A stretch of DNA of 64,000 bases, from positions 97,705-161,704 of the IMG/VR virus record IMGVR_UViG_3300020394_000003; one strand, 5' to 3'. Positions within the stretch are counted from its first letter, which is position 1; every line of letters starts with the position of its first letter. The notes under the pieces are model-generated. The model was not told the DNA's origin. It did not search any database and saw nothing but the letters and a program-made list of their open reading frames with translations. The position numbers were made by a program, and so were the translations under genes. Shown here in pieces: positions 1 to 64,000 of the stretch. The DNA comes from a virus.

Positions 1-1
1 C

Positions 2-2185
2 CGAGAATACTTGAAAGATTATGAAGTCGATGAAAGTCTTCTAGAAAAAGTTATTTCTTTAAATGCTGAATATAACAAGATTGTAGAACAGACTGAAGAA
101 GTGGGCCGAAATGTAAATTGGAAGATCCATCGTGTAGAATGGGATAATCTTTTTAACTATGGCGAGGGAAACAGTATTGAATTTACCAACCTTAACGGGA
201 TTATCGGAATTTTTGGAAAAAATTACAGCGGAAAAAGCAGCGTTATTGATTCTATTTTATACACGATGTTCAATACAACGTCAAAGAACGAAAGAAAAAA
301 TTTAAATATCATAAATCAAAATAGGCCACAATGCCGCGGCATGGTTGAGATTTCTGTAGATGATGTGCTTTATCGTATTGAAAGAACTAGCGAAAAATAT
401 ACTAAAAAATTAAAAGGCGAGGTCACGCTTGAAGCTAAGACAGATCTAGACTTTAAGAGAGTATGTCCAGTTACTGGAGATGTGGAGAGTTTGAACGGCT
501 TGAGTCGAATCGAGACAGACAAGAATATTCGAAAGCACTTTGGAACTTTGGAAGACTTCCTATTGTCAGCGATGGCTAGCCAGCACGGTGCCCTGCAATT
601 TATTAATGAAGGCTCGACTAGGCGTAAAGAAATTTTTGCTAAGTTTTTAGATTTAGAAATTTTTGAACAGAAGTTTAAGTTAGCGAAAGAAGACGCATCC
701 GATACTCGCGGCGCTTTACGACGCTTGGAGGGTAGAAACTATAAAGAAGAAATTGAAACCGCACAGTTTGAACTACAAACAAACAATGAAGAATTGCGAA
801 GCCAAAAGACACAGTGTAATGCACTAAAGAGTAAGATTGAAACAAACCATCAAAAAATAAATGAAATTGATAAAACGATTGAATCAATTCCGGCTGAGAT
901 TATTGATGTTGTAGATGTTAAGACAAAGATTAAAAACGCTAGGATGCGTCAAGAACGCCTAATTCAAAAAAATACTGAGCTTAGCAGTGAGCGTACAAAA
1001 AATCAAACAATGTACTCTAAGATAATTCAGTTTCTTGATACTTTTGATATTCACGAACTTGAAAGAAAGCAAGAAGAAATTAGTACAATTAGAGATGAAA
1101 TCTCTGCTTGGCAGCGGAAGAGAGATGCTGAGCAACTAGATTTAGAGAGGTATAGGAAAAAACAAAAACTACTAGCTACTCATGAATATGATCCTAATTG
1201 TGAGTACTGCTCTAATAATGAATTTGTAAAAGACGCTATTGCTGCGCAAAAGAAAATTCCTGCATCGACAGCACGTATGGAAGAGTATTTAGCAAATATC
1301 ACTACGCTTAATGTAGAGCTAGAAAAGTTGATGCCGGCTCAAGTAGAAAAACATGTGGAAAAATATTATAAAGTTGTTGATAAAAAAGCGACAGTATCAG
1401 CTGCTATTGCCGATTTGAACTTAGAGATGGAAAAAAACAAGTTAGCCAAAGAGAGGTTATATCACTCCATTAAAGAGCTAAATTCAAAGCTTAATGAATA
1501 TAATCAAAACAAAGAGGCTATTGAAAATCTAGAAGAATTGACGGCTAGTAAAGCTAGTCTGATGATGAAAGGCGAAGACCTTGCAGATAGTCTTGATGTC
1601 TGCGAAGAAAAGATAATTTCACTAGTGCGCACAAACGGCTCCTTGGAACAAAAAGTAGAATCAATTAAACAAAGTAAGCAAGATTATATTGACCTACAAG
1701 ACGAGTTTGCTGCATATGATTTGTTTATGCGATGCATGCATTCTAACGGTATCGCTTACGATGTGATCAAAAGAAAGTTACCGGTAGTAAATCAAGAAAT
1801 TGCTAAGGTGCTGGCTAACATTACTAACTTTGAAATTTATTTTGAAGATAATGGCAAAAAGTTTGAACTTTTTATTAAGCACCCCAAACATGAGCCGCGC
1901 CCACTAGATATGGGTTCCGGCGCAGAAAAAACTATCGCAGCTATGTCAATCAGACTAGCTCTGTTGTCTGTGTCTTCATTGCCAAAGGGAGACATTTTTA
2001 TTCTTGATGAGCCCGGGACAGCACTTGATGAAGATAATATGGAAGGATTTATTCGTATTCTTGAACTAATTAAGATGTACTTTAAAAATATCTTGCTTAT
2101 CTCTCATCTTGACTCGCTCAAAGATTGTGCCGATGTTCAAATCATGATTGATAAGAGAGAGGGGTACGCTAAAATTAATCATTAA
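2..2185 (+). CDS. 46: gp46/SbcC-like recombination ATPase, 5' partial
   Basis: SMC/Rad50-family ATPase that would work with a gp47-like nuclease to process DNA ends for recombination-dependent replication. Counting from the TTG at position 11, a Walker A loop GKNYSGKSS lies at residues 69-77. Two long coiled-coil arms flank a zinc hook CEYC at 397-400. A signature-like segment DMGSGAEKT lies near 633 and Walker B ILDEP near 664-668, so the family architecture is complete. The frame stays open to the left edge with no stop and no ribosome site before position 11, so the true start is outside the window. About 40 charged residues precede the ATPase domain and resemble the C-terminal tail of an SbcD/Mre11-type nuclease. 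Fusion to gp47 is therefore possible but unproven. The family assignment is firm; the N-terminus is unknown. Confidence 0.9.
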   Translation, partial: REYLKDYEVDESLLEKVISLNAEYNKIVEQTEEVGRNVNWKIHRVEWDNLFNYGEGNSIEFTNLNGIIGIFGKNYSGKSSVIDSILYTMFNTTSKNERKNLNIINQNRPQCRGMVEISVDDVLYRIERTSEKYTKKLKGEVTLEAKTDLDFKRVCPVTGDVESLNGLSRIETDKNIRKHFGTLEDFLLSAMASQHGALQFINEGSTRRKEIFAKFLDLEIFEQKFKLAKEDASDTRGALRRLEGRNYKEEIETAQFELQTNNEELRSQKTQCNALKSKIETNHQKINEIDKTIESIPAEIIDVVDVKTKIKNARMRQERLIQKNTELSSERTKNQTMYSKIIQFLDTFDIHELERKQEEISTIRDEISAWQRKRDAEQLDLERYRKKQKLLATHEYDPNCEYCSNNEFVKDAIAAQKKIPASTARMEEYLANITTLNVELEKLMPAQVEKHVEKYYKVVDKKATVSAAIADLNLEMEKNKLAKERLYHSIKELNSKLNEYNQNKEAIENLEELTASKASLMMKGEDLADSLDVCEEKIISLVRTNGSLEQKVESIKQSKQDYIDLQDEFAAYDLFMRCMHSNGIAYDVIKRKLPVVNQEIAKVLANITNFEIYFEDNGKKFELFIKHPKHEPRPLDMGSGAEKTIAAMSIRLALLSVSSLPKGDIFILDEPGTALDEDNMEGFIRILELIKMYFKNILLISHLDSLKDCADVQIMIDKREGYAKINH

Positions 2186-2199
2186 GATTCGGAGGATAT

Positions 2200-2394
2200 A
2201 TGATGGCAGTAGTAAAAGCAAGGTTAGACGCACTAGTTGAAAAAATGATTTCTCGCAAGTTTATGGTGTGGCTCACGGCAACAGGGCTCATGGTTTGGGC
2301 CGGCCTAGAATCGTCAGATTGGGTGATTATCTCAGGAATCTATATCGGTGGTCAAACCGTTATTGATGGCATTGCCAAACTCAAGGGTGTTTGA
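2200..2394 (+). CDS. small two-helix membrane protein, holin candidate
   Basis: A 64-residue protein with two hydrophobic segments, about residues 19-36 and 41-58, separated by a short polar turn (ESSD), with a basic N-terminus. Size and topology fit a class II-type holin, the protein that times lysis by forming inner-membrane lesions. Two ATG codons are adjacent (2200 and 2203). GGAGG at 2191-2195 lies 7 bases before the second, which I prefer. The stop overlaps the next gene's start (ATGA), and that gene looks like an inner-membrane spanin, which supports a lysis role. No endolysin is seen nearby. The holin call rests on topology and context only; another small membrane protein is possible. 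Confidence 0.5.
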   Translation: MMAVVKARLDALVEKMISRKFMVWLTATGLMVWAGLESSDWVIISGIYIGGQTVIDGIAKLKGV

Positions 2395-2801
2395 TGAGCG
2401 ACGAGGCACAAACAAAAAGCATGCAACAAGCAATATTAAAATTTCTGTTATCTCACTGGAAAGAGGTGTTGCTGCTGCTATTATCCGTAGGTATATTTTT
2501 TAAAATGCAAAGTGACATTAATGAATTACAAAAAGCCTACGACGCAGCCCGAGAGAGCTACGAAACACAGATCTCGGGACTTCAAGATATTCACAAAGAA
2601 GAAATAACAATGCGTGAAAAAGCTTTACAAACTTATCGCGATGCACTCGATACACTAGAACGTCAGTACCGTGAAGAACAGGAGCGAATTAAAGAACGCA
2701 CCGAACAGCGCAGAGAAACATTGACTGAAAATCATGTTGAGCGGCCTACAGAGGTTATAAACGAAATACAAAAACAATTTGGATTTGAGTATGTGGAGTA
2801 G
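2394..2801 (+). CDS. inner-membrane spanin-like protein
   Basis: A 135-residue protein with one N-terminal transmembrane segment (about residues 23-37, rich in Leu) followed by roughly 90 charged heptad-like residues that should form a periplasmic coiled coil. This is the usual build of i-spanins (Rz-like), which join inner to outer membrane in the last step of Gram-negative lysis. The ATG overlaps the preceding stop as ATGA; a TTG one codon upstream is a weaker alternative. The 3' end overlaps the next gene, as Rz/Rz1-type pairs often do. No sequence family is recognised; the call comes from topology and gene order. Confidence 0.5.
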   Translation: MSDEAQTKSMQQAILKFLLSHWKEVLLLLLSVGIFFKMQSDINELQKAYDAARESYETQISGLQDIHKEEITMREKALQTYRDALDTLERQYREEQERIKERTEQRRETLTENHVERPTEVINEIQKQFGFEYVE

Positions 2802-3252
2802 GATTATACAAATATTGGGCTTAAGTCTAATTTTTGGAAGCCCCGCATACGCAGACGAACTGGCAGAGACATCTAACGGCAAATTTACAATACTAGAACA
2901 GAGCGCACCCGCTCCATTTAGGGGCACACTATTTGATCCTGCAGCCACAGCCTACCTGCTGACGTTTCAAGAAACTTTAAAAGCACAGTATCAGCTAGAT
3001 TTGGAGTATAGGATTAGCGAGCTAAATGCTACACATACACTAGAATTGACAAATTTAGAAATTAGATACACCGCTCTTAGTGACGAATATCAGCTTAGAA
3101 TTGACGCAAAGGATTTAGAAATTCAACAGCTAAACGATTCGCTAGCAAAACTCAGCAGAAACGATAGACACTGGTTTGTCATTGGGGGGTTTGCTATTGG
3201 CGTAGGGGTGACAGCTGGAATTGTTGCTGCGGTTAACAGTGCGAGTAAATAA
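2791..3252 (+). CDS. secreted coiled-coil protein with C-terminal membrane anchor, spanin partner candidate
   Basis: A 153-residue protein. The N-terminus is a signal peptide (hydrophobic to about residue 16, cleavage likely after AYA). The middle, about residues 50-120, is charged and heptad-like. A glycine-rich hydrophobic helix lies near 128-148. The overlap with the upstream i-spanin-like gene suggests a spanin partner, but there is no lipobox cysteine, so it is not a standard o-spanin lipoprotein. The C-terminal helix would place it back in a membrane. I chose ATG 2791 over the in-frame TTG at 2779 because it begins directly at the signal peptide. Function is inferred; it could be an unrelated envelope protein. 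Confidence 0.45.
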   Translation: MWSRIIQILGLSLIFGSPAYADELAETSNGKFTILEQSAPAPFRGTLFDPAATAYLLTFQETLKAQYQLDLEYRISELNATHTLELTNLEIRYTALSDEYQLRIDAKDLEIQQLNDSLAKLSRNDRHWFVIGGFAIGVGVTAGIVAAVNSASK

Positions 3253-3650
3253 TGAGCGACAAAGATTGGAATCGACTAGCAGCTTTTGAGAAAGCAATTG
3301 CTAAAAAATATGGCAAAGAAACAATTCAGAATCCCAAGTCAAATTGGGATGAGGACAAAGAGCGCGACTACGTTGAGCAACAAAAAAAATTATACCAAAA
3401 AGAGATAATTCGCAAAGAGTCTACAGAGAAGATAGAACATGATGGTATTTTGATTTCTAAAAAACTACTTAATAGAGAATCAAAACGTTCATGCCCGGTT
3501 TGTGCTAAATTATTTTTTAGATCTATGGACGATGTAACTATGACAAAGTATGATTGCTGCTTTGCTTGTTATGTTGAATATGTTGAGAATCGTGAAGAGC
3601 GTTGGTTAAAAGGATGGAGACCAAATGAAGATAACAAAAGCACAGATTAA
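3252..3650 (+). CDS. zinc-ribbon-like hypothetical protein
   Basis: A 132-residue charged protein of unknown function. Residues 30-65 are strongly charged and probably helical. The C-terminal half has C81-x2-C84 and C102/C103...C106, which could bind one zinc ion as a small ribbon. The ATG overlaps the preceding stop (TAATG), so it is translationally coupled to the lysis-type genes, and its end overlaps the next small gene by 26 bases. I do not recognise the family. A small zinc-binding virion or regulatory protein is conceivable, but nothing else in the sequence supports it. Confidence 0.6.
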   Translation: MSDKDWNRLAAFEKAIAKKYGKETIQNPKSNWDEDKERDYVEQQKKLYQKEIIRKESTEKIEHDGILISKKLLNRESKRSCPVCAKLFFRSMDDVTMTKYDCCFACYVEYVENREERWLKGWRPNEDNKSTD

Positions 3651-3855
3651 ACAAATTATTAGAGAAGAAATGGAATCGATCATTGGCGAGCAAGACGACG
3701 GAGCCGAGATTATGGCTGCTATCGAAGATGTCCCCCCGGCAGCTGAACAGATCGCAGACAGAATTAAAAAAGAGATTGAAAAGCTAGCAGAACCTTCAGG
3801 ACTAGAGCCGCAAGTATTGGCTCAGGCAGTCGCTGCTCTTTTAACAGCAGATTAA
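3625..3855 (+). CDS. small acidic protein with MKITKxxIKxIIxEE N-terminal tag
   Basis: A 76-residue acidic protein whose first 15 residues (MKITKAQIKQIIREE) match a tag on several other small genes here (9726, 62871, 63188 and the gene at 63695). The tag forms a short basic amphipathic helix ending in I12-x-E14. T4 capsid-targeting sequences are N-terminal and are cut by the prohead protease after (I/L)-x-E, so I infer an encapsidated or core protein processed by the local gp21 homologue. The rest is Ala/Glu-rich and probably helical. It starts inside the preceding gene with GGAGA 4 bases upstream. Function unproven. Confidence 0.6.
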   Translation: MKITKAQIKQIIREEMESIIGEQDDGAEIMAAIEDVPPAAEQIADRIKKEIEKLAEPSGLEPQVLAQAVAALLTAD

Positions 3856-3863
3856 AAATTACG

Positions 3864-3877
3864 TACTATTTATTAAA
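3864..3877 (+). promoter_or_regulatory. putative late promoter element
   Basis: TACTATTTATTAAA, 28 bases before the ATG at 3892, opens the terminase-portal transcription unit. It is one of six close copies of the same 14-base element in front of structural operons. Recurrence and position are visible; the late-promoter role is inferred by analogy with the single AT-rich box of T4-type late promoters. Confidence 0.55.
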
Positions 3878-3891
3878 AGGAAAAAAATATT

Positions 3892-4437
3892 ATGGCAACA
3901 ACACTAGAGATTATCCAAGGAATTCACCAAGCCGCAGCAAATGCGTATGATGGCGCATTGGATGAAAACGGAGATCCCGTAAAGGTAGGACTAAAAAGAG
4001 AAGAGGGCGATCCTCTGATCGATAGGCGAGTCATGGATGGCTTTAATGTTTCTATCCACGGAAACAAGCTGTGTGTTGCATACCATTCTGAAGTTCGTCT
4101 AAAAGAGGTGTACGGCTCTAATTTCGAATCAGATACAGAGCAAATGATCGAAGACATCGCCAGTTTTTTAAAGAAAGAATACAGGAAGGTAACAGGCGAA
4201 AGTCTATCACTCAAAGCCGTTGGCGAGTGCGATATGATCGTACAGAATACATCAAAAGTCCGGTCATGGGTTCAAGCACGAAAGCATTACGAAATTAGCT
4301 CTTTAGCCGAAGTAGAAGGTGTTCCTAGTTCCGAAGATGAGACAGCGGACACACCGGTCGATCCAGACTTCGAAAAGTTTATGAAGTTGGGAGGATTAGG
4401 CACCAAGGCCAAAAATGATAAAAGACCTAAGTCCTGA
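3892..4437 (+). CDS. hypothetical protein upstream of terminase
   Basis: A 181-residue protein of unrecognised family. Residues 1-130 look like a compact alpha/beta domain (repeated I/V-rich strands, charged helix near 85-100). Residues 140-181 are acidic then basic and probably disordered. The position just before the large terminase is where a small terminase subunit may sit, but no helix-turn-helix or coiled-coil oligomerisation region is obvious, so I do not call it one. Strong A-rich leader and late-promoter element directly upstream imply expression with the virion genes. Confidence 0.6.
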   Translation: MATTLEIIQGIHQAAANAYDGALDENGDPVKVGLKREEGDPLIDRRVMDGFNVSIHGNKLCVAYHSEVRLKEVYGSNFESDTEQMIEDIASFLKKEYRKVTGESLSLKAVGECDMIVQNTSKVRSWVQARKHYEISSLAEVEGVPSSEDETADTPVDPDFEKFMKLGGLGTKAKNDKRPKS

Positions 4438-4451
4438 GACGATGATGATGC

Positions 4452-6038
4452 ATGAGTACGCAGCTATCCAAAAATGATAAGTTAAAAGAAATTTTAAAGT
4501 GTGGTAAAGACCCTAGCTACTTTTTAAAAAATTACGCTAAAATTTCTCATCCAATGCATGGCTTGATTCCATTTAAAACCTATGGGTTTCAAGATGAACT
4601 GCTAGAAAACTTTAATGACCACCGGTTTAATATTATCCTAAAAGCCCGTCAGTTAGGTATTTCTACTATTACGGCAGGATATATTGTATGGCTTATGATG
4701 TTTCGTCGTGACAAGAACGTACTTGTCATGGCAACCAAGTTTGGCACCGCAGCCAACTTGGTTAAAAAAGTAAAGTCAATTGTAAATCATTTACCGCCAT
4801 GGCTAAAGATAACAGATATTAAGATTGATAACCGTACCTCATTTGAGCTAGACAACGGTTCGCAGATTAAGGCCTCTTCGACCTCGTTTGACGCAGGTCG
4901 CTCAGAGGCTTTGTCTCTTTTGGTTATTGATGAGGCTGCACACGTTGATGGTCTTGAAGAACTATGGACGGGCTTATACCCCACGCTGTCCACGGGTGGT
5001 CGCTGTATCGCCCTATCCACCCCTGCAGGCGTTGGTAACTGGTTTCATCAGACATTTATTGACGCTGCCGCTGAACAAAATGACTTTCATCCAATAACTC
5101 TTCCGTGGGACGTGCATCCAGACAGAGACCAGCAGTGGTTTGAGAAAGAGACTAGAAATATGTCTCGCCGTCAAATTGCACAAGAGCTTGAATGCAACTT
5201 CAACACTTCCGGTGACAGCGTTGTAGATCCAGATGATATTGCTTATTTGCTCGACAACGTAAAAGAGCCTCAGTATAGAACAGGATTTGATAGAAATTAT
5301 TGGATTTGGGAGCAGAATATACCGGAAGCTAGTTATCTTTTGGTCGCAGACGTTGCCCGCGGTGACGGCATCGATAGCTCAGCATTTCATGTTATTAAGC
5401 TAGAGACTATGGAAGTTGTTGCAGAATATAAAGGAAAACCTACAATTGATACATATTCTAAGATATTATATGATACGGGAGTAGAGTATGGAAATTGCCT
5501 ACTAGTCGTAGAAAATGTTGGAGTTGGCTACTCGGTGCTAGAAAAACTTATAGAGCTTGGTTATCCAAATCTTTATTACTCGGTTAAATCAACACATGAG
5601 TATGTAGAGCAATATCAGGCAGAAACTATGAACAATGCTGTTGCCGGATTTACCACTTCTACTAAAACTAGACCATTAGTTATTGCAAAATTAGAAGAGT
5701 TCATCAGAAACAAACTAATTAGAATATATTCTAGCAGAACTGTAGAGGAGATAAAAACTTTTATTTGGTACAATGGCAAACCGCAGGCAATGCGCGGCTA
5801 CTCAGACGATTTGATTATGGCACTCGCTATTGCATGTTGGATTAGAGACACCGCGTTAACAGTAAATCAAAGAGACTTAGAGTACCAAAAAGCGTTTCTA
5901 ACTTCAATACAAACTACTAGTAGACAGTTGAAAACTACAATTCCCGGTATGCATGGCCACCGGCAAGGAAAGGCCGATAGAATAACAGACGAGCAAAAAA
6001 AGATGATAAAAGACTTTTTGTGGGTTTATAAGGGGTAA
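4452..6038 (+). CDS. 17: terminase large subunit (gp17-like)
   Basis: DNA-packaging motor ATPase and headful nuclease. The N-terminal ATPase has a terminase-type Walker A ARQLGIST at residues 65-72 and Walker B LLVIDEAAH with D160-E161, followed by a coupling motif (ALSTPAG). The C-terminal RNase H-like nuclease shows D300 in LLVADVARGDG, a Glu in the LLVVENVGVG strand near 353, and D452-D453 in GYSDDL, the expected acidic cluster. Length 528 is slightly shorter than T4 gp17 (610). It lies directly before the portal gene with a 2-base gap, the usual T4-like order. ATG 4452 is supported by length and the N-terminal match to the family. Confidence 0.95.
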   Translation: MSTQLSKNDKLKEILKCGKDPSYFLKNYAKISHPMHGLIPFKTYGFQDELLENFNDHRFNIILKARQLGISTITAGYIVWLMMFRRDKNVLVMATKFGTAANLVKKVKSIVNHLPPWLKITDIKIDNRTSFELDNGSQIKASSTSFDAGRSEALSLLVIDEAAHVDGLEELWTGLYPTLSTGGRCIALSTPAGVGNWFHQTFIDAAAEQNDFHPITLPWDVHPDRDQQWFEKETRNMSRRQIAQELECNFNTSGDSVVDPDDIAYLLDNVKEPQYRTGFDRNYWIWEQNIPEASYLLVADVARGDGIDSSAFHVIKLETMEVVAEYKGKPTIDTYSKILYDTGVEYGNCLLVVENVGVGYSVLEKLIELGYPNLYYSVKSTHEYVEQYQAETMNNAVAGFTTSTKTRPLVIAKLEEFIRNKLIRIYSSRTVEEIKTFIWYNGKPQAMRGYSDDLIMALAIACWIRDTALTVNQRDLEYQKAFLTSIQTTSRQLKTTIPGMHGHRQGKADRITDEQKKMIKDFLWVYKG

Positions 6039-6040
6039 AA

Positions 6041-8041
6041 ATGGCAGACAATACTAAAAATCCAAGAAACAATCAATCGGAACTTTTCCGTAGACTAACC
6101 AGACTCTTTTCTGGGCCAATTATTAACTACAGAAGCCAATCTGGTAGAAGAATCAAGAGGCAGCATTTAGATAAGTACTCCTCGACATTTAAGTCTGCCA
6201 GTGGCCAGCAGTTCAAGAAAAGCACATATAATCCTTTAGATAGAATTTCTCACGACGCGATTGCAAACCAGCGAAGAGCCGAAAGGTACGTAGATTTTGA
6301 TCAAATGGAGTATATGCCAGAACTAGCATCTGCGTTAGATATCTATGCTGACGAGATGACTACGGCATCCGACTTATCTCCTATGATCAAGATCAACTGT
6401 GTCAATGAAGAGATTAAGGCTGTTTTGTCAACTTTGTACACCAACATCCTTAACCTTGACGCCAACTTGTTTGGCTGGTGTCGCACTATGTGTAAGTATG
6501 GTGACTTTTTCCTGTATCTCGACTTAGACGAAAATTTTGGAATTCGAACCGTTTTGCCCATGCCCCCACAAGAAGTAGAGAGGCTAGAAGGCCAAGATAC
6601 AACGAACCCAAACTATGTCCAGTATCAGTGGAACTCTGCAGGAATGACGTTTGAAAATTGGCAGATTTCACATTTTAGAATCCTTGGTCACGACAAGTAT
6701 GCTCCGTATGGAACATCAATCCTAGAGCCGGCCCGACGTATTTGGCGCCAATTAACACTTATTGAGGACGCAATGATGGCCTATAGGGTCATCAGATCAC
6801 CTGAACGCCGAGTCTTCTATATCGATGTTGGGCAGGTCAATCCGGCTGATGTAGAGCAGTACATGCAAAAAATCATCACGCAGATGAAAAGACATCAGGT
6901 TCTAGATGATTCATCCGGCCGTGTTGACTTGCGCTATAACCCTATGTCCGTAGAAGAGGATTACTATATTCCTGTCCGTGGTCAACAGTCTAACACAAGA
7001 ATTGAAAATCTTGCTGGTGGGCAGCACGCCACCGCAATTGATGATGTTAAATATCTCCGCGATAAATTATTCTCAGCGCTAAAGATTCCACAGTCTTATC
7101 TTACTATGGGCGAGGGAGCGGAAGAAGACAAAACAACGCTGGCTCAAAAAGACATTCGCTTTGCCAGAACAATTCAGAGACTTCAACGTGTTGTAATCAG
7201 CGAACTAGAAAAGATTGGTATTGTTCACCTGTATACACTAGGCTTTAGAGGGGATGACCTTTTAAGTTTTAAAATTTCATTAAACAACCCATCACGAATT
7301 GCAGAGTTACAAGAGCTTGAGCACTGGAGAACTAAGTTCGAAGTTGCCGGCGGCGCTACAGAAGGATACTTTTCTCGTCGCTGGGTAGCCCAACACCTAT
7401 TTTCAATGTCAGAAGAAGAGTTTCTTCGCAATCAACGTGAAATCTTCTATGATAGAAAATACGACGCAGGACTGCAAGCAGTTGCAGAATCCGCTGCTGC
7501 AGAGGCGGCTGGCATGGGAGGCATGCCGCCAGCCGGGGGTGAGCCCGGAGGTCTTGGTGGAGGCGATGAAGGTGGCCTAGGCGCCGATCCCGGCGGCGCG
7601 GCTCCATTAGGCGGCGAAACAGAAATGCCCCCAGACGCCGCGGCCGATCCCGGCGCAGAACCCGCCCCAGAGCCCGAAACTGGTGATCTCTTGGCCGCTC
7701 CCCCCGGCTCCAGACCTTCGCCTAGAATGCATCAAGGTCCGCGCAGCCACAGCCCCAAGAGATATGACCCCGTAAAGGTCGATGGGCGTGATATGGGTGC
7801 TAGAAAAAGATCTTATAATAGTATTGGCCGACCAGAGTTTGGCACTTATAGAACAACAAACTTGGGAGCTTCAGAGTTGCGAAGCTTATCTAAAGGTGTA
7901 TTTACTGAAGAACGTTCTAATTATACAGACACAGATGTGCTCGAAGAGAGTCGATTGTTTGAGATTAATCATGAGGTTAGGACACTAATCAACAACTTAG
8001 AAAGAAATTCGGAGCATTCAAAAGATGAAAATGAAGCATAA
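6041..8041 (+). CDS. 20: portal protein (gp20-like) with Gly/Pro/Ala-rich tail
   Basis: Dodecameric portal at the capsid vertex; channel for DNA and docking site for terminase and neck. The core (about residues 30-480) carries T4 gp20-like features: basic N-terminus, the segment MPELASALDIYADEMTT and a helical stem. It is followed by a low-complexity Gly, Pro, Ala and Asp/Glu-rich stretch, about residues 490-565, then a basic C-terminal region. The tail makes it 666 residues, longer than T4 gp20 (524). The end overlaps the next gene by 17 bases. The GC-rich repeat-like DNA of the tail (7500-7700) stands out from the flanking sequence. The family is clear; the role of the tail is unknown. Confidence 0.92.
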   Translation: MADNTKNPRNNQSELFRRLTRLFSGPIINYRSQSGRRIKRQHLDKYSSTFKSASGQQFKKSTYNPLDRISHDAIANQRRAERYVDFDQMEYMPELASALDIYADEMTTASDLSPMIKINCVNEEIKAVLSTLYTNILNLDANLFGWCRTMCKYGDFFLYLDLDENFGIRTVLPMPPQEVERLEGQDTTNPNYVQYQWNSAGMTFENWQISHFRILGHDKYAPYGTSILEPARRIWRQLTLIEDAMMAYRVIRSPERRVFYIDVGQVNPADVEQYMQKIITQMKRHQVLDDSSGRVDLRYNPMSVEEDYYIPVRGQQSNTRIENLAGGQHATAIDDVKYLRDKLFSALKIPQSYLTMGEGAEEDKTTLAQKDIRFARTIQRLQRVVISELEKIGIVHLYTLGFRGDDLLSFKISLNNPSRIAELQELEHWRTKFEVAGGATEGYFSRRWVAQHLFSMSEEEFLRNQREIFYDRKYDAGLQAVAESAAAEAAGMGGMPPAGGEPGGLGGGDEGGLGADPGGAAPLGGETEMPPDAAADPGAEPAPEPETGDLLAAPPGSRPSPRMHQGPRSHSPKRYDPVKVDGRDMGARKRSYNSIGRPEFGTYRTTNLGASELRSLSKGVFTEERSNYTDTDVLEESRLFEINHEVRTLINNLERNSEHSKDENEA

Positions 8042-8846
8042 CAAAAAAAGAAATACAGCAATTTTGTATGAAATCTTAACACAACAATTTACGCACGCTA
8101 TTGTCAACAAAGATGCTAGCAAGAAAAATGAGATTGCTCAAATTTTAAAAAAGTATTTTAGACAAGGAACTGTACTAGCTGAAGAATTAGAGCTTTACAA
8201 AGCACTATATGAAACTAAAGGATTAGAAAAAGGCTTATGTGAAAGACTGGTTACAGAGGTCTCACGCGCACACGCCTCAATTGATAAGACTAAAGTCTAC
8301 GAACAACAGTCAGAGTTGATTAGCACAATTAATAAAAGAATTTCCCCAAACGCCTTCAAGACGTTTGTTCCAAATTATAAAAGCTTAGCTTCAATTGCCC
8401 AGCTATTTAGTCCAGAAGTTACTATCAAAAATAAAGTTCTTCTCGAACAAAATCTTGTTAATATCATGTCAGAGATGGTTGACGAGAAAAAAGAAGAACT
8501 GCTGCCAATCGATAATATTGTTTATAGCAAGTTTGTCGAGCGTTTTAACGAAAAATATTCTGATGGCTTGCTGCAGGAGCAGAAAGAACTGATAAGTAAT
8601 TATATCTCCTCGTTCGCAGATAATGGAGTCGGTCTCAAGGTATATTTAAACGAAGAGATCACCCGTCTTAAAGAAGAACTAGGTCAGGCCTTAAATTCAG
8701 AAATGTTTACACAAGATAGTGACATGAAAGAAAAAGCTGAAAAAGTTTATACTATTTTAGAACAATCAAACAAGACCAAGGTTGATAAAGCGTTTGTGCA
8801 AAAAATTGCAAAAATTCAATCCTTAGTTAAGGAGTTAGTTGATTAA
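8025..8846 (+). CDS. helical hypothetical protein of the prohead module
   Basis: A 273-residue, Lys/Glu-rich, predominantly helical protein with no recognised domain. It overlaps the end of the portal gene and touches the next gene (stop and ATG overlap), so it is co-translated with head-assembly proteins. Position between portal and protease matches where T4 encodes small core proteins gp67 and gp68, but it is much larger than either and I see no direct similarity. The basic N-terminus (MKMKHNKKRN) may bind nucleic acid or partners. Likely a head-assembly or core component by context only. Confidence 0.65.
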   Translation: MKMKHNKKRNTAILYEILTQQFTHAIVNKDASKKNEIAQILKKYFRQGTVLAEELELYKALYETKGLEKGLCERLVTEVSRAHASIDKTKVYEQQSELISTINKRISPNAFKTFVPNYKSLASIAQLFSPEVTIKNKVLLEQNLVNIMSEMVDEKKEELLPIDNIVYSKFVERFNEKYSDGLLQEQKELISNYISSFADNGVGLKVYLNEEITRLKEELGQALNSEMFTQDSDMKEKAEKVYTILEQSNKTKVDKAFVQKIAKIQSLVKELVD

Positions 8847-9388
8847 TGGCTATTAAGATCAAAATTGGAACAAAGAATAAACCAGAGCCAGTAAGTCGAA
8901 AATTTGAATTAAAAATTCGAAAGTCACTTGATGGAAATTTGATGATCTTTGATCATGCCGATATTGATATTGTAATCATGCCATCAAAAAAGAAAATTTT
9001 GGCTCTACCAAAAGAGACAATGAATGACGCCGCATACGGAGCACAGAACCGCCTAATGGCTCACCTTAGAAGAAAGGGTCTAATAGATCTAGCTTCAGTA
9101 CAGGGTGGCAACATTTATGGCTCAATGGAGGCAATCCTAGCAGAAAGCGTCGATGGTCTTGACTCTGTAAAGATGACACTCTTAAATGTAGATAAGTTTA
9201 TTGATGAAGAGCGTCCTTACTTTGATTTTGTACGCGCTGCTGTTGATCAGGCGGAAGACATGTACACAGATCCAGAAGATCTGCATTCTACTGAGCTTGG
9301 CGATGTGCCACACGCAGATACCAAAGGCTCGCTACAACCGGGCTATGTTAGAGATCCTTATGGATTATCGTCACTTTACAAAATTTAG
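8846..9388 (+). CDS. hypothetical protein of the prohead module
   Basis: A 180-residue protein. The N-terminal third is beta-rich (MAIKIKIG, KFELKIRKSLDG, LMIFDHADIDIVIMP) and basic. The middle is helical, and the acidic C-terminus ends in a Tyr/Gly-rich tail (GYVRDPYGLSSLYKI). No family is recognised. The ATG overlaps the preceding stop, and the gene sits between portal and prohead protease, so a role in head assembly or head structure is likely by context. The disordered tail could be a docking peptide, but that is a guess. Confidence 0.65.
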   Translation: MAIKIKIGTKNKPEPVSRKFELKIRKSLDGNLMIFDHADIDIVIMPSKKKILALPKETMNDAAYGAQNRLMAHLRRKGLIDLASVQGGNIYGSMEAILAESVDGLDSVKMTLLNVDKFIDEERPYFDFVRAAVDQAEDMYTDPEDLHSTELGDVPHADTKGSLQPGYVRDPYGLSSLYKI

Positions 9389-9397
9389 AGGTGAAAA

Positions 9398-9736
9398 TTG
9401 GGTAGCTTATATGTAATGAACCTAGTATGGTTCATCTTATGTGCCTACGGGCTAACACAGATTATTGTATACGGCAGTATATTCAATAAGATAAGACCTT
9501 CTAAGACATGGCTTGCCGGGTTTGGTGAATTATTTCACTGCCCAATGTGTATGGGATTCTGGGTTGGTGTTTTTTTGTTTTGCATTTCTCCGTATACTGA
9601 ACTATTTACCTTTGAGCAAACTATGGCAAATATTTTTATTTGTGGCTGGGTTTCATCTGGGACCTCATACATAATGAATGTTTTATTTTGTGATAACGGA
9701 GTTCAACTGGGGGTAAACAGTAAAAATGAAAATTGA
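9398..9736 (+). CDS. small membrane protein, DUF1360-like
   Basis: A 112-residue protein with three hydrophobic segments (about residues 7-26, 52-64 and 75-95) and the motif CPMCMGFWVG at about 49-58. That motif resembles the DUF1360 family of small bacterial and phage membrane proteins of unknown function. The two cysteines sit just before a membrane segment and may bind metal or form a disulphide. A TTG start at 9398 with GAGGTG 4 bases upstream fits best; ATG 9416 is the alternative and loses six residues. A membrane protein among prohead genes is odd; it could help anchor prohead assembly to the inner membrane, but nothing shows this. Confidence 0.6.
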   Translation: MGSLYVMNLVWFILCAYGLTQIIVYGSIFNKIRPSKTWLAGFGELFHCPMCMGFWVGVFLFCISPYTELFTFEQTMANIFICGWVSSGTSYIMNVLFCDNGVQLGVNSKNEN

Positions 9737-10025
9737 TAAAGAAGAGCTAGAAAAAATTATTTTAGAAGAAGTTATGAAAGAAATGGATACCTCCGCTACT
9801 GCTATTAAAAAAGGCATGAGAGGCCAGCAGATGCAGAAAAATGTTTCTTCAGCAGGCACCGGCGGCCGCGAAACCATTGCGCGACTTCAAAGAGTAATTC
9901 AAACAATTGGTCAACAAAAAATGTCGACCGTGCCAGCACAAGTAAAGATGGCTTTGCAAAAATTAGAAGCGGCTTTGGGCATTCAATCCAATGCCGGTGC
10001 TACACAACAAGGAGATGCACAATGA
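9726..10025 (+). CDS. small protein with MKIDKxxLxKIIxEE N-terminal tag
   Basis: A 99-residue protein beginning MKIDKEELEKIILEE, with the same I12-x-E14 pattern as the genes at 3625, 63188 and 63695. The body is basic and polar (Gln/Thr/Ala-rich) with a helical middle. By analogy with T4 internal proteins it may be carried into the prohead and trimmed after the tag by the protease encoded just downstream. It overlaps the end of the membrane-protein gene by 11 bases. Function is not recognised. Confidence 0.6.
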   Translation: MKIDKEELEKIILEEVMKEMDTSATAIKKGMRGQQMQKNVSSAGTGGRETIARLQRVIQTIGQQKMSTVPAQVKMALQKLEAALGIQSNAGATQQGDAQ

Positions 10026-10111
10026 GAAACATTTGGACTAGTAAGTGGCTTCTGCAGCCTGTTCGACGCTGCTGCAAGGGCTCCATATTCACGCGGGTGG
10101 TGCCCGCATAG
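10022..10111 (+). other. 29-codon reading frame with two short hairpins before the protease gene
   Basis: ATG at 10022 overlaps the preceding stop (ATGA) and opens 29 codons rich in Arg, Cys and Trp. The same DNA holds two possible stems: GCAGC/GCTGC (10055-10073) and GCGGG/CCCGC (10093-10107). It is either a minute coupled peptide or a leader that tunes translation of the protease. I cannot tell which, and either may be chance. Confidence 0.3.
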
Positions 10112-10121
10112 GTTATAGGTT

Positions 10122-10721
10122 ATGAAAAAGGTACTTTTAAGAGAATATTACGAACTTTGTGAGGGTGGTGTCTGCCAAGATCTCCTCACAGAGGAAGAAA
10201 AAAGATTTGTTGCAGACGGAGGTATGATCCTGTCTGGCGTAATGCAGCGCGCTGACGCACAGAACGGTAATGGAAGAGTGTACCCACAAAAAGTTTTGAT
10301 GAGAGAAGTTGAAAACTATGGAAAGTTAGTTAAAGAACGCCGTGCCCTAGGCGAACTCGACCACCCAGAGGACTCAGTTATTAATCTCAAAAACGCATCT
10401 CACCTTGTAACTGATATTTGGTGGGATAACAAAGATGTCATGGGCAAAGTAAAGGTATTAAATACGCCCTCTGGTAAAGTGTTGCAAGAGTTGGTAAACA
10501 GCGGCGTCAAGCTTGGAATATCTTCTCGCGGCTTGGGTTCCGTACACGAATCCACGGGCGGCACTATCGTGGAAGACGACTTCCAGCTAATTTGTTTCGA
10601 TTTTGTGTCAGAACCATCTACTGTTGGAGCATTTATGATGAAAGAGCATAAGGAGCCCAACGTTTTTACAAAAGCAGATAAAGTTAACCGCATCTTAAAT
10701 GATATTTTGAGTGAAAAATGA
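10122..10721 (+). CDS. 21: prohead core protease (gp21-like)
   Basis: Serine protease that matures the prohead by cutting scaffold, capsid and internal proteins after (I/L)-x-E sites. At 199 residues it is near T4 gp21 (212). The herpes-protease-like catalytic set is visible: H81 in GELDHPE, the serine in GISSRG (S134/S135), and acidic D160 in CFDFVSEPS. The N-terminal ILSGVMQRADAQNGNGRVYP segment is typical of the family. It is followed, with a 4-base overlap, by a small tagged protein, and the scaffold and capsid genes lie further downstream on the same strand. Presence of this enzyme is what makes the I-x-E tags on neighbouring genes meaningful. Confidence 0.93.
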   Translation: MKKVLLREYYELCEGGVCQDLLTEEEKRFVADGGMILSGVMQRADAQNGNGRVYPQKVLMREVENYGKLVKERRALGELDHPEDSVINLKNASHLVTDIWWDNKDVMGKVKVLNTPSGKVLQELVNSGVKLGISSRGLGSVHESTGGTIVEDDFQLICFDFVSEPSTVGAFMMKEHKEPNVFTKADKVNRILNDILSEK

Positions 10722-11161
10722 ATAAGAAAGAATTGAAAGCAGCCCTGAAGCCATTAATCAAAGAGTGCATCAAGGAGGTGATGTTTGAAGAAGGCGTGTT
10801 ATCCTCGGTCATCCAAGAAGTTGTCAAGGGAACGTCTGCACAAATGGTAACAGAGGTAGAGAGGAAGGTGGCACCTGCACGGACTCAAAAAGAACGAGTC
10901 CGTACAGGTCGCCCCGATCCGGCTCAAGCACTACAAGAAAGAAAAAGTAAATTATTAAATGCTATTGGGGCTGACGCATTCAATGGCATCGATATTTTTG
11001 AGGGTACAACCCCGGCCTCGCAGGGGAGAACAGTGGGTGAAGGAAAACACATGCCGGATGTACTAGGCGATGATCCAACTGATGCGGGGGTTGATATCAG
11101 CAATCTTTTCGCTTCATCAGGACACTCATGGGATATCCTTGCTAGAGGAAATAAAAAATAA
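10718..11161 (+). CDS. small prohead-module protein with I-x-E tag
   Basis: A 147-residue protein starting MNKKELKAALKPLIKE, a looser version of the basic helix plus I-x-E tag (I14-K15-E16). Residues 20-60 are helical; residues 60-147 are polar, Gly- and Asp-rich and probably flexible, containing WDIL near the end. The ATG overlaps the stop of the prohead protease gene and the end touches the bS21 gene. By context it is a core or internal head protein, perhaps a protease substrate. No family recognised. Confidence 0.6.
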   Translation: MNKKELKAALKPLIKECIKEVMFEEGVLSSVIQEVVKGTSAQMVTEVERKVAPARTQKERVRTGRPDPAQALQERKSKLLNAIGADAFNGIDIFEGTTPASQGRTVGEGKHMPDVLGDDPTDAGVDISNLFASSGHSWDILARGNKK

Positions 11162-11397
11162 TGGCAGTTAATGTTTCAGTTAAAGCTCGTAGAAATGAGC
11201 ACTCCGATAGGTTAATCCGTCGGTTTATTAAAAAGTGTAAGAAAGAAAAGGTTGTTGAGAAGTATCGTGAGCGCACTGATTTTTACCAAAAGCCTTCTGT
11301 TAAAAGAAGAAATAAAAAAAGACGAGCCGAGCGCATGCGAGAGATCGAACGATTAAAGCGTGAAAAATATACACAACGCGCTAAATACAGAAAGTAA
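11161..11397 (+). CDS. rpsU: ribosomal protein bS21 homologue
   Basis: A 78-residue, very basic protein that matches the bS21 pattern: an N-terminal strand VSVKARRNEHSDRLIRRF, a helical middle KKCKKEKVVEKYRERTDFY, then KPSVKRRNKKRR and a long basic helix. Known bS21 proteins (about 70 residues) carry the same R-R-F...Y-x-K-P-S/T landmarks. bS21 sits at the 30S platform near the anti-Shine-Dalgarno and can be exchanged, and some aquatic phages carry it. Here it lies inside the head-assembly operon (ATG overlapping the previous stop), which suggests late expression and a bias of host ribosomes toward phage messages. That role is inferred. The late-promoter element of the next unit follows directly. 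Confidence 0.85.
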   Translation: MAVNVSVKARRNEHSDRLIRRFIKKCKKEKVVEKYRERTDFYQKPSVKRRNKKRRAERMREIERLKREKYTQRAKYRK

Positions 11398-11430
11398 ATG
11401 TTTGAAGAGTTGGATATCTTCTCAATCGCA

Positions 11431-11444
11431 TACTATTTACAAAA
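11431..11444 (+). promoter_or_regulatory. putative late promoter element
   Basis: TACTATTTACAAAA, 44 bases before the ATG at 11475, at the head of the fibre and surface-protein unit. It differs by one base from the most common copy of the element in this window. Confidence 0.5.
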
Positions 11445-11474
11445 AGCACATATTGCAATTTAGGAGATTAAATA

Positions 11475-11867
11475 ATGTCAATCAAACAGCCCTATTCAAC
11501 TAGCATACGAAACGTTGGCTCGTATCAGTCCTCTGGCCGGCCATGGTGCCAAGGGAATATTAACGCGAGTACCGTCCAGCAAGTCGATTTTCCATTTGTA
11601 ACACGATGGATTTGTATCATCAACAATCACGCCACACAAGATCTTAAAGTAGGATTTTCGTCCGCCGGCGTAGCTGGATCAAATTATTTTACTGTTCCCG
11701 CCGCTGGCACCACCACCACACCCGGACCCGCATCTTCAATTAGACTAGAACTCAAATGTGCGTCCATTTACCTATTAGGCTCTGGTGAAGTCGATGTTGT
11801 TGCGGGATTGACAAATATTCCAAGAGATCAAATGCCTTCCTTAGCGGGCGCAGACGGTATCGGCTAA
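11475..11867 (+). CDS. small virion surface-type beta protein
   Basis: A 130-residue Ser/Gly/Val-rich protein with alternating strand-like segments (WICIINNHATQDLKVGFS, IRLELKCASIYLLG) and no signal or membrane segment. The composition is that of a small jelly-roll or Ig-like virion protein, for example a head or fibre attachment subunit. It opens the fibre unit directly after a late-promoter element with a GGAG-type ribosome site. I recognise no defined family; a minor decoration or adaptor protein is most likely. Confidence 0.55.
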   Translation: MSIKQPYSTSIRNVGSYQSSGRPWCQGNINASTVQQVDFPFVTRWICIINNHATQDLKVGFSSAGVAGSNYFTVPAAGTTTTPGPASSIRLELKCASIYLLGSGEVDVVAGLTNIPRDQMPSLAGADGIG

Positions 11868-11881
11868 TAGGAGTTCAATAA

Positions 11882-12736
11882 ATGAGTTTCGGATGGGCAT
11901 ACATCAACTGCGAAGATATCGCCATTACAAATATGAGCGGACCTACGGGTTCGATTTTAGTTCGTTCTGATACGTTTGAGGTTTCTGGTACACAGAACTT
12001 CATGCTATATCATGAGCCTAGTACCGGAGGCCCACGGCATAATTTGTCTCTAACGGGCTCGTTTAGACAGCTAGGAGATTATAACGTCACAGGAGCAGTG
12101 TCGGTTACAGGTTCTGTAAATGTACTAGGTCCTGTAAAAATGTGGTCTGATTTGGTTGTAGAGGGCAACGTTGTCGCCAATACCTTCGATGTTGTGCACA
12201 CAACTTTGACCGAAGTACAGTCTTCTGGTAGCACACGTTTCGGCAATGATACTAATGATACCCATGTGATCACAGGTAGGACCACATTTGCTGGCGCCGG
12301 CGCTGACCCTTACCCTGCTATGGTTGTTACTGCATCAGCCGCAGCACCCGGCTCCGGTAATACATCTTATATTGGTTTAAGAACAAAGCGCCCTCCTACA
12401 ACTCTAGCCGTTAGTGGGAGCTTTTCAAAGCAATATGATCCGCACTATATTGGCACAACTACAATTAATTTAACAAACAATATTACAGGTTCAATTATTG
12501 GCGTTAAGAATGGCGGAGCAGTTAACATTACGCTACCTACAGCCCATGCTACACCCGGTAGAATTTTAATTATTAAAGACGAATCCCTAACCCAACCAAG
12601 AACTAGCGGTAACAAGATAACAGTTTCTTGTCAGTCTGGTGAACAAATTGATGATCAAAACGAATATTACATAATGGGTTCACGCGCTGCCCTGACTCTG
12701 TATGCAGACGGAGTAAATCAGTGGTTTATCTTCTAA
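11882..12736 (+). CDS. fibre-type virion protein with shared C-terminal module
   Basis: A 284-residue Gly/Ser/Thr/Val-rich protein with repeated short beta motifs (SVTGSVNVLG, LVVEGNVVANTF) typical of trimeric phage fibre shafts. The last 85 or so residues (ITLPTAHATPGRILIIKDES to the terminal ADGVNQWFIF) recur in diverged form at the ends of the proteins at 16902 and 18181. They have the same order of a T-L-P strand, a K-D/K-L turn, an I-D-G/D-D-Q turn and a terminal aromatic strand. This is probably a trimerisation or tip module. Co-transcribed with the preceding gene. Which host receptor it binds cannot be told. Confidence 0.65.
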   Translation: MSFGWAYINCEDIAITNMSGPTGSILVRSDTFEVSGTQNFMLYHEPSTGGPRHNLSLTGSFRQLGDYNVTGAVSVTGSVNVLGPVKMWSDLVVEGNVVANTFDVVHTTLTEVQSSGSTRFGNDTNDTHVITGRTTFAGAGADPYPAMVVTASAAAPGSGNTSYIGLRTKRPPTTLAVSGSFSKQYDPHYIGTTTINLTNNITGSIIGVKNGGAVNITLPTAHATPGRILIIKDESLTQPRTSGNKITVSCQSGEQIDDQNEYYIMGSRAALTLYADGVNQWFIF

Positions 12737-12762
12737 GTCATGATTTCAGGAGGGCTGCATAA

Positions 12763-15700
12763 GTGGGATACAACGTTCTATCAGGTTCGATTACACTCGG
12801 CAATTCCGGCTCAATCGAGATCACCGGATCGTTTTATGGATCATTAGAGGGCCGAGTAACAGCGAACAGTACGATTCCTCACGGTACTGTTTATTCAATC
12901 ACCAATGCTGATACTGATCGGCTAATAACGGCGAATAACGGAACCGGAAACGCGTTTAACGCGGAAGAGGCCCTGACATTTAGCTCGGCAGATCGAAAGC
13001 TTACAGTTAGAGGCCTTGACGGTCAGGCGACTACAACTGTTGAAATTACTGGTGCAACAGAAAATAAACTTTTTCATGTAAGAAGCCCCACAAATCAAAA
13101 TTTAATTTTTGCTACTGGATCTGGCCTCGTAGGGTTTGGTACTAATGCCCCTGAATATTTGGTCACAATCTCAGCGTCCACTAATCCGCTTGCATTGCAC
13201 GGCCTTCAGACGGTAGAACTTGCTAATACTTCTAGCTACCTTGCTGTAGAACCCTCCACAGGAAGATTGGTTTTAACTAGCTCGGCTCAAGGCAGCGGCG
13301 GCGGTGGCGCCGGCGGAACTATAGGTAGTGCCGAAGACGGTGATTATACAGACGGACTGTATACTGATTTTACAACATCTACTGCAATTGGTACAGCGGT
13401 TGATAGATTTAATGAAGTTTTAAAAATTCTAGCACCATCACCGGCCCCAGCGCTATCGGCAATTAATGAAAATGTGACTGATGGTGTTACTGCCAAATTA
13501 TCTTTTGGTGCTTCTGGCCCTATCTCAACATTCTCATCGGTAGGAACCGCCGCGGGCTTTAGCGCTGTTGACCGTGCTGCTTCATATGCTGCTGGAACTA
13601 GTGGTGCTAATATAAGATTAGGGGTTTACGACGGTACGACTGACATTTCAGGACTGCTAAATCCTGATGTTGCACAGAGTATCACAAACGGACACATTGC
13701 ATTTTCTAATGACGCATTTGGTAATGCAAACGAAGGCACGTTAAAATTAGAGGTCAACGGGGCTACGCTGCACACAGCATCTTTAGCGGCTCTAACGGGC
13801 AGAGGCAACCCAGCTTCAGGAGCGGATGATAACTTATCGACAGACTCTGGATTCACGGATGTTTCTGTTGCAGCATCTAGTTTTGACGGCAATGGTTCTG
13901 AGTGGTATATTTTTAAGCACAGGACAGCAGCGTATAAGGTCGATGCCAACGACATGAGAAATGGCTGGAACTACGCCCGTGTAATTCACACCGTTGGCGG
14001 CGTAGACCGCATAACTAACTTTGTCGAATGGGTCGTCGACCCATCAGGATCGTCTAACAACCTAGCAGCGAGCAATGCTAGAATTGAGAATATATCTACA
14101 GCCGGATCAAAGTATTTATCTGGTGTTCAATACAATACAAGCGCCCAAGCTAGCTATAAAGTAGACGTTGAGAACTACTATCAAAATGTATACCCAGCCT
14201 CGGGAACACCTATATCATTTGGAGTAACGAATGTCGCGACTCCATCTGCACAGGCTGCACCAGATATCGCAAGCGATGAAGATTTTAGTAAACTTTTACG
14301 AGTCACTGGTAGTTTGGTCCTGAACGTTGATAATCTTCTAAGCGGAGCGATCACTGCAAATATAACTGCCACACACCCTCTTAAAAACACTCTTAGCAAC
14401 GCCGGCGCAGCGACAACAGGTAATGGCTTCTTAATTGATAACAGGACGTTAGCCAGCACGAACTTAATTGAAAGATTTCACGATGAATCTTACAGAAAAC
14501 AGTCCGGTAGTTATGACAGCCAAGCCTTAGCATCAGGAAATGCTACTGACTGGACTTCAAGTAATCACATGGTTGCAACAGGATCGGCAGGGCATACCGA
14601 TGGGTTGCTCATGTACAACCAGCAATTACGTAGCCCCAGTGCATCAGACCTTCCTAATGCTGGAAACTTTAGTAAACTTATAAATGTTAATGCTGGCCAA
14701 CCAGATTATTCATCTGTATCGGGCAAGCGCACTTTTTACCGTAAGTTTCAAAACACAAGCGGTGCCACCATCCGCGATATAAAAATTACTTCTGATAAAG
14801 CTAGTGCACAAATCATCAGCACTCATGATGCCCTAACGCATAACAAAATTAAAGTATTTACTAAAATTCCTGAAACTACGGGCTGGATGGACATCTCACA
14901 AAATTTTGTGTATGGTAGCACGTCGGACGATGCAGGTGCCCTTATTGATGGCGCTACTGACAACGCTAACCTTGCCAACACAAACGATAGCATTCATTGT
15001 ATTACATTTGGAACAGTTGGCGTAGCTAATAATGACTATGTGATGGTAAAGGTCGAAGCTGACGCAAGCTGGGTAGGTGCATATAACACGTTAAATTTAC
15101 AATTAGGAGCCTCAGATGTGTCAGCACCAACAGAGGCTCCGCAGCTGGATGATATCGAAACGGACGCTTCTGGTGTTTCTGATGCAAAGTTATCATTTGG
15201 AGCCGCAAACGCGATTGACGACTACACACCCGCTACAGGCTCCGCGTTAGGATTATCAGACTTTAATTCGAATGTAAACTATCCAGAAAGTGGCGACCGT
15301 CTTGGCGTATTCAGCTCTAAATCTAATATTGTTGGAGACCTTAACGACGACATTGGAAGCAACGGTCAAAATTACCCAGCGGATTCATTTAAGGACGCCT
15401 ACACTGGTACTCTAGAGTTGCATGTTAACGGTCGCAAGGTTCATGAGATTAATTTAGCATCCACCCTTAATGCGATCACAAATGATTTTAACGGCAACAA
15501 CTCTGGATTTAGTGTTTCGGCTGTAGCGTTTAGCAAAACAACAGATCTGATCCCTGACTATACAAAACCATACAGAACAGGTACATTTCAAATTGGCGCA
15601 GCCGATCAGGATTTAGGATTTAACACCGCTAGGGTCGTGCATAAGCGCTCGGGTCTAAGCGATGTTAATACAAACTATATCGAGTGGGTTGTCGATACTG

Positions 15701-16902
15701 ATGCTAATGCTCTAGCGGCTTCTGATGTTGTTTTAAATAACTTTAGTCATGCAGACATATATTATCAATCGGGAGTCCGATACTTTGCGGCGCAACCAAG
15801 CGCTTCATTTGCTTACAGGGCCTCTAACGTTTACAGAAACGTATATCAAAATGGCACCGCTGTTTCTTACCCAATAACTACAAATTGTTTTGTAAATAAT
15901 GTTCAAATTGTCGGCACTGGCGTGAATTCTTTAAGCGCCGACGCCGCTAGTGTTTCACTCCCTGCATTGAACAACGGAGCATTTTGTGAAGCTGCCGATA
16001 TTCATGTTACAGGCAATGTCGTGCTTGACAATACCACATCTATTAAGGGCGGACTAGGCCTGTTTACAGATATCGATGCTTCAGTAAACTCACAAATTTT
16101 GCATCCGCTCAAATCAAATTTAGTATCTAGCACACTAAGCAAAACTGACTTCATGCATTACTCTGGCACAATTGGCAGTACCACATTGGCAGCACAGGAA
16201 TACTTTGGTCTAGAAACTTATAGACTACAGTCGTCAAGCTACAACAACCAGACAAATGTGACTGATACAAACTTAAGTTGGGATTCGCAAATTTCAGTTA
16301 ATGACGCGGGATCTTACGCTAACTATGCAGACGGCCTTGTGACTGCAAACGGGTATGTTATTTCCCCGTTGCAAATTGGTAATTCTGGAGATACCAGAAA
16401 CTCCGCAGAAGGGGGGTCGCTTCAGGCTCCAAACGGAAGTCCAAACTACTCAACACTCACTAACTCAACTAGAACATACTACAGATACTTTAGAAACACT
16501 ACTGGTCTTGCAAAAGCTACATTTACAATTACATTATACGGAGATGCATATTTATGTGCTAAATCAGGCGCATTTTATACTGGCGCCCTAGGAGCGAATA
16601 AGAATATCAATGTTGAATTAAGAGTTCCGTTTGACTCCGGGTTTACGGGCCCCGACGATACTTCAACAGATTGGGCTGATTGTATTAAACCATATGCTGC
16701 GGGAACACAACCAACCGAAGATGGTGTAGGTGTCTTTAATGGCGGCGGCTCGGATTTGACTCAAACAGTCCCCACCGGCGGCCGCAACATACCAATTCAA
16801 TTACAAGCCAGACAAATAAGAAACAATCAGTATTTTGTTTTGAAGATCACTGCACACAAGGATTGGACTGGATACTTATCTAGGATCGGGATCACTTACT
16901 AA
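12763..16902 (+). CDS. large fibre-type protein with internal duplication
   Basis: A 1379-residue Ser/Thr/Asn/Gly-rich protein, the largest of the fibre block. The N-terminus (MGYNVLSGSITLG) resembles that of the protein at 19910, so it probably marks a common attachment end. Residues about 227-783 and 787-1379 are diverged copies of one long module. Matched landmarks are AKLSFGA, LEVNG/LHVNG, a GFTDVSVAA/GFSVSAVAF strand, ARVIH/ARVVH, EWVVD, YQNVY/YRNVY and TFYR/TYYR. It starts at GTG with AGGAGGG 8 bases upstream. Likely a long tail fibre or appendage that contacts the host; the receptor is unknown and no enzymatic motif is seen. Confidence 0.7.
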   Translation: MGYNVLSGSITLGNSGSIEITGSFYGSLEGRVTANSTIPHGTVYSITNADTDRLITANNGTGNAFNAEEALTFSSADRKLTVRGLDGQATTTVEITGATENKLFHVRSPTNQNLIFATGSGLVGFGTNAPEYLVTISASTNPLALHGLQTVELANTSSYLAVEPSTGRLVLTSSAQGSGGGGAGGTIGSAEDGDYTDGLYTDFTTSTAIGTAVDRFNEVLKILAPSPAPALSAINENVTDGVTAKLSFGASGPISTFSSVGTAAGFSAVDRAASYAAGTSGANIRLGVYDGTTDISGLLNPDVAQSITNGHIAFSNDAFGNANEGTLKLEVNGATLHTASLAALTGRGNPASGADDNLSTDSGFTDVSVAASSFDGNGSEWYIFKHRTAAYKVDANDMRNGWNYARVIHTVGGVDRITNFVEWVVDPSGSSNNLAASNARIENISTAGSKYLSGVQYNTSAQASYKVDVENYYQNVYPASGTPISFGVTNVATPSAQAAPDIASDEDFSKLLRVTGSLVLNVDNLLSGAITANITATHPLKNTLSNAGAATTGNGFLIDNRTLASTNLIERFHDESYRKQSGSYDSQALASGNATDWTSSNHMVATGSAGHTDGLLMYNQQLRSPSASDLPNAGNFSKLINVNAGQPDYSSVSGKRTFYRKFQNTSGATIRDIKITSDKASAQIISTHDALTHNKIKVFTKIPETTGWMDISQNFVYGSTSDDAGALIDGATDNANLANTNDSIHCITFGTVGVANNDYVMVKVEADASWVGAYNTLNLQLGASDVSAPTEAPQLDDIETDASGVSDAKLSFGAANAIDDYTPATGSALGLSDFNSNVNYPESGDRLGVFSSKSNIVGDLNDDIGSNGQNYPADSFKDAYTGTLELHVNGRKVHEINLASTLNAITNDFNGNNSGFSVSAVAFSKTTDLIPDYTKPYRTGTFQIGAADQDLGFNTARVVHKRSGLSDVNTNYIEWVVDTDANALAASDVVLNNFSHADIYYQSGVRYFAAQPSASFAYRASNVYRNVYQNGTAVSYPITTNCFVNNVQIVGTGVNSLSADAASVSLPALNNGAFCEAADIHVTGNVVLDNTTSIKGGLGLFTDIDASVNSQILHPLKSNLVSSTLSKTDFMHYSGTIGSTTLAAQEYFGLETYRLQSSSYNNQTNVTDTNLSWDSQISVNDAGSYANYADGLVTANGYVISPLQIGNSGDTRNSAEGGSLQAPNGSPNYSTLTNSTRTYYRYFRNTTGLAKATFTITLYGDAYLCAKSGAFYTGALGANKNINVELRVPFDSGFTGPDDTSTDWADCIKPYAAGTQPTEDGVGVFNGGGSDLTQTVPTGGRNIPIQLQARQIRNNQYFVLKITAHKDWTGYLSRIGITY

Positions 16903-18002
16903 TGAGCACTGGAAAGACCAATATAACCTCGACCCAGTTTGCAGCCAAGAAGCTTCTTGGTAAGGCGCATACCTCTAATTTAAAATCAGATGTTAATGAA
17001 TCAGTACCCTCTAACGTATCGATGCCCTTTGAATCAATCTTTGGAGAGTCAATTCCTAATGACCCGGGCACTGATTTTTACACTGTTTATGGAACCCCGG
17101 GAACTGTTGAGCAAGTATACTTTGATGTGGTATCCATCAGCGATACCATTTATGACGCCGATGACACCGGCGGTGGTGGCGACGAATCCTCTACCTCCGG
17201 TCCCCACGGCTACTACCTGAAGCTACCAGCAGCTTATGAGACGACATCTTCTAATCCTAGTAGAGGAACTGGCGAGTTTACAAATGGCAAACGAGTATAC
17301 GATTCTCGCGGTGGCTTACAATTGGTTCCACCCTTAGTTTCAAACGCTAGCCCAAACAGATACTTCTTAAAGCTATACAAGGGAGATCCAACAGATCCAG
17401 CGAATGAAATTACTTCTGGAGATAGCGTCGACTGGCAGGTTGATTATTACTCAGGGATCATCTTTATTCAAGATTATAACTCCGCACGCGTCCCAGTAAC
17501 AGCATCAGCATATCTATATGTGGGTAAATATCTAGATGAAAGAATTGTACAAATTTCAGGTTCTGGCGGCGGCGGCTCCGGCGCCGGAATATTTACAGAA
17601 ATTGATAATAACGAAGCTTTTGTTACTAGTAGTTTGACAATTGGGGCAAATACTAATCCAACTCATACGTTAACATTAGTTGGAAACTCCCACTTATCTG
17701 GTGGAATATCTCACAAGCGCCACCACACAACAGAGAATTACACTGTGACACTATCGGATTATTATATTGGCGTAGATACAAATTCAAGTCAGGTTACTTT
17801 GACGTTGCCATCCGCTGGATCTACAACTAGCGGTCAGACATTCGTCGTAAAGGACGAGGGCGGAAACGCAGGTACTAATAATATTACAGTTCATATTGCT
17901 GGTAGTGACACCATCGACGGAGGACACTCAGTAGTGCTAGAATCAGCATATGCTGCAGTGTCGATATATAGCAATGGTCTTTCGGGCTATTTTGTTTATT
18001 GA
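16902..18002 (+). CDS. fibre-type virion protein with shared C-terminal module
   Basis: A 366-residue protein. Residues 1-115 are polar and include a Thr-rich acidic linker. The middle contains a strand-rich segment (DSVDWQVDYYSGIIFIQDY). A glycine-rich hinge (SGSGGGGSGAG) at about 222-232 leads into a fibre shaft, and the last 90 residues are the C-terminal module also found at 11882 and 18181. ATG overlaps the preceding stop. The layout of adaptor, hinge, shaft and tip suggests a short fibre or a distal fibre subunit. No close family recognised. Confidence 0.65.
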   Translation: MSTGKTNITSTQFAAKKLLGKAHTSNLKSDVNESVPSNVSMPFESIFGESIPNDPGTDFYTVYGTPGTVEQVYFDVVSISDTIYDADDTGGGGDESSTSGPHGYYLKLPAAYETTSSNPSRGTGEFTNGKRVYDSRGGLQLVPPLVSNASPNRYFLKLYKGDPTDPANEITSGDSVDWQVDYYSGIIFIQDYNSARVPVTASAYLYVGKYLDERIVQISGSGGGGSGAGIFTEIDNNEAFVTSSLTIGANTNPTHTLTLVGNSHLSGGISHKRHHTTENYTVTLSDYYIGVDTNSSQVTLTLPSAGSTTSGQTFVVKDEGGNAGTNNITVHIAGSDTIDGGHSVVLESAYAAVSIYSNGLSGYFVY

Positions 18003-18180
18003 TAACCACTTCATCTAGCTCTTTTTAAATAAGTCAAGTATTTTAAAATACTTAAAAGAATATACCCTAAAAACGCATAAAAGCACACTATATAGAGTGC
18101 ACGCTTCAGAAACATTAGCCCTGCTATATGCGGAAGGGCGTGCTAAAGCAATTTTAAATACATTTTGGAGGGTATAAATA
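18003..18180 (+). promoter_or_regulatory. palindrome-rich leader before fibre gene
   Basis: A 178-base non-coding gap. It holds a perfect 18-base palindrome AAGTATTTTAAAATACTT (18036-18053) and an imperfect 18-base dyad GCACACTATATAGAGTGC (18083-18100). A possible stem GCACGC/GCGTGC (18099-18104 with 18138-18143) competes with CCCT/AGGG inside it. A strong ribosome site GGAGGG lies at 18168-18173. CACTATATAG may be a degenerate late promoter. Protein-binding or RNA-structure control is inferred. Confidence 0.4.
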
Positions 18181-19776
18181 ATGGCTTATAAATTTCAATT
18201 AGGAAGCTTTACAGCTTCGGGCTCCATTAAGGTTGAGGATACGCTTGACGCGGCTTCAACTTTGCAAATTGGTGGAGTTGGGGTCACAGCAACCGCAGCT
18301 GAGATTAACCTCATTGATGGTGGTACCGCTCGCGGAACCACTGCTGTAGCATCCGGCGACGGATTCTTACACAATGATGCTGGAACCATGAGAATGACTA
18401 GTGTCGATAAGATGGCGGATCTTTTCGCTGGAAACGCGCTATCAGCCTCTTCTGGTGTTCTCAGTGTTAAAGCTGATGACGCATCTTTGGAGATCAACTC
18501 TGACGCACTTAGAGTTAAAGAAGGTGGTGTTACCAACGCAATGCTTGCTGGCTCTATTGCCAACGCTAAGCTTAGCAACAGTGCTATCACACTAAACCCC
18601 GGTGCAGGATTAGGTGCATTGGGTTCTGTTTCACTCGGTGGTTCTATCAGTATTGCTGTTGACGGCGTTCTTGAGGACCTTGACACCCTTGGTGCTCCAA
18701 GCGCTGATGGTGAATTCCTTGTTGCTACAGGTGCTGGCGCTTTCGCTTACGAAAGTGGTGCAACTGCTCGTACTAGCATTGGTCTTGGTACCGGTGATAA
18801 CGCTCAGTTCAACGCCGTCATCATTGCTGATGACGCAGCATTTGGTGCAGTTGGTGATACCGACATGTTAACCATGGACGCTGGTAGTGACATCACAGTT
18901 GCTGCCGATCTCGACTTTGTTATCGGAAAAGCAGGTGGTCTTACTCTTGCTGACGGTGCTGTCCAGTCAACCGCTGCAGAGCTTAACTTACTCGACGGTG
19001 CAGGTGCCGGTTCTGTTGTCAACAACAAAGCTGTAATCTACAACGGCGGCGGTGTTGTTATCGGTCAGTCTCTCGCGACTGCTGATGATGGCCACCTCGG
19101 TAACCAAACAACCCCACAGATGATTCAGATGAAGGCTACTCGCGTTGAGTTCAACCAAGCTGTTGTGTTCAACGATGACATCTTCGTATCTGGCTCTACA
19201 GTGACAATGGATCAACAGCATCTTGTTATTCAAGATAAGCTTATTGGTCTTGGTTTCGTTTCTGGTTCTGTCACAGATGACAATGTTTCCGCCCCCGGCG
19301 ACCGCGGATTTATCTTCGGTATGCACGGCGAAGACAACGTTGCTATGCACTGGGATGAAGGTTCGTCTAGATTCAAGTTTATCAAAACGGACTCACTTCC
19401 TACCGCTACTACGGTTAACGAAGTTTCCAAGGCTGACCTTGAGGTTGGTGTGCTTCACGCTTCCAGCGTTGTCGCCCCGCTTTCACTCAGCATTGATGCA
19501 CAAGCTCAAGACGCAATTAACCTTTCTTCTGCTGCAGGTAAGGTTGTATACGTCACTGGCACCTTGGCCGCTAGCCGAAGCACTACGCTTCCAGCTGCGC
19601 CAAACGTCGGTGATCAAATTGATGTCAAGCTAGCTGCCACTGGTGGTAACTCACTTACAATCGAAAAGGGTGCCGATGGGCACAACATCGATGGTGGTGA
19701 TTCAATCATCCTTGAGTCAGACTTCGCTGCTGTCAAGCTCGTTTACGTTGCTGCTAACACATGGAGAGTCTTCTAA
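18181..19776 (+). CDS. fibre-type virion protein with repeated TAAE-N-L motifs
   Basis: A 531-residue protein rich in Ala, Gly, Asp and Val. It carries two copies of the motif TAAEINLIDGG / TAAELNLLDGA (about residues 38 and 263), common in marine-phage fibre and virion proteins, among many short beta repeats. The C-terminal 95 residues are the fibre tip module shared with 11882 and 16902 (HNIDGGDSIILES, ending TWRVF). Its codon choice looks more uniform than that of the flanking fibre genes and resembles the capsid gene, suggesting high expression. It has a structured leader and is followed by a strong terminator, so it is probably an abundant fibre subunit. No receptor-binding specificity can be read. 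Confidence 0.65.
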   Translation: MAYKFQLGSFTASGSIKVEDTLDAASTLQIGGVGVTATAAEINLIDGGTARGTTAVASGDGFLHNDAGTMRMTSVDKMADLFAGNALSASSGVLSVKADDASLEINSDALRVKEGGVTNAMLAGSIANAKLSNSAITLNPGAGLGALGSVSLGGSISIAVDGVLEDLDTLGAPSADGEFLVATGAGAFAYESGATARTSIGLGTGDNAQFNAVIIADDAAFGAVGDTDMLTMDAGSDITVAADLDFVIGKAGGLTLADGAVQSTAAELNLLDGAGAGSVVNNKAVIYNGGGVVIGQSLATADDGHLGNQTTPQMIQMKATRVEFNQAVVFNDDIFVSGSTVTMDQQHLVIQDKLIGLGFVSGSVTDDNVSAPGDRGFIFGMHGEDNVAMHWDEGSSRFKFIKTDSLPTATTVNEVSKADLEVGVLHASSVVAPLSLSIDAQAQDAINLSSAAGKVVYVTGTLAASRSTTLPAAPNVGDQIDVKLAATGGNSLTIEKGADGHNIDGGDSIILESDFAAVKLVYVAANTWRVF

Positions 19777-19809
19777 GATATTATCTTGGAATTCTATTCC
19801 TCAAACTTT

Positions 19810-19840
19810 GGGGGCCCTCTTCGGGGGGCTCCCTTTTTGT
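19810..19840 (+). terminator. rho-independent terminator with TTCG loop
   Basis: A ten-pair GC-rich stem (GGGGGCCCTC pairing with GGGGGCTCCC, including two G-T pairs) closes on a TTCG loop and is followed by TTTTTGTTT. It lies 34 bases after the stop of the fibre gene and before the next late-promoter element, so it cleanly separates two units. Confidence 0.85.
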
Positions 19841-19861
19841 TTGGAACATTCCCAAACAGTC

Positions 19862-19875
19862 TACTATTTATAAAA
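19862..19875 (+). promoter_or_regulatory. putative late promoter element
   Basis: TACTATTTATAAAA, 48 bases before the ATG at 19910 and directly after a terminator. This is the best copy of the element, identical to the one at 25500. Confidence 0.6.
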
Positions 19876-19909
19876 GACCTCGTAACATGCACAATTGGAA
19901 GGTATTTAA

Positions 19910-21730
19910 ATGTCATATAACTTATTGTCGGGTAGCGTTGAATTTATTGGCGAAACCCTAGGTACCGCGGAAGACCTAGTTAACACGCACGCAACGCAAA
20001 CAATTACTGGTGCGAAAACATTCACCAACCTCACGGCCTCATCTGAGGGCGATGGCACCGTTGGACTCACCGTAACAGGGGATCTAAATGTTTCTAACGA
20101 TCTTTCTGTTGCTGGTAACGATCTTACTTTGGCAGAGTATATCAAGCACATTGGTGACACAGACACGAACATACGTTTTCAAGATAATCGAATCGATTTT
20201 ACGGCCGGCAATAATGTTCTTCTAATGCTCGACTCGGCCGGAGGAACGATTGCAATCAACAACACAGCCGGTAACAGAAACTTTGTATTGAAAAGTGCAA
20301 CTTCTAACCAAGGGATGTACCATTCAGCGGCCAACCGCTCATTTTTATTTGGAGATATAAACGTAGTGCCGCAAGATAGTGAAGCACTAGTTCACATTAC
20401 AAGCTCATACCATGAGCACTCGCTGCTTACAGTTGGAAATAAGAAAAACCCAATTTTTGCAATATCGGGCTCCACAGGAGATATCGGCCAAGGCCCAAGG
20501 GTTATAATTACAGGAAGTCTTCTTGTTGGCGGATCCGATGCTGGCTCTGTAGAAACTAGGTTCGCCGGCGGTAATGTTATTGCCGCTGGTATTGTCACAG
20601 GGTCATACGGATTGAGGGGAGAGTTATTAAACGTCCATTCAGGATTAGAGCATGTCACTAATGGTGGTGAAAAGAAATTAGCTGTCAAGGCACACACTGG
20701 CATTTCTGTTGATAATAACGGCGTTGCAGTCGATGTAAATGGATTAACAGATGTGGGCTCAATCAACACTAGTACTACCAATCAAGATTTCATATGTGTC
20801 TCAGATTATTCTAACAGTAATGCCACAGCAAAAATGGGCGTTGGTGACCTGCTGGCACAGACCGTTGGATCAGTAGCCAATGTGGGCTCAGGCACCGGCC
20901 AGATTTATAAGACAACACTCAGTAGAGAAGTTAAACTTAAAAGAATTGCCCAAGGTTCGAATATCACAGTTACCAATGGTGCAGATGATATTACTATTGC
21001 CGCTACTGTTCCTACCGTCCCAATTACGACTTACAACTTTACCAATAACGAGCGACTGATTACATCAGTAAGCAATAATACTGTTAAAACAGAAGCCAAC
21101 CTTCACTGGAACTCGGAGAGGCTAATGGTGACAGGCTCTGTTTCTGCTACACAAGAACTAACTGGATTCCAACTACAAGTTGGCAGTGAAGAGGCTGGAG
21201 ATGATTGTATGGCAAAAATTAAGACAGAAGATGCCAACAAAACCCTCCTGTTATGTAAAAGTTCAGCACATGAAGTTATACTAGGTGTTACTGGCTCAAA
21301 CAAGGTTGTGGTCGGTGGAGCCCACTTTGATGGGGTTTTTAACGTATCGGGCTCAAACAATGTCCATTTGATTTCGCTTAAATCTGATAGCGAAAACCCA
21401 GCATTTTATGTAAGTGGCTCAGGTGATGCTGCTCTTTCTGGCAGATTGGCATTGAAATCCGACGGCACAGCAGATCCTACCGTATTAGCCAATCATGCAC
21501 ACATATATGCAAAAGATGTAGCAACTTCAGCCGAGGTTTTTGTTCGTGATGAAGCTGGCAACATAACACAAATCTCGCCTCATAACGAGGAAGGCGAGTG
21601 GCAATACTTCTCTAGAAACACACGCACTGGCAAAGTTGTCAGGGTAAATATGGAAAGAATGATTAGAAAATTAGAACAAATTACTGGTGAGTCCTTTATG
21701 GAAGAATGGTATGAGGACCCTACCGATTAA
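19910..21730 (+). CDS. fibre-type virion protein
   Basis: A 606-residue protein. The N-terminus MSYNLLSGSVEFIG parallels that of the 1379-residue fibre at 12763. The body is beta-repeat rich with many S-G-S/T-G-S turns, as in fibre shafts. The C-terminus differs from its neighbours: after an acidic segment it ends in a basic helix (RVNMERMIRKLEQITG) and acidic tail, perhaps a coiled-coil cap or docking helix. It is transcribed from its own late-promoter element between a terminator and the scaffold gene. Likely a tail or head fibre; the exact role is unknown. Confidence 0.65.
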   Translation: MSYNLLSGSVEFIGETLGTAEDLVNTHATQTITGAKTFTNLTASSEGDGTVGLTVTGDLNVSNDLSVAGNDLTLAEYIKHIGDTDTNIRFQDNRIDFTAGNNVLLMLDSAGGTIAINNTAGNRNFVLKSATSNQGMYHSAANRSFLFGDINVVPQDSEALVHITSSYHEHSLLTVGNKKNPIFAISGSTGDIGQGPRVIITGSLLVGGSDAGSVETRFAGGNVIAAGIVTGSYGLRGELLNVHSGLEHVTNGGEKKLAVKAHTGISVDNNGVAVDVNGLTDVGSINTSTTNQDFICVSDYSNSNATAKMGVGDLLAQTVGSVANVGSGTGQIYKTTLSREVKLKRIAQGSNITVTNGADDITIAATVPTVPITTYNFTNNERLITSVSNNTVKTEANLHWNSERLMVTGSVSATQELTGFQLQVGSEEAGDDCMAKIKTEDANKTLLLCKSSAHEVILGVTGSNKVVVGGAHFDGVFNVSGSNNVHLISLKSDSENPAFYVSGSGDAALSGRLALKSDGTADPTVLANHAHIYAKDVATSAEVFVRDEAGNITQISPHNEEGEWQYFSRNTRTGKVVRVNMERMIRKLEQITGESFMEEWYEDPTD

Positions 21731-21779
21731 CACAACAAAGAATTCACTAAAGCAAAAAATGTCATTTACGCTTTCTGCA

Positions 21780-21789
21780 TACTAATTAA
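21780..21789 (+). promoter_or_regulatory. possible degenerate late promoter element
   Basis: TACTAATTAA, 45 bases before the scaffold ATG. It shares TACTA-TTA with the better copies but differs at several bases. The place is right (start of the scaffold-capsid unit, in a 94-base gap), the match is weak. Confidence 0.3.
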
Positions 21790-21824
21790 CATATGAAAAA
21801 ATATTTTTTTATAGGAGTAACTTT

Positions 21825-22937
21825 ATGTCTTCACTGTTAGAACAGGCTATTATCGATGCCACTGCATTAAAAGAGGCTGCATTGAAAAATGCCGAAGCTG
21901 CCGTGCTAGAGAAATACGCACCAGAAGTAAAGAAAGCTGTCGAAGCTCTTTTGGAGCAACCCGAAGACCCAATGGCAGACCCAACAGCTGCCATGCCCGG
22001 TGCAATGGAAGAGCCCGCCGGCATGGAAACGGATGTTGAACCAGACCTAGCGGCCACAGAGGGAGAGGACATGTGCCCCTGCCCAGATGAAGAGGAAAGC
22101 ACTGAAATGGTTATTGACTTTGATGAGCTATCTAGTTTTGTAAAAGGTGAGAAACCTGCCCAAGATCAACAAGATCTTGCAGCTGCCATGCCTCCCATGC
22201 AAGAAGAGGTCGAGATTTCAGACGATTTGCTAGATAATATCTTAAGCGCTCTTACTGAAGAAAAAGGTGAGAAGGGAGATGCTGATCCTCTTGATGGCGA
22301 ACGTGCTAAATTCGACAAGGACCACGATGGGGTTCCTGACGGAGCAGATAAAGATAAGGACGATCCTGATGTCAAGGAGTCCATTGATGAAGACGAGCTT
22401 ACTGCCATGGTTGAAAAGATGGTGGTAGATATGGCTTCTAAGAAAACAGGGTGGCTAGGCGTTTCAGAGGGTGACATGGCCCACGAAGCTGAACTTGAAC
22501 TAGCTCGCCGTCAATCAACAGAATTTAAAGAGGAAAACGAAGCTCTGAAGAAAGCTACTGCAGAATTGCAGGAAAAGCTTACTCGCTACGAAGATACTCT
22601 AAACAAGTTAAAGAATAAATTAGATGAAACCAATCTTAATAATGCAAGATTGTTTTACGCGAACCGCGTTTTGAAAAGTGGCTCCTTGAATGAGCGGCAA
22701 AAAAATAAAGTTGTCAATGCTATTTCAAAGGCAGGTTCAGTTAAAGAAGCGAAGGTCATTTATGAAACCCTTCAAGACACAGTGGGCTCCACGCCGGATC
22801 GCCGCGGACCACAATCACTGCGTGAAGCTGTTACTAGACCCTCTTCTATTATGTCATTGCGAGAAAATCGTGACCGACATGAAAAAGCTGATCCAGTTTC
22901 TGAGAGAATGAAACTTCTCGCAGGTATTAAAAAATAA
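21825..22937 (+). CDS. 22: prohead scaffolding core protein (gp22-like)
   Basis: A 370-residue, highly acidic, helical protein directly upstream of the major capsid gene, the canonical place of T4 gene 22. The N-terminal helix and long coiled coil near residues 225-275 fit a scaffold that forms the prohead core and is later degraded. Two unusual parts are an acidic region with CPCP at 84-87 and a D-x-D-x-D-G-like segment (D164, D166, D168, D172, then D175, D177, D179), which resembles a calcium-binding loop. Many L/I-x-E sites suit cleavage by the gp21-like protease. Longer than T4 gp22 (269). Assigned mostly by position and composition. Confidence 0.75.
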   Translation: MSSLLEQAIIDATALKEAALKNAEAAVLEKYAPEVKKAVEALLEQPEDPMADPTAAMPGAMEEPAGMETDVEPDLAATEGEDMCPCPDEEESTEMVIDFDELSSFVKGEKPAQDQQDLAAAMPPMQEEVEISDDLLDNILSALTEEKGEKGDADPLDGERAKFDKDHDGVPDGADKDKDDPDVKESIDEDELTAMVEKMVVDMASKKTGWLGVSEGDMAHEAELELARRQSTEFKEENEALKKATAELQEKLTRYEDTLNKLKNKLDETNLNNARLFYANRVLKSGSLNERQKNKVVNAISKAGSVKEAKVIYETLQDTVGSTPDRRGPQSLREAVTRPSSIMSLRENRDRHEKADPVSERMKLLAGIKK

Positions 22938-22963
22938 CATTACATTCAAGGAGAAAATAAAAA

Positions 22964-24799
22964 ATGTCTATTCTTAATAAACTTACTGAAGGCATTGTCG
23001 AGCGTGACCTCTCCCGAGAGTCACATGCGCTTCTCACCAAGTGGGAGCGTACAGGCCTTCTTGAAGGTTTGACCAACGACCGCGACCGTAACGCCATGGC
23101 CCGTCTCTTAGAGAACCAAGCCAAGGAGCTACTTCGTGAGTCTACCAGCATGAGCGCTGGTGATGTTGAGGGTTTTGCCTCTGTTGCATTCCCCATCGTC
23201 CGTCGCGTTTTTGCGGGACTCGTTGCTAACGAGCTAGTCTCTGTTCAGCCAATGAGCCTCCCATCTGGTCTCATCTTCTTCCTCGACTTCAAGTTCAGCC
23301 CCAACATTGCTGACGCAAACGACCTTTCGACTGATGTTCGTACTGATGGTCTTTTTGGACAATCTAACGACAAGTCGATCTATGGTACAGACAAGGTAGG
23401 TAGCCAGATCACTGGTGGTGTCAACCTAGTCGGAACTTACGGTGATGATCAGTCTGGTCCTCGTACAACCGTTGGTTACGCATATGGTAGCCCCTCTGGT
23501 TCTGCAATTCTCGACGCCGCGGATTCTGATGTAAACCATCACCACGTTCGCGCTTGCTTCGCACTTAACAACGTTACTGAAGCTCAGAAGAAACTGATCA
23601 TGTACGATCCCGATCTTCTTGCCCTTTCAGGCTCTGGCACAGCTGCTGCTGTTCTCGTTGTTTCGGTCGACAAGAGCATTCTCACTAGTTCTGCTGGTGC
23701 GGAAGCTGACTTCGATAACCTTGGAGCGTTTAGCCTTCATGATATCAACAACTTTACTCAAGTTGGTACCGGAGCTAGGCAGGTTCGTCGCCTTACTCGT
23801 ATGCAGGATTCCGACGAGACCACCACAGAACGTGTTCTTTTCACTGTCGTAGGTGCAAACGGCGCCGCTGGTGTTAACCAATCTGGCGTAGCTGCTTCCG
23901 GTTCTATTGTTGGCGGATCTGACGTTACTATCCGATTCCCAATCCGTGATCAGCTTACTGCTTCCGACGCCCTCGGCGCGGTTGTTGGTGCTACACCTTG
24001 GGGACTTGAGAACGAAGCGTCGATTCCAGAAATCGACATTCAGGTTGACAGCATCGCTGTTACCGCACAGACCAAGAAGCTCAAGGCGAAGTGGACCCCC
24101 GAACTCGGTCAGGACCTCAACGCTTATCACAACCTCGATGCTGAGGTTGAGCTTACCAGCATTCTCTCTGAGCAGATCGCTCTTGAGATTGATCGTGAGA
24201 TCCTTGCTGACTTGGTTCGCGGCGCAACCGCTGCAACATACTACTGGTCACGTTCACCCGGTATGTTCCTGAACCGCGAAACTGGCCTTGAGGTTGGTGC
24301 TGCTTCTGCTGCCCCTGACTTCACCGGTACTGTTTCCGAGTGGTACGAGACTCTTGTCGAGACCATTAACGACGTATCTGCTCAGATCCATCGTAAGACT
24401 CTCCGTGGTGGAGCGAACTTCATTGTGTGTTCACCTGAAGCCGCTAACATCCTTGAGTTTACCGCTGGATTCCGTGCTAGCGTCACAGCCGATGACGAGC
24501 GCGGCACCGTTGGTGCTGTCAAGGTTGGCTCCCTGTCCAAGAAGTGGGACATCCATGTGGATCCTTACTTCCCACGTCAGGTCATCCTTGTCGGTCGTAA
24601 GGGCGGATCATTCCTCGAAAGTGGATATGTGTATGCTCCATACGTCCCGCTGCAAGTCACTCCCACCATCTTTGGACCAGAGGACTTCGTGCCCCGTAAG
24701 GGCGTGATGACTCGTTACGCCAAGAAGATGGTGCGTCCTGATATGTATGGCTTAGTTGTCATCCGTGGAATGGTCGGAGAGTCTGGCGCTACTAGCTAA
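22964..24799 (+). CDS. 23: major capsid protein (gp23-like)
   Basis: HK97-fold shell protein, 611 residues (T4 gp23 521). The N-terminus shows the gp23 propeptide pattern with a candidate protease site LLRE|S at residues 56-60, so maturation would remove about 59 residues. The start of the mature shell is marked by VAFPIVRRVFAGLVANELVSVQPM, here near 74-97, and the C-terminal part (TRYAKKMVRPDMYG) also matches the family. An insertion-like region near 150-330 is Ser/Gly-rich. Its strongly biased codon use and the TTCG-loop terminator just downstream fit the most abundant virion protein. Ribosome site AAGGAG precedes the ATG. Confidence 0.95.
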   Translation: MSILNKLTEGIVERDLSRESHALLTKWERTGLLEGLTNDRDRNAMARLLENQAKELLRESTSMSAGDVEGFASVAFPIVRRVFAGLVANELVSVQPMSLPSGLIFFLDFKFSPNIADANDLSTDVRTDGLFGQSNDKSIYGTDKVGSQITGGVNLVGTYGDDQSGPRTTVGYAYGSPSGSAILDAADSDVNHHHVRACFALNNVTEAQKKLIMYDPDLLALSGSGTAAAVLVVSVDKSILTSSAGAEADFDNLGAFSLHDINNFTQVGTGARQVRRLTRMQDSDETTTERVLFTVVGANGAAGVNQSGVAASGSIVGGSDVTIRFPIRDQLTASDALGAVVGATPWGLENEASIPEIDIQVDSIAVTAQTKKLKAKWTPELGQDLNAYHNLDAEVELTSILSEQIALEIDREILADLVRGATAATYYWSRSPGMFLNRETGLEVGAASAAPDFTGTVSEWYETLVETINDVSAQIHRKTLRGGANFIVCSPEAANILEFTAGFRASVTADDERGTVGAVKVGSLSKKWDIHVDPYFPRQVILVGRKGGSFLESGYVYAPYVPLQVTPTIFGPEDFVPRKGVMTRYAKKMVRPDMYGLVVIRGMVGESGATS

Positions 24800-24831
24800 T
24801 AGTAACGTTTAGACCTTAGAGTCCAAAATTT

Positions 24832-24866
24832 AAAGCCCTCTTTCTTCGGAAAGAGGGCTTTTGTTT
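24832..24866 (+). terminator. rho-independent terminator with TTCG loop
   Basis: A perfect 12-pair stem, AAGCCCTCTTTC pairing with GAAAGAGGGCTT around TTCG, followed by TTGTTTT. It lies 33 bases after the capsid stop codon and should end the scaffold-capsid transcript. Confidence 0.9.
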
Positions 24867-24875
24867 TGCCCTCAA

Positions 24876-24885
24876 ACTACTTACA
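24876..24885 (+). promoter_or_regulatory. possible late promoter variant
   Basis: ACTACTTACA follows the capsid terminator by about 10 bases and precedes the ATG at 24983 by about 100. It matches the late element with T-to-C changes. TTATAAAT at 24961-24968 is closer to the gene but overlaps the ribosome-site region, so I prefer the former. Confidence 0.35.
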
Positions 24886-24982
24886 GACGAACCTTGTATG
24901 AGGTTCATTCCAAGTTATTGCGCATATTAGAAATGCGGCCGTAATTTTACGGTGACACGATTATAAATGGAGGGTTTTTAAC

Positions 24983-25432
24983 ATGGGAAGTAAAAGAGTA
25001 GGACTCGCGAGAATGGAGTCTTTGGTTAAACAATTAAAAAGAGAATTGGCACTCGGCGCAAGCGCTGGTATTAAAATGGGAGCAGATGATTATCTTGTGC
25101 CCTGTTACCCTGATGCTGCATTTGAGGACGCCAGCGGATCAAATCCGGCTTTGTCAGTCGCATGCTATCACTCACGTTGGACAACAAGCGGTTCAAATGA
25201 TGATGCTACGTTGGCAGCCGGCACCGTGCTTGGTCAGATGAAAAAGATTACGCTGGTTTCCGATGGCGGTAATGGTACCGTCACAATCGCAGATCCGGTA
25301 TCCGCTAGTTTGGACGTTATCTCGTTTCAAGACGTTGGTGATACAGCAGAGTTGATGTGGAATGGTTCAGCTTGGAGAATTATCTCCCTGCATAATACTG
25401 CTTCTGGAGATACTGGTCCAACCGTCGCCTAA
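24983..25432 (+). CDS. small head protein, possible decoration protein
   Basis: A 149-residue protein. A basic helical N-terminus (MGSKRVGLARMESLVKQLKR) leads into a Ser/Thr/Asp/Gly-rich beta domain ending in NGSAWRIISLHN and a flexible tail. Between two terminators it forms a one-gene unit just after the capsid gene, a usual place for accessory shell proteins. The W-N-G-x-A-W-R segment resembles the last strand of the fibre tip modules in this window. A capsid decoration or surface protein is my best guess; no family is recognised with certainty. Confidence 0.6.
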   Translation: MGSKRVGLARMESLVKQLKRELALGASAGIKMGADDYLVPCYPDAAFEDASGSNPALSVACYHSRWTTSGSNDDATLAAGTVLGQMKKITLVSDGGNGTVTIADPVSASLDVISFQDVGDTAELMWNGSAWRIISLHNTASGDTGPTVA

Positions 25433-25457
25433 ACAAACAAATAAGTTTTCATACTTT

Positions 25458-25490
25458 CCCCCCTTCCCATTCGGGTTGGGGGGTTTTTTT
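25458..25490 (+). terminator. rho-independent terminator
   Basis: CCCCCC pairs with GGGGGG, with an inner CCC/GGG stem across a small T/T internal loop and an ATTC apex, followed by seven Ts. It ends the one-gene unit at 24983. Confidence 0.85.
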
Positions 25491-25499
25491 GATAAAGTT

Positions 25500-25513
25500 T
25501 ACTATTTATAAAA
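25500..25513 (+). promoter_or_regulatory. putative late promoter element
   Basis: TACTATTTATAAAA, 38 bases before the ATG at 25538 and 10 bases after a terminator. It is identical to the copy at 19862. Confidence 0.6.
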
Positions 25514-25537
25514 GCACCTGTTTAAAAGGAGACTATT

Positions 25538-25909
25538 ATGGGTAAGAAAAGACGGGCACTCTCATCGCCCCAAAAATTTAAAGCTAGATACCGACAGTTG
25601 AGAGGCACCCCCTCTACTACGGCAAGTACGGACAACTCAGTAATGATTGCTAAACTAGCAGAACAAAAACAAAGGGAAGTAGAGACCCCTACCCCAGTTG
25701 TGGAAGAGGTACTAAACGCAGCAGAAGTTGAGCCAGCAGTTGAGCCAGTTGCTGAAGCTGTCGTAGAAACACCAACAGTGGCCCCTGCCGTTACAGCACC
25801 GACAATTAAGAAAACAAGCAGTACACGATCTAGAACTAGCACAAGAAAAAAATCTACGCGCACCCGTAGAACTAAGGCTAGTAAAGCAGACTCTACCAAA
25901 GCTGAGTAA
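25538..25909 (+). CDS. small protein with histone-like basic tail
   Basis: A 123-residue protein of three parts: a basic N-terminus (MGKKRRALSSPQKFKARYRQ), an acidic Pro/Val/Glu-rich linker at about 50-88, and a Lys/Arg/Ser/Thr-rich tail at 90-118 that resembles the C-terminal tails of H1-like proteins. Nucleic-acid binding through the tail is likely from composition. Placed between capsid and neck genes under its own late-type promoter, it may enter the head and condense DNA, or act in head completion. It lacks the I-x-E tag. No family recognised. Confidence 0.55.
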   Translation: MGKKRRALSSPQKFKARYRQLRGTPSTTASTDNSVMIAKLAEQKQREVETPTPVVEEVLNAAEVEPAVEPVAEAVVETPTVAPAVTAPTIKKTSSTRSRTSTRKKSTRTRRTKASKADSTKAE

Positions 25910-25934
25910 AACAAGCCGGTTTCTATATTGCCTA

Positions 25935-25944
25935 ACTACTTATG
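25935..25944 (+). promoter_or_regulatory. possible late promoter variant
   Basis: ACTACTTATG, 27 bases before the ATG at 25962 and just upstream of the ribosome site AGGAGG. It is close in form to the variant at 24876. Confidence 0.35.
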
Positions 25945-25961
25945 CTTAGGAGGAATCATGC

Positions 25962-27212
25962 ATGGCTTCACCAACTCTTACACCGTCGAGCAATACTAGC
26001 GTATCGAGACTACCGCCCACTGGTACTTTGGGCGATGTAGCCTCGTCTTTACCATTTGGAATCTACTCATCAGAATCTGATTTTATTTCAGGAGCAGTAG
26101 ATCAGGTGGCTTACACTTACAAAAAGCTTGGTGGTGATATTTTAGATATCGAACTTAAGGCGACGAATGTATATGCCAATTATGAAGAGGCCGTCCTTGA
26201 GTACTCATACATTATCAACACTCATCAGGCTAAAAACGTATTGTCCGATGTTTTAGGCGCTACCACTGGAACTTTTGACCATGACGGTAATTTGAAATCA
26301 GGGCCAACCGGTGCAAACTTAAAGTTTCCTAGATTTGAATATGCATATGCAAAAAGAATTGCAGATGCTGCGTCTACAGAAGCAGGGGTCGGCGGCATTC
26401 TGACAGAGTATTCTGCTAGCTTCCAGCTTACTGATGGTGTTCAGGACTATGACTTGCAGACCCTACTGTCTGAATCGGCCAGCGATTCAAGCTCAGCATT
26501 TAATGGCCTGATCAACGACAACAAAGTTCAGATTAGGAGAATCTATTACACCTCTCCTAGGGCAATGTGGAGATTTTATGGATATTACGGCGGTGTAAGT
26601 GTTGTGGGCAATATGAACACTTATGGCCAGTTTGCTGACGATTCAACGTTTGAAGTAATTCCAACTTGGCAGAACAAAATGCAGGCGATTCAGTATGAAG
26701 ACTCGATTTACACAAGAACCTCTCATTATTCATACGAAATTATTAACAATAAGCTAAGATTGTTTCCTGTTCCAACAACTGACTTTGGGCCTTCTAAAAT
26801 GTGGGTTACGTTTACGGTCAAGAAAGACGTTTTTGAAGAATATAGCGATAGAAAATCCGGCATTGAAGGCGTAAACAACATGAACACCATGCCATTTGAC
26901 AACATTCCGTATGCAAACATTAACGCAATCGGTAAACAGTGGATTCGTCGGTTCGCCTTGGCACTCTCCAAGGAGACATTGGCGCAGGTTCGTGGAAAAT
27001 TTCAAACTGTTCCAATCCCGGGTGAAACAGTAACCTTAAATTCATCGGAACTAGCGAACCAAGCGCAAACAGAGCAGGAAAAATTAAGAACTGAACTAAT
27101 GCAATTGCTCGATCAAATGACATACTCTGCTCTCATGGAAGATGATCAGAAAATAGCCGATGCCGCCGCCGCAATCAATGCGACTGTGCCTTTAAAGATT
27201 TATGTGGGGTAG
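25962..27212 (+). CDS. 13: probable neck protein (gp13-like)
   Basis: A 416-residue protein directly before gp14- and gp15-like genes, the T4 position of gene 13 (head completion and neck). Visible features are a flexible Ser/Thr/Pro N-terminus, an acidic helix VYANYEEAVLEYSYIINTH at about 70-88, a central region with many aromatic residues (RAMWRFYGYYGG) and a helical C-terminus with EQEKLRTELMQLLDQM. Longer than T4 gp13 (309). ATG 25962 has AGGAGG 8 bases upstream; the ATG four bases earlier is out of frame. The assignment is mainly by gene order; the protein would bind the portal-tail interface after packaging. Confidence 0.55.
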   Translation: MASPTLTPSSNTSVSRLPPTGTLGDVASSLPFGIYSSESDFISGAVDQVAYTYKKLGGDILDIELKATNVYANYEEAVLEYSYIINTHQAKNVLSDVLGATTGTFDHDGNLKSGPTGANLKFPRFEYAYAKRIADAASTEAGVGGILTEYSASFQLTDGVQDYDLQTLLSESASDSSSAFNGLINDNKVQIRRIYYTSPRAMWRFYGYYGGVSVVGNMNTYGQFADDSTFEVIPTWQNKMQAIQYEDSIYTRTSHYSYEIINNKLRLFPVPTTDFGPSKMWVTFTVKKDVFEEYSDRKSGIEGVNNMNTMPFDNIPYANINAIGKQWIRRFALALSKETLAQVRGKFQTVPIPGETVTLNSSELANQAQTEQEKLRTELMQLLDQMTYSALMEDDQKIADAAAAINATVPLKIYVG

Positions 27213-27216
27213 TTAG

Positions 27217-27714
27217 ATGGGTGATGAAAACAATAAATGGTCACAACCAGACGCACCCCCTCCACCATTATTCACGGGTAAGAAAGAAAGGGATTTAGTA
27301 AAGCAAGTAAACGACGAATTGATTGAAAGAGTGATTGGTCAAACGATTGTCTATTATCCAATCGATGTCGAGCATACTGAATTTCATGATCTATATGGCG
27401 AAGCTCTACAGAAGTCCTTTCTGCCCCCAGTCAGAGTGTATGCGCTAGTTAATTTTGAAGGAATTGAAACAGAGTATAATGTAGGAGTTGGTTTAGACAA
27501 GACTTCTAGTATTACAGTGCATTTTCACAAAAGAAGATTAACGGAAGACCAAGACCTTTATGTCAGAGAGGGCGATTTTGTGCGTTATGGCAATATTTAT
27601 TATGAGATTGTAACGCTTTCTGAACCGAAACAATTATTTGGACAGATAGATCACAGGATTGAAATTTCTGCTAAATGCGTTAGAGCAAGAGAGGGATTGT
27701 TTGATGCCACCTAA
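27217..27714 (+). CDS. 14: neck protein (gp14-like)
   Basis: A 165-residue beta-rich protein. The C-terminal half with EGDFVRYGNIYYEIV and a following strand pair (IDHRIEISAKCVRA) matches the layout of T4 gp14 and of head-closure proteins, which form a ring between portal and tail. T4 gp14 is longer (256). It lies between gp13-like and gp15-like genes and overlaps the latter by 11 bases. The N-terminal 30 residues are Pro-rich and probably flexible. Confidence 0.6.
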   Translation: MGDENNKWSQPDAPPPPLFTGKKERDLVKQVNDELIERVIGQTIVYYPIDVEHTEFHDLYGEALQKSFLPPVRVYALVNFEGIETEYNVGVGLDKTSSITVHFHKRRLTEDQDLYVREGDFVRYGNIYYEIVTLSEPKQLFGQIDHRIEISAKCVRAREGLFDAT

Positions 27715-28645
27715 ATTTATTACGCCCAAGGGAGAAAAAAGGAAGCTCGATCTAGAGAGTAAAACGCCACCAGAGGAAGTCGAATTTGAAATGGCGCCTT
27801 CAACTTTAGAAACCATCGACAGGGCCTTTTATGGTTATGTTGACGAAAGAATCGACGCATTTGTCACAACCGGAACAACATTCAAAAAAGTCCCAGTAAT
27901 TTGGCAGTCTGCCGAGCGCGCCTTTCAAATTAAAAGCGACAAGGGCGTGAGAGATAAGGACGGTAACATCAGAATGCCAGTGATCACAATTGAGAGAACT
28001 TCGGTTGTGAAAGATCCGCAGCAGCATGGTAAACTAGTTGCAACTTTGGCCCCACTAGAGACCGTTAATGGCGGGTCATGGACAGTAGCTAGAAGAATCA
28101 ATCAAGAAAAAACCGCCATGTTTGCCTCAAACGTATCTTTGAAAAAAACAGGCGGCGATATCGGCAAAGCAAGTCTCCCGAGCACAATGTCATCAAAGGC
28201 ACAAAAGTATTTTCCGGTTGATAATAAGCAGATCGTGTACGAATCAATATCAGTACCCTTACCAATATACGTAAACGTTAGCTACACTGTCATTATCAAG
28301 ACTCTCTACCAACAGCACATTAATGAAATTTTAATGCCGTTTATTACAAAAACAGGCAACTGGAATATTGCAGAAATCGAGTATGATAGCCACACATATG
28401 AAGCCTTTTTGCCAACAGAGTTTGGCGCAAATAATAATGTTTCCGACCTAGGAGAAAACGAAAGATTATTTGAAACAAAGTTCGATGTAAGAGTATTGGC
28501 CTACTTAATAGGGCAGGGTCCAAACCAAGAGGGCCCAGAGCAGGGAATCGTGGAGAATATTGTCAAAGTTCGACTACCCCGAGAGCAGGTGATATTCGAA
28601 GACCCACACCCCCGAGCACACAAGGACCAATTTTATAAAGAGTAA
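27704..28645 (+). CDS. 15: tail sheath terminator/completion protein (gp15-like)
   Basis: A 313-residue protein that should cap the tail tube and sheath and join them to the neck. Two T4 gp15 landmarks are visible. One is an early K-V-P-V-I-W-Q-S-A-E-R-A strand after a conserved domain start. The other is a late P-I-Y-V-N-V-S-Y-T-V-I-I-K-T segment followed by helix QQHINEILMPF and the E-T-K-F-D-V-R-V strand. An extended frame upstream lacks a ribosome site; ATG 27704, with GAGAGGG 8 bases before it, is the sensible start. The gene order gp13-gp14-gp15-gp18-gp19 supports the call. Confidence 0.75.
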   Translation: MPPKFITPKGEKRKLDLESKTPPEEVEFEMAPSTLETIDRAFYGYVDERIDAFVTTGTTFKKVPVIWQSAERAFQIKSDKGVRDKDGNIRMPVITIERTSVVKDPQQHGKLVATLAPLETVNGGSWTVARRINQEKTAMFASNVSLKKTGGDIGKASLPSTMSSKAQKYFPVDNKQIVYESISVPLPIYVNVSYTVIIKTLYQQHINEILMPFITKTGNWNIAEIEYDSHTYEAFLPTEFGANNNVSDLGENERLFETKFDVRVLAYLIGQGPNQEGPEQGIVENIVKVRLPREQVIFEDPHPRAHKDQFYKE

Positions 28646-28667
28646 AATGGAGATTCAGCCAAACGGC

Positions 28668-28681
28668 TACTATTTATTATA
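28668..28681 (+). promoter_or_regulatory. putative late promoter element
   Basis: TACTATTTATTATA in the 102-base gap between gp15-like and sheath genes, 80 bases before the sheath ATG. This longer leader could carry extra control of an abundant protein. Confidence 0.5.
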
Positions 28682-28747
28682 CGACAAGGCTCGATATGTG
28701 CAACACACATTGAATGAAGAATTTTAGTTTTAAGGAGTTAAACAAAT

Positions 28748-31702
28748 ATGTCTGTAAAGAAGTACAAATTCGTCTCCCCCGGTATTTTTATCAAGGAAGT
28801 CGATCAGTCATTTAGAACACCCGCAGCCCCACAGGTTGGGCCTGTAATTATTGGACGAACCCGAATGGGCCCCGCAATGCGCCCTGTCCGTGTCGAATCG
28901 TTTGGAGATTTCGTCAAAACTTTCGGTAACCCAGTATCTGGATTTGCTGGTGGCGACCTATGGAGAGACGGAAACTTAGGTGGTCCGACCTATGCCGCAT
29001 ATGCAGCACAGGCCTACCTATCGGCACAAGTTGGCCCCGTAACAATGATGAGGCTACTAGGTGTTGAGCACGCTAACCAGTCTTCAAACGCTACCAAAGC
29101 CGGCTGGACCACTGATGCTACCCATAACGAGGACTACGCATCCAATGGTGGTGCTTATGGACTGTTCTTATTCAACTCTGGTTCCGGTGGAGACAGTGGG
29201 ACAACTATCGGAGATGCAGGCGCAAACCCAGCGAAAGGTACTCTAGCTGCAGTTTGGTATCTCAACGAGGGAATGATTACCCTCAAGGGTGAAGGCCGCG
29301 AAAATAGAGATGGTACAATTACAGGCTCTGCAGGACTTCTTCGCACCAACTCATCAAACGTCGCAGATCACGAACTTCGTGCAGAAATTTACAACTCCTC
29401 TGGTGCCAAGGTCCATGAAACGAGCTTCAACTTTAACCGTTCATCCGACCTTTACATTCGTAAAGTGTTCAACACGAACCCGCAGAAGTTAAGTGGATAT
29501 GCTTATAGTGCCAGTGATCGCGAAACATATTTCCTAGGACAGACCTACGATCAAAGTGTCGCAACCACAATTACTGGCTCGTCAAACGCCCATAACCTTG
29601 GAATGATCGCTGGCCTCAAGCTAGGCGGCGGCAGCACTGGTTATCACGACCAGAATTTTGCATATACTAACAGTAAGACCGGTTGGATCGTATCGCAAGA
29701 TATGGGAACAGCTGCTAACTTTAGTGTTTCCGACAAGCAGAAGCTTTTCCGCCTTGTTGGTCTTGAAGGCGGAACCTCAGTTCAAAGAAGATTTAAGGTA
29801 TCTATCGAAGATATTAAGGCTTCTTCAAATGAGGATGTTAACCCATACGGTACCTTCTCAGTTGTCCTTAGATCAATTAGCGATAGCGATAACAATGTAC
29901 AGGTCGTAGAAAGATATTCCGGCCTAAACCTCAACCCCCAGTCAGAAAATTACATCGCTAAACAAATTGGTGATTCCTTCATGACATGGGATGAGACTGC
30001 TAGCCGATACCGCGAGTACGGTGATTTTGCTAACCGCTCAACCTATATTCGTGTTGAGATGTCTAGTGATGTCGAGAACGGTTCAACCGATCCAAGATTA
30101 CTACCATTCGGTGTAATCGGGCATCCTCGACCTATTAGTTTCCGACTTATCGGAGCAGATAGTAGCAATGGAGATACCCTTGCCCGCGCTGTGCTAGCAA
30201 GTGCAACAGCCTATTCTGGTTCTGTTCAGTCTGCAGCATATATTCTGGGACATAACAACATTCCACACTCCTTAGTCACTGGCTCAGGTCACGCAAACAA
30301 CACCTTTAAGGTGTGGGGTGATTTCACGGGCTCAGTCGAGTTCCCCGGCTTGATGATGCGCTCTTCCTCTCTCGATGGTGGACTCGCAGACCAGACCAAC
30401 GCTTACTTCGGCGTCAGTACTAACCGCTCTGGCAGTACCCTCTACGACGAAAGTGTTGTGGACTACCTGCTTCCAATTGATGAGAGCTTCAAGGCCGCAT
30501 ATGACTTCAATAACACGTCGACCGAAGCGTCTTACCTCTTCTCACTTGATGATTTGGCTTACGATACTGATAAGGCTTGCGTCAACTGGGTTTCCGGTTC
30601 CCGCGCTAGTCAGTACTCTGTCACGGCAATTTCTTCATCGACCCTAGGAAACTACGGATACCAGTCGATCCTTGATTTGGGATATGACCGTTTCACAACA
30701 GTATTCGCTGGTGGTGCTGATGGTGTTGATATTACAGAAATGGAGCCATTTGCTAATGCAATCCTCGCGGACACGACTGAATTTAGTCACTACGCATACA
30801 ACACTATTAAGCGCGCCCTAAGAGCAGTCGCCGATCCTGAGTTTGTTGAAATGAATCTTCTATCTCTTCCCGGCGTTACTAACACAGATCTTACTAAGAT
30901 GGCTACAGAAGTCTGCGAAGAGCGCGGTGATGCATTGGCTATTATTGACCTTACGGGCGATTACACACCAAAGACAGAATCCACCGATTCAGTGGCCAAC
31001 CGACGAGGCTCCGTCAGTACCGCGGTCTCGAACCTCAAGGATCGTCGCATGAACACCAGCTACGGTGCATGCTACTACCCATGGGTTCAGATTCAGGATA
31101 CTGTAGACAGCAATGTTCTTTGGGCCCCACCCTCGGTTGCTGCAATGGGCGTGCTAGCCTCTTCTGAAAGAGCTTCTGAAGTTTGGTTCGCCCCTGCTGG
31201 ATTCAACAGAGGTGGCCTTACCGACGGTGCAGCTGGAATTCCAGTTGTCGGCGTCCGCCAGAGGCTTTCAAAGAAGGATCGCGACGACCTTTACGAGAAC
31301 ATGATTAACCCAATTGCCAAGTTCCCATCAGAAGGAATTGTGGTCTTCGGTCAGAAGACACTACAGGCAAGGGCATCTGCTCTAGACCGTATCAATGTCC
31401 GTCGCCTCATGATTTACCTCAAGAAAGAGGTGTCCAGAAAGGCCACACAGGTTCTGTTCGACCAGAACGTCGAGGCCACATGGAACAGATTCAAGGCGCT
31501 AGTTAACCCACTTCTTGCAAGTGTTAAGTCTAGCTTTGGACTCACCGAGTATCGTTTGATTCTTGATGAGACCACTACAACGCCTGACTTGATTGATCAG
31601 AACGTCCTGTACGCCAAGATCCTACTCAAGCCAGCAAGAGCTATCGAGTACATCGCCATCGATTTCAACATCATGCCAACAGGCGCATCTTTCGATGACT
31701 AA
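28748..31702 (+). CDS. 18: tail sheath protein (gp18-like)
   Basis: Contractile sheath subunit. The N-terminus (VSPGIFIKEVDQS...VGPVIIGRTRMGP) is diagnostic of the T4 gp18 family. The C-terminal region (WFAPAGFNRGG, VVGVRQRLSKKDRDDLYENMINPI, FGQKTLQ...INVRRLMIYLKKEV) is the conserved core that forms the sheath hand-shake. It is 984 residues against 659 in T4, and the extra length lies in residues about 110-620, a Ser/Gly-rich region that should decorate the outer surface. Codon use is biased like that of the capsid gene. Confidence 0.95.
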   Translation: MSVKKYKFVSPGIFIKEVDQSFRTPAAPQVGPVIIGRTRMGPAMRPVRVESFGDFVKTFGNPVSGFAGGDLWRDGNLGGPTYAAYAAQAYLSAQVGPVTMMRLLGVEHANQSSNATKAGWTTDATHNEDYASNGGAYGLFLFNSGSGGDSGTTIGDAGANPAKGTLAAVWYLNEGMITLKGEGRENRDGTITGSAGLLRTNSSNVADHELRAEIYNSSGAKVHETSFNFNRSSDLYIRKVFNTNPQKLSGYAYSASDRETYFLGQTYDQSVATTITGSSNAHNLGMIAGLKLGGGSTGYHDQNFAYTNSKTGWIVSQDMGTAANFSVSDKQKLFRLVGLEGGTSVQRRFKVSIEDIKASSNEDVNPYGTFSVVLRSISDSDNNVQVVERYSGLNLNPQSENYIAKQIGDSFMTWDETASRYREYGDFANRSTYIRVEMSSDVENGSTDPRLLPFGVIGHPRPISFRLIGADSSNGDTLARAVLASATAYSGSVQSAAYILGHNNIPHSLVTGSGHANNTFKVWGDFTGSVEFPGLMMRSSSLDGGLADQTNAYFGVSTNRSGSTLYDESVVDYLLPIDESFKAAYDFNNTSTEASYLFSLDDLAYDTDKACVNWVSGSRASQYSVTAISSSTLGNYGYQSILDLGYDRFTTVFAGGADGVDITEMEPFANAILADTTEFSHYAYNTIKRALRAVADPEFVEMNLLSLPGVTNTDLTKMATEVCEERGDALAIIDLTGDYTPKTESTDSVANRRGSVSTAVSNLKDRRMNTSYGACYYPWVQIQDTVDSNVLWAPPSVAAMGVLASSERASEVWFAPAGFNRGGLTDGAAGIPVVGVRQRLSKKDRDDLYENMINPIAKFPSEGIVVFGQKTLQARASALDRINVRRLMIYLKKEVSRKATQVLFDQNVEATWNRFKALVNPLLASVKSSFGLTEYRLILDETTTTPDLIDQNVLYAKILLKPARAIEYIAIDFNIMPTGASFDD

Positions 31703-31737
31703 AAAAGGCGAAAATAATCTGCAAATTAGATTTCAAT

Positions 31738-31747
31738 ACTATATAAT
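31738..31747 (+). promoter_or_regulatory. possible late promoter variant
   Basis: TACTATATAA, 30 bases before the tube ATG. It shares TACTAT-TA with the main element and may allow separate, strong expression of the tube gene. Confidence 0.4.
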
Positions 31748-31767
31748 TGTAAAGGAGACATTGAAAA

Positions 31768-32433
31768 ATGGGATTTTGGACTAAAAGTAAAGGCGAGCTA
31801 GGCCGTGACCCGAAAAGAGGTTATAGGTTTACCGTACAAATTACAAACATGGCAGGTAACGACCCGTCATCAGGTGGAGGTATCTTGTGGTATGCAAAGA
31901 CGGCAGATAAGCCAAACTTTGAAATCAGCACCACGGAGCACATGTATCTAAATCACAAGTTTAACTACCCCGGTAGAACAACTTGGTCTCCAGTAGCAAT
32001 TAAACTAGTAGACCCCACCGATCCCGATATTGCAGCGTCCCTCTCCGATATCATCAGTGCAGCAGGGTACCACCCACCCTCCGACGTAAACGACCACACA
32101 TCAATGCAGAAGGCTCTTGCCACAGCTGCCTTGGGTGATGTCATTATTACGCAGATTGACTCTGATGGTAACGCTCTTGAGAAGTGGACACTGTATAACG
32201 GATGGATTTCTAAGGTCAACTACGGCTCATTAGACTACAGTTCTGATGACCTTACTGAGCTTGAGATTGAGATTGTGTATGACTGGGCTTCCCTTGAGAC
32301 ACCCGCTACAGACGGTAGTTCCTATGCAGGCACCGAGGCTGTTGGTGTGGGCGACAAGAGAAAGTTCTGGCAGACCGACGGTTCTTCCGATCCGAACCCA
32401 TCCGATGGTGGTGGACCCGGCTTCGGCGTTTAA
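31768..32433 (+). CDS. 19: tail tube protein (gp19-like)
   Basis: Hexameric tube subunit of the contractile tail, next to the sheath gene as expected. The core matches the tube fold: an N-terminal strand FTVQITNM, a region PNFEISTTEHMYLNHKFNYPGR, W-S-P-V-A-I-K-L-V, then L-Y-N-G-W-I-S-K-V-N-Y-G near residue 147 and E-I-E-I-V-Y-D. It has 221 residues against 163 in T4, with a Gly/Asp-rich C-terminal tail (about 180-221) that may be disordered. AAAGGAG precedes the ATG. Confidence 0.92.
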   Translation: MGFWTKSKGELGRDPKRGYRFTVQITNMAGNDPSSGGGILWYAKTADKPNFEISTTEHMYLNHKFNYPGRTTWSPVAIKLVDPTDPDIAASLSDIISAAGYHPPSDVNDHTSMQKALATAALGDVIITQIDSDGNALEKWTLYNGWISKVNYGSLDYSSDDLTELEIEIVYDWASLETPATDGSSYAGTEAVGVGDKRKFWQTDGSSDPNPSDGGGPGFGV

Positions 32434-32468
32434 CATTAAAGACATTATAACGAAAAGAGAGGTGATAT

Positions 32469-33359
32469 TTGTCTAGAAATAATGAAGATCGGTTAACTCC
32501 AACTACAGGAGCTAGCCAAGATGCAGCTACAGAGACACCCCCTCCCACGACGAACACAGAGAACGAAGCATCTGCTAACAGCGGTGCTTCCTTTTCTTTT
32601 GTGACGCCAACGGAGTTTGTAGAGTTGCCATCGAAAGGAGAGTTTTACCCAGAAGGGCACCCCTTGCACGGCGTAGAGACTGTCGAAATTCGACACATGA
32701 CCGCCAAAGATGAGGATATCCTTACATCAAAGACTCTACTGAAAAAGGGTGTTGCACTAGATCGAATGATCAAGAATTTAATGGTTGACAAGCGAGTTGA
32801 TATTGAGAGCCTACTTGTAGGTGATAAAAACGCAATTATCGTCACAGCTAGAAAGAGTGGTTATGGCTCTGATTATTCTACAAATGTAACTTGTCCTAGT
32901 TGCGGTACTCATCAGGTTGCTTCGTTCGATTTGGACGAGACAGAAGTTACTGATGTTAGGATCTACGAGACCTTGCCCTCGGTTACTCGCGATGGAAACT
33001 ATTTTGATATTGAACTACCCCGTAGCATGGTTACTGTTCGCACCAGAATGCTCACGGGAGTTGACGAGGCTCGAATTGCCAGAAACCAAAGAATGGCCAA
33101 GAAAAATGGAGTAAACACGGAACAGACACTGACAGGCCAGTTCCGAAACTTTATTGTAGCAGTTAACGGAGATACCACACAGAGGAGTATCGCCACATTC
33201 ATCGATAATATGCCAGCAGCAGATTCCCGATTCCTGCGCACGGTATATAAAACGATTACGCCGAATATTGATATGAATATGACGTTTGAATGCAATACAT
33301 GCGATTATGATTCTGTGATGGAGGTGCCGTTTACTGCGGACTTTTTTTGGCCTAAGTGA
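32469..33359 (+). CDS. 26: baseplate hub assembly protein (gp26-like)
   Basis: A 296-residue protein with the T4 gp26/T4_baseplate family pattern: ILTSKTLLKKGVALDRMI, then LLVGDKNAIIVTARKSGYG, a zinc-ribbon half C142-P-S-C145, a second C275-N-T-C278 near the end, and a terminal FFWPK. The N-terminal 50 residues are a Thr/Ser/Ala-rich linker. Start is TTG at 32469 with AGAGAGGTGA just upstream; no suitable ATG precedes the conserved part. The 3' end contains a run of seven Ts followed by an overlapping open frame, so a minor frameshifted product is possible (see findings). Confidence 0.75.
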   Translation: MSRNNEDRLTPTTGASQDAATETPPPTTNTENEASANSGASFSFVTPTEFVELPSKGEFYPEGHPLHGVETVEIRHMTAKDEDILTSKTLLKKGVALDRMIKNLMVDKRVDIESLLVGDKNAIIVTARKSGYGSDYSTNVTCPSCGTHQVASFDLDETEVTDVRIYETLPSVTRDGNYFDIELPRSMVTVRTRMLTGVDEARIARNQRMAKKNGVNTEQTLTGQFRNFIVAVNGDTTQRSIATFIDNMPAADSRFLRTVYKTITPNIDMNMTFECNTCDYDSVMEVPFTADFFWPK

Positions 33360-33366
33360 TGATTAC

Positions 33367-33528
33367 ATGGAAGGCGTGTACGAATCCTTTTTCTTCTTGA
33401 AATACAAGGGAGGATGGAGTTTTACAGAGGCGTATAGCCTTCCAGTGGGCCTTAGAACATGGTTTGTAGAAAGATTAATAAAACAACTAGAGTCCGAAGC
33501 TAAAGCTTACGAAAAAGCTAACAGATAA
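33367..33528 (+). CDS. small tail-module protein (gp51-like position) or frameshift extension of gp26
   Basis: A 53-residue frame that starts 7 bases after the gp26-like stop and reads MEGVYESFFFLKYKGGWSFT, then an aromatic/Leu-rich helix. T4 encodes the small hub-assembly protein gp51 directly after gene 26, so a gp51-like role fits by position. There is no convincing ribosome site before ATG 33367. The same frame stays open upstream across the T-run at 33342-33348, giving G-L-S-D-D-Y before the Met. It may therefore be reached by translational coupling or by a +1/-2 frameshift. Followed by a strong terminator. Confidence 0.5.
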   Translation: MEGVYESFFFLKYKGGWSFTEAYSLPVGLRTWFVERLIKQLESEAKAYEKANR

Positions 33529-33594
33529 AACAAGCTTGGTCTCTCCCTTCACACCCACCCTCACATGTTTTATTGATTGTATCTGCGACTTAAG

Positions 33595-33625
33595 GCCGGG
33601 AGGAAACTCCCGGCTTTATTTTTTT
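33595..33625 (+). terminator. rho-independent terminator with GAAA loop
   Basis: GCCGGGAG pairs perfectly with CTCCCGGC around a GAAA loop and is followed by TTTATTTTTTT. It closes the sheath-tube-gp26 unit. Confidence 0.9.
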
Positions 33626-33634
33626 AAAATACTA

Positions 33635-33644
33635 ATTACTTACA
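33635..33644 (+). promoter_or_regulatory. possible late promoter variant
   Basis: ATTACTTACA, ten bases after a terminator and 26 before the ATG at 33670. Its position is right for the start of the tape-measure unit. Confidence 0.4.
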
Positions 33645-33669
33645 GTATGCTGTGGAGTGCGTATAAAAT

Positions 33670-34017
33670 ATGTCAAAAATTAACGAAGATAAGCTAGAAA
33701 ATGAAGTTGTAATCGACTTCAATCAGTTGCGAGATCCTGAACTAAAAGAAAGCTTTTTGGCTAGCTTTGGTAACATGGTCAAGGGTCTACTTAAAGCAAT
33801 ATTTGGCTCCGGCCCACCACCCAAAACAACGGTGATGGGCAAGCCTAAAGAGATTGATGCATTTGCCAAGGCTCTCCGCGCCGAACGCGGGTACCTTAGC
33901 ACCTTGCAGAAATATGATCTAGATCATCCTAGGACACACAGGAATAAAGCAAAGCTTAAGAACAGCGTAAAGAAATTTGAGAGAGATACGGGCGTAAAAT
34001 GGCCGTTTGAAGTATAG
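33670..34017 (+). CDS. hypothetical protein before tape measure
   Basis: A 115-residue protein, acidic at the N-terminus (NEDKLENEVVIDFNQLRDPE) and basic at the C-terminus. In between lie a hydrophobic helix ASFGNMVKGLLKAIFG and a predicted helical hairpin. It is the first gene of the tape-measure unit. Tail-assembly chaperones often sit here, but I see no shared motif and no frameshift site at its end. Function unknown; a tail-assembly role is inferred from position only. Confidence 0.6.
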   Translation: MSKINEDKLENEVVIDFNQLRDPELKESFLASFGNMVKGLLKAIFGSGPPPKTTVMGKPKEIDAFAKALRAERGYLSTLQKYDLDHPRTHRNKAKLKNSVKKFERDTGVKWPFEV

Positions 34018-34030
34018 GGGGTATTAGCAA

Positions 34031-37000
34031 ATGGCTAATGGCGAAGACGACGGACAAGGCGGCGCACCACAGGAGACTATGGCTCAGGCCAAAGCGCGTG
34101 TGGCTGCGGAAAAAGAACTCAATAAAACCGCCGCCGAGCGTATACAGTCTTATCGTGAACAAAATGCAATCCTACAGCGCTCATCGGAGACGCTGCAGGA
34201 GATCGATAACATTGAGATGTCCTCAACCCGCCGCGCCGCCCGTCGAAATGAACTAGCCAACACAAAGAAGCAGATTCTTCTAAATCAACTCAAGATTCAA
34301 GAGGAGATTGAGGAACAGCTGAAAAAGAATGGCCAGTGGCTGGGTGAATCAATAAGAGAGCATGAAGCAAAGCTTGCTGAGATTAAAAAAGGACTAGCAG
34401 CGCTAGAAGCTCAAGAGAGGGTTACAAGGGGGGCTGCTGAAGCCACCGCTGATATGACCTCCGCATTTATGGCCATGGCAGGCATCAGCGGAGAGATGAA
34501 CTTAACTGCTAAATTCGGCGCTTTCATGGCTGAAGCTGGCGATCTAAAAACCGCATTCGGCGAGCTTCTTGATGAAATGAATCGCTCGATTGACGCCGGA
34601 ATGGTGTTGCAGGCCGCAGGCTCAAAAATGAGTCAAGGAATTATGGGCATCGGCGCGATGATGATCGAGCAGGCCATGGCCTTAGACACCACAGAGGCGA
34701 GTATTCGTCGCACAATGGGCGTCAATAAGGAATATGCTAGCAGCGTTAGAGACGTGTATCAGGCCAATAAAATTAATGGTATTACAGCGCAGGAAGCCGG
34801 CGCCTCGTTCGAAGCTTTGCACTCTGATATGGCCGTCTTCTCTCAGCTAAACAAAGCACAGAGAACGCAGATTACAGAAACTGCCGCACAACTGTCAAAA
34901 TTAGGAGTCTCCAACGCTTCCTTTGCCGGTGGTATGGATATGTCCACAAAAGCCCTGCGAATGACGGCTGATGAAGCCAGAAGAACACAGACTGACCTAG
35001 CTAGATTTTCTGGAGAGTTAGGGATTGCTCCAGAAGTGATGGCACAGGGGTTTGCCAACGCAGGCCCAGTCTTAGCTAAGTTTGGAGATAATGCTACCGT
35101 AGCTTTCAAGAACGTTGCTAAGACTGCTAAGGAAACTGGTATTGAGATTGATCGAATTTTGGACTATACCAAGCAGTTTGATACCTTTGAGGGTGCCGCC
35201 GAGCGTGTAGGCTCTCTGAACGCGATGCTGGGTGGAGACTTTATTAATGCAATGGACCTGATGGCTACAGAAGATCCGGCAGAGCGTATGAAGATGATCA
35301 CTGATGCAGTACACTCCGCTGGTAAAAGCTTTGAAGAGATGGGCTACTATGAGAAACTAGCATTAGCCGAAGCTGGTGGTTTCGCTGATGTGGCTGAGCT
35401 TTCAAGAGCAATGTCAGGAGACATGTCTGATAACGCGACTTCAACTAAAGAAAATGCAATGTCCCAAGAAGAACTGGCAGAAATGAACAGGACAAACATG
35501 GACTTAATGCAAAAAATGCAAGCGACCATGGCAGAACTAGCACCGAGTATTATGGGAATCATTGACTCACTGAATACGCTGATGATTCCAATTATGGCGT
35601 TTGTGGATACTTTTGGATTTCTTGTTCTACCACTGTTGATCGCTGCTCGCATATACTTTTTTGCCCTTCAAATGCAACACATGGCCAACGTTCGTGCAAA
35701 CACTGCAATGGAGCTAGCGGAAAGGAGGGCTGCTGCAGCAAAAGCTGCATCAAACGCCGCAACCCAAGCTCAAAGCGCTAGCGAAGCGGCCAATACCGCC
35801 GCTAAGGGTGCAAACACGACTGCTGTTGGTGCAAACTCTGCCGCTGAGCAAGCGAATACAGCCGCTACTGGTGCCAACACTGTAGCTGAAGGGGCCAACA
35901 CAGGGGCCGTAGGAGTTAACACGGCAGCAGAAGCCGCTAATACAGCGGCCACAGGTGCCAATACGGTTGCTGAAGGCGCCAATACTGCCGCAGCCGGCGC
36001 AAATACGGCAGCACAAAATCTAAATAATATCGCACTAATTAAGGGCAAAATCGCTACGGTTGCTAGTACTGTAGCAAGAGGCGCCAACTCAGCAGCCACC
36101 TTTATAGCTGCCACTGCTACAGGAGCCTACAATATTGCTTTAGGTATTGGTAAGGTAGTATCGTGGGCCATGACAGCTGCAACAACCGCATTCGGCATCT
36201 CTTTGACAGCCGCAACGGGTGGTTTAATTTTAGTTGTACCGCTGATTATTGGCCTTGTAGCTGGAGCAGTAGCACTGGTCAAGAAATTTGGATTAGCAAA
36301 AGTAATAATGTATGGTTTTGGTGCTGCTTTGTTATATGCCCTAGGACCGATTGGGTTAGTGATTGGCGCAGTGATAATGATCGTTAAATATTGGGACGAA
36401 ATCAAAGCCGCCCTTTCCAAAGTGGGAGACAAGATAAAAGCAATTGGCAAGATGATTTACGATGCTACAGCAGGCGTGATGATAGCAGCAAAAGAAAAGA
36501 TAGTAGGAGTACTAGTCAGTATTAAAGACTTCTTTGTTCAGAACTGGGAAAGAATCAAAGCAGTTTCTATTGCTGCGCTGCAGATTATCGCCCGAGTTAT
36601 TGCTGCCGTCATGACTGGCGGCTGGTCACTGGCATTCGAATTTGTCTATCGCAAATGGGACACACTTAAGGGTTATGTTACTGGATGGTTCACTTGGATG
36701 AAGAATAAACTAACTGGTGTCGGTGCAGCAATCGCACGCGTTATGGGTAACATTGTCAAATCGCCGTTCAGAATAGTGGCCAAGGTTATCAACGCAGCGC
36801 TAGCCGGCATTGAAAAAGTATTGACTATTCGAATCAGGGTACCCAAGATTCTTCCCGGTCCATCAAAGTGGTCAATCGGGCCTCCGAATCTTGGCAGAAT
36901 TCCGATGCTCGCGATGGGTACTGAAAACTTCGAAGGTGGTCAGGCTATTGTCGGTGAGCAAGGACCGGAGCTTGTTAACATGCCCAAGGGCGCACAAGTC

Positions 37001-37258
37001 GAACCGGCTAATAAAACAAAAGCTATGGCAGAAACTCTCAAAATGGTTGCTAGCACAACCAAGAAGATTGCTGGCGCTTTGAGCATTGTGGGGGTTCCCG
37101 GTGCAGGAGCAGCTGAAAAAGCCCTTGGCGCCGTTGCTGGCAAAGGACAATCTGGACAGCCAGTGACAATAAATGTTACTTTAGAACTAGATAAGAGAGT
37201 ACTGGCAAACCATGTCGAGGAAGTAATGCTCGATAAACTCAACCCAGCAAACGCATAG
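34031..37258 (+). CDS. tail tape measure protein
   Basis: A 1075-residue protein that sets tail length and fills the tube lumen. Residues 10-140 are charged coiled coil, 140-520 Ala/Met-rich helices. A run of hydrophobic membrane-like helices spans about 525-550 and 700-790. The C-terminal signature AIVGEQGPELVNMPKGA near 970-987 is common to many tape-measure proteins and may be processed or hub-bound. Between about residues 585 and 667 lies a tandem seven-residue repeat of the form G-A-N-T-x-A-x. T4 gp29 is shorter (590), so a longer tail is suggested. The role in DNA transit through the membrane is inferred from the family. Confidence 0.85.
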   Translation: MANGEDDGQGGAPQETMAQAKARVAAEKELNKTAAERIQSYREQNAILQRSSETLQEIDNIEMSSTRRAARRNELANTKKQILLNQLKIQEEIEEQLKKNGQWLGESIREHEAKLAEIKKGLAALEAQERVTRGAAEATADMTSAFMAMAGISGEMNLTAKFGAFMAEAGDLKTAFGELLDEMNRSIDAGMVLQAAGSKMSQGIMGIGAMMIEQAMALDTTEASIRRTMGVNKEYASSVRDVYQANKINGITAQEAGASFEALHSDMAVFSQLNKAQRTQITETAAQLSKLGVSNASFAGGMDMSTKALRMTADEARRTQTDLARFSGELGIAPEVMAQGFANAGPVLAKFGDNATVAFKNVAKTAKETGIEIDRILDYTKQFDTFEGAAERVGSLNAMLGGDFINAMDLMATEDPAERMKMITDAVHSAGKSFEEMGYYEKLALAEAGGFADVAELSRAMSGDMSDNATSTKENAMSQEELAEMNRTNMDLMQKMQATMAELAPSIMGIIDSLNTLMIPIMAFVDTFGFLVLPLLIAARIYFFALQMQHMANVRANTAMELAERRAAAAKAASNAATQAQSASEAANTAAKGANTTAVGANSAAEQANTAATGANTVAEGANTGAVGVNTAAEAANTAATGANTVAEGANTAAAGANTAAQNLNNIALIKGKIATVASTVARGANSAATFIAATATGAYNIALGIGKVVSWAMTAATTAFGISLTAATGGLILVVPLIIGLVAGAVALVKKFGLAKVIMYGFGAALLYALGPIGLVIGAVIMIVKYWDEIKAALSKVGDKIKAIGKMIYDATAGVMIAAKEKIVGVLVSIKDFFVQNWERIKAVSIAALQIIARVIAAVMTGGWSLAFEFVYRKWDTLKGYVTGWFTWMKNKLTGVGAAIARVMGNIVKSPFRIVAKVINAALAGIEKVLTIRIRVPKILPGPSKWSIGPPNLGRIPMLAMGTENFEGGQAIVGEQGPELVNMPKGAQVEPANKTKAMAETLKMVASTTKKIAGALSIVGVPGAGAAEKALGAVAGKGQSGQPVTINVTLELDKRVLANHVEEVMLDKLNPANA

Positions 37259-37270
37259 GAGAAAATGTAA

Positions 37271-38116
37271 GTGGGATTTTTCGATAAACTTAATGATCAG
37301 GAAAGAAACAGGGAGGCGCTTTTTGATTCCGGCTTAGGAAGCGATGCATCGGATTCGTATGCAAACCTGAACCAGCTTTATATTGAGTTTTACCATGTTC
37401 CTACCAACAGGAGCGTTACGTTCAAAGCTTACATTAAAGAGTGGTCAGACAAATTCGATTCCAGCTATAAATCAGAAGATGTTTATGGTAGAAATGATCC
37501 GATCCACACATTTCAGGGTACTAGCAGAGAAATCTCCTTGGGCTGGCAATGTGTCGCAGCGTCTTCAGGAGAGGCGACTGAAAACTTAGCCAGAGTCTCA
37601 ATGCTAGCTCAGTATCTGTATCCCTCTTATAACGTCCAAGATTTCAACTTTGCGGGTGAGTCCCTAGCAGTAGGAACCATGACTAAAGCACCGCTTATTA
37701 AGGTAAGGTTTGCCAATTTGATTGTCGATGCAGAGAATGGAAACTTGGCCACTATAGATGCAAAAACTGGAGGCTTATTATGCGCAATGACCGGTCTAAA
37801 CATATCAGCAGATTTTGATGCGGGCGTGGTTGATGGTTATGGCTTATCCACACCAAAAGTCATAGAGTTATCTACAACGCTGAAGGTGCTTCACCAGCAT
37901 CCGCTTGGTTGGGATCAAAATAAAAACTGGATGGGCGGCAATGATGGGTTTCCATACAATACTTTTGGTGATGGAAGCGCAACTCCTGACCATATTGAAG
38001 ATCGATACATCGGCATCGGCACAAGAGGTTCCGGCACCGGCCGAGCAACCCCACGAACAACCCCACCAGCACCTTCCGGCGCCGGGATTCCCGGGGTAGA
38101 TCCGAGCAACCCATAG
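37271..38116 (+). CDS. baseplate/tail-hub protein before LysM protein
   Basis: A 281-residue protein. Residues 30-215 form a beta-rich domain with the pattern GRNDPIHTFQGTSREISLGW, E-A-x-E-N-L and LAQYLYPSY, seen in baseplate or hub proteins that precede LysM tail proteins in many large phages. The last 40 residues are Gly/Pro/Thr-rich and flexible. Start is GTG with AGGAGA 8 bases upstream. It follows the tape measure and precedes the gp53-like gene, so it probably caps the tube at the baseplate end (compare T4 gp48/gp54). The exact equivalence is unsure. Confidence 0.55.
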   Translation: MGFFDKLNDQERNREALFDSGLGSDASDSYANLNQLYIEFYHVPTNRSVTFKAYIKEWSDKFDSSYKSEDVYGRNDPIHTFQGTSREISLGWQCVAASSGEATENLARVSMLAQYLYPSYNVQDFNFAGESLAVGTMTKAPLIKVRFANLIVDAENGNLATIDAKTGGLLCAMTGLNISADFDAGVVDGYGLSTPKVIELSTTLKVLHQHPLGWDQNKNWMGGNDGFPYNTFGDGSATPDHIEDRYIGIGTRGSGTGRATPRTTPPAPSGAGIPGVDPSNP

Positions 38117-38126
38117 GAGTTAAAAA

Positions 38127-38492
38127 ATGAGCAATAGGTATAATGGTCGCCGACAAAAAACTACGGATAAAAGCACACATAAAGATCTAGTCGATAATAG
38201 AGATGTGGGGCAAATTAGACATTTTACGACTCCTAGATTGGCTCATCCCACAGTACAAGAACGAGAAAGTTTGACTGAAACCGTGCATGTTTGGTCGACT
38301 GGCGACAGGTTTTATAAACTAGCACACAAATATTACGGCGATTCAAGGTATTGGTGGATCATCGCATGGTGGAACCTGCGGCCGACTGAAGGACATTTGA
38401 CACTAGGAGAAGGTGTTCGTATTCCGGGCCCTCTACCACAAGTTATAAGCATCCTTAAGTATAGAAACCGCGGTGGTCGAGGAGGCTACTAG
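38127..38492 (+). CDS. 53: LysM-type baseplate wedge protein (gp53-like)
   Basis: A 121-residue protein whose C-terminal 70 residues form a LysM-like fold: HVWSTGDRFYKLAHKYYGD, then YWWIIAWWN, P-T-E-G-H-L and a final V-R-I-P strand. T4 gp53 and other tail LysM proteins (gpX, XkdP type) share this scheme, in which the module fixes neighbouring baseplate parts rather than digesting cell wall. The N-terminal 45 residues are basic and unstructured. The stop overlaps the GTG start of the next gene. Confidence 0.7.
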   Translation: MSNRYNGRRQKTTDKSTHKDLVDNRDVGQIRHFTTPRLAHPTVQERESLTETVHVWSTGDRFYKLAHKYYGDSRYWWIIAWWNLRPTEGHLTLGEGVRIPGPLPQVISILKYRNRGGRGGY

Positions 38493-41400
38493 TGTCAATT
38501 AAACAGCCAGCAGACTGGTCTGCACTTCTAGACGATATTAACGCCGTCGAGATCGAGGGTGCATTGATTCCGTTTGAAACGGGATTCACACAAACAGATC
38601 TCCAAGGAGTATCTGGCTGGGCAATATTATTTAGTCTTTGGTACGACAACGAGTTTGATGTAGAGTTTAATACAGAAATCCCTAGCAGGCTACAGTATGC
38701 AGCTCAGGCTGAATCAGTCTACATGAACAATGAAGTCTTCGACGAAGACTCAGATGATGATTCGCCAGCTAGTAGGATCTGGGCAGCGTGGGGTTATTTA
38801 GCCAGAAAAATATCCCAATGGCTCCCGGGGAATGCTTCCGCCTTGGACTGTCGCCACCCTTATCGTTCTGAAAAATCTGTAATGTCCAATAAGACCCTAG
38901 AGGACGTATGGAATACTGGTGGTACCCACTATGAGCTTGATCCCATCTGGCGCGGCGATCCGATGAATGACGAGCCTCTGTCGGCAGATGGTCTCAATAA
39001 CAAAGAAGAATGGCCGTATTCTCGTGCCAACCCACTGGCACGCGGCCGGGTGAACCAACTCGACCCGCCCAATTTCTGGGTTGTTGGTGGTGGCTCTTGG
39101 CCTGTAAACGGCCCCTATGAGTGGTCCAACAGAAAACTAGGAGACTCATCTTTCCATGACGCTCACGCTACAAGGCTCGACGCTGGTCACGCTATGTTAA
39201 CACCATGCATGGCTAATGGCCGAACTTCTGCCACCGTTGGCTGGACATTTGAAGAATACGCAAATCAAATTGAGCAGGATGTCCAATTTATTAGAAAGCG
39301 TGCTGAGATGGTGCAGGCACAGATCTCAGCGTTTGGGCTAGTATCAGAAGACGAAGATTTTAATGAAGATGACTTAGAAAGAATTGCCGAACTCCAAGAA
39401 GCCGCTCAAGATAGGGACCTAACTGCCGCAGAACAGGCAGAACTAGCGGGCTTATTGGAAGCAGTTGCTCCCGCTGGAATGACTGCCCGGGCAGAAGCGC
39501 AACAGCGTTTAGATGAAATGAGAGAAAATGGTGAAGCTGGTGAATTCGCCGCCGCAATGCGCGCTCAAGAGCAATGTTTTCTTATGGCAAAAATCATCGA
39601 AATGTCGAAGCTAAATATTGCCAAAAAACCAGAATACAGGGTTGATGGCGGGCCTGCAGCACACATGGTCCACGGAGAAATTGGAACACTGGTATCAAAG
39701 TTAATGCTAGACCCAGCATATTCAGCTTACTATTTCATGCCTCCAGATAAACTTTCTTATTTAACACCATCGATAAAACTATATCAGGTTCTCCATGAAT
39801 ATTATGAAAATCCAAATTCACAACAAGAATCACCGCTAGCAAAGCCGGTGGATTTTGAAGTACCGTTCTATCAGAACATAACACAGTATTCTATTGATCA
39901 AATTATGAATGGTCAAGAAGGTCGTGGTGGCCAAGTTGGAATTAAAAGTTTTGATTGGACCTATCAAGGGTCTAATCCTGCATCGTCTAGAAGAGATATT
40001 AAAGCAACACTAGTTTTGGAGTGTCAAAATTTTTCTGACATCACTTTGGATAGGACTGTTACACTTAAAGATGAAAATGGAGACGAGTTTACTCACAACT
40101 GGATGTACGCAGACTTAGCGATTCGAAGAAACCGAGATCACATGGCGGCTCCAAATTGTCTATACTCCCAGCTTAAGGTCGTTGTTGGTTGGGGCATCAA
40201 AGAAATTAGTGATGATGAAAGACAAGCTCTAAACTTTACTGATGAGGAAATCGATGCCATTCGCAACTCACAGATGACAATGTTTTTGACAATTATCGAT
40301 CACTCTTTCGATATCAGAGACGACGCTACAGTAGAATTTAAAATTGAATACCGCGCATACATCGAAGGAGCCTTTACTTCGCCCGAAGCAAGCGTACTGG
40401 TGACTCCAGAATTGTTGGAAAGCAAAAAGGAACGTGATGAAGCGCTTGCCTCCCTTCAGAGGGAACTACAGAATCCAAACGGCACCTGTCGTCCCGAAGA
40501 TATGGCAGAGCTTCGGAGAAGATTTACGCAGACAATTCAAAGAGAAAAAGAACAAGCTCACATGGCTCTATTGAGGGGTCTCGAAGGGGACACTCCTGAT
40601 GAATCTAAAATTTATGTACGCACCGTAGACCTAGGGGAGATGTTGCGATTTATGGACGCACCATTCTCAGGCGTAACACCTGTCCCAGAGGATCCTGATG
40701 ATACTAGCAGGACAGAATATACAGCAGAGTTGCCTCCCACAGATTCTAGCGGCAATGCTAGTACGACAGTGACTGATCCCAGAGCACCAGCCGATTATTT
40801 AGATCGCATTGAGGCAGCAGTTAATTTTCCTTCAACTGTAGATTTTAACAATCAGGAAAGCGAAACAACTGATCAAATGATGGAGTCGGTTTATGCGGAA
40901 GAAGAAGACGGTAAACTACAGATATGTTACTTTTTCCTAGGTGACTTGATTCACGTAGCGTTGAAAAATATTGATTCGGCCGATCCAGTCGTTGCGGGAG
41001 ACAATAAGAAGTTTGACAAGACGCGTCTGCTCCTAGGTCCGATTGAAGTTAGTGACTTCCAAGACGCTAATAAAAAATATCAAGTTAACTTAGCAGATGT
41101 TCCAATCTCAGTGAATTACTTTTTGGAGTGGTTCTTGAATAGAATTCAGGCAAAGCAAGAGGTTGTATGGTATTTGATGGACTTTATTAAAGACGTTGTT
41201 AAGAACCTAGTTTATAAAACATTAAACTCAAATGATTGTTTCGAGGGTGCAATTAGACAAAAAGCGAATTTTCAAAACCTTTATTTAGTGGGCTCTTCGG
41301 TGGGTGGAACAGATGACCCCATTCAGGAACTTATTGATGGCGGCTCTGGGCAGTTAACAAGTAAGTGGAAACGATTTTTTGCCTCTGAGGTCGACACCTA

Positions 41401-42034
41401 TGGCGCTGATACTCCCATTTTGTCGGTAGACAAATCTGATGAACCTATCCCGTCGACACAGCAGTATAATTACATTTTGATGTACGCGTCAGACCCACAG
41501 CCACGCAATCTTAGGGGTAACTTTGAAGAAGATCTCTACAGAGGCGTGTATCACTTTCACTTAGGAACCAACAGGGGACTAGTTAAGAGAATCAAATTTA
41601 CGAAAACAGACCAGCCTTACATTCGCGAAGCACGCTACATGAACCAAGGCTTTGATGGCTTGTCGCAATTACGCGAGCCTTATAAAATTGACGTAGAGAT
41701 GTTTGGTAATTCGCGTATTTTTCCGGGCCAGACTGTTTATGTTGATCCCCGCGGCCTAGGGTATGGTCTTGGTTCGCCGGCCGATGATACCTCTAAGGCA
41801 TGGTTACTCGGACTTGGAGGGTATCATATGGTTATTAATGCAACGCACACAATCGCCCGCGGCGCTTTTGATACAAAACTTAATTTGGTCTGGGTATTGC
41901 GTGGCTCAGAAGGCGGAGAAACTACGACTGGCGCCGATGGTTCAGAGACTCCGGCGAGACATACAACAAATTGTGAGCCACTTAATAATTATGGTGAGCC
42001 TAGTGGATACGATCCAGATGCAGCACAGGAATAA
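38492..42034 (+). CDS. large baseplate/hub structural protein
   Basis: An 1180-residue protein that I cannot place in a named family. N-terminal 270 residues are Trp/Asn/Pro-rich; residues 265-360 are an acidic helical segment with long Ala/Glu stretches. The middle has beta strands and charged helices, and the final 180 residues resemble hub proteins (FGNSRIFPGQTVYVDPRG, GGYHMVINATHTIARG, FDTKLNLVWVLRG). Start is GTG with GGAGG 6 bases upstream. Being directly after a LysM wedge protein, it most likely is a hub or central baseplate component; no enzymatic site is seen. Confidence 0.6.
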   Translation: MSIKQPADWSALLDDINAVEIEGALIPFETGFTQTDLQGVSGWAILFSLWYDNEFDVEFNTEIPSRLQYAAQAESVYMNNEVFDEDSDDDSPASRIWAAWGYLARKISQWLPGNASALDCRHPYRSEKSVMSNKTLEDVWNTGGTHYELDPIWRGDPMNDEPLSADGLNNKEEWPYSRANPLARGRVNQLDPPNFWVVGGGSWPVNGPYEWSNRKLGDSSFHDAHATRLDAGHAMLTPCMANGRTSATVGWTFEEYANQIEQDVQFIRKRAEMVQAQISAFGLVSEDEDFNEDDLERIAELQEAAQDRDLTAAEQAELAGLLEAVAPAGMTARAEAQQRLDEMRENGEAGEFAAAMRAQEQCFLMAKIIEMSKLNIAKKPEYRVDGGPAAHMVHGEIGTLVSKLMLDPAYSAYYFMPPDKLSYLTPSIKLYQVLHEYYENPNSQQESPLAKPVDFEVPFYQNITQYSIDQIMNGQEGRGGQVGIKSFDWTYQGSNPASSRRDIKATLVLECQNFSDITLDRTVTLKDENGDEFTHNWMYADLAIRRNRDHMAAPNCLYSQLKVVVGWGIKEISDDERQALNFTDEEIDAIRNSQMTMFLTIIDHSFDIRDDATVEFKIEYRAYIEGAFTSPEASVLVTPELLESKKERDEALASLQRELQNPNGTCRPEDMAELRRRFTQTIQREKEQAHMALLRGLEGDTPDESKIYVRTVDLGEMLRFMDAPFSGVTPVPEDPDDTSRTEYTAELPPTDSSGNASTTVTDPRAPADYLDRIEAAVNFPSTVDFNNQESETTDQMMESVYAEEEDGKLQICYFFLGDLIHVALKNIDSADPVVAGDNKKFDKTRLLLGPIEVSDFQDANKKYQVNLADVPISVNYFLEWFLNRIQAKQEVVWYLMDFIKDVVKNLVYKTLNSNDCFEGAIRQKANFQNLYLVGSSVGGTDDPIQELIDGGSGQLTSKWKRFFASEVDTYGADTPILSVDKSDEPIPSTQQYNYILMYASDPQPRNLRGNFEEDLYRGVYHFHLGTNRGLVKRIKFTKTDQPYIREARYMNQGFDGLSQLREPYKIDVEMFGNSRIFPGQTVYVDPRGLGYGLGSPADDTSKAWLLGLGGYHMVINATHTIARGAFDTKLNLVWVLRGSEGGETTTGADGSETPARHTTNCEPLNNYGEPSGYDPDAAQE

Positions 42035-42040
42035 TGACAA

Positions 42041-43318
42041 ATGAAGGTTACTGATAACGAACATTTTAGGGGCAACAATAAGCTCACAGCAATGACCTCA
42101 TATTACTATAGATTATTGTATAGTGCTGTACATACGCCAAACACCAAATACAAAAAGATCAAAAAAAATGTTAAGAACTTTGAATATGGCGAGCATATAC
42201 TTTATGGCAGGGTAAAACCGTTCTCTCATATTCCTGTTATCATTAAAGAAGATAGACTAGCAGCACCCAAGAGGCAAGATCCGACTAAGGTTGTTCATGT
42301 GGCTAATTTTGTTGCTGATGCTTACGATGATTTCGTAAACTCATTTGAAACGGCACAATACAGGAACCAGATAAGCATGGAAGGAGGATTCCTCACGTCG
42401 CCAGTTGCTAGAAAGGGATATCAATCTCCAACGCAGCACTATCGAGCTTACAGCACAGCAGCATTTGAGGTGTTTCAAAAATACCTCACTGAAAATAGAC
42501 TTCACGGCAAGATAAAAGATTTCGATTCCTTCTATATTCAATTTCATAATTACTTTAAACTGTTCTGCAAGGCACTGCCCTTCACTCTGGAGGCTTTTCA
42601 CCGTAGCAATTTGAGTAATGTCAACATGACAGGTCTAGCAATCGATCTTGCTGAATTTGATGCTGCAGAAGACAAAATAAAAGTGGAAAGAGTGTTCTCA
42701 AACGTTAACTATCAATTTTACGAAAACGCCGCACTGCAGCATGGCTTCAGCATCGATAAAAACTGCCCATGGCGTATCGTCGCGGACCTAGGATCGCCAG
42801 CAATGTTACGTTACATGGCAAAATATAACATTAGGAATGCAACACGCCTTATGAATTCTTATTATGAACCGGCATACCTAGTAAGCTACAATGCTTTTAA
42901 GACAATGCTAGTAAACTACTATAACAACTATGCACGCAGCCGGCCAGAAATTGTCAAGCCTCGTAGAAATGGTCTGGGCGATTATGTAAGCAAGATTGAA
43001 ACCATCGAAACTGTGAGTATCTTTGATATGATTAGGGCTGGTGGAGAAAAGTATTTCCTAGAAAAATATGTAATATTTCGTAGCATGGAGGAGAGTGGAA
43101 TTTTCACAAAACAAAAGATAGTTCAGATTGTTGATCGCGCCATGGAGATAGCCAACATCCGAGGTATGGAGTCGGCACTAAAGTACATAAATGAAGCAGC
43201 TAGTAAAACCCCCCAACGCTCTGGCTCCATTGCATATCGTGCCAACAAGAACCTTAAGAAGGCTATAGAAAAAGAAGAGCAGTCCGACCTTGCTGCCCGG
43301 GGCAAAACAGGGTATTGA
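42041..43318 (+). CDS. hypothetical late protein at the end of the tail module
   Basis: A 425-residue, Tyr/Asn/Lys-rich, mostly helical protein with no recognised domain. It begins MKVTDNEHFRGNN, has aromatic-rich segments (TSYYYRLLYSAV, VNYYNNYARSRPE) and a basic C-terminus. It follows the large baseplate protein with a 6-base gap and is the last gene before a probable terminator and the promoter of the replication region, so it belongs to the tail transcript. A virion or tail-assembly role is likely from context. Confidence 0.6.
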   Translation: MKVTDNEHFRGNNKLTAMTSYYYRLLYSAVHTPNTKYKKIKKNVKNFEYGEHILYGRVKPFSHIPVIIKEDRLAAPKRQDPTKVVHVANFVADAYDDFVNSFETAQYRNQISMEGGFLTSPVARKGYQSPTQHYRAYSTAAFEVFQKYLTENRLHGKIKDFDSFYIQFHNYFKLFCKALPFTLEAFHRSNLSNVNMTGLAIDLAEFDAAEDKIKVERVFSNVNYQFYENAALQHGFSIDKNCPWRIVADLGSPAMLRYMAKYNIRNATRLMNSYYEPAYLVSYNAFKTMLVNYYNNYARSRPEIVKPRRNGLGDYVSKIETIETVSIFDMIRAGGEKYFLEKYVIFRSMEESGIFTKQKIVQIVDRAMEIANIRGMESALKYINEAASKTPQRSGSIAYRANKNLKKAIEKEEQSDLAARGKTGY

Positions 43319-43335
43319 TGTCAAAAACACGATCC

Positions 43336-43380
43336 CTCAAATTTTACCGCCGGCAAATTTTTGAGATTTTTGGTTTTTTC
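43336..43380 (+). terminator. possible terminator at end of tail module
   Basis: CTCAAATTT can pair with AAATTTTTGAG (two bulged Ts) over a loop that contains CCGCCGG, followed by ATTTTTGGTTTTTTC. The stem is AT-rich and weaker than the other terminators, but the place, between the last tail gene and a sigma-70-like promoter, is right. Confidence 0.4.
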
Positions 43381-43389
43381 AAAAAAAAC

Positions 43390-43418
43390 TTGCAATCTTT
43401 GCTCGCATCAGTTAAGAT
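43390..43418 (+). promoter_or_regulatory. sigma-70-like promoter
   Basis: TTGCAA (43390-43395) and TAAGAT (43413-43418) with a 17-base spacer, 18 bases before the GTG start of the polymerase gene. It is one of several host-type promoters in the replication region. Confidence 0.55.
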
Positions 43419-43435
43419 AGTAGCAGAGGTGAGAA

Positions 43436-44635
43436 GTGTTATTCCAGACCCTAGATGATAAAAATGAATGTGTGGGTGTATATTCAGAGGGCTCTTTGAT
43501 CTACGGTGATATCCCAGATAATCTGACCAAAACTTGGTCATATGCACCGTATTTAGAGGCTGTTGATGTAGAATATGCAAGCCTGTATGGTCCAAGTATG
43601 AATATTGCCGAAATGTGCCCAGAACACCTACAGCCAGAATGGGATGCAATCGCTGCTAGACTGAAGGCTTATTACAAGTCTTTTAACACGGCCGGCGTTT
43701 GTTTGCAAGAAAATTGTTTTTTTGATCTTGTCCCTGATAGATATCTGATTGACTTGTGTGAAGTAAGAAATAAGATAACACAGCATGTGCTGGACAACCA
43801 TGAGAAACCAGCAAATTATCAGCATTTACTGCAGATTACAAAGTTGATTCATTCGATTTCGCAGCAGAAGCTCAAAGTTGTGCCATCGAACATAAAATCA
43901 AAAAGGGCGAGTTTGCAGGCAAGGAATTTTCTGAAAAAAATTTCAAAAAGCCAGCCGTATTGTAAATACGTTGTTAATGGTACAAAGACTGGCCGATTGA
44001 CAACAATGCCAAATAGTTTTCCAATTTTAACGATGAACAAGGATTATAGATCTGTCTTGGAGCCCCAAAATGATTGGTTTGTAGAATTTGATTTCAACGC
44101 GGCTGAATTAAGAGTCCTGTTGTCGCTAGTGGGCAGAGATCAACCTAATCAGGACATCCACAATTGGAACATTGACAATGTTTTTCGTGGAATCGGAACC
44201 AGAGAAGAGGCTAAAAAACGCGCCTTCGCATGGCTGTACAATCCAGAATCAGAAGACTCCTTGATGAATCGGTTCTACGACCGCGATGCAGTCCTAGGTC
44301 AATATTGGAACGGCACCCATGTCGAGACACTATACAACAGAGCAATCCCAGCAGATCGCTTCCATGCGCTAAATTATATTGTACAAAGTACCTGTGCAGA
44401 TATGGTGCTAGAGCAGGCATATAAGATGAGTAAAGTCTTAGATGGGAAGCGTTCTAGAATTGCATTCATAATTCATGACAGTGTAGTGGTTGATCTGGCG
44501 AATGATGAACGTCAGGACATAATCAAATTATTTAATGTTTTTTCTAATACAAGACTTGGCCAATTTATGGTAAACTGCAATGCAGGAAAAAACTTTGGAA
44601 ACTTGAGAGAGTTGAGGTTAAAATGGATAAGTTAA
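43436..44635 (+). CDS. compact family A DNA polymerase
   Basis: A 399-residue protein with a PolA palm and fingers. T185-G-R-L188 matches the TGRLSS segment of Pol I. Motif A is FDFNAAELRV with D219 and E224. The O-helix keeps R256, K260, F264 and Y268 at exact four-residue spacing, and motif C is I-H347-D348 (the usual Glu replaced by Ser349). The catalytic aspartates are therefore present. There is no room for a 3'-5' exonuclease, and the thumb region looks short, so it is far smaller than T7-type or Pol I enzymes. GTG start after GAGGTGAGA. It coexists with a DnaE polymerase downstream; repair, gap filling or a specialised replication step is possible. Confidence 0.75.
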   Translation: MLFQTLDDKNECVGVYSEGSLIYGDIPDNLTKTWSYAPYLEAVDVEYASLYGPSMNIAEMCPEHLQPEWDAIAARLKAYYKSFNTAGVCLQENCFFDLVPDRYLIDLCEVRNKITQHVLDNHEKPANYQHLLQITKLIHSISQQKLKVVPSNIKSKRASLQARNFLKKISKSQPYCKYVVNGTKTGRLTTMPNSFPILTMNKDYRSVLEPQNDWFVEFDFNAAELRVLLSLVGRDQPNQDIHNWNIDNVFRGIGTREEAKKRAFAWLYNPESEDSLMNRFYDRDAVLGQYWNGTHVETLYNRAIPADRFHALNYIVQSTCADMVLEQAYKMSKVLDGKRSRIAFIIHDSVVVDLANDERQDIIKLFNVFSNTRLGQFMVNCNAGKNFGNLRELRLKWIS

Positions 44636-45468
44636 TAGGACTAGGATCTGCTGGCGTCAACATTGTTGATAAATTTGCACAGTATCCTCAATATAAGTGT
44701 TATCGATTTGATACTGATCTTGACGGACTTAAAAAAAACGGATATTACCTGATCGATGCGCAATCTGGTACAGAAGAATATGAGAAAAACTGTCCATCGG
44801 TAAAAAACTTCTTGAAATCCGCACGACCAGAGGTTACAATGGTGATGTCTGGGTGTGGAGAAATTTCTGGTATGTCGCTGTCGTTGCTAGAGCAGATACA
44901 GGATCGTAAAATTAACATATTGTATATAAAGGGGGGCGAGCGCCGACTCAGCGCAAGAGCCCGACTGACACAAAAGGCTACTTTTGGAGTATTACAAGAA
45001 TATGCCCGATCTGGACTTTTCAACTCTTTTAGTGTGGTTGACAATCGCGCCTTAGAACGCATCTTGGGCAATACACCAGTCATCGGGTATTACGATGCAC
45101 TAAACACGCTGTTGGTCAATACTGTGCACATGTTGAATGTCTTCGACAACACAAAGCCAGTTGTGTCAGATGTATCAAAGCTTTCTGAGATTAATCGGAT
45201 TAGTACCTACGGTATTTCAAAATTTGATGAAAAAAATAAAGAAAACTTGTTTTTTCCTCTTGACAGTGTTCGCCAAAAAAGGTATTATTTTGCTATCAAC
45301 AAAAAACAGCTGGAGGTCGACGGTGCTATAAACAATAAGATTGATGAATACTTAAACCAACCAAGCCATAAAGAAATTGATGTTTCTTATGGAATTTACC
45401 CTACAAATTATGAAGAAAATTTCGTATACTACAGAGTATACACCAACAAAGTTCAGGAACTAGAATGA
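44623..45468 (+). CDS. divergent FtsZ/tubulin-like protein (tentative)
   Basis: A 281-residue protein whose segments run in the order of FtsZ/tubulin GTPase domains. A nucleotide loop GLGSAGVN lies at residues 6-13, followed by FDTDLDG at 29-35 (FtsZ has N-T-D-A). A strand leads to SGCGEISGMS at 76-85 where FtsZ has the GGGTGTG signature. Next come strand NILYIKGG, a helix with RARLTQKATFGVLQEY, F-S-V-V-D-N-R-A-L (FtsZ: I-P-N-D-R-L) at 137-144, and a long helix at 156-173. The signature is degenerate (few glycines), so GTP binding may be altered. It overlaps the polymerase gene by 13 bases and touches the next gene by ATGA. The fold call is by eye and needs a profile search; a different Rossmann-type fold remains possible. 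Confidence 0.45.
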   Translation: MDKLIGLGSAGVNIVDKFAQYPQYKCYRFDTDLDGLKKNGYYLIDAQSGTEEYEKNCPSVKNFLKSARPEVTMVMSGCGEISGMSLSLLEQIQDRKINILYIKGGERRLSARARLTQKATFGVLQEYARSGLFNSFSVVDNRALERILGNTPVIGYYDALNTLLVNTVHMLNVFDNTKPVVSDVSKLSEINRISTYGISKFDEKNKENLFFPLDSVRQKRYYFAINKKQLEVDGAINNKIDEYLNQPSHKEIDVSYGIYPTNYEENFVYYRVYTNKVQELE

Positions 45469-45749
45469 AATCATACACAGGAACATTCACCAAAGCAGAC
45501 GGCTCGGCGCGCTCAATGCGGTTTGTACGGCTAGCAGATCTGCCCGATTCTTTTCTTGCGGAAAAGATCAAGGGGAATGATACGTCCGAAGCCCGACAAG
45601 CGGCCCGCCGAAAAATGCTGTCAGAAGGAAAAGAGACAGTTTGGGATTTGGATGCTAACAACTTTCGCATTTTCAACTGGAACACCACTGTGGATGACGT
45701 GGCAGAAATTGATATTGAAGATGCAAACTTTTTTAAAAATAATGCTTGA
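45465..45749 (+). CDS. small conserved-type protein, SH3-like barrel candidate
   Basis: A 94-residue protein with the pattern YTGTFTKADGSARSMRFVRL, L-P-D-S-F-L and ETVWDLDANNFRIFNWNT. It resembles small phage proteins annotated as SH3-like beta-barrel proteins of unknown function. The middle, residues 35-55, is a basic helix. ATG overlaps the stop of the FtsZ-like gene (ATGA), so the two are co-translated. A role in replication or host take-over is possible but not shown. Confidence 0.5.
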   Translation: MKSYTGTFTKADGSARSMRFVRLADLPDSFLAEKIKGNDTSEARQAARRKMLSEGKETVWDLDANNFRIFNWNTTVDDVAEIDIEDANFFKNNA

Positions 45750-45774
45750 CTTTTTTGTAAAGCAGTGTTATATT
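45746..45774 (+). promoter_or_regulatory. sigma-70-like promoter for SSB gene
   Basis: TTGACT (45746-45751) and TATATT (45769-45774) with a 17-base spacer, 64 bases before the SSB ATG. The -35 element overlaps the end of the preceding coding region. Confidence 0.65.
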
Positions 45775-45837
45775 TAATGACAGAGGTTCGGAAGATTTGC
45801 CGAGCCTACTATAGCCTAGTGCAAAAGGAGAAAAACA

Positions 45838-46581
45838 ATGGCAATTGATATGAAAGCAATGCGCGCAAAGCTTAACGCGCTTAAGAATGGCGGAGGCAAG
45901 AATAATTTTTGGCGTCCGCAGGATGGGGATCAAGATGTTCGCATCGTAGCCCCAGAAGACGGTGATCCGTTCAAGGATTACTACTTCCACTATAACGTGG
46001 GCAACGCTAGTGGATTCTTATGTCCCAAGAAGAATTATGGCGATGACTGCCCAGTGTGTAATTTTGTCCGAGCCCTTTACGATGAGGGTACGGAAGAATC
46101 AGTAAAGATGGCGAAGTCTTTGACTGCTCGTCAGCGATTCTTTAGCCCGGTGCTCGTCCGTGGCGAAGAAAAGCAGGGAATTCGCATTTGGGGTTATGGA
46201 AAGACCGCATATGAGACCTTGCTGACCCTAGTCCTCAATCCTGATTATGGCGATATCACGGATGTTGAAGAGGGCACCGATCTCACGATCAACTATGGAA
46301 AGCCTGCAGGAGCGTCGTTCCCGCAGACTAAGATCCAACCGCGCCGCAAAACCAGCAGTCTAGTGGACTCTAAGGAGCATGCAGCTGAGTTGCTATCGAA
46401 CATTCCGGCCATCGACGGTCTCTTCGAAAAGAAGACTACGGAAGAAGTAGAGGCACTCCTAGACACCTTCCTCTCCGATGATCAGGATGCTGAGGAACGT
46501 TCTAGTGAAAGTCATCGCTACAATGGAACCGAAAAAGAAACTAGCAGTGTTGATGAAGCGTTCGACCAACTGCTGAGTTAG
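45838..46581 (+). CDS. 32: single-stranded DNA-binding protein (gp32-like)
   Basis: Coats ssDNA in replication, recombination and repair. The 247-residue protein has the T4 gp32 plan: a basic N-terminal arm (residues 1-25) for cooperative binding, an OB-like core with a zinc site H51, C62, C71, C74 (T4: H64, C77, C87, C90, similar spacing) and a strongly acidic C-terminus from about 205 that recruits partners. Shorter than T4 gp32 (301). It has its own sigma-70-like promoter, an AAGGAG ribosome site and a terminator-like hairpin after it, so it can be expressed alone and at a high level. Confidence 0.88.
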   Translation: MAIDMKAMRAKLNALKNGGGKNNFWRPQDGDQDVRIVAPEDGDPFKDYYFHYNVGNASGFLCPKKNYGDDCPVCNFVRALYDEGTEESVKMAKSLTARQRFFSPVLVRGEEKQGIRIWGYGKTAYETLLTLVLNPDYGDITDVEEGTDLTINYGKPAGASFPQTKIQPRRKTSSLVDSKEHAAELLSNIPAIDGLFEKKTTEEVEALLDTFLSDDQDAEERSSESHRYNGTEKETSSVDEAFDQLLS

Positions 46582-46598
46582 CGCGAGTGGCCCACAGG

Positions 46599-46633
46599 GA
46601 GGCACAGGGTTATCAGGTGCCTCACATTTTTAT
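46599..46633 (+). terminator. hairpin after SSB gene, probable terminator
   Basis: GAGGCAC pairs perfectly with GTGCCTC over an 11-base loop and is followed by ACATTTTTATAT. It lies 18 bases after the SSB stop. The T-run is interrupted, so partial readthrough to uvsX is likely. Confidence 0.6.
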
Positions 46634-46667
46634 ATAGTGTTTTATTTGCCAGATCTAGGAGTTTTTA

Positions 46668-47786
46668 ATGGCAAGAAGGAAAAAGACAACCGGTGCAGGA
46701 AAAATGTCTATTGCCGACATGCGCGCCATTATTAACAAGAAGGCTGGCATGGAAGTCGCCCACGACTTATCTGGCGACAACCCTACCGCCGTAAAAGATT
46801 GGATTCCCACTGGTTCAAGGTGGCTAGATTCGATCATCTGCAAGGGTCAACGTGCCGGAGTGCCAGTAGGTAAGGTTACAGAGATTGCTGGCTTAGAAGC
46901 TTCAGGAAAGTCCTTCCTAGCAGCACAAGTCGCAGCAAACGCTCAGAAGATGGGTATTGACGTTATTTACTTCGATTCAGAGTCTGCAATCGACCCCGCA
47001 TTCCTTGAACGAGCCGGCTGCGATGTGGATACACTGTTATATGTACAAGCTACATCCGTTGAGTTTGTTCTGGAGACTATTGAGGATCTTCTTTCAAACA
47101 ACGAAAACCGAATGCTCTTCATTTGGGATTCACTAGCCCTTACCCCATCTATCTCTGATGTTGAGGGTGATTTCAATCCACAATCATCAATGGCAGTCAA
47201 GGCCCGAATTCTTGCAAAAGGAATGAGCAAGCTTACGGTTCCGATTGCTAACTCGCAGAGCACGTTTCTGGTCCTCAATCAGTTAAAATCTAATATTACA
47301 CGATCACCGTCCGAAGCTCTTGTGACGCCCTACATGACACCCGGCGGCAAGGCGATGATTTATGCGTACTCCTTGAGAATCTGGCTCACAGGCCGTAAAG
47401 CCAAGGCTAGTTATATCACAGACGAAAAGGGTTTCCGAATTGGCTCAGAGGTAAAGGTAAAGTTGGAGAAGTCGCGTTTTGGAACACAGGGGCGACAATG
47501 CAACTTTAAGATTTTATGGGGCACAGATTCGGTAGGCGTTCAAGACAAAGAATCGTGGTTTGAGGCTATCAAGGGATCAGATCACATCAAGCAGTCTGGA
47601 GCATGGTTTACACTGGTGTATGCAGATGGAACAGAAGAAAGATTTCAAGCTTCAAAGTGGATTCAAAAACTTTCGAATGAAAAGTTTCACTCACGCGTCG
47701 AAGAGATTATGGATATCGAGGTCGTACAAAAATTTGACAGCAGAGAAGGATCTGCAGAAGATTTTTACGGTGAAAAGGACGAATAA
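46668..47786 (+). CDS. uvsX: UvsX/RecA-like recombinase
   Basis: Strand-exchange ATPase for recombination-dependent replication and repair. A 372-residue RecA core has Walker A GLEASGKS at residues 75-82, a DSESAID catalytic segment at about 105-111, Walker B LFIWDSLA near 148-155, and L1/L2-type loops around 165-230 (SSMAVKARILAKG, QLKSN...PGG). T4 UvsX is 391 residues. It would act with the gp32-like SSB upstream and the gp46-type complex at the left end. No UvsY-like mediator is recognised in the window. Confidence 0.93.
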   Translation: MARRKKTTGAGKMSIADMRAIINKKAGMEVAHDLSGDNPTAVKDWIPTGSRWLDSIICKGQRAGVPVGKVTEIAGLEASGKSFLAAQVAANAQKMGIDVIYFDSESAIDPAFLERAGCDVDTLLYVQATSVEFVLETIEDLLSNNENRMLFIWDSLALTPSISDVEGDFNPQSSMAVKARILAKGMSKLTVPIANSQSTFLVLNQLKSNITRSPSEALVTPYMTPGGKAMIYAYSLRIWLTGRKAKASYITDEKGFRIGSEVKVKLEKSRFGTQGRQCNFKILWGTDSVGVQDKESWFEAIKGSDHIKQSGAWFTLVYADGTEERFQASKWIQKLSNEKFHSRVEEIMDIEVVQKFDSREGSAEDFYGEKDE

Positions 47787-47816
47787 AAAAAAGTTTGTCT
47801 TTTTTTAAAAAACCGC

Positions 47817-47845
47817 TTGACTAGTTATTCTATAGATGCTATATT
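47817..47845 (+). promoter_or_regulatory. sigma-70-like promoter for lipoprotein pair
   Basis: TTGACT (47817-47822) and TATATT (47840-47845) with a 17-base spacer, 23 bases before the ATG. An A/T-rich hairpin (A-run, TTTGT loop, T-run, 47786-47808) just upstream may end the uvsX transcript. Confidence 0.65.
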
Positions 47846-47868
47846 AATAACATAAAAGGAGAAACGTT

Positions 47869-48231
47869 ATGAAAACAAGCATTCTAATGGCTTTTGTAGC
47901 CTTAATGACTACAGGCTGTTTTTCGGCACATGCTCATGTGACCCCACCATCGGTTGTAATTACACCACCTCCGATCCCGCAGCCAGCTGTGGTTATCACC
48001 CCCGGTTCAGTGTCCATTCAGTGGCACTATGTATACATCGGAACAAGCTGGGTTCGTCGTGCAGGCCCTCCACCCCGTGGCGCGGTCTATCACGCTCACC
48101 CTAGGCACAGGCACTCTGTAATTGTACAGCGCTCGACAGCACACCGCGGTCATGTCCACCGCCCCGCACATCGAAGCTCTACTCACCGTAGTTCTGGTCA
48201 CAAGCACACCCATCGTCGCTCTACTCGATAG
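47869..48231 (+). CDS. His/Arg-rich secreted lipoprotein
   Basis: A 120-residue protein. The first 17 residues are a lipoprotein signal with lipobox MTTGC (acylated C17). A Pro/Val-rich segment follows (two copies of an S/A-V-V-I-T-P motif), then a short W-rich core (WHYVYIGTSWVRRAG) and a C-terminal tail of His, Arg and Ser repeats. The tail could bind metal ions, heparin-like polymers or LPS. It shares its promoter and, 17 bases on, an operon with a second lipoprotein. Lipoproteins of phages often act in superinfection exclusion; that is one possibility here. No family recognised. Confidence 0.6.
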   Translation: MKTSILMAFVALMTTGCFSAHAHVTPPSVVITPPPIPQPAVVITPGSVSIQWHYVYIGTSWVRRAGPPPRGAVYHAHPRHRHSVIVQRSTAHRGHVHRPAHRSSTHRSSGHKHTHRRSTR

Positions 48232-48248
48232 GGCATAGGAAAGAAACA

Positions 48249-48779
48249 ATGCGAACTCTCGCTAGTCTTATCACGTCCGCTATGCTTTTCACTGGCTGCA
48301 TGTGGGAGGCCGAAGGTTCAGCCCGCGGCGGCTGGCCCGGTAACGATCACCATCACTATGATAATGGTGGCCACTCTCATACCGGAGGCGCAGCACCCTA
48401 TATCTACGATATGTTTGCTGAATGCTGGCTTATGGCCGATGATGGATACTACGCTACATATGGCTGGTACTTTGAAGCAGTCATCGATTACCCGTACAAT
48501 GATTTTGAACAAATCGATGAAGTATGGCTCGATGTATACGACGGCTATGGGCTGTTGTTTTCGCAGCTAATGCACGATTCAGTAGATTATGGTGGCTGGC
48601 TCAAGCCGCCAGCTGCTGCAGCTTTTGGATACAGGACTGGTCATCATGACGGTGTATTCATGTACGCTAACAGCGATCAAAACATAAACTTGAAGTGTGA
48701 CGGTAGCGCAATCTACGATGTGTATATCACAGTCTATGACGTATATGGAAATTCTGACTCTGTAGTACAAAGTCTTTAA
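48249..48779 (+). CDS. secreted lipoprotein with His-rich N-terminus
   Basis: A 176-residue protein with a lipoprotein signal (lipobox LFTGC, acylated C17). A His/Gly/Asp-rich linker spans about residues 28-47 (NDHHHYDNGGHSHTGG). A Tyr/Trp/Asp-rich beta domain follows, with two cysteines (C59, C155) that could form a disulphide. The domain looks like those of secreted proteins in Gram-negative bacteria rather than like phage virion proteins. It follows the first lipoprotein with a 17-base gap and a GGAAAG ribosome site. An envelope role during infection, such as exclusion or metal binding, is inferred; the family is unknown. Confidence 0.6.
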   Translation: MRTLASLITSAMLFTGCMWEAEGSARGGWPGNDHHHYDNGGHSHTGGAAPYIYDMFAECWLMADDGYYATYGWYFEAVIDYPYNDFEQIDEVWLDVYDGYGLLFSQLMHDSVDYGGWLKPPAAAAFGYRTGHHDGVFMYANSDQNINLKCDGSAIYDVYITVYDVYGNSDSVVQSL

Positions 48780-48787
48780 ATTTTTGC

Positions 48788-48816
48788 TTGACAAGGACCC
48801 CTGCATTTGGTATGAT
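48788..48816 (+). promoter_or_regulatory. sigma-70-like promoter for deaminase operon
   Basis: TTGACA (48788-48793, exact consensus) and TATGAT (48811-48816) with a 17-base spacer, 26 bases before the deaminase ATG. It is the best of the host-type promoters in the window. Confidence 0.75.
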
Positions 48817-48842
48817 ATTATCAGATGTAGGGGTTTGGTTTT

Positions 48843-49277
48843 ATGTACGCGCTTTATTCAGAAGACAGCACGGCTAGTACACTAGCTAATTCAGGACGAC
48901 ACCGGCGGTATATCGAGGCAGCTAGAAAAACAGCAGAAGACTCAACTTTTCCAGACTATCGCCATGGCGCTTTGCTAGTGCGAGGGGGTTCGATTCTAAA
49001 CTCAGCATATAACAAAAATAGCCATATTGGATGGGCAAATCGTTTTCGGGCAAAATCCTGTGGCCACGCGACTCATCACGCTGAGTTGGGTGCCATACTG
49101 GGAATCGACAGAGCCAAGTCATCAGGTGCAGACGTATATGTGGTGAGAATAGGAAAAAATGGAGAACTAAAATTATCACAACCTTGCCTCATGTGCCAAT
49201 CGGTGCTAGCACATATGGGCGTCAAAAGAGTATATTATAGCATCGATGAAAACAATCTGGGGTGCATTAAGCTATGA
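48843..49277 (+). CDS. CMP/dCMP deaminase-family protein
   Basis: Zinc-dependent cytidine or deoxycytidylate deaminase fold, 144 residues. The zinc and catalytic motif H79-A-E81 and the ligand pair in P-C115-L-M-C118 are both intact. A nucleotide-binding N at about 57 (YNKNSH) is also present. dCMP deamination would supply dUMP for the ThyX encoded downstream, so a dCMP deaminase is the most economical reading. The enzyme's short length and the lack of an obvious allosteric loop leave cytidine or other substrates open. ATGA overlap with the next small gene. Confidence 0.75.
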   Translation: MYALYSEDSTASTLANSGRHRRYIEAARKTAEDSTFPDYRHGALLVRGGSILNSAYNKNSHIGWANRFRAKSCGHATHHAELGAILGIDRAKSSGADVYVVRIGKNGELKLSQPCLMCQSVLAHMGVKRVYYSIDENNLGCIKL

Positions 49278-49453
49278 AAATCAAAAAAGGCGACTTGGTA
49301 TTCTTCAAGCCAGAATACAATGATGACAACTGGGCAGACAGGTTAGCAGTAGTTATGTCTTTTGACGAGCCTTTGCTCTTGACATTACTATCAAAAGGTG
49401 ATATAGTTAAAGCTCCAATTTACACAGTAGAGAAAGTTAAGGAGAAGTCATGA
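49274..49453 (+). CDS. small hypothetical protein between deaminase and UvdE
   Basis: A 59-residue frame, MKIKKGDLVFFKPEYNDDNW at its start, with ATGA overlaps at both ends. Tight coupling and a strand-rich sequence of G-D-L-V-F-F-K and a second half G-D-I-V-K-A-P suggest a small barrel of the SH3 or KOW kind. Its density of sense codons and exact fit between neighbours make it a likely real gene. No function can be assigned. Confidence 0.6.
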   Translation: MKIKKGDLVFFKPEYNDDNWADRLAVVMSFDEPLLLTLLSKGDIVKAPIYTVEKVKEKS

Positions 49454-50388
49454 AAAATTTTGGATATGCATGCATCAACATGGGATTTTCCCAGCGACCT
49501 AAGTCCAAGAGGATTACTACTAACCGCACTATGATCAAGCGTACATTTCATGAGCGCGGGATCGAATATGCTTCGGAACTAGCGCTGCAGAATTTGCGTG
49601 ATTTGCGCACAATTCTAGAGTGGAATCTAGAAAACGATATCTATTTCTATCGACTATCATCCGATATCATTCCGTGGGCTAGTGAGTACAAACTCACCGA
49701 TATGCCGAACTATGGTGCAATTCATGCCGCTGCATTATCTGCTGGTAATTTTGCACGTCAACATGACATGCGCCTCACATCGCACCCCGGTCCATTCAAC
49801 AAGCTGGCCTCGCCCAAAGAGCGTGTGTTTCAACTCACTAAGACTGACTTGTCGGTGCACGGCGATCTGTTTGACCTTATTGGTCTGCCTCGCACGCCGT
49901 ATGCTAAGCTAAATATTCACGTCGGCGCCGCCTACGGTGACAAACCGTTTGCGCTTGACAACTTCTGTCGCAATTTTGAAAGACTGCCGGAGAATGTACG
50001 GTCACGCTTGACTGTTGAAAACGATGACAAGGAGTCGCTGTACTCAACGCTTGAGTTGTACGAAGGCGTGTACAAGCGAATCGGTATCCCTATTGTGTTT
50101 GACTATCATCATCATATGCTTCACCCCGGCGGTCAGACCGAACAGGAAGCACTAGAGCTAGCTTTGTCTACATGGGGCGACATCAAGCCTGTGGTACACT
50201 ATGCTGAGTCTCGCTCACTGGAATATGACAACCCCAAGATCAAGCCCCAAGCACACTCTGACCGCGTTGTGCGGCCGTTTGATGACTACGGTCACGACCT
50301 TGACGTTATGATCGAAGCAAAGCACAAAGAACTCGCCCTCCTTCAGTATCGTGATATGTTGAGCGCGCAAGCAAGGGTGGTGGCATGA
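49450..50388 (+). CDS. uvdE: UV damage endonuclease UvdE
   Basis: Nicks DNA 5' of UV photoproducts and starts alternative excision repair. The 312-residue protein is a TIM-barrel UvdE: GYACINMGFSQ at the start, then IYFYRLSSDIIPW (about 58-70), RLTSHPGPFNKL, K-L-N-I-H-V-G-A, R-L-T-V-E-N-D-D, and FDYHHHMLHP with metal-binding His and Asp residues. These barrel-strand metal ligands are the family hallmark. T4 uses DenV (pyrimidine dimer glycosylase), so this is a different repair solution, fitting a sunlit habitat. ATGA overlap with the preceding small gene; start well supported by GGAG. Confidence 0.9.
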   Translation: MKNFGYACINMGFSQRPKSKRITTNRTMIKRTFHERGIEYASELALQNLRDLRTILEWNLENDIYFYRLSSDIIPWASEYKLTDMPNYGAIHAAALSAGNFARQHDMRLTSHPGPFNKLASPKERVFQLTKTDLSVHGDLFDLIGLPRTPYAKLNIHVGAAYGDKPFALDNFCRNFERLPENVRSRLTVENDDKESLYSTLELYEGVYKRIGIPIVFDYHHHMLHPGGQTEQEALELALSTWGDIKPVVHYAESRSLEYDNPKIKPQAHSDRVVRPFDDYGHDLDVMIEAKHKELALLQYRDMLSAQARVVA

Positions 50389-50555
50389 TCAGGTTTATTG
50401 AAGATTTCTTGAGCAAAAGACGAGAATCCAAGCGTCAAAGTAAAATCGCACAATTGCAAAAGAAAGCAATGGAGCTTCAACGCAATGGAAATCTGCGTGA
50501 GTATGCTGTTGTTATGAAGGAAATTGAAACGTTAGAGGAACAATACAATGACTAG
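50385..50555 (+). CDS. small helical protein, DUF6435-like
   Basis: A 56-residue protein, very basic at the N-terminus (KRRESKRQSK). Its central helix, KKAMELQRNGNLREYA, matches the small bacterial family DUF6435 (A-M-x-A-Q-R-N-G-D pattern), whose function is unknown. It overlaps uvdE by 4 bases and the exonuclease gene by 8, so it is translated as part of the operon. Confidence 0.6.
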   Translation: MIRFIEDFLSKRRESKRQSKIAQLQKKAMELQRNGNLREYAVVMKEIETLEEQYND

Positions 50556-51522
50556 CATGAAGCGAGTTCTTATTGTCGATGCACTAAACATGTTCTTTAG
50601 GGCCTATATTGTAGACCCCAGCCTGTCAACTAATGGCCAACCAATTGGTGGTTTGAAAGGTTTTCTTAAGATCTTGCAGAAGCAGATCCGAGAAACTAAG
50701 CCTGATGAGGTGATCATCGCATGGGACGGCCATGGAGGTTCCAGACGCCGCAAGAGTGTAAACAAAAACTACAAAGAAGGTCGTAAGCCCATTCGCCTGA
50801 ATCGCTCTATTCGCAATATGACCGAAAACGAGGAAATGGAGAATAAGGTTTGGCAGCAAACTCGTCTTTTCGACTACCTCAACGAAATGCCAATTGCGCA
50901 AGTTATGTTGCCAGAAGTCGAGGCTGATGATGTGATTGCTGCAGTCACAAATCTGGATTATTACAAGGGCTGGCAAAAGGTCATCGTTTCTAGTGACAAG
51001 GATTTCCTACAGTTGTGCGATCATGAGACAGTGTTATATCGCCCTATCCAAAAGGTGGTCATGAATCGCAATAAGGTCATTGAAGAATATGGTATTCATC
51101 CGACAAATATGGCTCTTGCTAGGGCTATCGTGGGTGATAAGTCTGACAATTTGGATGGTATCCCCGGTATTGGCTTGAAGACTGTTGCAAAGCGTTTTCC
51201 ATTCATGGCTGAAAGCAAAAGCTACACGATTGACGATCTTATTAGTTTGTGTGAGAATCATGAAGATTCAAAGCTGAAGGTGTACACTTCAATTGTCGAG
51301 GGTCGTGAAGTAATTGAGCAAAATTACGGACTTATGCAGCTATATGTGCCATCACTCTCCCCGCAGGGCAAACAAAAGATAAAGTATTCTGTAGAAAAAT
51401 CAGAGAAACACTTTAATCAAACAGAAATTAATGTTATGATGCTTCAGGACGGAATGGGTGTCTGGGACTGGACAACTCTTTTCACAACCATGAAGCGCAT
51501 CGCCGCCAACTCCAGAGAGTAA
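50548..51522 (+). CDS. rnh: FEN-type 5'-3' exonuclease / RNase H
   Basis: A 324-residue flap endonuclease/5' exonuclease of the Pol I N-domain and T4 RNase H family, used to remove RNA primers. The metal-binding acidic residues lie in IVDALNMFFR (residues 9-18), AWDGHGGSRRR (about 58), P-E-V-E-A-D-D, S-S-D-K-D-F-L and GDKSDNLDGIPGIG. The last is the helix-hairpin-helix DNA-binding site, at about 194-207. T4 RNase H has 305 residues. Placed between repair and helicase genes, it fits lagging-strand maturation with the polymerases. A second ATG nine bases further in is possible. Confidence 0.88.
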   Translation: MTSMKRVLIVDALNMFFRAYIVDPSLSTNGQPIGGLKGFLKILQKQIRETKPDEVIIAWDGHGGSRRRKSVNKNYKEGRKPIRLNRSIRNMTENEEMENKVWQQTRLFDYLNEMPIAQVMLPEVEADDVIAAVTNLDYYKGWQKVIVSSDKDFLQLCDHETVLYRPIQKVVMNRNKVIEEYGIHPTNMALARAIVGDKSDNLDGIPGIGLKTVAKRFPFMAESKSYTIDDLISLCENHEDSKLKVYTSIVEGREVIEQNYGLMQLYVPSLSPQGKQKIKYSVEKSEKHFNQTEINVMMLQDGMGVWDWTTLFTTMKRIAANSRE

Positions 51523-51527
51523 GCCAG

Positions 51528-52886
51528 ATGGAAGAAAAAGCAAATTTCAGCAGATATGGGAAAGAATTTCAAGAAGGCTTATGTCAGCTTATCTTGCAGG
51601 ATCGCCCTTTTGCTGATAGGATTATGGAGGTGCTAGATCTTAATTTTCTAGAGATCTCTTACTTACAGACGTTTTTGAAAAAAATTATAGATTATCGCGA
51701 CAAGTATGGAGTTCATCCGACTTACGGCACCATGACGACGATTTTTCGCACCGAATTAGAAGAGGAGGCGGAAATTGTACAAAAACAGGTGAGAAACTTT
51801 TTTGCAAGAATCTCCAAAAACGATGTTGATGGATCTGACTATATTAAGGAAGTATCTTTAGATTTTTGCCGAAAACAAAAACTGAAAGAGGCAATGCTTG
51901 AATCAGTAAAGTTGCTTAAAACATCATCGTATGACGAAATTTCCGCTGTAATCAACGGCGCCCTAAAGTTGGGCGCTGACAACAATTATGGTTATGATTA
52001 TTTGGCTGATTTTGAAGAAAGGTTTTTGATTCAAGCTAGGAACCCTATCACGACAGGCTGGACAGAAATTGATCAAATTTGCAAGGATGGTTTAGGGTCT
52101 GGTGAGCTGGGTGTTGTGATCGCGCCGACAGGCACAGGCAAGTCAATGGTGCTAGTTCATCTGGGTGCCCAAGCCTTGCTAGCCGGCAAAACAGTCGTTC
52201 AGTATACTTTGGAACTGAGGGATACAACCATTGCGAATAGGTATGACAGTTGCATAACTGGCATTCCGTTGAGCGAGCTTTTTAATTTTAAAGAAGAGAT
52301 CCTTGAGACCGTCAAAGACGTGGATGGTAAATTAATTATCAAAGAATACCCAACAAAATCAGCGTCTGTAAAAACAATCAAAAATCATCTTGAGGGCTTA
52401 CGAAAACGCGATGTTAAGATTGATATGATTATCGTCGATTATGCGGATCTTTTAAGGCCAATTAGCTCTCAACGTGAGAAAAGAATGGAACTGGAATCTA
52501 TTTATGAAGGACTCCGGGGAATTGCTCAAGAGTTCGACTGCGCAGTATGGACAGCCTCACAAACTAACAGAGGGGGCCTTAACGCCGAGGTGATTACGAT
52601 GGAATCGATTTCAGAGGCATTTAGCAAATGTTTCGTGGCCGATTTTATCTTCTCTGTATCAAGAACAGTTCAAGATAAAACCACTAATAGTGGAAGGGTT
52701 TTTATCGCAAAAAATAGAAATGGTCCCGATGGGTTGATTTACCCTATTTACATGGACACTAGTCGTGTTAAAATCAAAGTGCACCCTAGTCAAAATGATA
52801 CCATCGAAAGCGTGGTAGCAGTATCAGCAAAACAACAACAGCAGTCGCTGAAAGAAAAATATAGAAAATTTAAAAAGGAAAATTAA
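51528..52886 (+). CDS. 41: DnaB/gp41-type replicative helicase
   Basis: Ring-shaped 5'-3' DNA helicase. The 452-residue protein has a helical N-terminal domain (1-150) and a RecA-type core: Walker A APTGTGKS at residues 199-206, Walker B MIIVDYADLL near 303-312, a catalytic Glu in QYTLELRD, and WTASQTNRG as the sensor segment near 346. Length and motifs equal T4 gp41 (475) and DnaB. No primase is recognised directly beside it. The basic, Gln-rich C-terminus may bind partner proteins. Confidence 0.92.
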   Translation: MEEKANFSRYGKEFQEGLCQLILQDRPFADRIMEVLDLNFLEISYLQTFLKKIIDYRDKYGVHPTYGTMTTIFRTELEEEAEIVQKQVRNFFARISKNDVDGSDYIKEVSLDFCRKQKLKEAMLESVKLLKTSSYDEISAVINGALKLGADNNYGYDYLADFEERFLIQARNPITTGWTEIDQICKDGLGSGELGVVIAPTGTGKSMVLVHLGAQALLAGKTVVQYTLELRDTTIANRYDSCITGIPLSELFNFKEEILETVKDVDGKLIIKEYPTKSASVKTIKNHLEGLRKRDVKIDMIIVDYADLLRPISSQREKRMELESIYEGLRGIAQEFDCAVWTASQTNRGGLNAEVITMESISEAFSKCFVADFIFSVSRTVQDKTTNSGRVFIAKNRNGPDGLIYPIYMDTSRVKIKVHPSQNDTIESVVAVSAKQQQQSLKEKYRKFKKEN

Positions 52887-52888
52887 AT

Positions 52889-54859
52889 ATGAAAGACAAC
52901 ACAACAGTCAGAAAATTTCGCCTATCAGACACCTTCATCGAGCCATATACTACAGCGGAAGTGCCATGGGGTCCGCTGGGGTATGTTACATTTAAGAGGA
53001 CATATGCACGAAGGCTTAGCGAGTTTGAATCGAGCGCAGAAGGTACCGAGGAATGGTACCAGACCTGCCGACGTGTCATTGAGGGCATGTTCACCATTCA
53101 GAAGCGCCATGTGTTTATGCTAGGCCTTGAATGGAACGACGCCAAAGCTCAGCGTACAGCAAAGGATGCATATGATAGGCTGTTCAATCTAAAGTGGACT
53201 CCTCCCGGCCGCGGCCTTTGGATGATGGGAACTCATTTTATTGAAAATCGGACTGGTGCTGGACTTTTTAACTGTGCTTTTCGTTCAACAAGAGATCTTT
53301 CTTCAAAGGGGGGCTATCTTTTTAAATGGATTATGGACGCTTTGATGGTGGGCATCGGTGTTGGTTTCGACACTTTGGGTGCCGACTCGGTGGTAATCAA
53401 GGAGCCAACATGGACGGATGAGGTTTGGATGGTTCCCGACTCGCGAGAGGGCTGGGTTGAGAGCGTAGCAATGTTGCTAAATGGTTACTTTTTTGGAGAA
53501 AGGGTTCCACAGTTTGACTACTCGCAAATCCGGCCTTTAGGTGCAGAGATTCGTGGCTTCGGGGGTACTTCATCCGGCCCTGATCCTCTAATCGAGCTTC
53601 ATACCAACCTCAAGAATTTGTATTCATCTAAAATAGGGCAACAGATTAGTTCTGTAGATATTGTCGACACTGAGAACTTGATTGGACGCTGCGTTGTTGC
53701 GGGCAATGTTCGCCGTTCCGCTGCACTAGCCTTGGGTGGTCATGATGACATGGAATACCTGCAGATGAAAAATGACGAAGAGGCCCTGTATCATCATCGA
53801 TGGGGGTCAAATAATTCGTTTGTAGCCCATGTTGGTATGAATTATGATTGGCACGCCGAACAGTCACAGAAGAACGGCGAGCCCGGATATATTTGGCTTG
53901 ATAATGCACGTTCAAAAGGAAGGTTTAAGGATCCCGAGCGTTACGACGATAAGAATGTTATGGGCTTCAATCCTTGTGTGGAACAACAACTAGAGGATGC
54001 AGAATTATGTTGCTTAGTAGAGACCTTCCCTGCAAAGCATGAGACATACGAAGACTATATTAAGACTCTCAAGATTGCTTATCTATACGGCAAAACAGTA
54101 ACCTTGGTAAATACACACTGGCCCGAGACTAATGCTATCATGCTCAAAAACCGAAGAATCGGATTGTCGCAAAGCGGTGTGGTGCAGTCCTTCAACAAGC
54201 ACGGTCGCCGCGAGATTCTTAATTGGTGCGACCGGGCCTACGATTACGTTCAGGATTTAGACGAGCAATATTCTAATTGGCTGTGCATTCCCCGTTCAGT
54301 AAGAATGACCTCAATTAAGCCTTCCGGTACAGTTTCTTTGCTCAACGGCTCGACTCCCGGGATTCACTTTCCAGAGGATGAATATTATATTCGTCGGATT
54401 AGATTTTCAAGCACGTCAGAATTGCTTGAAAAGTTAAAAGAAAACGGTTATAATATAGAAAAGTGTGCGTACTCGCCAAATACCATGGTTGTTGAATTTC
54501 CAGTACATGAACCATATTTTAACAAAGGAAAGAGAGATGTCAGTATGTGGGAACAGCTAGAGATTGCTGCACAATATCAGCATTACTGGGCAGATAATTC
54601 AGTATCAGTGACTGTATCCTTCAAGCCTTCAGAGGGTTCTCAAATTAAAGAAGCACTAGAAATGTATGAAACTAGGTTGAAGGCTGTATCTTTCTTGAAG
54701 TATGAAGAGACAGGGTATGAGCAGGCACCATATGAACCAATTACAAAAGAAAAGTATGAAGAAATGAATTCAAAAATTACGCCATTTCAAAGAGCGCTTG
54801 TCAATACAGCAGGCAAGGGAACTAAGTTTTGTGACGGAGATACGTGTGTGATTGAATAG
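52889..54859 (+). CDS. nrdJ: adenosylcobalamin-dependent ribonucleotide reductase (class II)
   Basis: Reduces ribonucleotides to deoxyribonucleotides using B12, independent of oxygen. It is the monomeric NrdJ/RTPR type. The active-site set aligns with the Lactobacillus enzyme: C129 (C119), C363 thiyl (C408), E365 (E410) and C374 (C419), in N-P-C-V-E-Q and E-L-C-C-L. The C-terminal redox pair is C648-x4-C653 in FCDGDTC. Typical N-C-A-F and P-S-G-T-V-S phosphate-binding segments are present. 656 residues against 739 in L. leichmannii. T4 uses class I and III enzymes instead; a phage NrdJ implies a host with cobalamin. Confidence 0.95.
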   Translation: MKDNTTVRKFRLSDTFIEPYTTAEVPWGPLGYVTFKRTYARRLSEFESSAEGTEEWYQTCRRVIEGMFTIQKRHVFMLGLEWNDAKAQRTAKDAYDRLFNLKWTPPGRGLWMMGTHFIENRTGAGLFNCAFRSTRDLSSKGGYLFKWIMDALMVGIGVGFDTLGADSVVIKEPTWTDEVWMVPDSREGWVESVAMLLNGYFFGERVPQFDYSQIRPLGAEIRGFGGTSSGPDPLIELHTNLKNLYSSKIGQQISSVDIVDTENLIGRCVVAGNVRRSAALALGGHDDMEYLQMKNDEEALYHHRWGSNNSFVAHVGMNYDWHAEQSQKNGEPGYIWLDNARSKGRFKDPERYDDKNVMGFNPCVEQQLEDAELCCLVETFPAKHETYEDYIKTLKIAYLYGKTVTLVNTHWPETNAIMLKNRRIGLSQSGVVQSFNKHGRREILNWCDRAYDYVQDLDEQYSNWLCIPRSVRMTSIKPSGTVSLLNGSTPGIHFPEDEYYIRRIRFSSTSELLEKLKENGYNIEKCAYSPNTMVVEFPVHEPYFNKGKRDVSMWEQLEIAAQYQHYWADNSVSVTVSFKPSEGSQIKEALEMYETRLKAVSFLKYEETGYEQAPYEPITKEKYEEMNSKITPFQRALVNTAGKGTKFCDGDTCVIE

Positions 54860-54867
54860 GAGTAAAA

Positions 54868-55107
54868 ATGAGATTAACAAAGCTGAACCACCTGTTGGGT
54901 AGACCACTGGCTACCGGCCGCTGCCCAACAGGTAAGCAACATTACTGGGTTGCTTCCGGTGAAGTCAAAGCCACAACAGGAAATAATATAGCAGTGTATG
55001 TAAGATGCAAAGAGTGCGATGCTAGAGAGACAGTGTGGTTGACAATGAATGAATATCGCTTGCAAGAGCGGATTATTAATAGCTCTCTCAAAGAGCAAGG
55101 ACAGTAA
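54868..55107 (+). CDS. small zinc-ribbon-like protein
   Basis: A 79-residue basic protein with C19, H25 and C47-x2-C50, a possible C-H-C-C zinc site, and an amphipathic C-terminal helix. It follows nrdJ by 8 bases with GGAG before the ATG. The DNA near its start can form a 10-base-pair hairpin. The protein resembles small phage zinc-finger proteins of unknown function; no specific family recognised. Confidence 0.6.
   Translation: MRLTKLNHLLGRPLATGRCPTGKQHYWVASGEVKATTGNNIAVYVRCKECDARETVWLTMNEYRLQERIINSSLKEQGQ
54890..54933 (+). promoter_or_regulatory. long inverted repeat at the start of a gene
   Basis: ACCTGTTGGG and its perfect complement CCCAACAGGT, separated by 24 bases that contain a GGC/GCC stem, lie 20 bases into the small zinc-ribbon gene. 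As RNA this forms a stable stem just past the ribosome site and could slow translation. Function inferred. Confidence 0.35.
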
Positions 55108-55150
55108 CATGACAATTCATAGAGATATGTACAAAAATAACGGAGAAAAA

Positions 55151-55450
55151 ATGAATAAGCCAAATTACACCCCCATGAATCGGTATCTATTGGTTAACCG
55201 TAGGCCATCTGAGACAAAGGAAGTCGAGCAAACGGTCTTACTACCAGAGGGTTACCGTAAAACCGAAAGTCGCTACGAGACTGTTGATGTCGTAAGTGCC
55301 TCGCCTAATTGCGCCTTCATTGACAGGGTTAGAGAGGGAACGAAAATTGTTGTGCTATCAAACTTTTTGGAAGATATTGAGGTAGAAGGCCACAACTATA
55401 CAGTAATTTTAGAGAATCATGTGATGGGCATCATCGGACTAGTGGGGTAA
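55151..55450 (+). CDS. GroES-like co-chaperonin (gp31-like)
   Basis: A 99-residue protein with the GroES beta-barrel plan: N-terminal strand N-Y-T-P-M-N-R-Y-L-L-V, a mobile-loop region ending in V-L-L-P-E-G (about 30-35), Y-E-T-V-D-V-V-S-A-S, R-E-G-T-K-I-V-V-L, E-V-E-G-H-N-Y-T-V-I-L-E and a final strand. T4 gp31 replaces GroES to fold the capsid protein with host GroEL; the same use is likely here. An in-frame ATG at 55109, with AAGGA 7 bases upstream, would add 14 residues; 55151 with GGAGA gives the usual N-terminus and is preferred. It touches the ClpP-like gene. Confidence 0.72.
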   Translation: MNKPNYTPMNRYLLVNRRPSETKEVEQTVLLPEGYRKTESRYETVDVVSASPNCAFIDRVREGTKIVVLSNFLEDIEVEGHNYTVILENHVMGIIGLVG

Positions 55451-55452
55451 AC

Positions 55453-56016
55453 ATGGGTACAGAATTACCGCTTCCAAAAGCTAGAAATCTTTATTTACCG
55501 AAGCAAGTCGATCAGGCATCAATGAATGCACTTACCAAGAGTATTCTTGAAATCAACGATAACGATGAATATATAAAGAAACTATATGCAGTTCATGATT
55601 TGGAATACAACCCAAAGCCGATTAAGATCTATATTGACTCTTATGGAGGAGCCGTTTATCAATGTTTTGGTTTATTGGGTGTCATGGAAAAAAGTGAAAC
55701 TCCAATCCACACCATTGTTACTGGCGCAGCCATGTCCTGCGGCTTCATGATCCTAATCAGTGGCCATAAACGCCTAGGCTATTCGCTTTCAACACCACTG
55801 TACCATCAGGTTTCTACTGGATTCTGGGGCAAAGTGCAGGATATGGAAGACCACCTAGCAGAGACAAAGCGCCTTCAAAAGAAGATTGAAGATATAACCA
55901 TAGAAAAAACACAGATCTCAAAGAAGAAGCTAACAGAAATCTTAAAAAGAAAAGTTGACTGGTATATGTCAGCAGAAGAAGCTTTGCAGCTTGGGGTAAT
56001 TGATGAAATCGTATGA
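55453..56016 (+). CDS. clpP: ClpP-like serine protease
   Basis: A 187-residue ClpP-family protein. Ser95 lies in T-G-A-A-M-S-C-G-F and His118 in PLYHQVS, the distance and motif of the nucleophile and base. The Asp region near 165-172 (KRKVDWYMSAEEALQLG) is a little shorter than in E. coli ClpP, so the acid is not certain. The helix after the active site, E-T-K-R-L-Q-K-K-I-E-D-I, forms the handle for ring assembly. Alternatives are a membrane-associated or inactive ClpP variant. It shares an operon with the GroES-like gene, a protein-quality pair that may tune the host proteome or virion proteins. Confidence 0.82.
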   Translation: MGTELPLPKARNLYLPKQVDQASMNALTKSILEINDNDEYIKKLYAVHDLEYNPKPIKIYIDSYGGAVYQCFGLLGVMEKSETPIHTIVTGAAMSCGFMILISGHKRLGYSLSTPLYHQVSTGFWGKVQDMEDHLAETKRLQKKIEDITIEKTQISKKKLTEILKRKVDWYMSAEEALQLGVIDEIV

Positions 56017-56722
56017 TAGGACTGTTGAACTATATGGAGATGGCATTGGTCGCGTTGATTATGTGGAGCATATGGGGGATGACCTAACGGTCGTCAACTC
56101 AGCCCGGGTTAGCTTTGGCGTTCAAAAAGAAGAACTAGATGAAAGAGACAAAAAACTCATCAACTACCTTATTAGGCATAAGCACACTTCGACTTTGGAG
56201 CACAATCTCATTACTTTCAGGTTCTGTGTTCCTTTGTTCGTTAGGTCTCAGCACCATCGTCATCGAACATGGTCTTATAACGAGATTTCTCGACGCTATA
56301 CCGATGTAAACATTCAGTTTTATGAACCAAGTGAGTTCAGGACTCAGCACAAGTCAAATCGACAGGCGTCGAATGTTGATGAGGTAGTGAACCCTGTAGT
56401 TTATCGCTTTGAAGACGGCGGCGAAACACGCGCATCTTCACTGATTAGTAGGCATCATGAGCACTCATTGAGGTTGTTTGAAGATCTTGTCTCATCCGGT
56501 GTCTGTCGAGAACAAGCCCGAGGTGTCTTGCCTCAAAACATGTATACGGAATATTATGGAACTGTTAATTTATCTAACCTACTCAAATTCATTCAGCTAC
56601 GAACTCATATGGGAGCGCAGTGGGAGATCCAAAAAGTTGCGGAAGCGTGCTTAGAGATCGCTACGGACTTGTATCCTGAAACGGTGAATGCCTATCGACG
56701 TAATCAGGGCTACAATAATTGA
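56003..56722 (+). CDS. thyX: flavin-dependent thymidylate synthase
   Basis: Converts dUMP to dTMP with FAD and folate. The ThyX signature R86-H-R-T-W-S91-Y-N-E-I-S-R-R-Y is intact, as are F-R-F-C-V-P-L-F-V-R-S-Q-H-H-R before it and a later S-G-V-C-R-E-Q-A-R-G-V-L-P region with the FAD-contact residues. 239 residues is the family size. The ATG overlaps the end of the ClpP-like gene; a TTG one codon before is possible. Together with the deaminase and NrdJ it makes a complete dTMP supply route in the window. Confidence 0.95.
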   Translation: MKSYDRTVELYGDGIGRVDYVEHMGDDLTVVNSARVSFGVQKEELDERDKKLINYLIRHKHTSTLEHNLITFRFCVPLFVRSQHHRHRTWSYNEISRRYTDVNIQFYEPSEFRTQHKSNRQASNVDEVVNPVVYRFEDGGETRASSLISRHHEHSLRLFEDLVSSGVCREQARGVLPQNMYTEYYGTVNLSNLLKFIQLRTHMGAQWEIQKVAEACLEIATDLYPETVNAYRRNQGYNN

Positions 56723-57555
56723 GAGATGTTACTTACAAGTATGAGACTGTGGTGGTGGGCAACACCATTGAGGCTCTGATGTGTGGGTACAATATGGGCT
56801 GCCCGGTTCTAACTCTGGGCGCCCGTCCTCCATTATTTTTTGAAACATTTGATTCTAAAAGTAAACTTTCTATAATTGGCCTTAACAATGATACTAGGGT
56901 CTTATCTACACCTAGCGGCAATATAGAAGTTGGAATGAAAAAAGAGGACTTATATCGAAAACTATCTTTGATTATGTCTCTTGCTGGTCTTCTACCCTTG
57001 TCGGATAAAGCAGTTTCAATGAGGCAAGTTGACAAAAATACTATAAAAGTAGTCTTGGATCATGCCAGAACGGTAAAATTCAATTTTAACAAATTATTGA
57101 TTTTTCAAAAAGAGCTATTGCAGCCTAAAACCCCTCCAAAATATATGGTTTTAGATTGGATGAATGTACGTTCTGGCATGATCCACCCTTTTGACAGGAT
57201 ACAAAACAACTCATTGTTTGTTAACTGTATACATTTCTATCCATCCAATAGAATCGATGGGGCTCACGATAAAAAAGATCTCGTTAGCGTATCGTTTCTT
57301 ACAAGAGAGCAAATTGATAGCTATCAATACTCTGATACTTACGCTAGGTTTAAGGTTATTGAAGATATGAAAAAAGCTGGGATCAGAGGCGCTAGAAATG
57401 GAAGGGATGCGAAAAATCGTGATCGATATAAGCACTATGCCATTCGAGTAGAGGTGGAAAAGAGGCGATTATATCCTGTTTTCGAGCACACTAGCTATAT
57501 GCCGATGGACACTACAGAAGATGAGTATTTACAATATTTATCGAGTGTTGTATGA
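56719..57555 (+). CDS. hypothetical protein, Rossmann-like N-terminus
   Basis: A 278-residue protein of no recognised family. The first 25 residues (YETVVVGNTIEALMCGYNMG) have the strand-G-x-helix shape of an FAD/NAD-binding Rossmann start, as in GDI-like or oxidoreductase proteins, but the glycines are few. The rest alternates strands and basic helices (KKAGIRGARNGRDAKNRDR). The start is a TTG overlapping the stop of thyX; no nearby in-frame ATG exists. It overlaps the next gene by 4 bases, so these two unusual proteins are co-translated. Function unknown. Confidence 0.55.
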   Translation: MRDVTYKYETVVVGNTIEALMCGYNMGCPVLTLGARPPLFFETFDSKSKLSIIGLNNDTRVLSTPSGNIEVGMKKEDLYRKLSLIMSLAGLLPLSDKAVSMRQVDKNTIKVVLDHARTVKFNFNKLLIFQKELLQPKTPPKYMVLDWMNVRSGMIHPFDRIQNNSLFVNCIHFYPSNRIDGAHDKKDLVSVSFLTREQIDSYQYSDTYARFKVIEDMKKAGIRGARNGRDAKNRDRYKHYAIRVEVEKRRLYPVFEHTSYMPMDTTEDEYLQYLSSVV

Positions 57556-58433
57556 GGCAAAGAAAGAGTCATCTCGCCGGCATTGTACCTGTCGCCGGTC
57601 GTACCGATAAATTTGAACTACCATGGCCAGACTGTATGATGCCCTTGTCGCAAGACTATGTGGCAATTGAGCGAAGTATTCTTGAATGCGCTTATGCTGG
57701 TTGTAAAACAATCTGGGTTATCTGTAATGACGATGTTTCACCAATCATCAAGCATCGTCTGGGAGAGTACGTCTATGATCCAGTTTGGTATGATCGCAAA
57801 GATACGTTTGCTAGAGAAAGTCGCAGAATAATACCTATTTTTTATGTACCGATTCACTCTAAAGATACAAACAAGCGAGACTGTTTGTCTTGGAGTCTAG
57901 TTTACGGGGCACTTACTGCCTTCAAGATAGGCTCATCGCTTAGTCAATGGGTGGCGCCAAGTAGATATTATGTCGCCTTCCCTTGCGGAATCTATGAGCC
58001 TTCCGTCGTTCGTCCTCATCGAGCAGCTATAACCAAAGGAGAATGTTTTGCAGTCTCTTACGAAGGCAGTAACGTATTGAATAATAAATACATGGGATTT
58101 ACCTTTGGTAAAGATGAGTGGAAAAGCTTTAGAAGAGTTTTAAGATCGGGTACTGGCCTGTGGTCGTCAGAAAATTTACGACAAGGAAAGTATCCTAGTG
58201 AAGTTCTGCCTATAGAAGAAAGATATTCGGCGAGACATTTTACACTTGACAAAGTTTTAGAATCTGTTAAAATAGTGAATGAGGTCGAACTTTCAGCATA
58301 TCATCAAATAGATACATGGGATGATTACCTAAAATATTTGAGATCCGACACCCAACTAGAAAAACCAAAAAACTTCTTGACAAATGGCAAGAAATTAAAT
58401 AAAATATGTAAACCAATCGAGGAAGATGAATGA
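57552..58433 (+). CDS. nucleotidyltransferase-like protein
   Basis: A 293-residue protein whose N-terminus follows the GT-A nucleotidyltransferase scheme: H-L-A-G-I-V-P-V-A-G-R-T-D-K-F (like the G-x-G-T-R loop) at about 7-21. P-D-C-M-M-P-L comes next where K-P-L-L-P is usual, then A-I-E-R-S-I-L-E-C-A-Y-A-G-C-K-T-I-W-V-I-C-N-D-D at 38-62. The later segment YYVAFPCGIYEP could be the metal-binding strand. The C-terminal third is charged and helical. An NTP-sugar or nucleotide transferase for DNA or glycan modification is possible. No substrate can be read, and the glycine loop is degenerate. The 3' end carries the dnaE promoter. Confidence 0.5.
   Translation: MRQRKSHLAGIVPVAGRTDKFELPWPDCMMPLSQDYVAIERSILECAYAGCKTIWVICNDDVSPIIKHRLGEYVYDPVWYDRKDTFARESRRIIPIFYVPIHSKDTNKRDCLSWSLVYGALTAFKIGSSLSQWVAPSRYYVAFPCGIYEPSVVRPHRAAITKGECFAVSYEGSNVLNNKYMGFTFGKDEWKSFRRVLRSGTGLWSSENLRQGKYPSEVLPIEERYSARHFTLDKVLESVKIVNEVELSAYHQIDTWDDYLKYLRSDTQLEKPKNFLTNGKKLNKICKPIEEDE
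58377..58405 (+). promoter_or_regulatory. sigma-70-like promoter for DNA polymerase III alpha
   Basis: TTGACA (58377-58382, exact consensus) and TAAAAT (58400-58405), 17-base spacer, inside the end of the nucleotidyltransferase-like gene and 24 bases before the dnaE ATG. A second, weaker pair lies at 58246-58273 with a 16-base spacer. Confidence 0.6.
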
Positions 58434-61400
58434 AGCCTACAAAAAACAACACTATCCCTTTCGTAAACCTTCATGCTCATAGCGTTGCAGGATCAATTTT
58501 TGACGCTATTGGTTTCCCGCAAGATCATATGGATTTTGCGTATGAGAATGGGTCTGAGGCCTTGGCGCTAACCGACCATGGCAATATGAACGGACTGGCA
58601 TATCAGGTTCTTCATGCTCGTCGCATGGAATCGGAAGGTAAAAGCTTCAAGCCAATTTATGGAGTAGAGGCTTATTTTATTCCATCTTTGAATGAATGGC
58701 GCACCGAATACGCCAAGGTCATGGAAGACAAAAAGAAAGCACGCGAAGCAATCAAAGGCAAGCAATCTGGTGCAACGGTAGAGGACTCATCAGAATCTAA
58801 GCGTGCTATTAATAATGTGCTTAAGCGCCGTAGTCATTTGATTCTGCTAGCACAAAATCAGACTGGACTTAATAACATCTTCAAGCTAGTCTCAGAAAGC
58901 TACAAAGAGGAGAATTTTTACCGATATCCACGAATTGATTACGCTTTGTTGGAAAAATATAATGAAGGCATCATTGCTGCATCTGCATGTTTGGGCGGGG
59001 TGTATGCTGGTGATTATTGGCGCGCTGGCGAATATGACGCAGACGGTAATCGTACAGGGACAGATATGGACGCGGCACTAGATGCAATGCGCGAAACAAC
59101 AATGCGCATGCAGTCGATCTTTGGGGACCGGTGGTATGGAGAATTGCAATGGAACAACATCAAGGAACAGCATGAGCTGAATAACCTGATTATCCAGATT
59201 GCAAATGAATTCGACATGGAACTTATCTCTACCGCTGATAGCCATTATCCAAACCCGAATGCTTGGAAAGACAGGGAGCTTTACAATCGACTAGGCTGGC
59301 TTGGAAAAGGCCGACCAGCGTGGGCGGAAGAAGACTCAGATTTGCCGGTTGATGTAGACGAGATCGGTTACGAGCTTTACCCTAAGAACGGTGATCAAAT
59401 GTGGGAGTCGTATAAAAAGTATTCTAAATCTTGCAAATTTGAGTACGAAGATGAACTAGTACTTCGCTCGATTGAAAATACCCACAAGATTGCAACCCAG
59501 AGAATCGAGCAGTTCTATCCTGATAACACGGTTCGCCTGCCAGATTTTGTTGTGCCTGTTGGAATGACGGCTACTCAGGCGCTGATCAAGTTGTCGATGG
59601 ATGGCTTGAACGAGATGGGTTATGCTGACAATGAAGAGTATGTTTCTAGGCTCAAGCACGAACTTCAGGTTATTGACGAGCGAGGCTTCTCTAAATATTT
59701 CTTGACAATGAAAGCTATTTCTGATAGAGCAACTGATTCCATGCTCTGTGGCCCGGGCCGCGGCTCTGCAGCCGGCTCGCTGGTTGCATACGTGCTGCGA
59801 ATCACGCAAGTAGATCCCATCAAATATGGCCTATTGTTCTCCCGCTTCCTGCGCTCAGACGCTACGGACTATCCTGATATCGACTATGATGTTGCCGACC
59901 CAATGGTACTGAAGGAACAGCTTATCGACGAGTGGGGTGAAGATACCGTTGCTCCGATCTCTAACTGGAATACGCTCCAGCTACGTTCACTCATCAAAGA
60001 TATTTCTAAGTTCTACGGTGTTGAATTCACTGAGGTTAACAAGGTAACATCTGTTATGATGTCGGAAGCAACACCGCTAGCAAAACAAAAGCATGGCATC
60101 AAGGCGGGAATCTATGCCCCAACTTGGCAAGAAGTGGTTGAGTTTAGCCCGACGCTTCGCACCTTCCTTGAAACTTATCCAGATATCAAGACCCACGTCG
60201 AAACTCTAGTCGGTCAGGTCCGAAGTTGCAGCCGTCATGCCGGCGGAGTCGTGGTGGCAGAAAATCTAGATCATCACATGCCACTGATCAACTCAGGTGG
60301 AGTTCGACAGACGCCATGGTCAGAAGGACAAAATGTCCGTCATCTAGAACCCATGGGCTTTATTAAGTTCGATTTGCTTGGCTTAGCCTCTCTCCGTATG
60401 ATCGATGGCGCAATCCGACAGATCTTAATTCGGCACCACGGTATCGAGCAGCCAACATTCGCTGATGTTAAAAGATACTACGACGAAAACCTGCACCCAG
60501 ATGTGATCAACTTGGACGACCAGAACGTTTACGAAGGTATCTTTCACAAGGGTAAGTGGGCAGGAGTATTCCAGTTTACGGAGGACGGAGCACAGAAATT
60601 CTGTGTCCGCGCCAAGCCGTGTAGTATTATTGATATTTCTGCTATTACCTCTATCTTCCGACCCGGACCCCTCTCGGCCGATGTTGACGACCAATATGTT
60701 GAAGCAAAGGAGCGACCGCAGTATATTAAGTATGTTCACCCGCTAGTTCAAGAGGTTACTGAAGAAACCTACGGCTTCTTGATCTTCCAAGAGCAGATTG
60801 CACTTTTAGCCCATAAACTTGGCAAGGATCTTAGTCTAGATGAAGGCAACAAGCTTCGCAAGCTGTTGACCAAGAAGGGTACTGGCAAGGGCGCCCGCGA
60901 GAAAAACAAGATTCACAAGAAGTTCATCGATGGTTGTGTGGAAAAGGGACTGCAGAAATCCACGGGCCAGCGCCTTTGGGAAACTTTTGAATACTTCTCT
61001 GGCTATGGTTTTAACAAGTCGCATGCCGTTTCCTACAGTATTCTGTCTTTCCAGTGTGCGTGGCTTTTGAATTACTATCCTGCTGAGTGGATGGCTGCTT
61101 TCCTCGACAAAGAGCCCGAGTCTCGCAAAGAGAAGGCTATTGGTATTGCCAAGAACTTTGGATTCGAAATTGAGCCTCTGAATGTAAATACATCTGGTAG
61201 AGTATGGGGCATTGATGAATCTGGCAAGACCCTAGTTCAGCCATTCAGTTCTATTAAGGGCCTAGGTGACGCAGCAATTGATCAGATTCTGAATAGTCGA
61301 CCTTTCGCTGTGGTTGAAGATTTCTTGTTTAATGACAAGATTTCGTATTCTAAATTGAACAAGAAAGCGTTAGACGTACTAATCAGATCCGAAGCACTAG

Positions 61401-61900
61401 ATTGCTTGATGGATGAACGGTTCACTGGGGCTAAACATTTTTGGTCTGCTGTTGCTGTCGACCGCCCTAAGAATAAGAAAAAGTTTCTAGAAAATTTAGA
61501 ACTTTATCGACCCGAGGGTGACTTTACTGAAGAGGAAAAGATTCAATCGATTGTTGATTTGACTGGCTCCTTCCCGATTAACCGCGTCGTCGACGAAGAC
61601 GTTATGGCCCGCCTAGAAGAAAAGATGATTCCACCTATTGGGGAATACGATCCAGATTTGCAGGTTACTTGGTTTATCCCACGCAAGATTACGCCGAAGA
61701 AAACAAAGAATGGTAAGCTATATTGGATTCTGGAGGTGACAGACACCACCAATTCTTTGACCAAAATTCGTTGTTGGGGTGTAAAGCCTGAAAAAGATAG
61801 GGTTTTGATGAATCGTCCTTATCTTGCGAAACTAGATTACAATGCACAATGGGGATTTAGCACACGTTCGATCATGCATAATTTTAGATTACTAGGATAG
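58430..61900 (+). CDS. dnaE: DNA polymerase III alpha subunit (DnaE-type)
   Basis: Family C replicative polymerase, 1156 residues as in E. coli DnaE (1160). The PHP domain begins with H15-A-H17-S and A-L-T-D-H-G-N-M-N-G, so the metal-binding His and Asp are in place. The palm shows G-P-G-R-G-S-A-A-G-S near 441 and the catalytic pair D483-I-D485 in Y-P-D-I-D-Y-D. The third aspartate is D648 in I-K-F-D-L-L-G-L. The fingers (HAGGVVV, KKGTGKGAR, GFNKSHAVSYS) are complete, and a C-terminal OB-like region follows. No family B polymerase is seen, so this is the likely replicase of an otherwise T4-like phage. Confidence 0.95.
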   Translation: MKPTKNNTIPFVNLHAHSVAGSIFDAIGFPQDHMDFAYENGSEALALTDHGNMNGLAYQVLHARRMESEGKSFKPIYGVEAYFIPSLNEWRTEYAKVMEDKKKAREAIKGKQSGATVEDSSESKRAINNVLKRRSHLILLAQNQTGLNNIFKLVSESYKEENFYRYPRIDYALLEKYNEGIIAASACLGGVYAGDYWRAGEYDADGNRTGTDMDAALDAMRETTMRMQSIFGDRWYGELQWNNIKEQHELNNLIIQIANEFDMELISTADSHYPNPNAWKDRELYNRLGWLGKGRPAWAEEDSDLPVDVDEIGYELYPKNGDQMWESYKKYSKSCKFEYEDELVLRSIENTHKIATQRIEQFYPDNTVRLPDFVVPVGMTATQALIKLSMDGLNEMGYADNEEYVSRLKHELQVIDERGFSKYFLTMKAISDRATDSMLCGPGRGSAAGSLVAYVLRITQVDPIKYGLLFSRFLRSDATDYPDIDYDVADPMVLKEQLIDEWGEDTVAPISNWNTLQLRSLIKDISKFYGVEFTEVNKVTSVMMSEATPLAKQKHGIKAGIYAPTWQEVVEFSPTLRTFLETYPDIKTHVETLVGQVRSCSRHAGGVVVAENLDHHMPLINSGGVRQTPWSEGQNVRHLEPMGFIKFDLLGLASLRMIDGAIRQILIRHHGIEQPTFADVKRYYDENLHPDVINLDDQNVYEGIFHKGKWAGVFQFTEDGAQKFCVRAKPCSIIDISAITSIFRPGPLSADVDDQYVEAKERPQYIKYVHPLVQEVTEETYGFLIFQEQIALLAHKLGKDLSLDEGNKLRKLLTKKGTGKGAREKNKIHKKFIDGCVEKGLQKSTGQRLWETFEYFSGYGFNKSHAVSYSILSFQCAWLLNYYPAEWMAAFLDKEPESRKEKAIGIAKNFGFEIEPLNVNTSGRVWGIDESGKTLVQPFSSIKGLGDAAIDQILNSRPFAVVEDFLFNDKISYSKLNKKALDVLIRSEALDCLMDERFTGAKHFWSAVAVDRPKNKKKFLENLELYRPEGDFTEEEKIQSIVDLTGSFPINRVVDEDVMARLEEKMIPPIGEYDPDLQVTWFIPRKITPKKTKNGKLYWILEVTDTTNSLTKIRCWGVKPEKDRVLMNRPYLAKLDYNAQWGFSTRSIMHNFRLLG

Positions 61901-61909
61901 TTAGTAAAG

Positions 61910-62380
61910 ATGAATAGATGGTTTACAGGCTCTGGGGAAGAAGTAAGTTTCGATAAACTCTTGCAAAGAGTCCGTCACCATGTGAGTGATAAAGGTACAG
62001 TGTATGTTGGTACTGACTCCTTTTTGACAAAAGATTGCTGTACCTTCTCGACAGCAATCGTGTTACATGGTGGAAATAATCAGGTAGGTGGATATTATTT
62101 TTTTACAAAGAATAAGTTTGGAAACAATTCTTTTAACACTTTAATTGTACGAGTGACAGAAGAGGTAAATTTGTCAGTACAGATGGCATTGAAAATTAGA
62201 CAACTGTGTCCGACCGCTAAGCTTGAGTTGCACATAGATGCTAGTCCTGCGGATGGCGGCAACGCCACAAGCCAATTTTCAGATATGTTAATTGGTTTTG
62301 CGAAGGGTGCAGGGTTTAATGTAAAGGTGAAGCCTGATGCTTTCGCTGCGGCATGCATCGCCGACAAACACTCTAAATAA
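61910..62380 (+). CDS. RNase H-fold YkuK-like protein
   Basis: A 156-residue protein matching DUF458/YkuK, predicted RNase H-like nucleases. It has V-Y-V-G-T-D36-S near the start with a following strand A-I-V-L-H-G-G, an acidic helix V-T-E-E (84-85), L-E-L-H-I-D110-A-S-P-A-D115 and a C-terminal D-A-F-A-A-A segment. The acidic residues could form the two-metal site. It follows dnaE by 9 bases and may process RNA primers or recombination intermediates; activity of the family is not well known. A late-type promoter follows it. Confidence 0.65.
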   Translation: MNRWFTGSGEEVSFDKLLQRVRHHVSDKGTVYVGTDSFLTKDCCTFSTAIVLHGGNNQVGGYYFFTKNKFGNNSFNTLIVRVTEEVNLSVQMALKIRQLCPTAKLELHIDASPADGGNATSQFSDMLIGFAKGAGFNVKVKPDAFAAACIADKHSK

Positions 62381-62401
62381 ACGAGCGATTCTATAAAAAA
62401 A

Positions 62402-62415
62402 TACTATTTATAAAT
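62402..62415 (+). promoter_or_regulatory. putative late promoter element
   Basis: TACTATTTATAAAT, 38 bases before the ATG at 62440. It is the only good copy in the replication half and switches back to late-type genes (the tagged small proteins). Confidence 0.55.
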
Positions 62416-62439
62416 GCACATTAATAGGAGTATCAAGAT

Positions 62440-62871
62440 ATGTTACTAACCGAAGATTTACTAAAGAGCATGATTCAAGAGATTCATGACGATTATTTAA
62501 CAAAGGTGCCCTCTTCCGTCGACGCCCCCGCATCCGACGAAGAGCTAGCAATGGACGCCCTCACTGATGAACTAGTGGATATCCAACTTGACATCCAAGA
62601 AGGGGTCAGCTTTATGGGCAAAGCAATGGACTACGAAGAATTTTTAAGTATTGTTGGGAATTATGTTATTAGTTATGAATCACGTAGAGGAGGTCAGCCA
62701 AATAAATATCTGAGAAAAGAAATCAAACAAGCGGTATCGGCCGCGCTTGCAGATGTACCCCAAATGATAGCGGATTCTGTTGCAGAAACTCTTGAAGATT
62801 ACATTGAAGATGATAGGTATGGCGGCTATGGTATGTCTGATTCGCCCGAAATGACCGGAGATTATAAATAA
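62440..62871 (+). CDS. small acidic protein with I-x-E N-terminal tag
   Basis: A 143-residue acidic protein. The N-terminus MLLTEDLLKSMIQE carries I12-Q-E14, like the other tagged genes although less basic. The body is helical, with a Tyr/Gly/Asp-rich end. It heads a late-promoter unit of four small proteins and touches the next gene by overlap. It might be an internal head protein cut by the gp21-like protease. Family unknown. Confidence 0.55.
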   Translation: MLLTEDLLKSMIQEIHDDYLTKVPSSVDAPASDEELAMDALTDELVDIQLDIQEGVSFMGKAMDYEEFLSIVGNYVISYESRRGGQPNKYLRKEIKQAVSAALADVPQMIADSVAETLEDYIEDDRYGGYGMSDSPEMTGDYK

Positions 62872-63191
62872 TGAAAATGAAAATTACCAGAAAACGCTTT
62901 TTAGAAATCCTTGAAGAAGAGTTACAAAATCAAATTCATGAAAAGAAAAATCATGAAAGAGAAAAGAACAACAGAGCACTAGCTTCAGCCGCAGAGGAGC
63001 CTGCAAAGATCAAGGGCAAGTTGATGGATGAGGGCGACGAGCACCCGGCACTGTATAGATCACGCGCCCTTGACGCAGTAGACACGCTTAGAGAACTTAT
63101 AGCTGATGTTGATTCCTCTGCCCTTCAGGAGAATGACATTGCTACAGCAGTAGAAGAATTAAAAGATAAATTGGAATATTACATGTCATGA
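62871..63191 (+). CDS. small charged protein with MKITRxxFLxILEEE tag
   Basis: A 106-residue, Glu/Lys-rich helical protein. Two Met codons (62871 and 62877) start it; the second begins the tag MKITRKRFLEILEEE with I11-L-E13. The rest is a basic then acidic helix pair (ALRE, DIATAVEELKDKLEYY). It overlaps both neighbours by a few bases. Probably an internal or core head protein by tag similarity; no family recognised. Confidence 0.55.
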   Translation: MKMKITRKRFLEILEEELQNQIHEKKNHEREKNNRALASAAEEPAKIKGKLMDEGDEHPALYRSRALDAVDTLRELIADVDSSALQENDIATAVEELKDKLEYYMS

Positions 63192-63679
63192 AAATTAGCA
63201 AACAAGAGTTAAGAAAAATTATTTCTGAAGAATTGGAGGTCATCCTTACTAATGAGGAAGTTGGCGAATTCTTCGGCGAAGAAGCCCGCCGGCAGCTTGA
63301 GGGTTCCGACCGCGGTGAAGGATCGATGGCCGTGAACCAACTCAGCAATATCAGTCAGATGGTTGGAGAGCTAGCTGATCTAGTAGACGATTCTGATGAT
63401 CTGGATGAATGGGTCGAATCGAAGATTACTAAAGCCCATGATTATCTAAACACGGTATTGAACCACCTCTCAGCCGAAGGAGTTGATCCAGACTTTATGC
63501 CTCTGAAAGAGGGCCTGTTTGACGAAACCGAAGAGCACCTAGAGGCCATCCACGCGATTGCAAAAGATTTGCCTCCCGAGCATCTTGCGTTGTTATCAAA
63601 GCAAATCGATGAGTTGGTAAAACAACTAGATGATGTCGCGGCTAGCCGACCAGCGCCACCACCAAGTGAAGACATTTAA
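63188..63679 (+). CDS. small acidic protein with MKISKxxLRxIISEE tag
   Basis: A 163-residue acidic protein. The tag MKISKQELRKIISEE (I12-S-E14) is followed by an amphipathic helical domain including DEWVESKITKAHDYLNTVL near 79-97, a segment seen in virion-associated small proteins of some marine T4-like phages as far as I recall. The end is Pro-rich. It overlaps the preceding gene (ATGA). Likely a virion or prohead protein processed at the tag; function unknown. Confidence 0.6.
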   Translation: MKISKQELRKIISEELEVILTNEEVGEFFGEEARRQLEGSDRGEGSMAVNQLSNISQMVGELADLVDDSDDLDEWVESKITKAHDYLNTVLNHLSAEGVDPDFMPLKEGLFDETEEHLEAIHAIAKDLPPEHLALLSKQIDELVKQLDDVAASRPAPPPSEDI

Positions 63680-63694
63680 AGGAGAACTAAACAA

Positions 63695-64000
63695 ATGAAG
63701 ATCAGTAAAGAACAACTTGAGAAAATCGTTGTCGAAGAGACTATTAAACAATTTGAGCAAAGAGGTCTAGATGAAGGCGTCGTTGACATGGACGGTGAAA
63801 CCATCGTTACTGGCCCTGACGGAGACGCTTCCCCTCTCGCCCGCGCAGGTGCAAGGCAGGATGATCTTCAGACCACTATGATGAAGGCCGCTATGGAAAT
63901 CAAAGACAACAAGCCCCAGCAGGCATACGAAACCTTACTGAGGGCACTCGCTGCAGCCGGCCTTGAGACTGAACGACTTCCCGGTCTTGAAGATGAGATG
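63695..64000 (+). CDS. small protein with MKISKxxLxKIVVEE tag, 3' partial
   Basis: The frame starts at ATG 63695 with GGAGA nearby and runs off the window after 102 codons. The tag is MKISKEQLEKIVVEE (V12-V-E14). After it come a Gly/Asp-rich stretch and an alpha-helical segment (DLQTTMMKAAMEIKDN). It is the fourth in a row of tagged genes, which makes a family cluster. The C-terminus is missing. Confidence 0.6.
   Translation, partial: MKISKEQLEKIVVEETIKQFEQRGLDEGVVDMDGETIVTGPDGDASPLARAGARQDDLQTTMMKAAMEIKDNKPQQAYETLLRALAAAGLETERLPGLEDEM

Follow-up and report, generated by a model that had tools for sequence, protein, structure and literature searches.

The right-hand 64 kb of a 161,704-base virus contig (IMG/VR record IMGVR_UViG_3300020394_000003; this whole stretch of 64,000 nucleotides is the window referred to below) encodes a protein of 281 amino acids, here called FZL (44623..45468, + strand, ATG start). 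Its predicted structure places it almost certainly in the FtsZ/tubulin fold superfamily, as a very divergent member of about 280 residues, and its gene sits among those for a family A DNA polymerase (PolA), a single-stranded DNA-binding protein and a recombinase. We propose that FZL serves the phage replication/recombination machinery as a scaffold of tubulin fold, binding GTP and hydrolysing it weakly or not at all, a reading that we put at a probability of roughly 45%.

The first-pass annotation had placed the gene exactly here, overlapping the PolA gene; the overlap with the PolA ORF (43436-44635) measures 13 nt, and the motifs quoted were all recovered in the order given: GLGSAGVN (residues 6-13), FDTDLDG (29-35), SGCGEISGMS (76-85), YIKGG (101-105) and VVDNRAL (138-144). 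An initial scan of IMG/VR with FZL returned 32 relatives with 32-100% identity over nearly the whole length, and a profile scan of the same collection gave at least 591 confirmed matching stretches. Among the 97 distinct full-length members that make up the family alignment (median 279 aa), G6, L7, G8, G11, Y24, L86, Q125, R129, S130 and H169 are invariant and D30, N141, N161 and N172 are each ~99% conserved, conservation being highest at T1, the end of H5 and the H7/T7 end. FZL is under purifying selection, with dN/dS of ~0.03-0.12 (seven pairs computed; dS is saturated in more distant pairs). These low values, the 97 full-length homologues and the 24 invariant columns in the alignment of the first 22 members show that the ORF is not a product of chance.

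The family is large and has no earlier name. Searched as a single sequence, FZL has no convincing match in Pfam, PHROGs, PDB sequences or cultured phages, and no PHROG match at E values up to 1. Other members likewise match no Pfam or PHROG family at a useful threshold, and the family profile has no match among PDB sequences. The PhuZ family, phrog_4733, is absent among the PHROG matches of 22 FZL members, in a search where phiKZ PhuZ itself matches at 4.6e-118. No relatives were found in the cultured phages of INPHARED by tblastn with three member queries, nor any close relatives by scanning IMG/VR with E. coli FtsZ and phiKZ PhuZ as queries. Pfam Tubulin (PF00091) has zero matches in the window's own genome; its HMM matches two FZL relatives over T1 at 12.4-12.9 bits (E ~0.008), below the cut-off of 33. 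The contigs that carry FZL are presumably marine for the most part, judging by the general character of the collection and related literature rather than contig by contig. One occurrence, L112:5514-11236 in the chromosome of a WOR-3 MAG (CP070664.1), was considered as evidence of a prophage and rejected; its phage block keeps the gene order of the other loci but is bounded by runs of N, and the segment is probably a mis-scaffolded phage contig.

An AlphaFold2 model of FZL built from a 22-sequence alignment has a mean pLDDT of 90.9 and a pTM of 0.90. It comprises the two domains of the tubulin fold, with the H7 helix at residues 156-175 (a long helix at 156-173 had been read from the sequence) and a C-terminal domain of four strands and two helices. 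In a Foldseek search of the PDB, FtsZ, TubZ or tubulin accounted for all of the best 50 matches listed (best E 1.9e-13, probability 1.00, TMq 0.64-0.72, identity 11-16%), and both domains are matched, since the alignments cover 307-369 columns. The fold that the first-pass annotation had called by eye is thus borne out; neither a model lacking the two-domain tubulin fold nor a strong match to another family emerged from these searches. Seven matches in BFVD have E values of 1e-3 or lower, six of them at TMq 0.52-0.77, and three of these six bear the name FtsZ, cell division protein or tubulin. The best is an annotated phage FtsZ, A0A6J5RW92 (TMq 0.77, E 2.4e-14).

Profile comparison agrees with the predicted fold. 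Against 33 FtsZ sequences the FZL family gave an hhalign score of 37.4 (probability 45%) and against ten PhuZ proteins a score of 37.8 (47.5%), whereas four unrelated families from the same loci scored 15.0-18.7. None of 400 shuffles (100 column and 100 ten-column block shuffles per target) reached the true score, the maxima being 32.3 for FtsZ and 29.9 for PhuZ, and the alignment with the FtsZ profile is collinear over 262 columns. Alone, this sequence evidence for homology is suggestive; combined with the fold it is strong.

Assignments of pocket and interface residues in FZL rest on sequence alignment. The T1 loop, GLGSAGVN (44638..44661, + strand), is aligned by hhalign with FtsZ GVGGxGxN and is intact, its G6, L7, G8 and G11 being present in 100% of the 97 members. 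A degenerate T4 phosphate loop, SGCGEISGM (residues 76-84; 44848..44874, + strand), aligns to GGGTGTG, and its family pattern of G-[SAC]-G-x-[IV]-S-[GA] departs from the signature GGGTG(S/T)G. The T4 glycines had been described as mostly lost, which does not hold for G77, G79 and G83, retained by 95%, 90% and 77% of the family, but does hold for the other glycines of GGGTGTG, which are gone or replaced, as by I/V at position 81. N141 (45043..45045, + strand; Asn in 96 of 97 members) aligns with the Asn of the FtsZ T6 PN(D) segment, and we take it to occupy the position of the guanine-contact Asn of T6. In helix H7, N161 (45103..45105, + strand; also Asn in 96 of 97) is aligned by hhalign with the position of tubulin N228 and S. 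aureus FtsZ D187, the guanine contact of that helix. The T3 region has a conserved ExYE instead. At the end of H7, the T7-equivalent segment HMLNVFDNT (residues 169-177; 45127..45153, + strand) was placed by an alignment that is uncertain because H7 is shorter in FZL than in FtsZ; the catalytic acids (NxDxxD/E) are not conserved there, with no column at 169-177 acidic in more than 22% of members and column 178 reaching 54%, while H169 and N172 are invariant or nearly so and N/H176 is conserved.

From the retained T1 loop and the two guanine-contact asparagines we infer that FZL binds guanine nucleotide, and the absent T7 acids together with the degenerate T4 loop suggest that it hydrolyses GTP poorly or not at all. 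That GTP is the ligand is made less certain by a weak resemblance of the Rossmann-like N-terminal half to TrkA_N (best E 8.7e-4). Lack of the T7 acids would be compatible with long FZL filaments, since the hydrolysis-dead PhuZ mutant D190A still polymerises with GTP (PMC4244570).

The genomic setting of FZL is highly constrained. Upstream on the same + strand lie a gene for a conserved 425-aa protein (42041..43318; found in 79 of the 83 loci with upstream sequence) and the compact PolA core (43436..44635; 399 aa; Pfam DNA_pol_A 6.9e-12). Downstream, also on the + strand, are an optional small WYL_2/phrog_1086-like protein (45465..45749; phrog_1086 7.7e-5; 20 of 79 loci), a gp32-like single-stranded DNA-binding protein (45838..46581; Pfam gp32 2.3e-13) and a UvsX/RecA-like recombinase (46668..47786; phrog_97 5.7e-57). 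The 425-aa protein has no Pfam or PHROG match; its AlphaFold2 model (pLDDT 89.6) has three structural matches in BFVD, all to unnamed viral proteins. Where flanking sequence suffices, the PolA core lies upstream of FZL in 82 of 83 loci, and gp32 and UvsX each lie downstream in 79 of 79; polymerase and FZL genes overlap or abut in 53 of 88 loci. Because these loci had been picked for FZL, a reverse scan was made starting at the polymerase. It yielded 80 loci, with FZL in all 77 that have room downstream; two of the other three are shorter and also carry FZL, and the third contig ends at the polymerase. In one relative, L021, a MazG-like ORF (identified by eye; L021:779-1135) lies between polymerase and FZL and runs in frame into FZL, and an insertion of similar length occupies this position in the related loci L017-L020.

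All FZL-linked polymerases fall in one clade of the polymerase tree (88/88, support 0.94), and its sister set consists of seven phages lacking FZL. These sisters keep polA, gp32, UvsX, the 5'-3' exonuclease and the helicase, so FZL is dispensable for such modules in general; the 425-aa gene was not detected in those examined. Their slot between polymerase and gp32 holds a protein of ~180 aa, and several add a DnaQ-like exonuclease (RNase_T 4.2e-13) or an HD-domain protein (an example of the slot is L257:6440-7294, with its relatives). Since the sisters fill the slot with an exonuclease or other proteins, it seems to belong to replication-associated functions. The linkage of FZL represents co-inheritance and probably co-expression, and speaks to the genes rather than to physical contact. 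It points to a role within the replication machinery rather than to DNA positioning of the PhuZ or TubZ kind.

The phage itself has structural genes with distant T4-like signatures (terminase, portal phrog_213, major head phrog_138, sheath phrog_23 and tube) and replication genes for gp32, UvsX, a DnaB-like helicase, a 5'-3' exonuclease, RNR and a DnaE-type DNA polymerase III alpha subunit with a PHP domain (58430-61900 of the window). Since the phage has this DnaE-type polymerase besides the PolA core, bulk replication may not be the task of the PolA-FZL-gp32-UvsX block, which could work in repair, recombination or priming instead. A UvdE-type UV endonuclease (49450-50388; Pfam 1.4e-57) and, near the replication genes, a ClpP-type protease (55453-56016; Pfam CLP_protease 3.5e-27) are also encoded in the window.

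With bacterial FtsZ (PDB 7ohk, 6rvn, 2r6r) FZL shares two domains, a long H7, the T1 GxGxxGxN, the T6 Asn and the H7 guanine-contact position; it differs in its identity of only ~11-16%, its length of 281 aa, the degenerate T4, the ExYE in place of T3, the absent T7 acids and the link of its gene to phage replication genes. PhuZ (phiKZ gp039, phrog_4733) is likewise a phage-encoded tubulin fold and has a similar N-terminal pattern, GxAGxxIxxxF...Y....YxID, yet PHROGs and tblastn do not detect FZL at the sequence level. In the nucleus-forming jumbo phages the PhuZ gene has other neighbours. The phage tubulins known so far place DNA in jumbo phages, and do so independently of replication (PMC4244570). 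TubZ of Bacillus plasmids and phages (PDB 2xka, 4ei7) shares the fold and acts with TubR and a centromere. A TubZRC partition system was rejected for FZL, whose neighbours are the polymerase, the WYL_2-like protein, gp32 and UvsX: no TubR was identified among them and no TubC-like iteron array in 43300-46800. The FtsZ cell division GTPase A0A6J5RW92, from an uncultured Caudovirales phage, is 452 aa long and 15% identical to FZL.

A second FtsZ-like family of ~360 aa (L160:5001-6092; also L156 and L161-L239) is widespread in related IMG/VR phages, with 107 confirmed relatives, a Pfam Tubulin match at 3.1e-6 and an hhalign probability of 98% against FtsZ. Unlike FZL it has an intact T4 (GGGGTGS) and an acidic T7, and its similarity to the FZL profile is weak (score 25). 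In the one locus read, its gene lies near a baseplate-like gene. FZL is also present in 5 of 15 searched contigs with this family, and in G042; the window's own genome was searched for the second family and it was not found.

We envisage that FZL became a fixed part of the replication/recombination module in a large clade of uncultured T4-like phages. It would still bind guanine nucleotide, as its motifs suggest, and would hydrolyse the bound nucleotide inefficiently. Perhaps by forming a short polymer that stays static, it might then serve as a scaffold that depends on GTP and holds or organises PolA, gp32 and UvsX at sites of phage replication or recombination, and would not be a dynamic spindle. 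There is a precedent for a phage protein of cytoskeletal fold in DNA replication: AlpC of the CGP3 prophage is needed for efficient phage DNA replication (PMC4446434), although it differs from FZL in having an actin fold and a DNA adaptor, AlpA, and in belonging to a prophage.

It is unlikely, though the likeliest of the alternatives to such a scaffold, that FZL forms a PhuZ/TubZ-type cytomotive filament, polymerising dynamically with GTP to position or segregate capsids or the genome of the phage; its gene would then lie beside replication genes only because of when it is expressed. In favour of a filament, FtsZ/tubulin proteins of phages are among the nearest phage relatives in fold, the family profile resembles PhuZ as much as FtsZ, and the conserved residues cluster at the two faces brought together in FtsZ/tubulin filaments, those of the nucleotide end and of the H7/T7 end. 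However, the T7 acids are not conserved in FZL, whereas PhuZ has a catalytic Asp, D190, and its dynamics need hydrolysis (PMC4244570). No TubR-like gene was identified at the locus and no TubC-like iterons nearby, and some FZL phages carry the second, canonical FtsZ-like protein elsewhere.

FZL could instead, though we consider it improbable, use its tubulin scaffold without polymerising, as an enzyme or nucleotide sensor that tunes the activity of the polymerase or the supply of dNTP/GTP. E51, Y53, E54, Q125, Y127, R129, S130 and H169 are invariant residues without FtsZ counterparts and could form a new active site, but would fit a protein-protein interface equally well; the MazG-like ORF in L021 would suit a nucleotide-related function, yet we know of no enzymes with the tubulin fold besides the filament GTPases. 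Distinctly improbable, in our judgement, is a decoy or poison of host FtsZ that co-assembles with or caps the division ring and so blocks division during infection. Genes for host takeover tend to be early, variable and non-essential, whereas FZL is strongly conserved and fixed between the polymerase and single-stranded DNA-binding protein genes in 77 of 77 loci, and the low identity to FtsZ in structural alignment is poor for co-assembly. In favour of a decoy are the FtsZ-like fold and the existence of phage proteins that target FtsZ (T7 Gp0.4); FtsZ has been described in complex with a phage protein (PMC13423816). Finally, a generic, non-tubulin Rossmann-fold protein drawn towards FtsZ by AlphaFold2 and Foldseek is very improbable, and we rejected it on the PDB and BFVD results: single FZL members do have weak TrkA_N and NAD-binding Pfam matches, but the best 50 PDB matches listed are all of the superfamily and include the second domain, generic viral Rossmann proteins in BFVD reach only TMq <= 0.4, and the profile alignment is collinear across FZL.

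The literature searched, with most subscription journals and preprints outside its scope, yielded PhuZ, TubZ and jumbo-phage reviews and no protein of tubulin fold linked with the polymerase operon of a phage. We regard FZL as a branch of a known superfamily that is new and highly divergent, and its role is possibly new as well. It is a very small, degenerate tubulin fold joined to polymerase, single-stranded DNA-binding protein and recombinase genes in hundreds of phage contigs, and it escapes PHROGs, Pfam thresholds and cultured-phage databases. As a reduced natural variant it may serve for separating nucleotide binding from filament catalysis, and it connects cytoskeletal folds with the replication factories of phages in a way that can be tested. 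Our preferred reading, at a little under even odds, is that an abundant lineage of uncultured phages has taken a protein of tubulin/FtsZ fold into its PolA/gp32/UvsX machine as a dedicated subunit that is not cytomotive, a role that the papers searched do not report for the superfamily. Such a role would, if true, widen the known uses of the tubulin fold, and the evidence suggests that a cytoskeleton-type protein is now a standing part of a viral DNA-replication machine.
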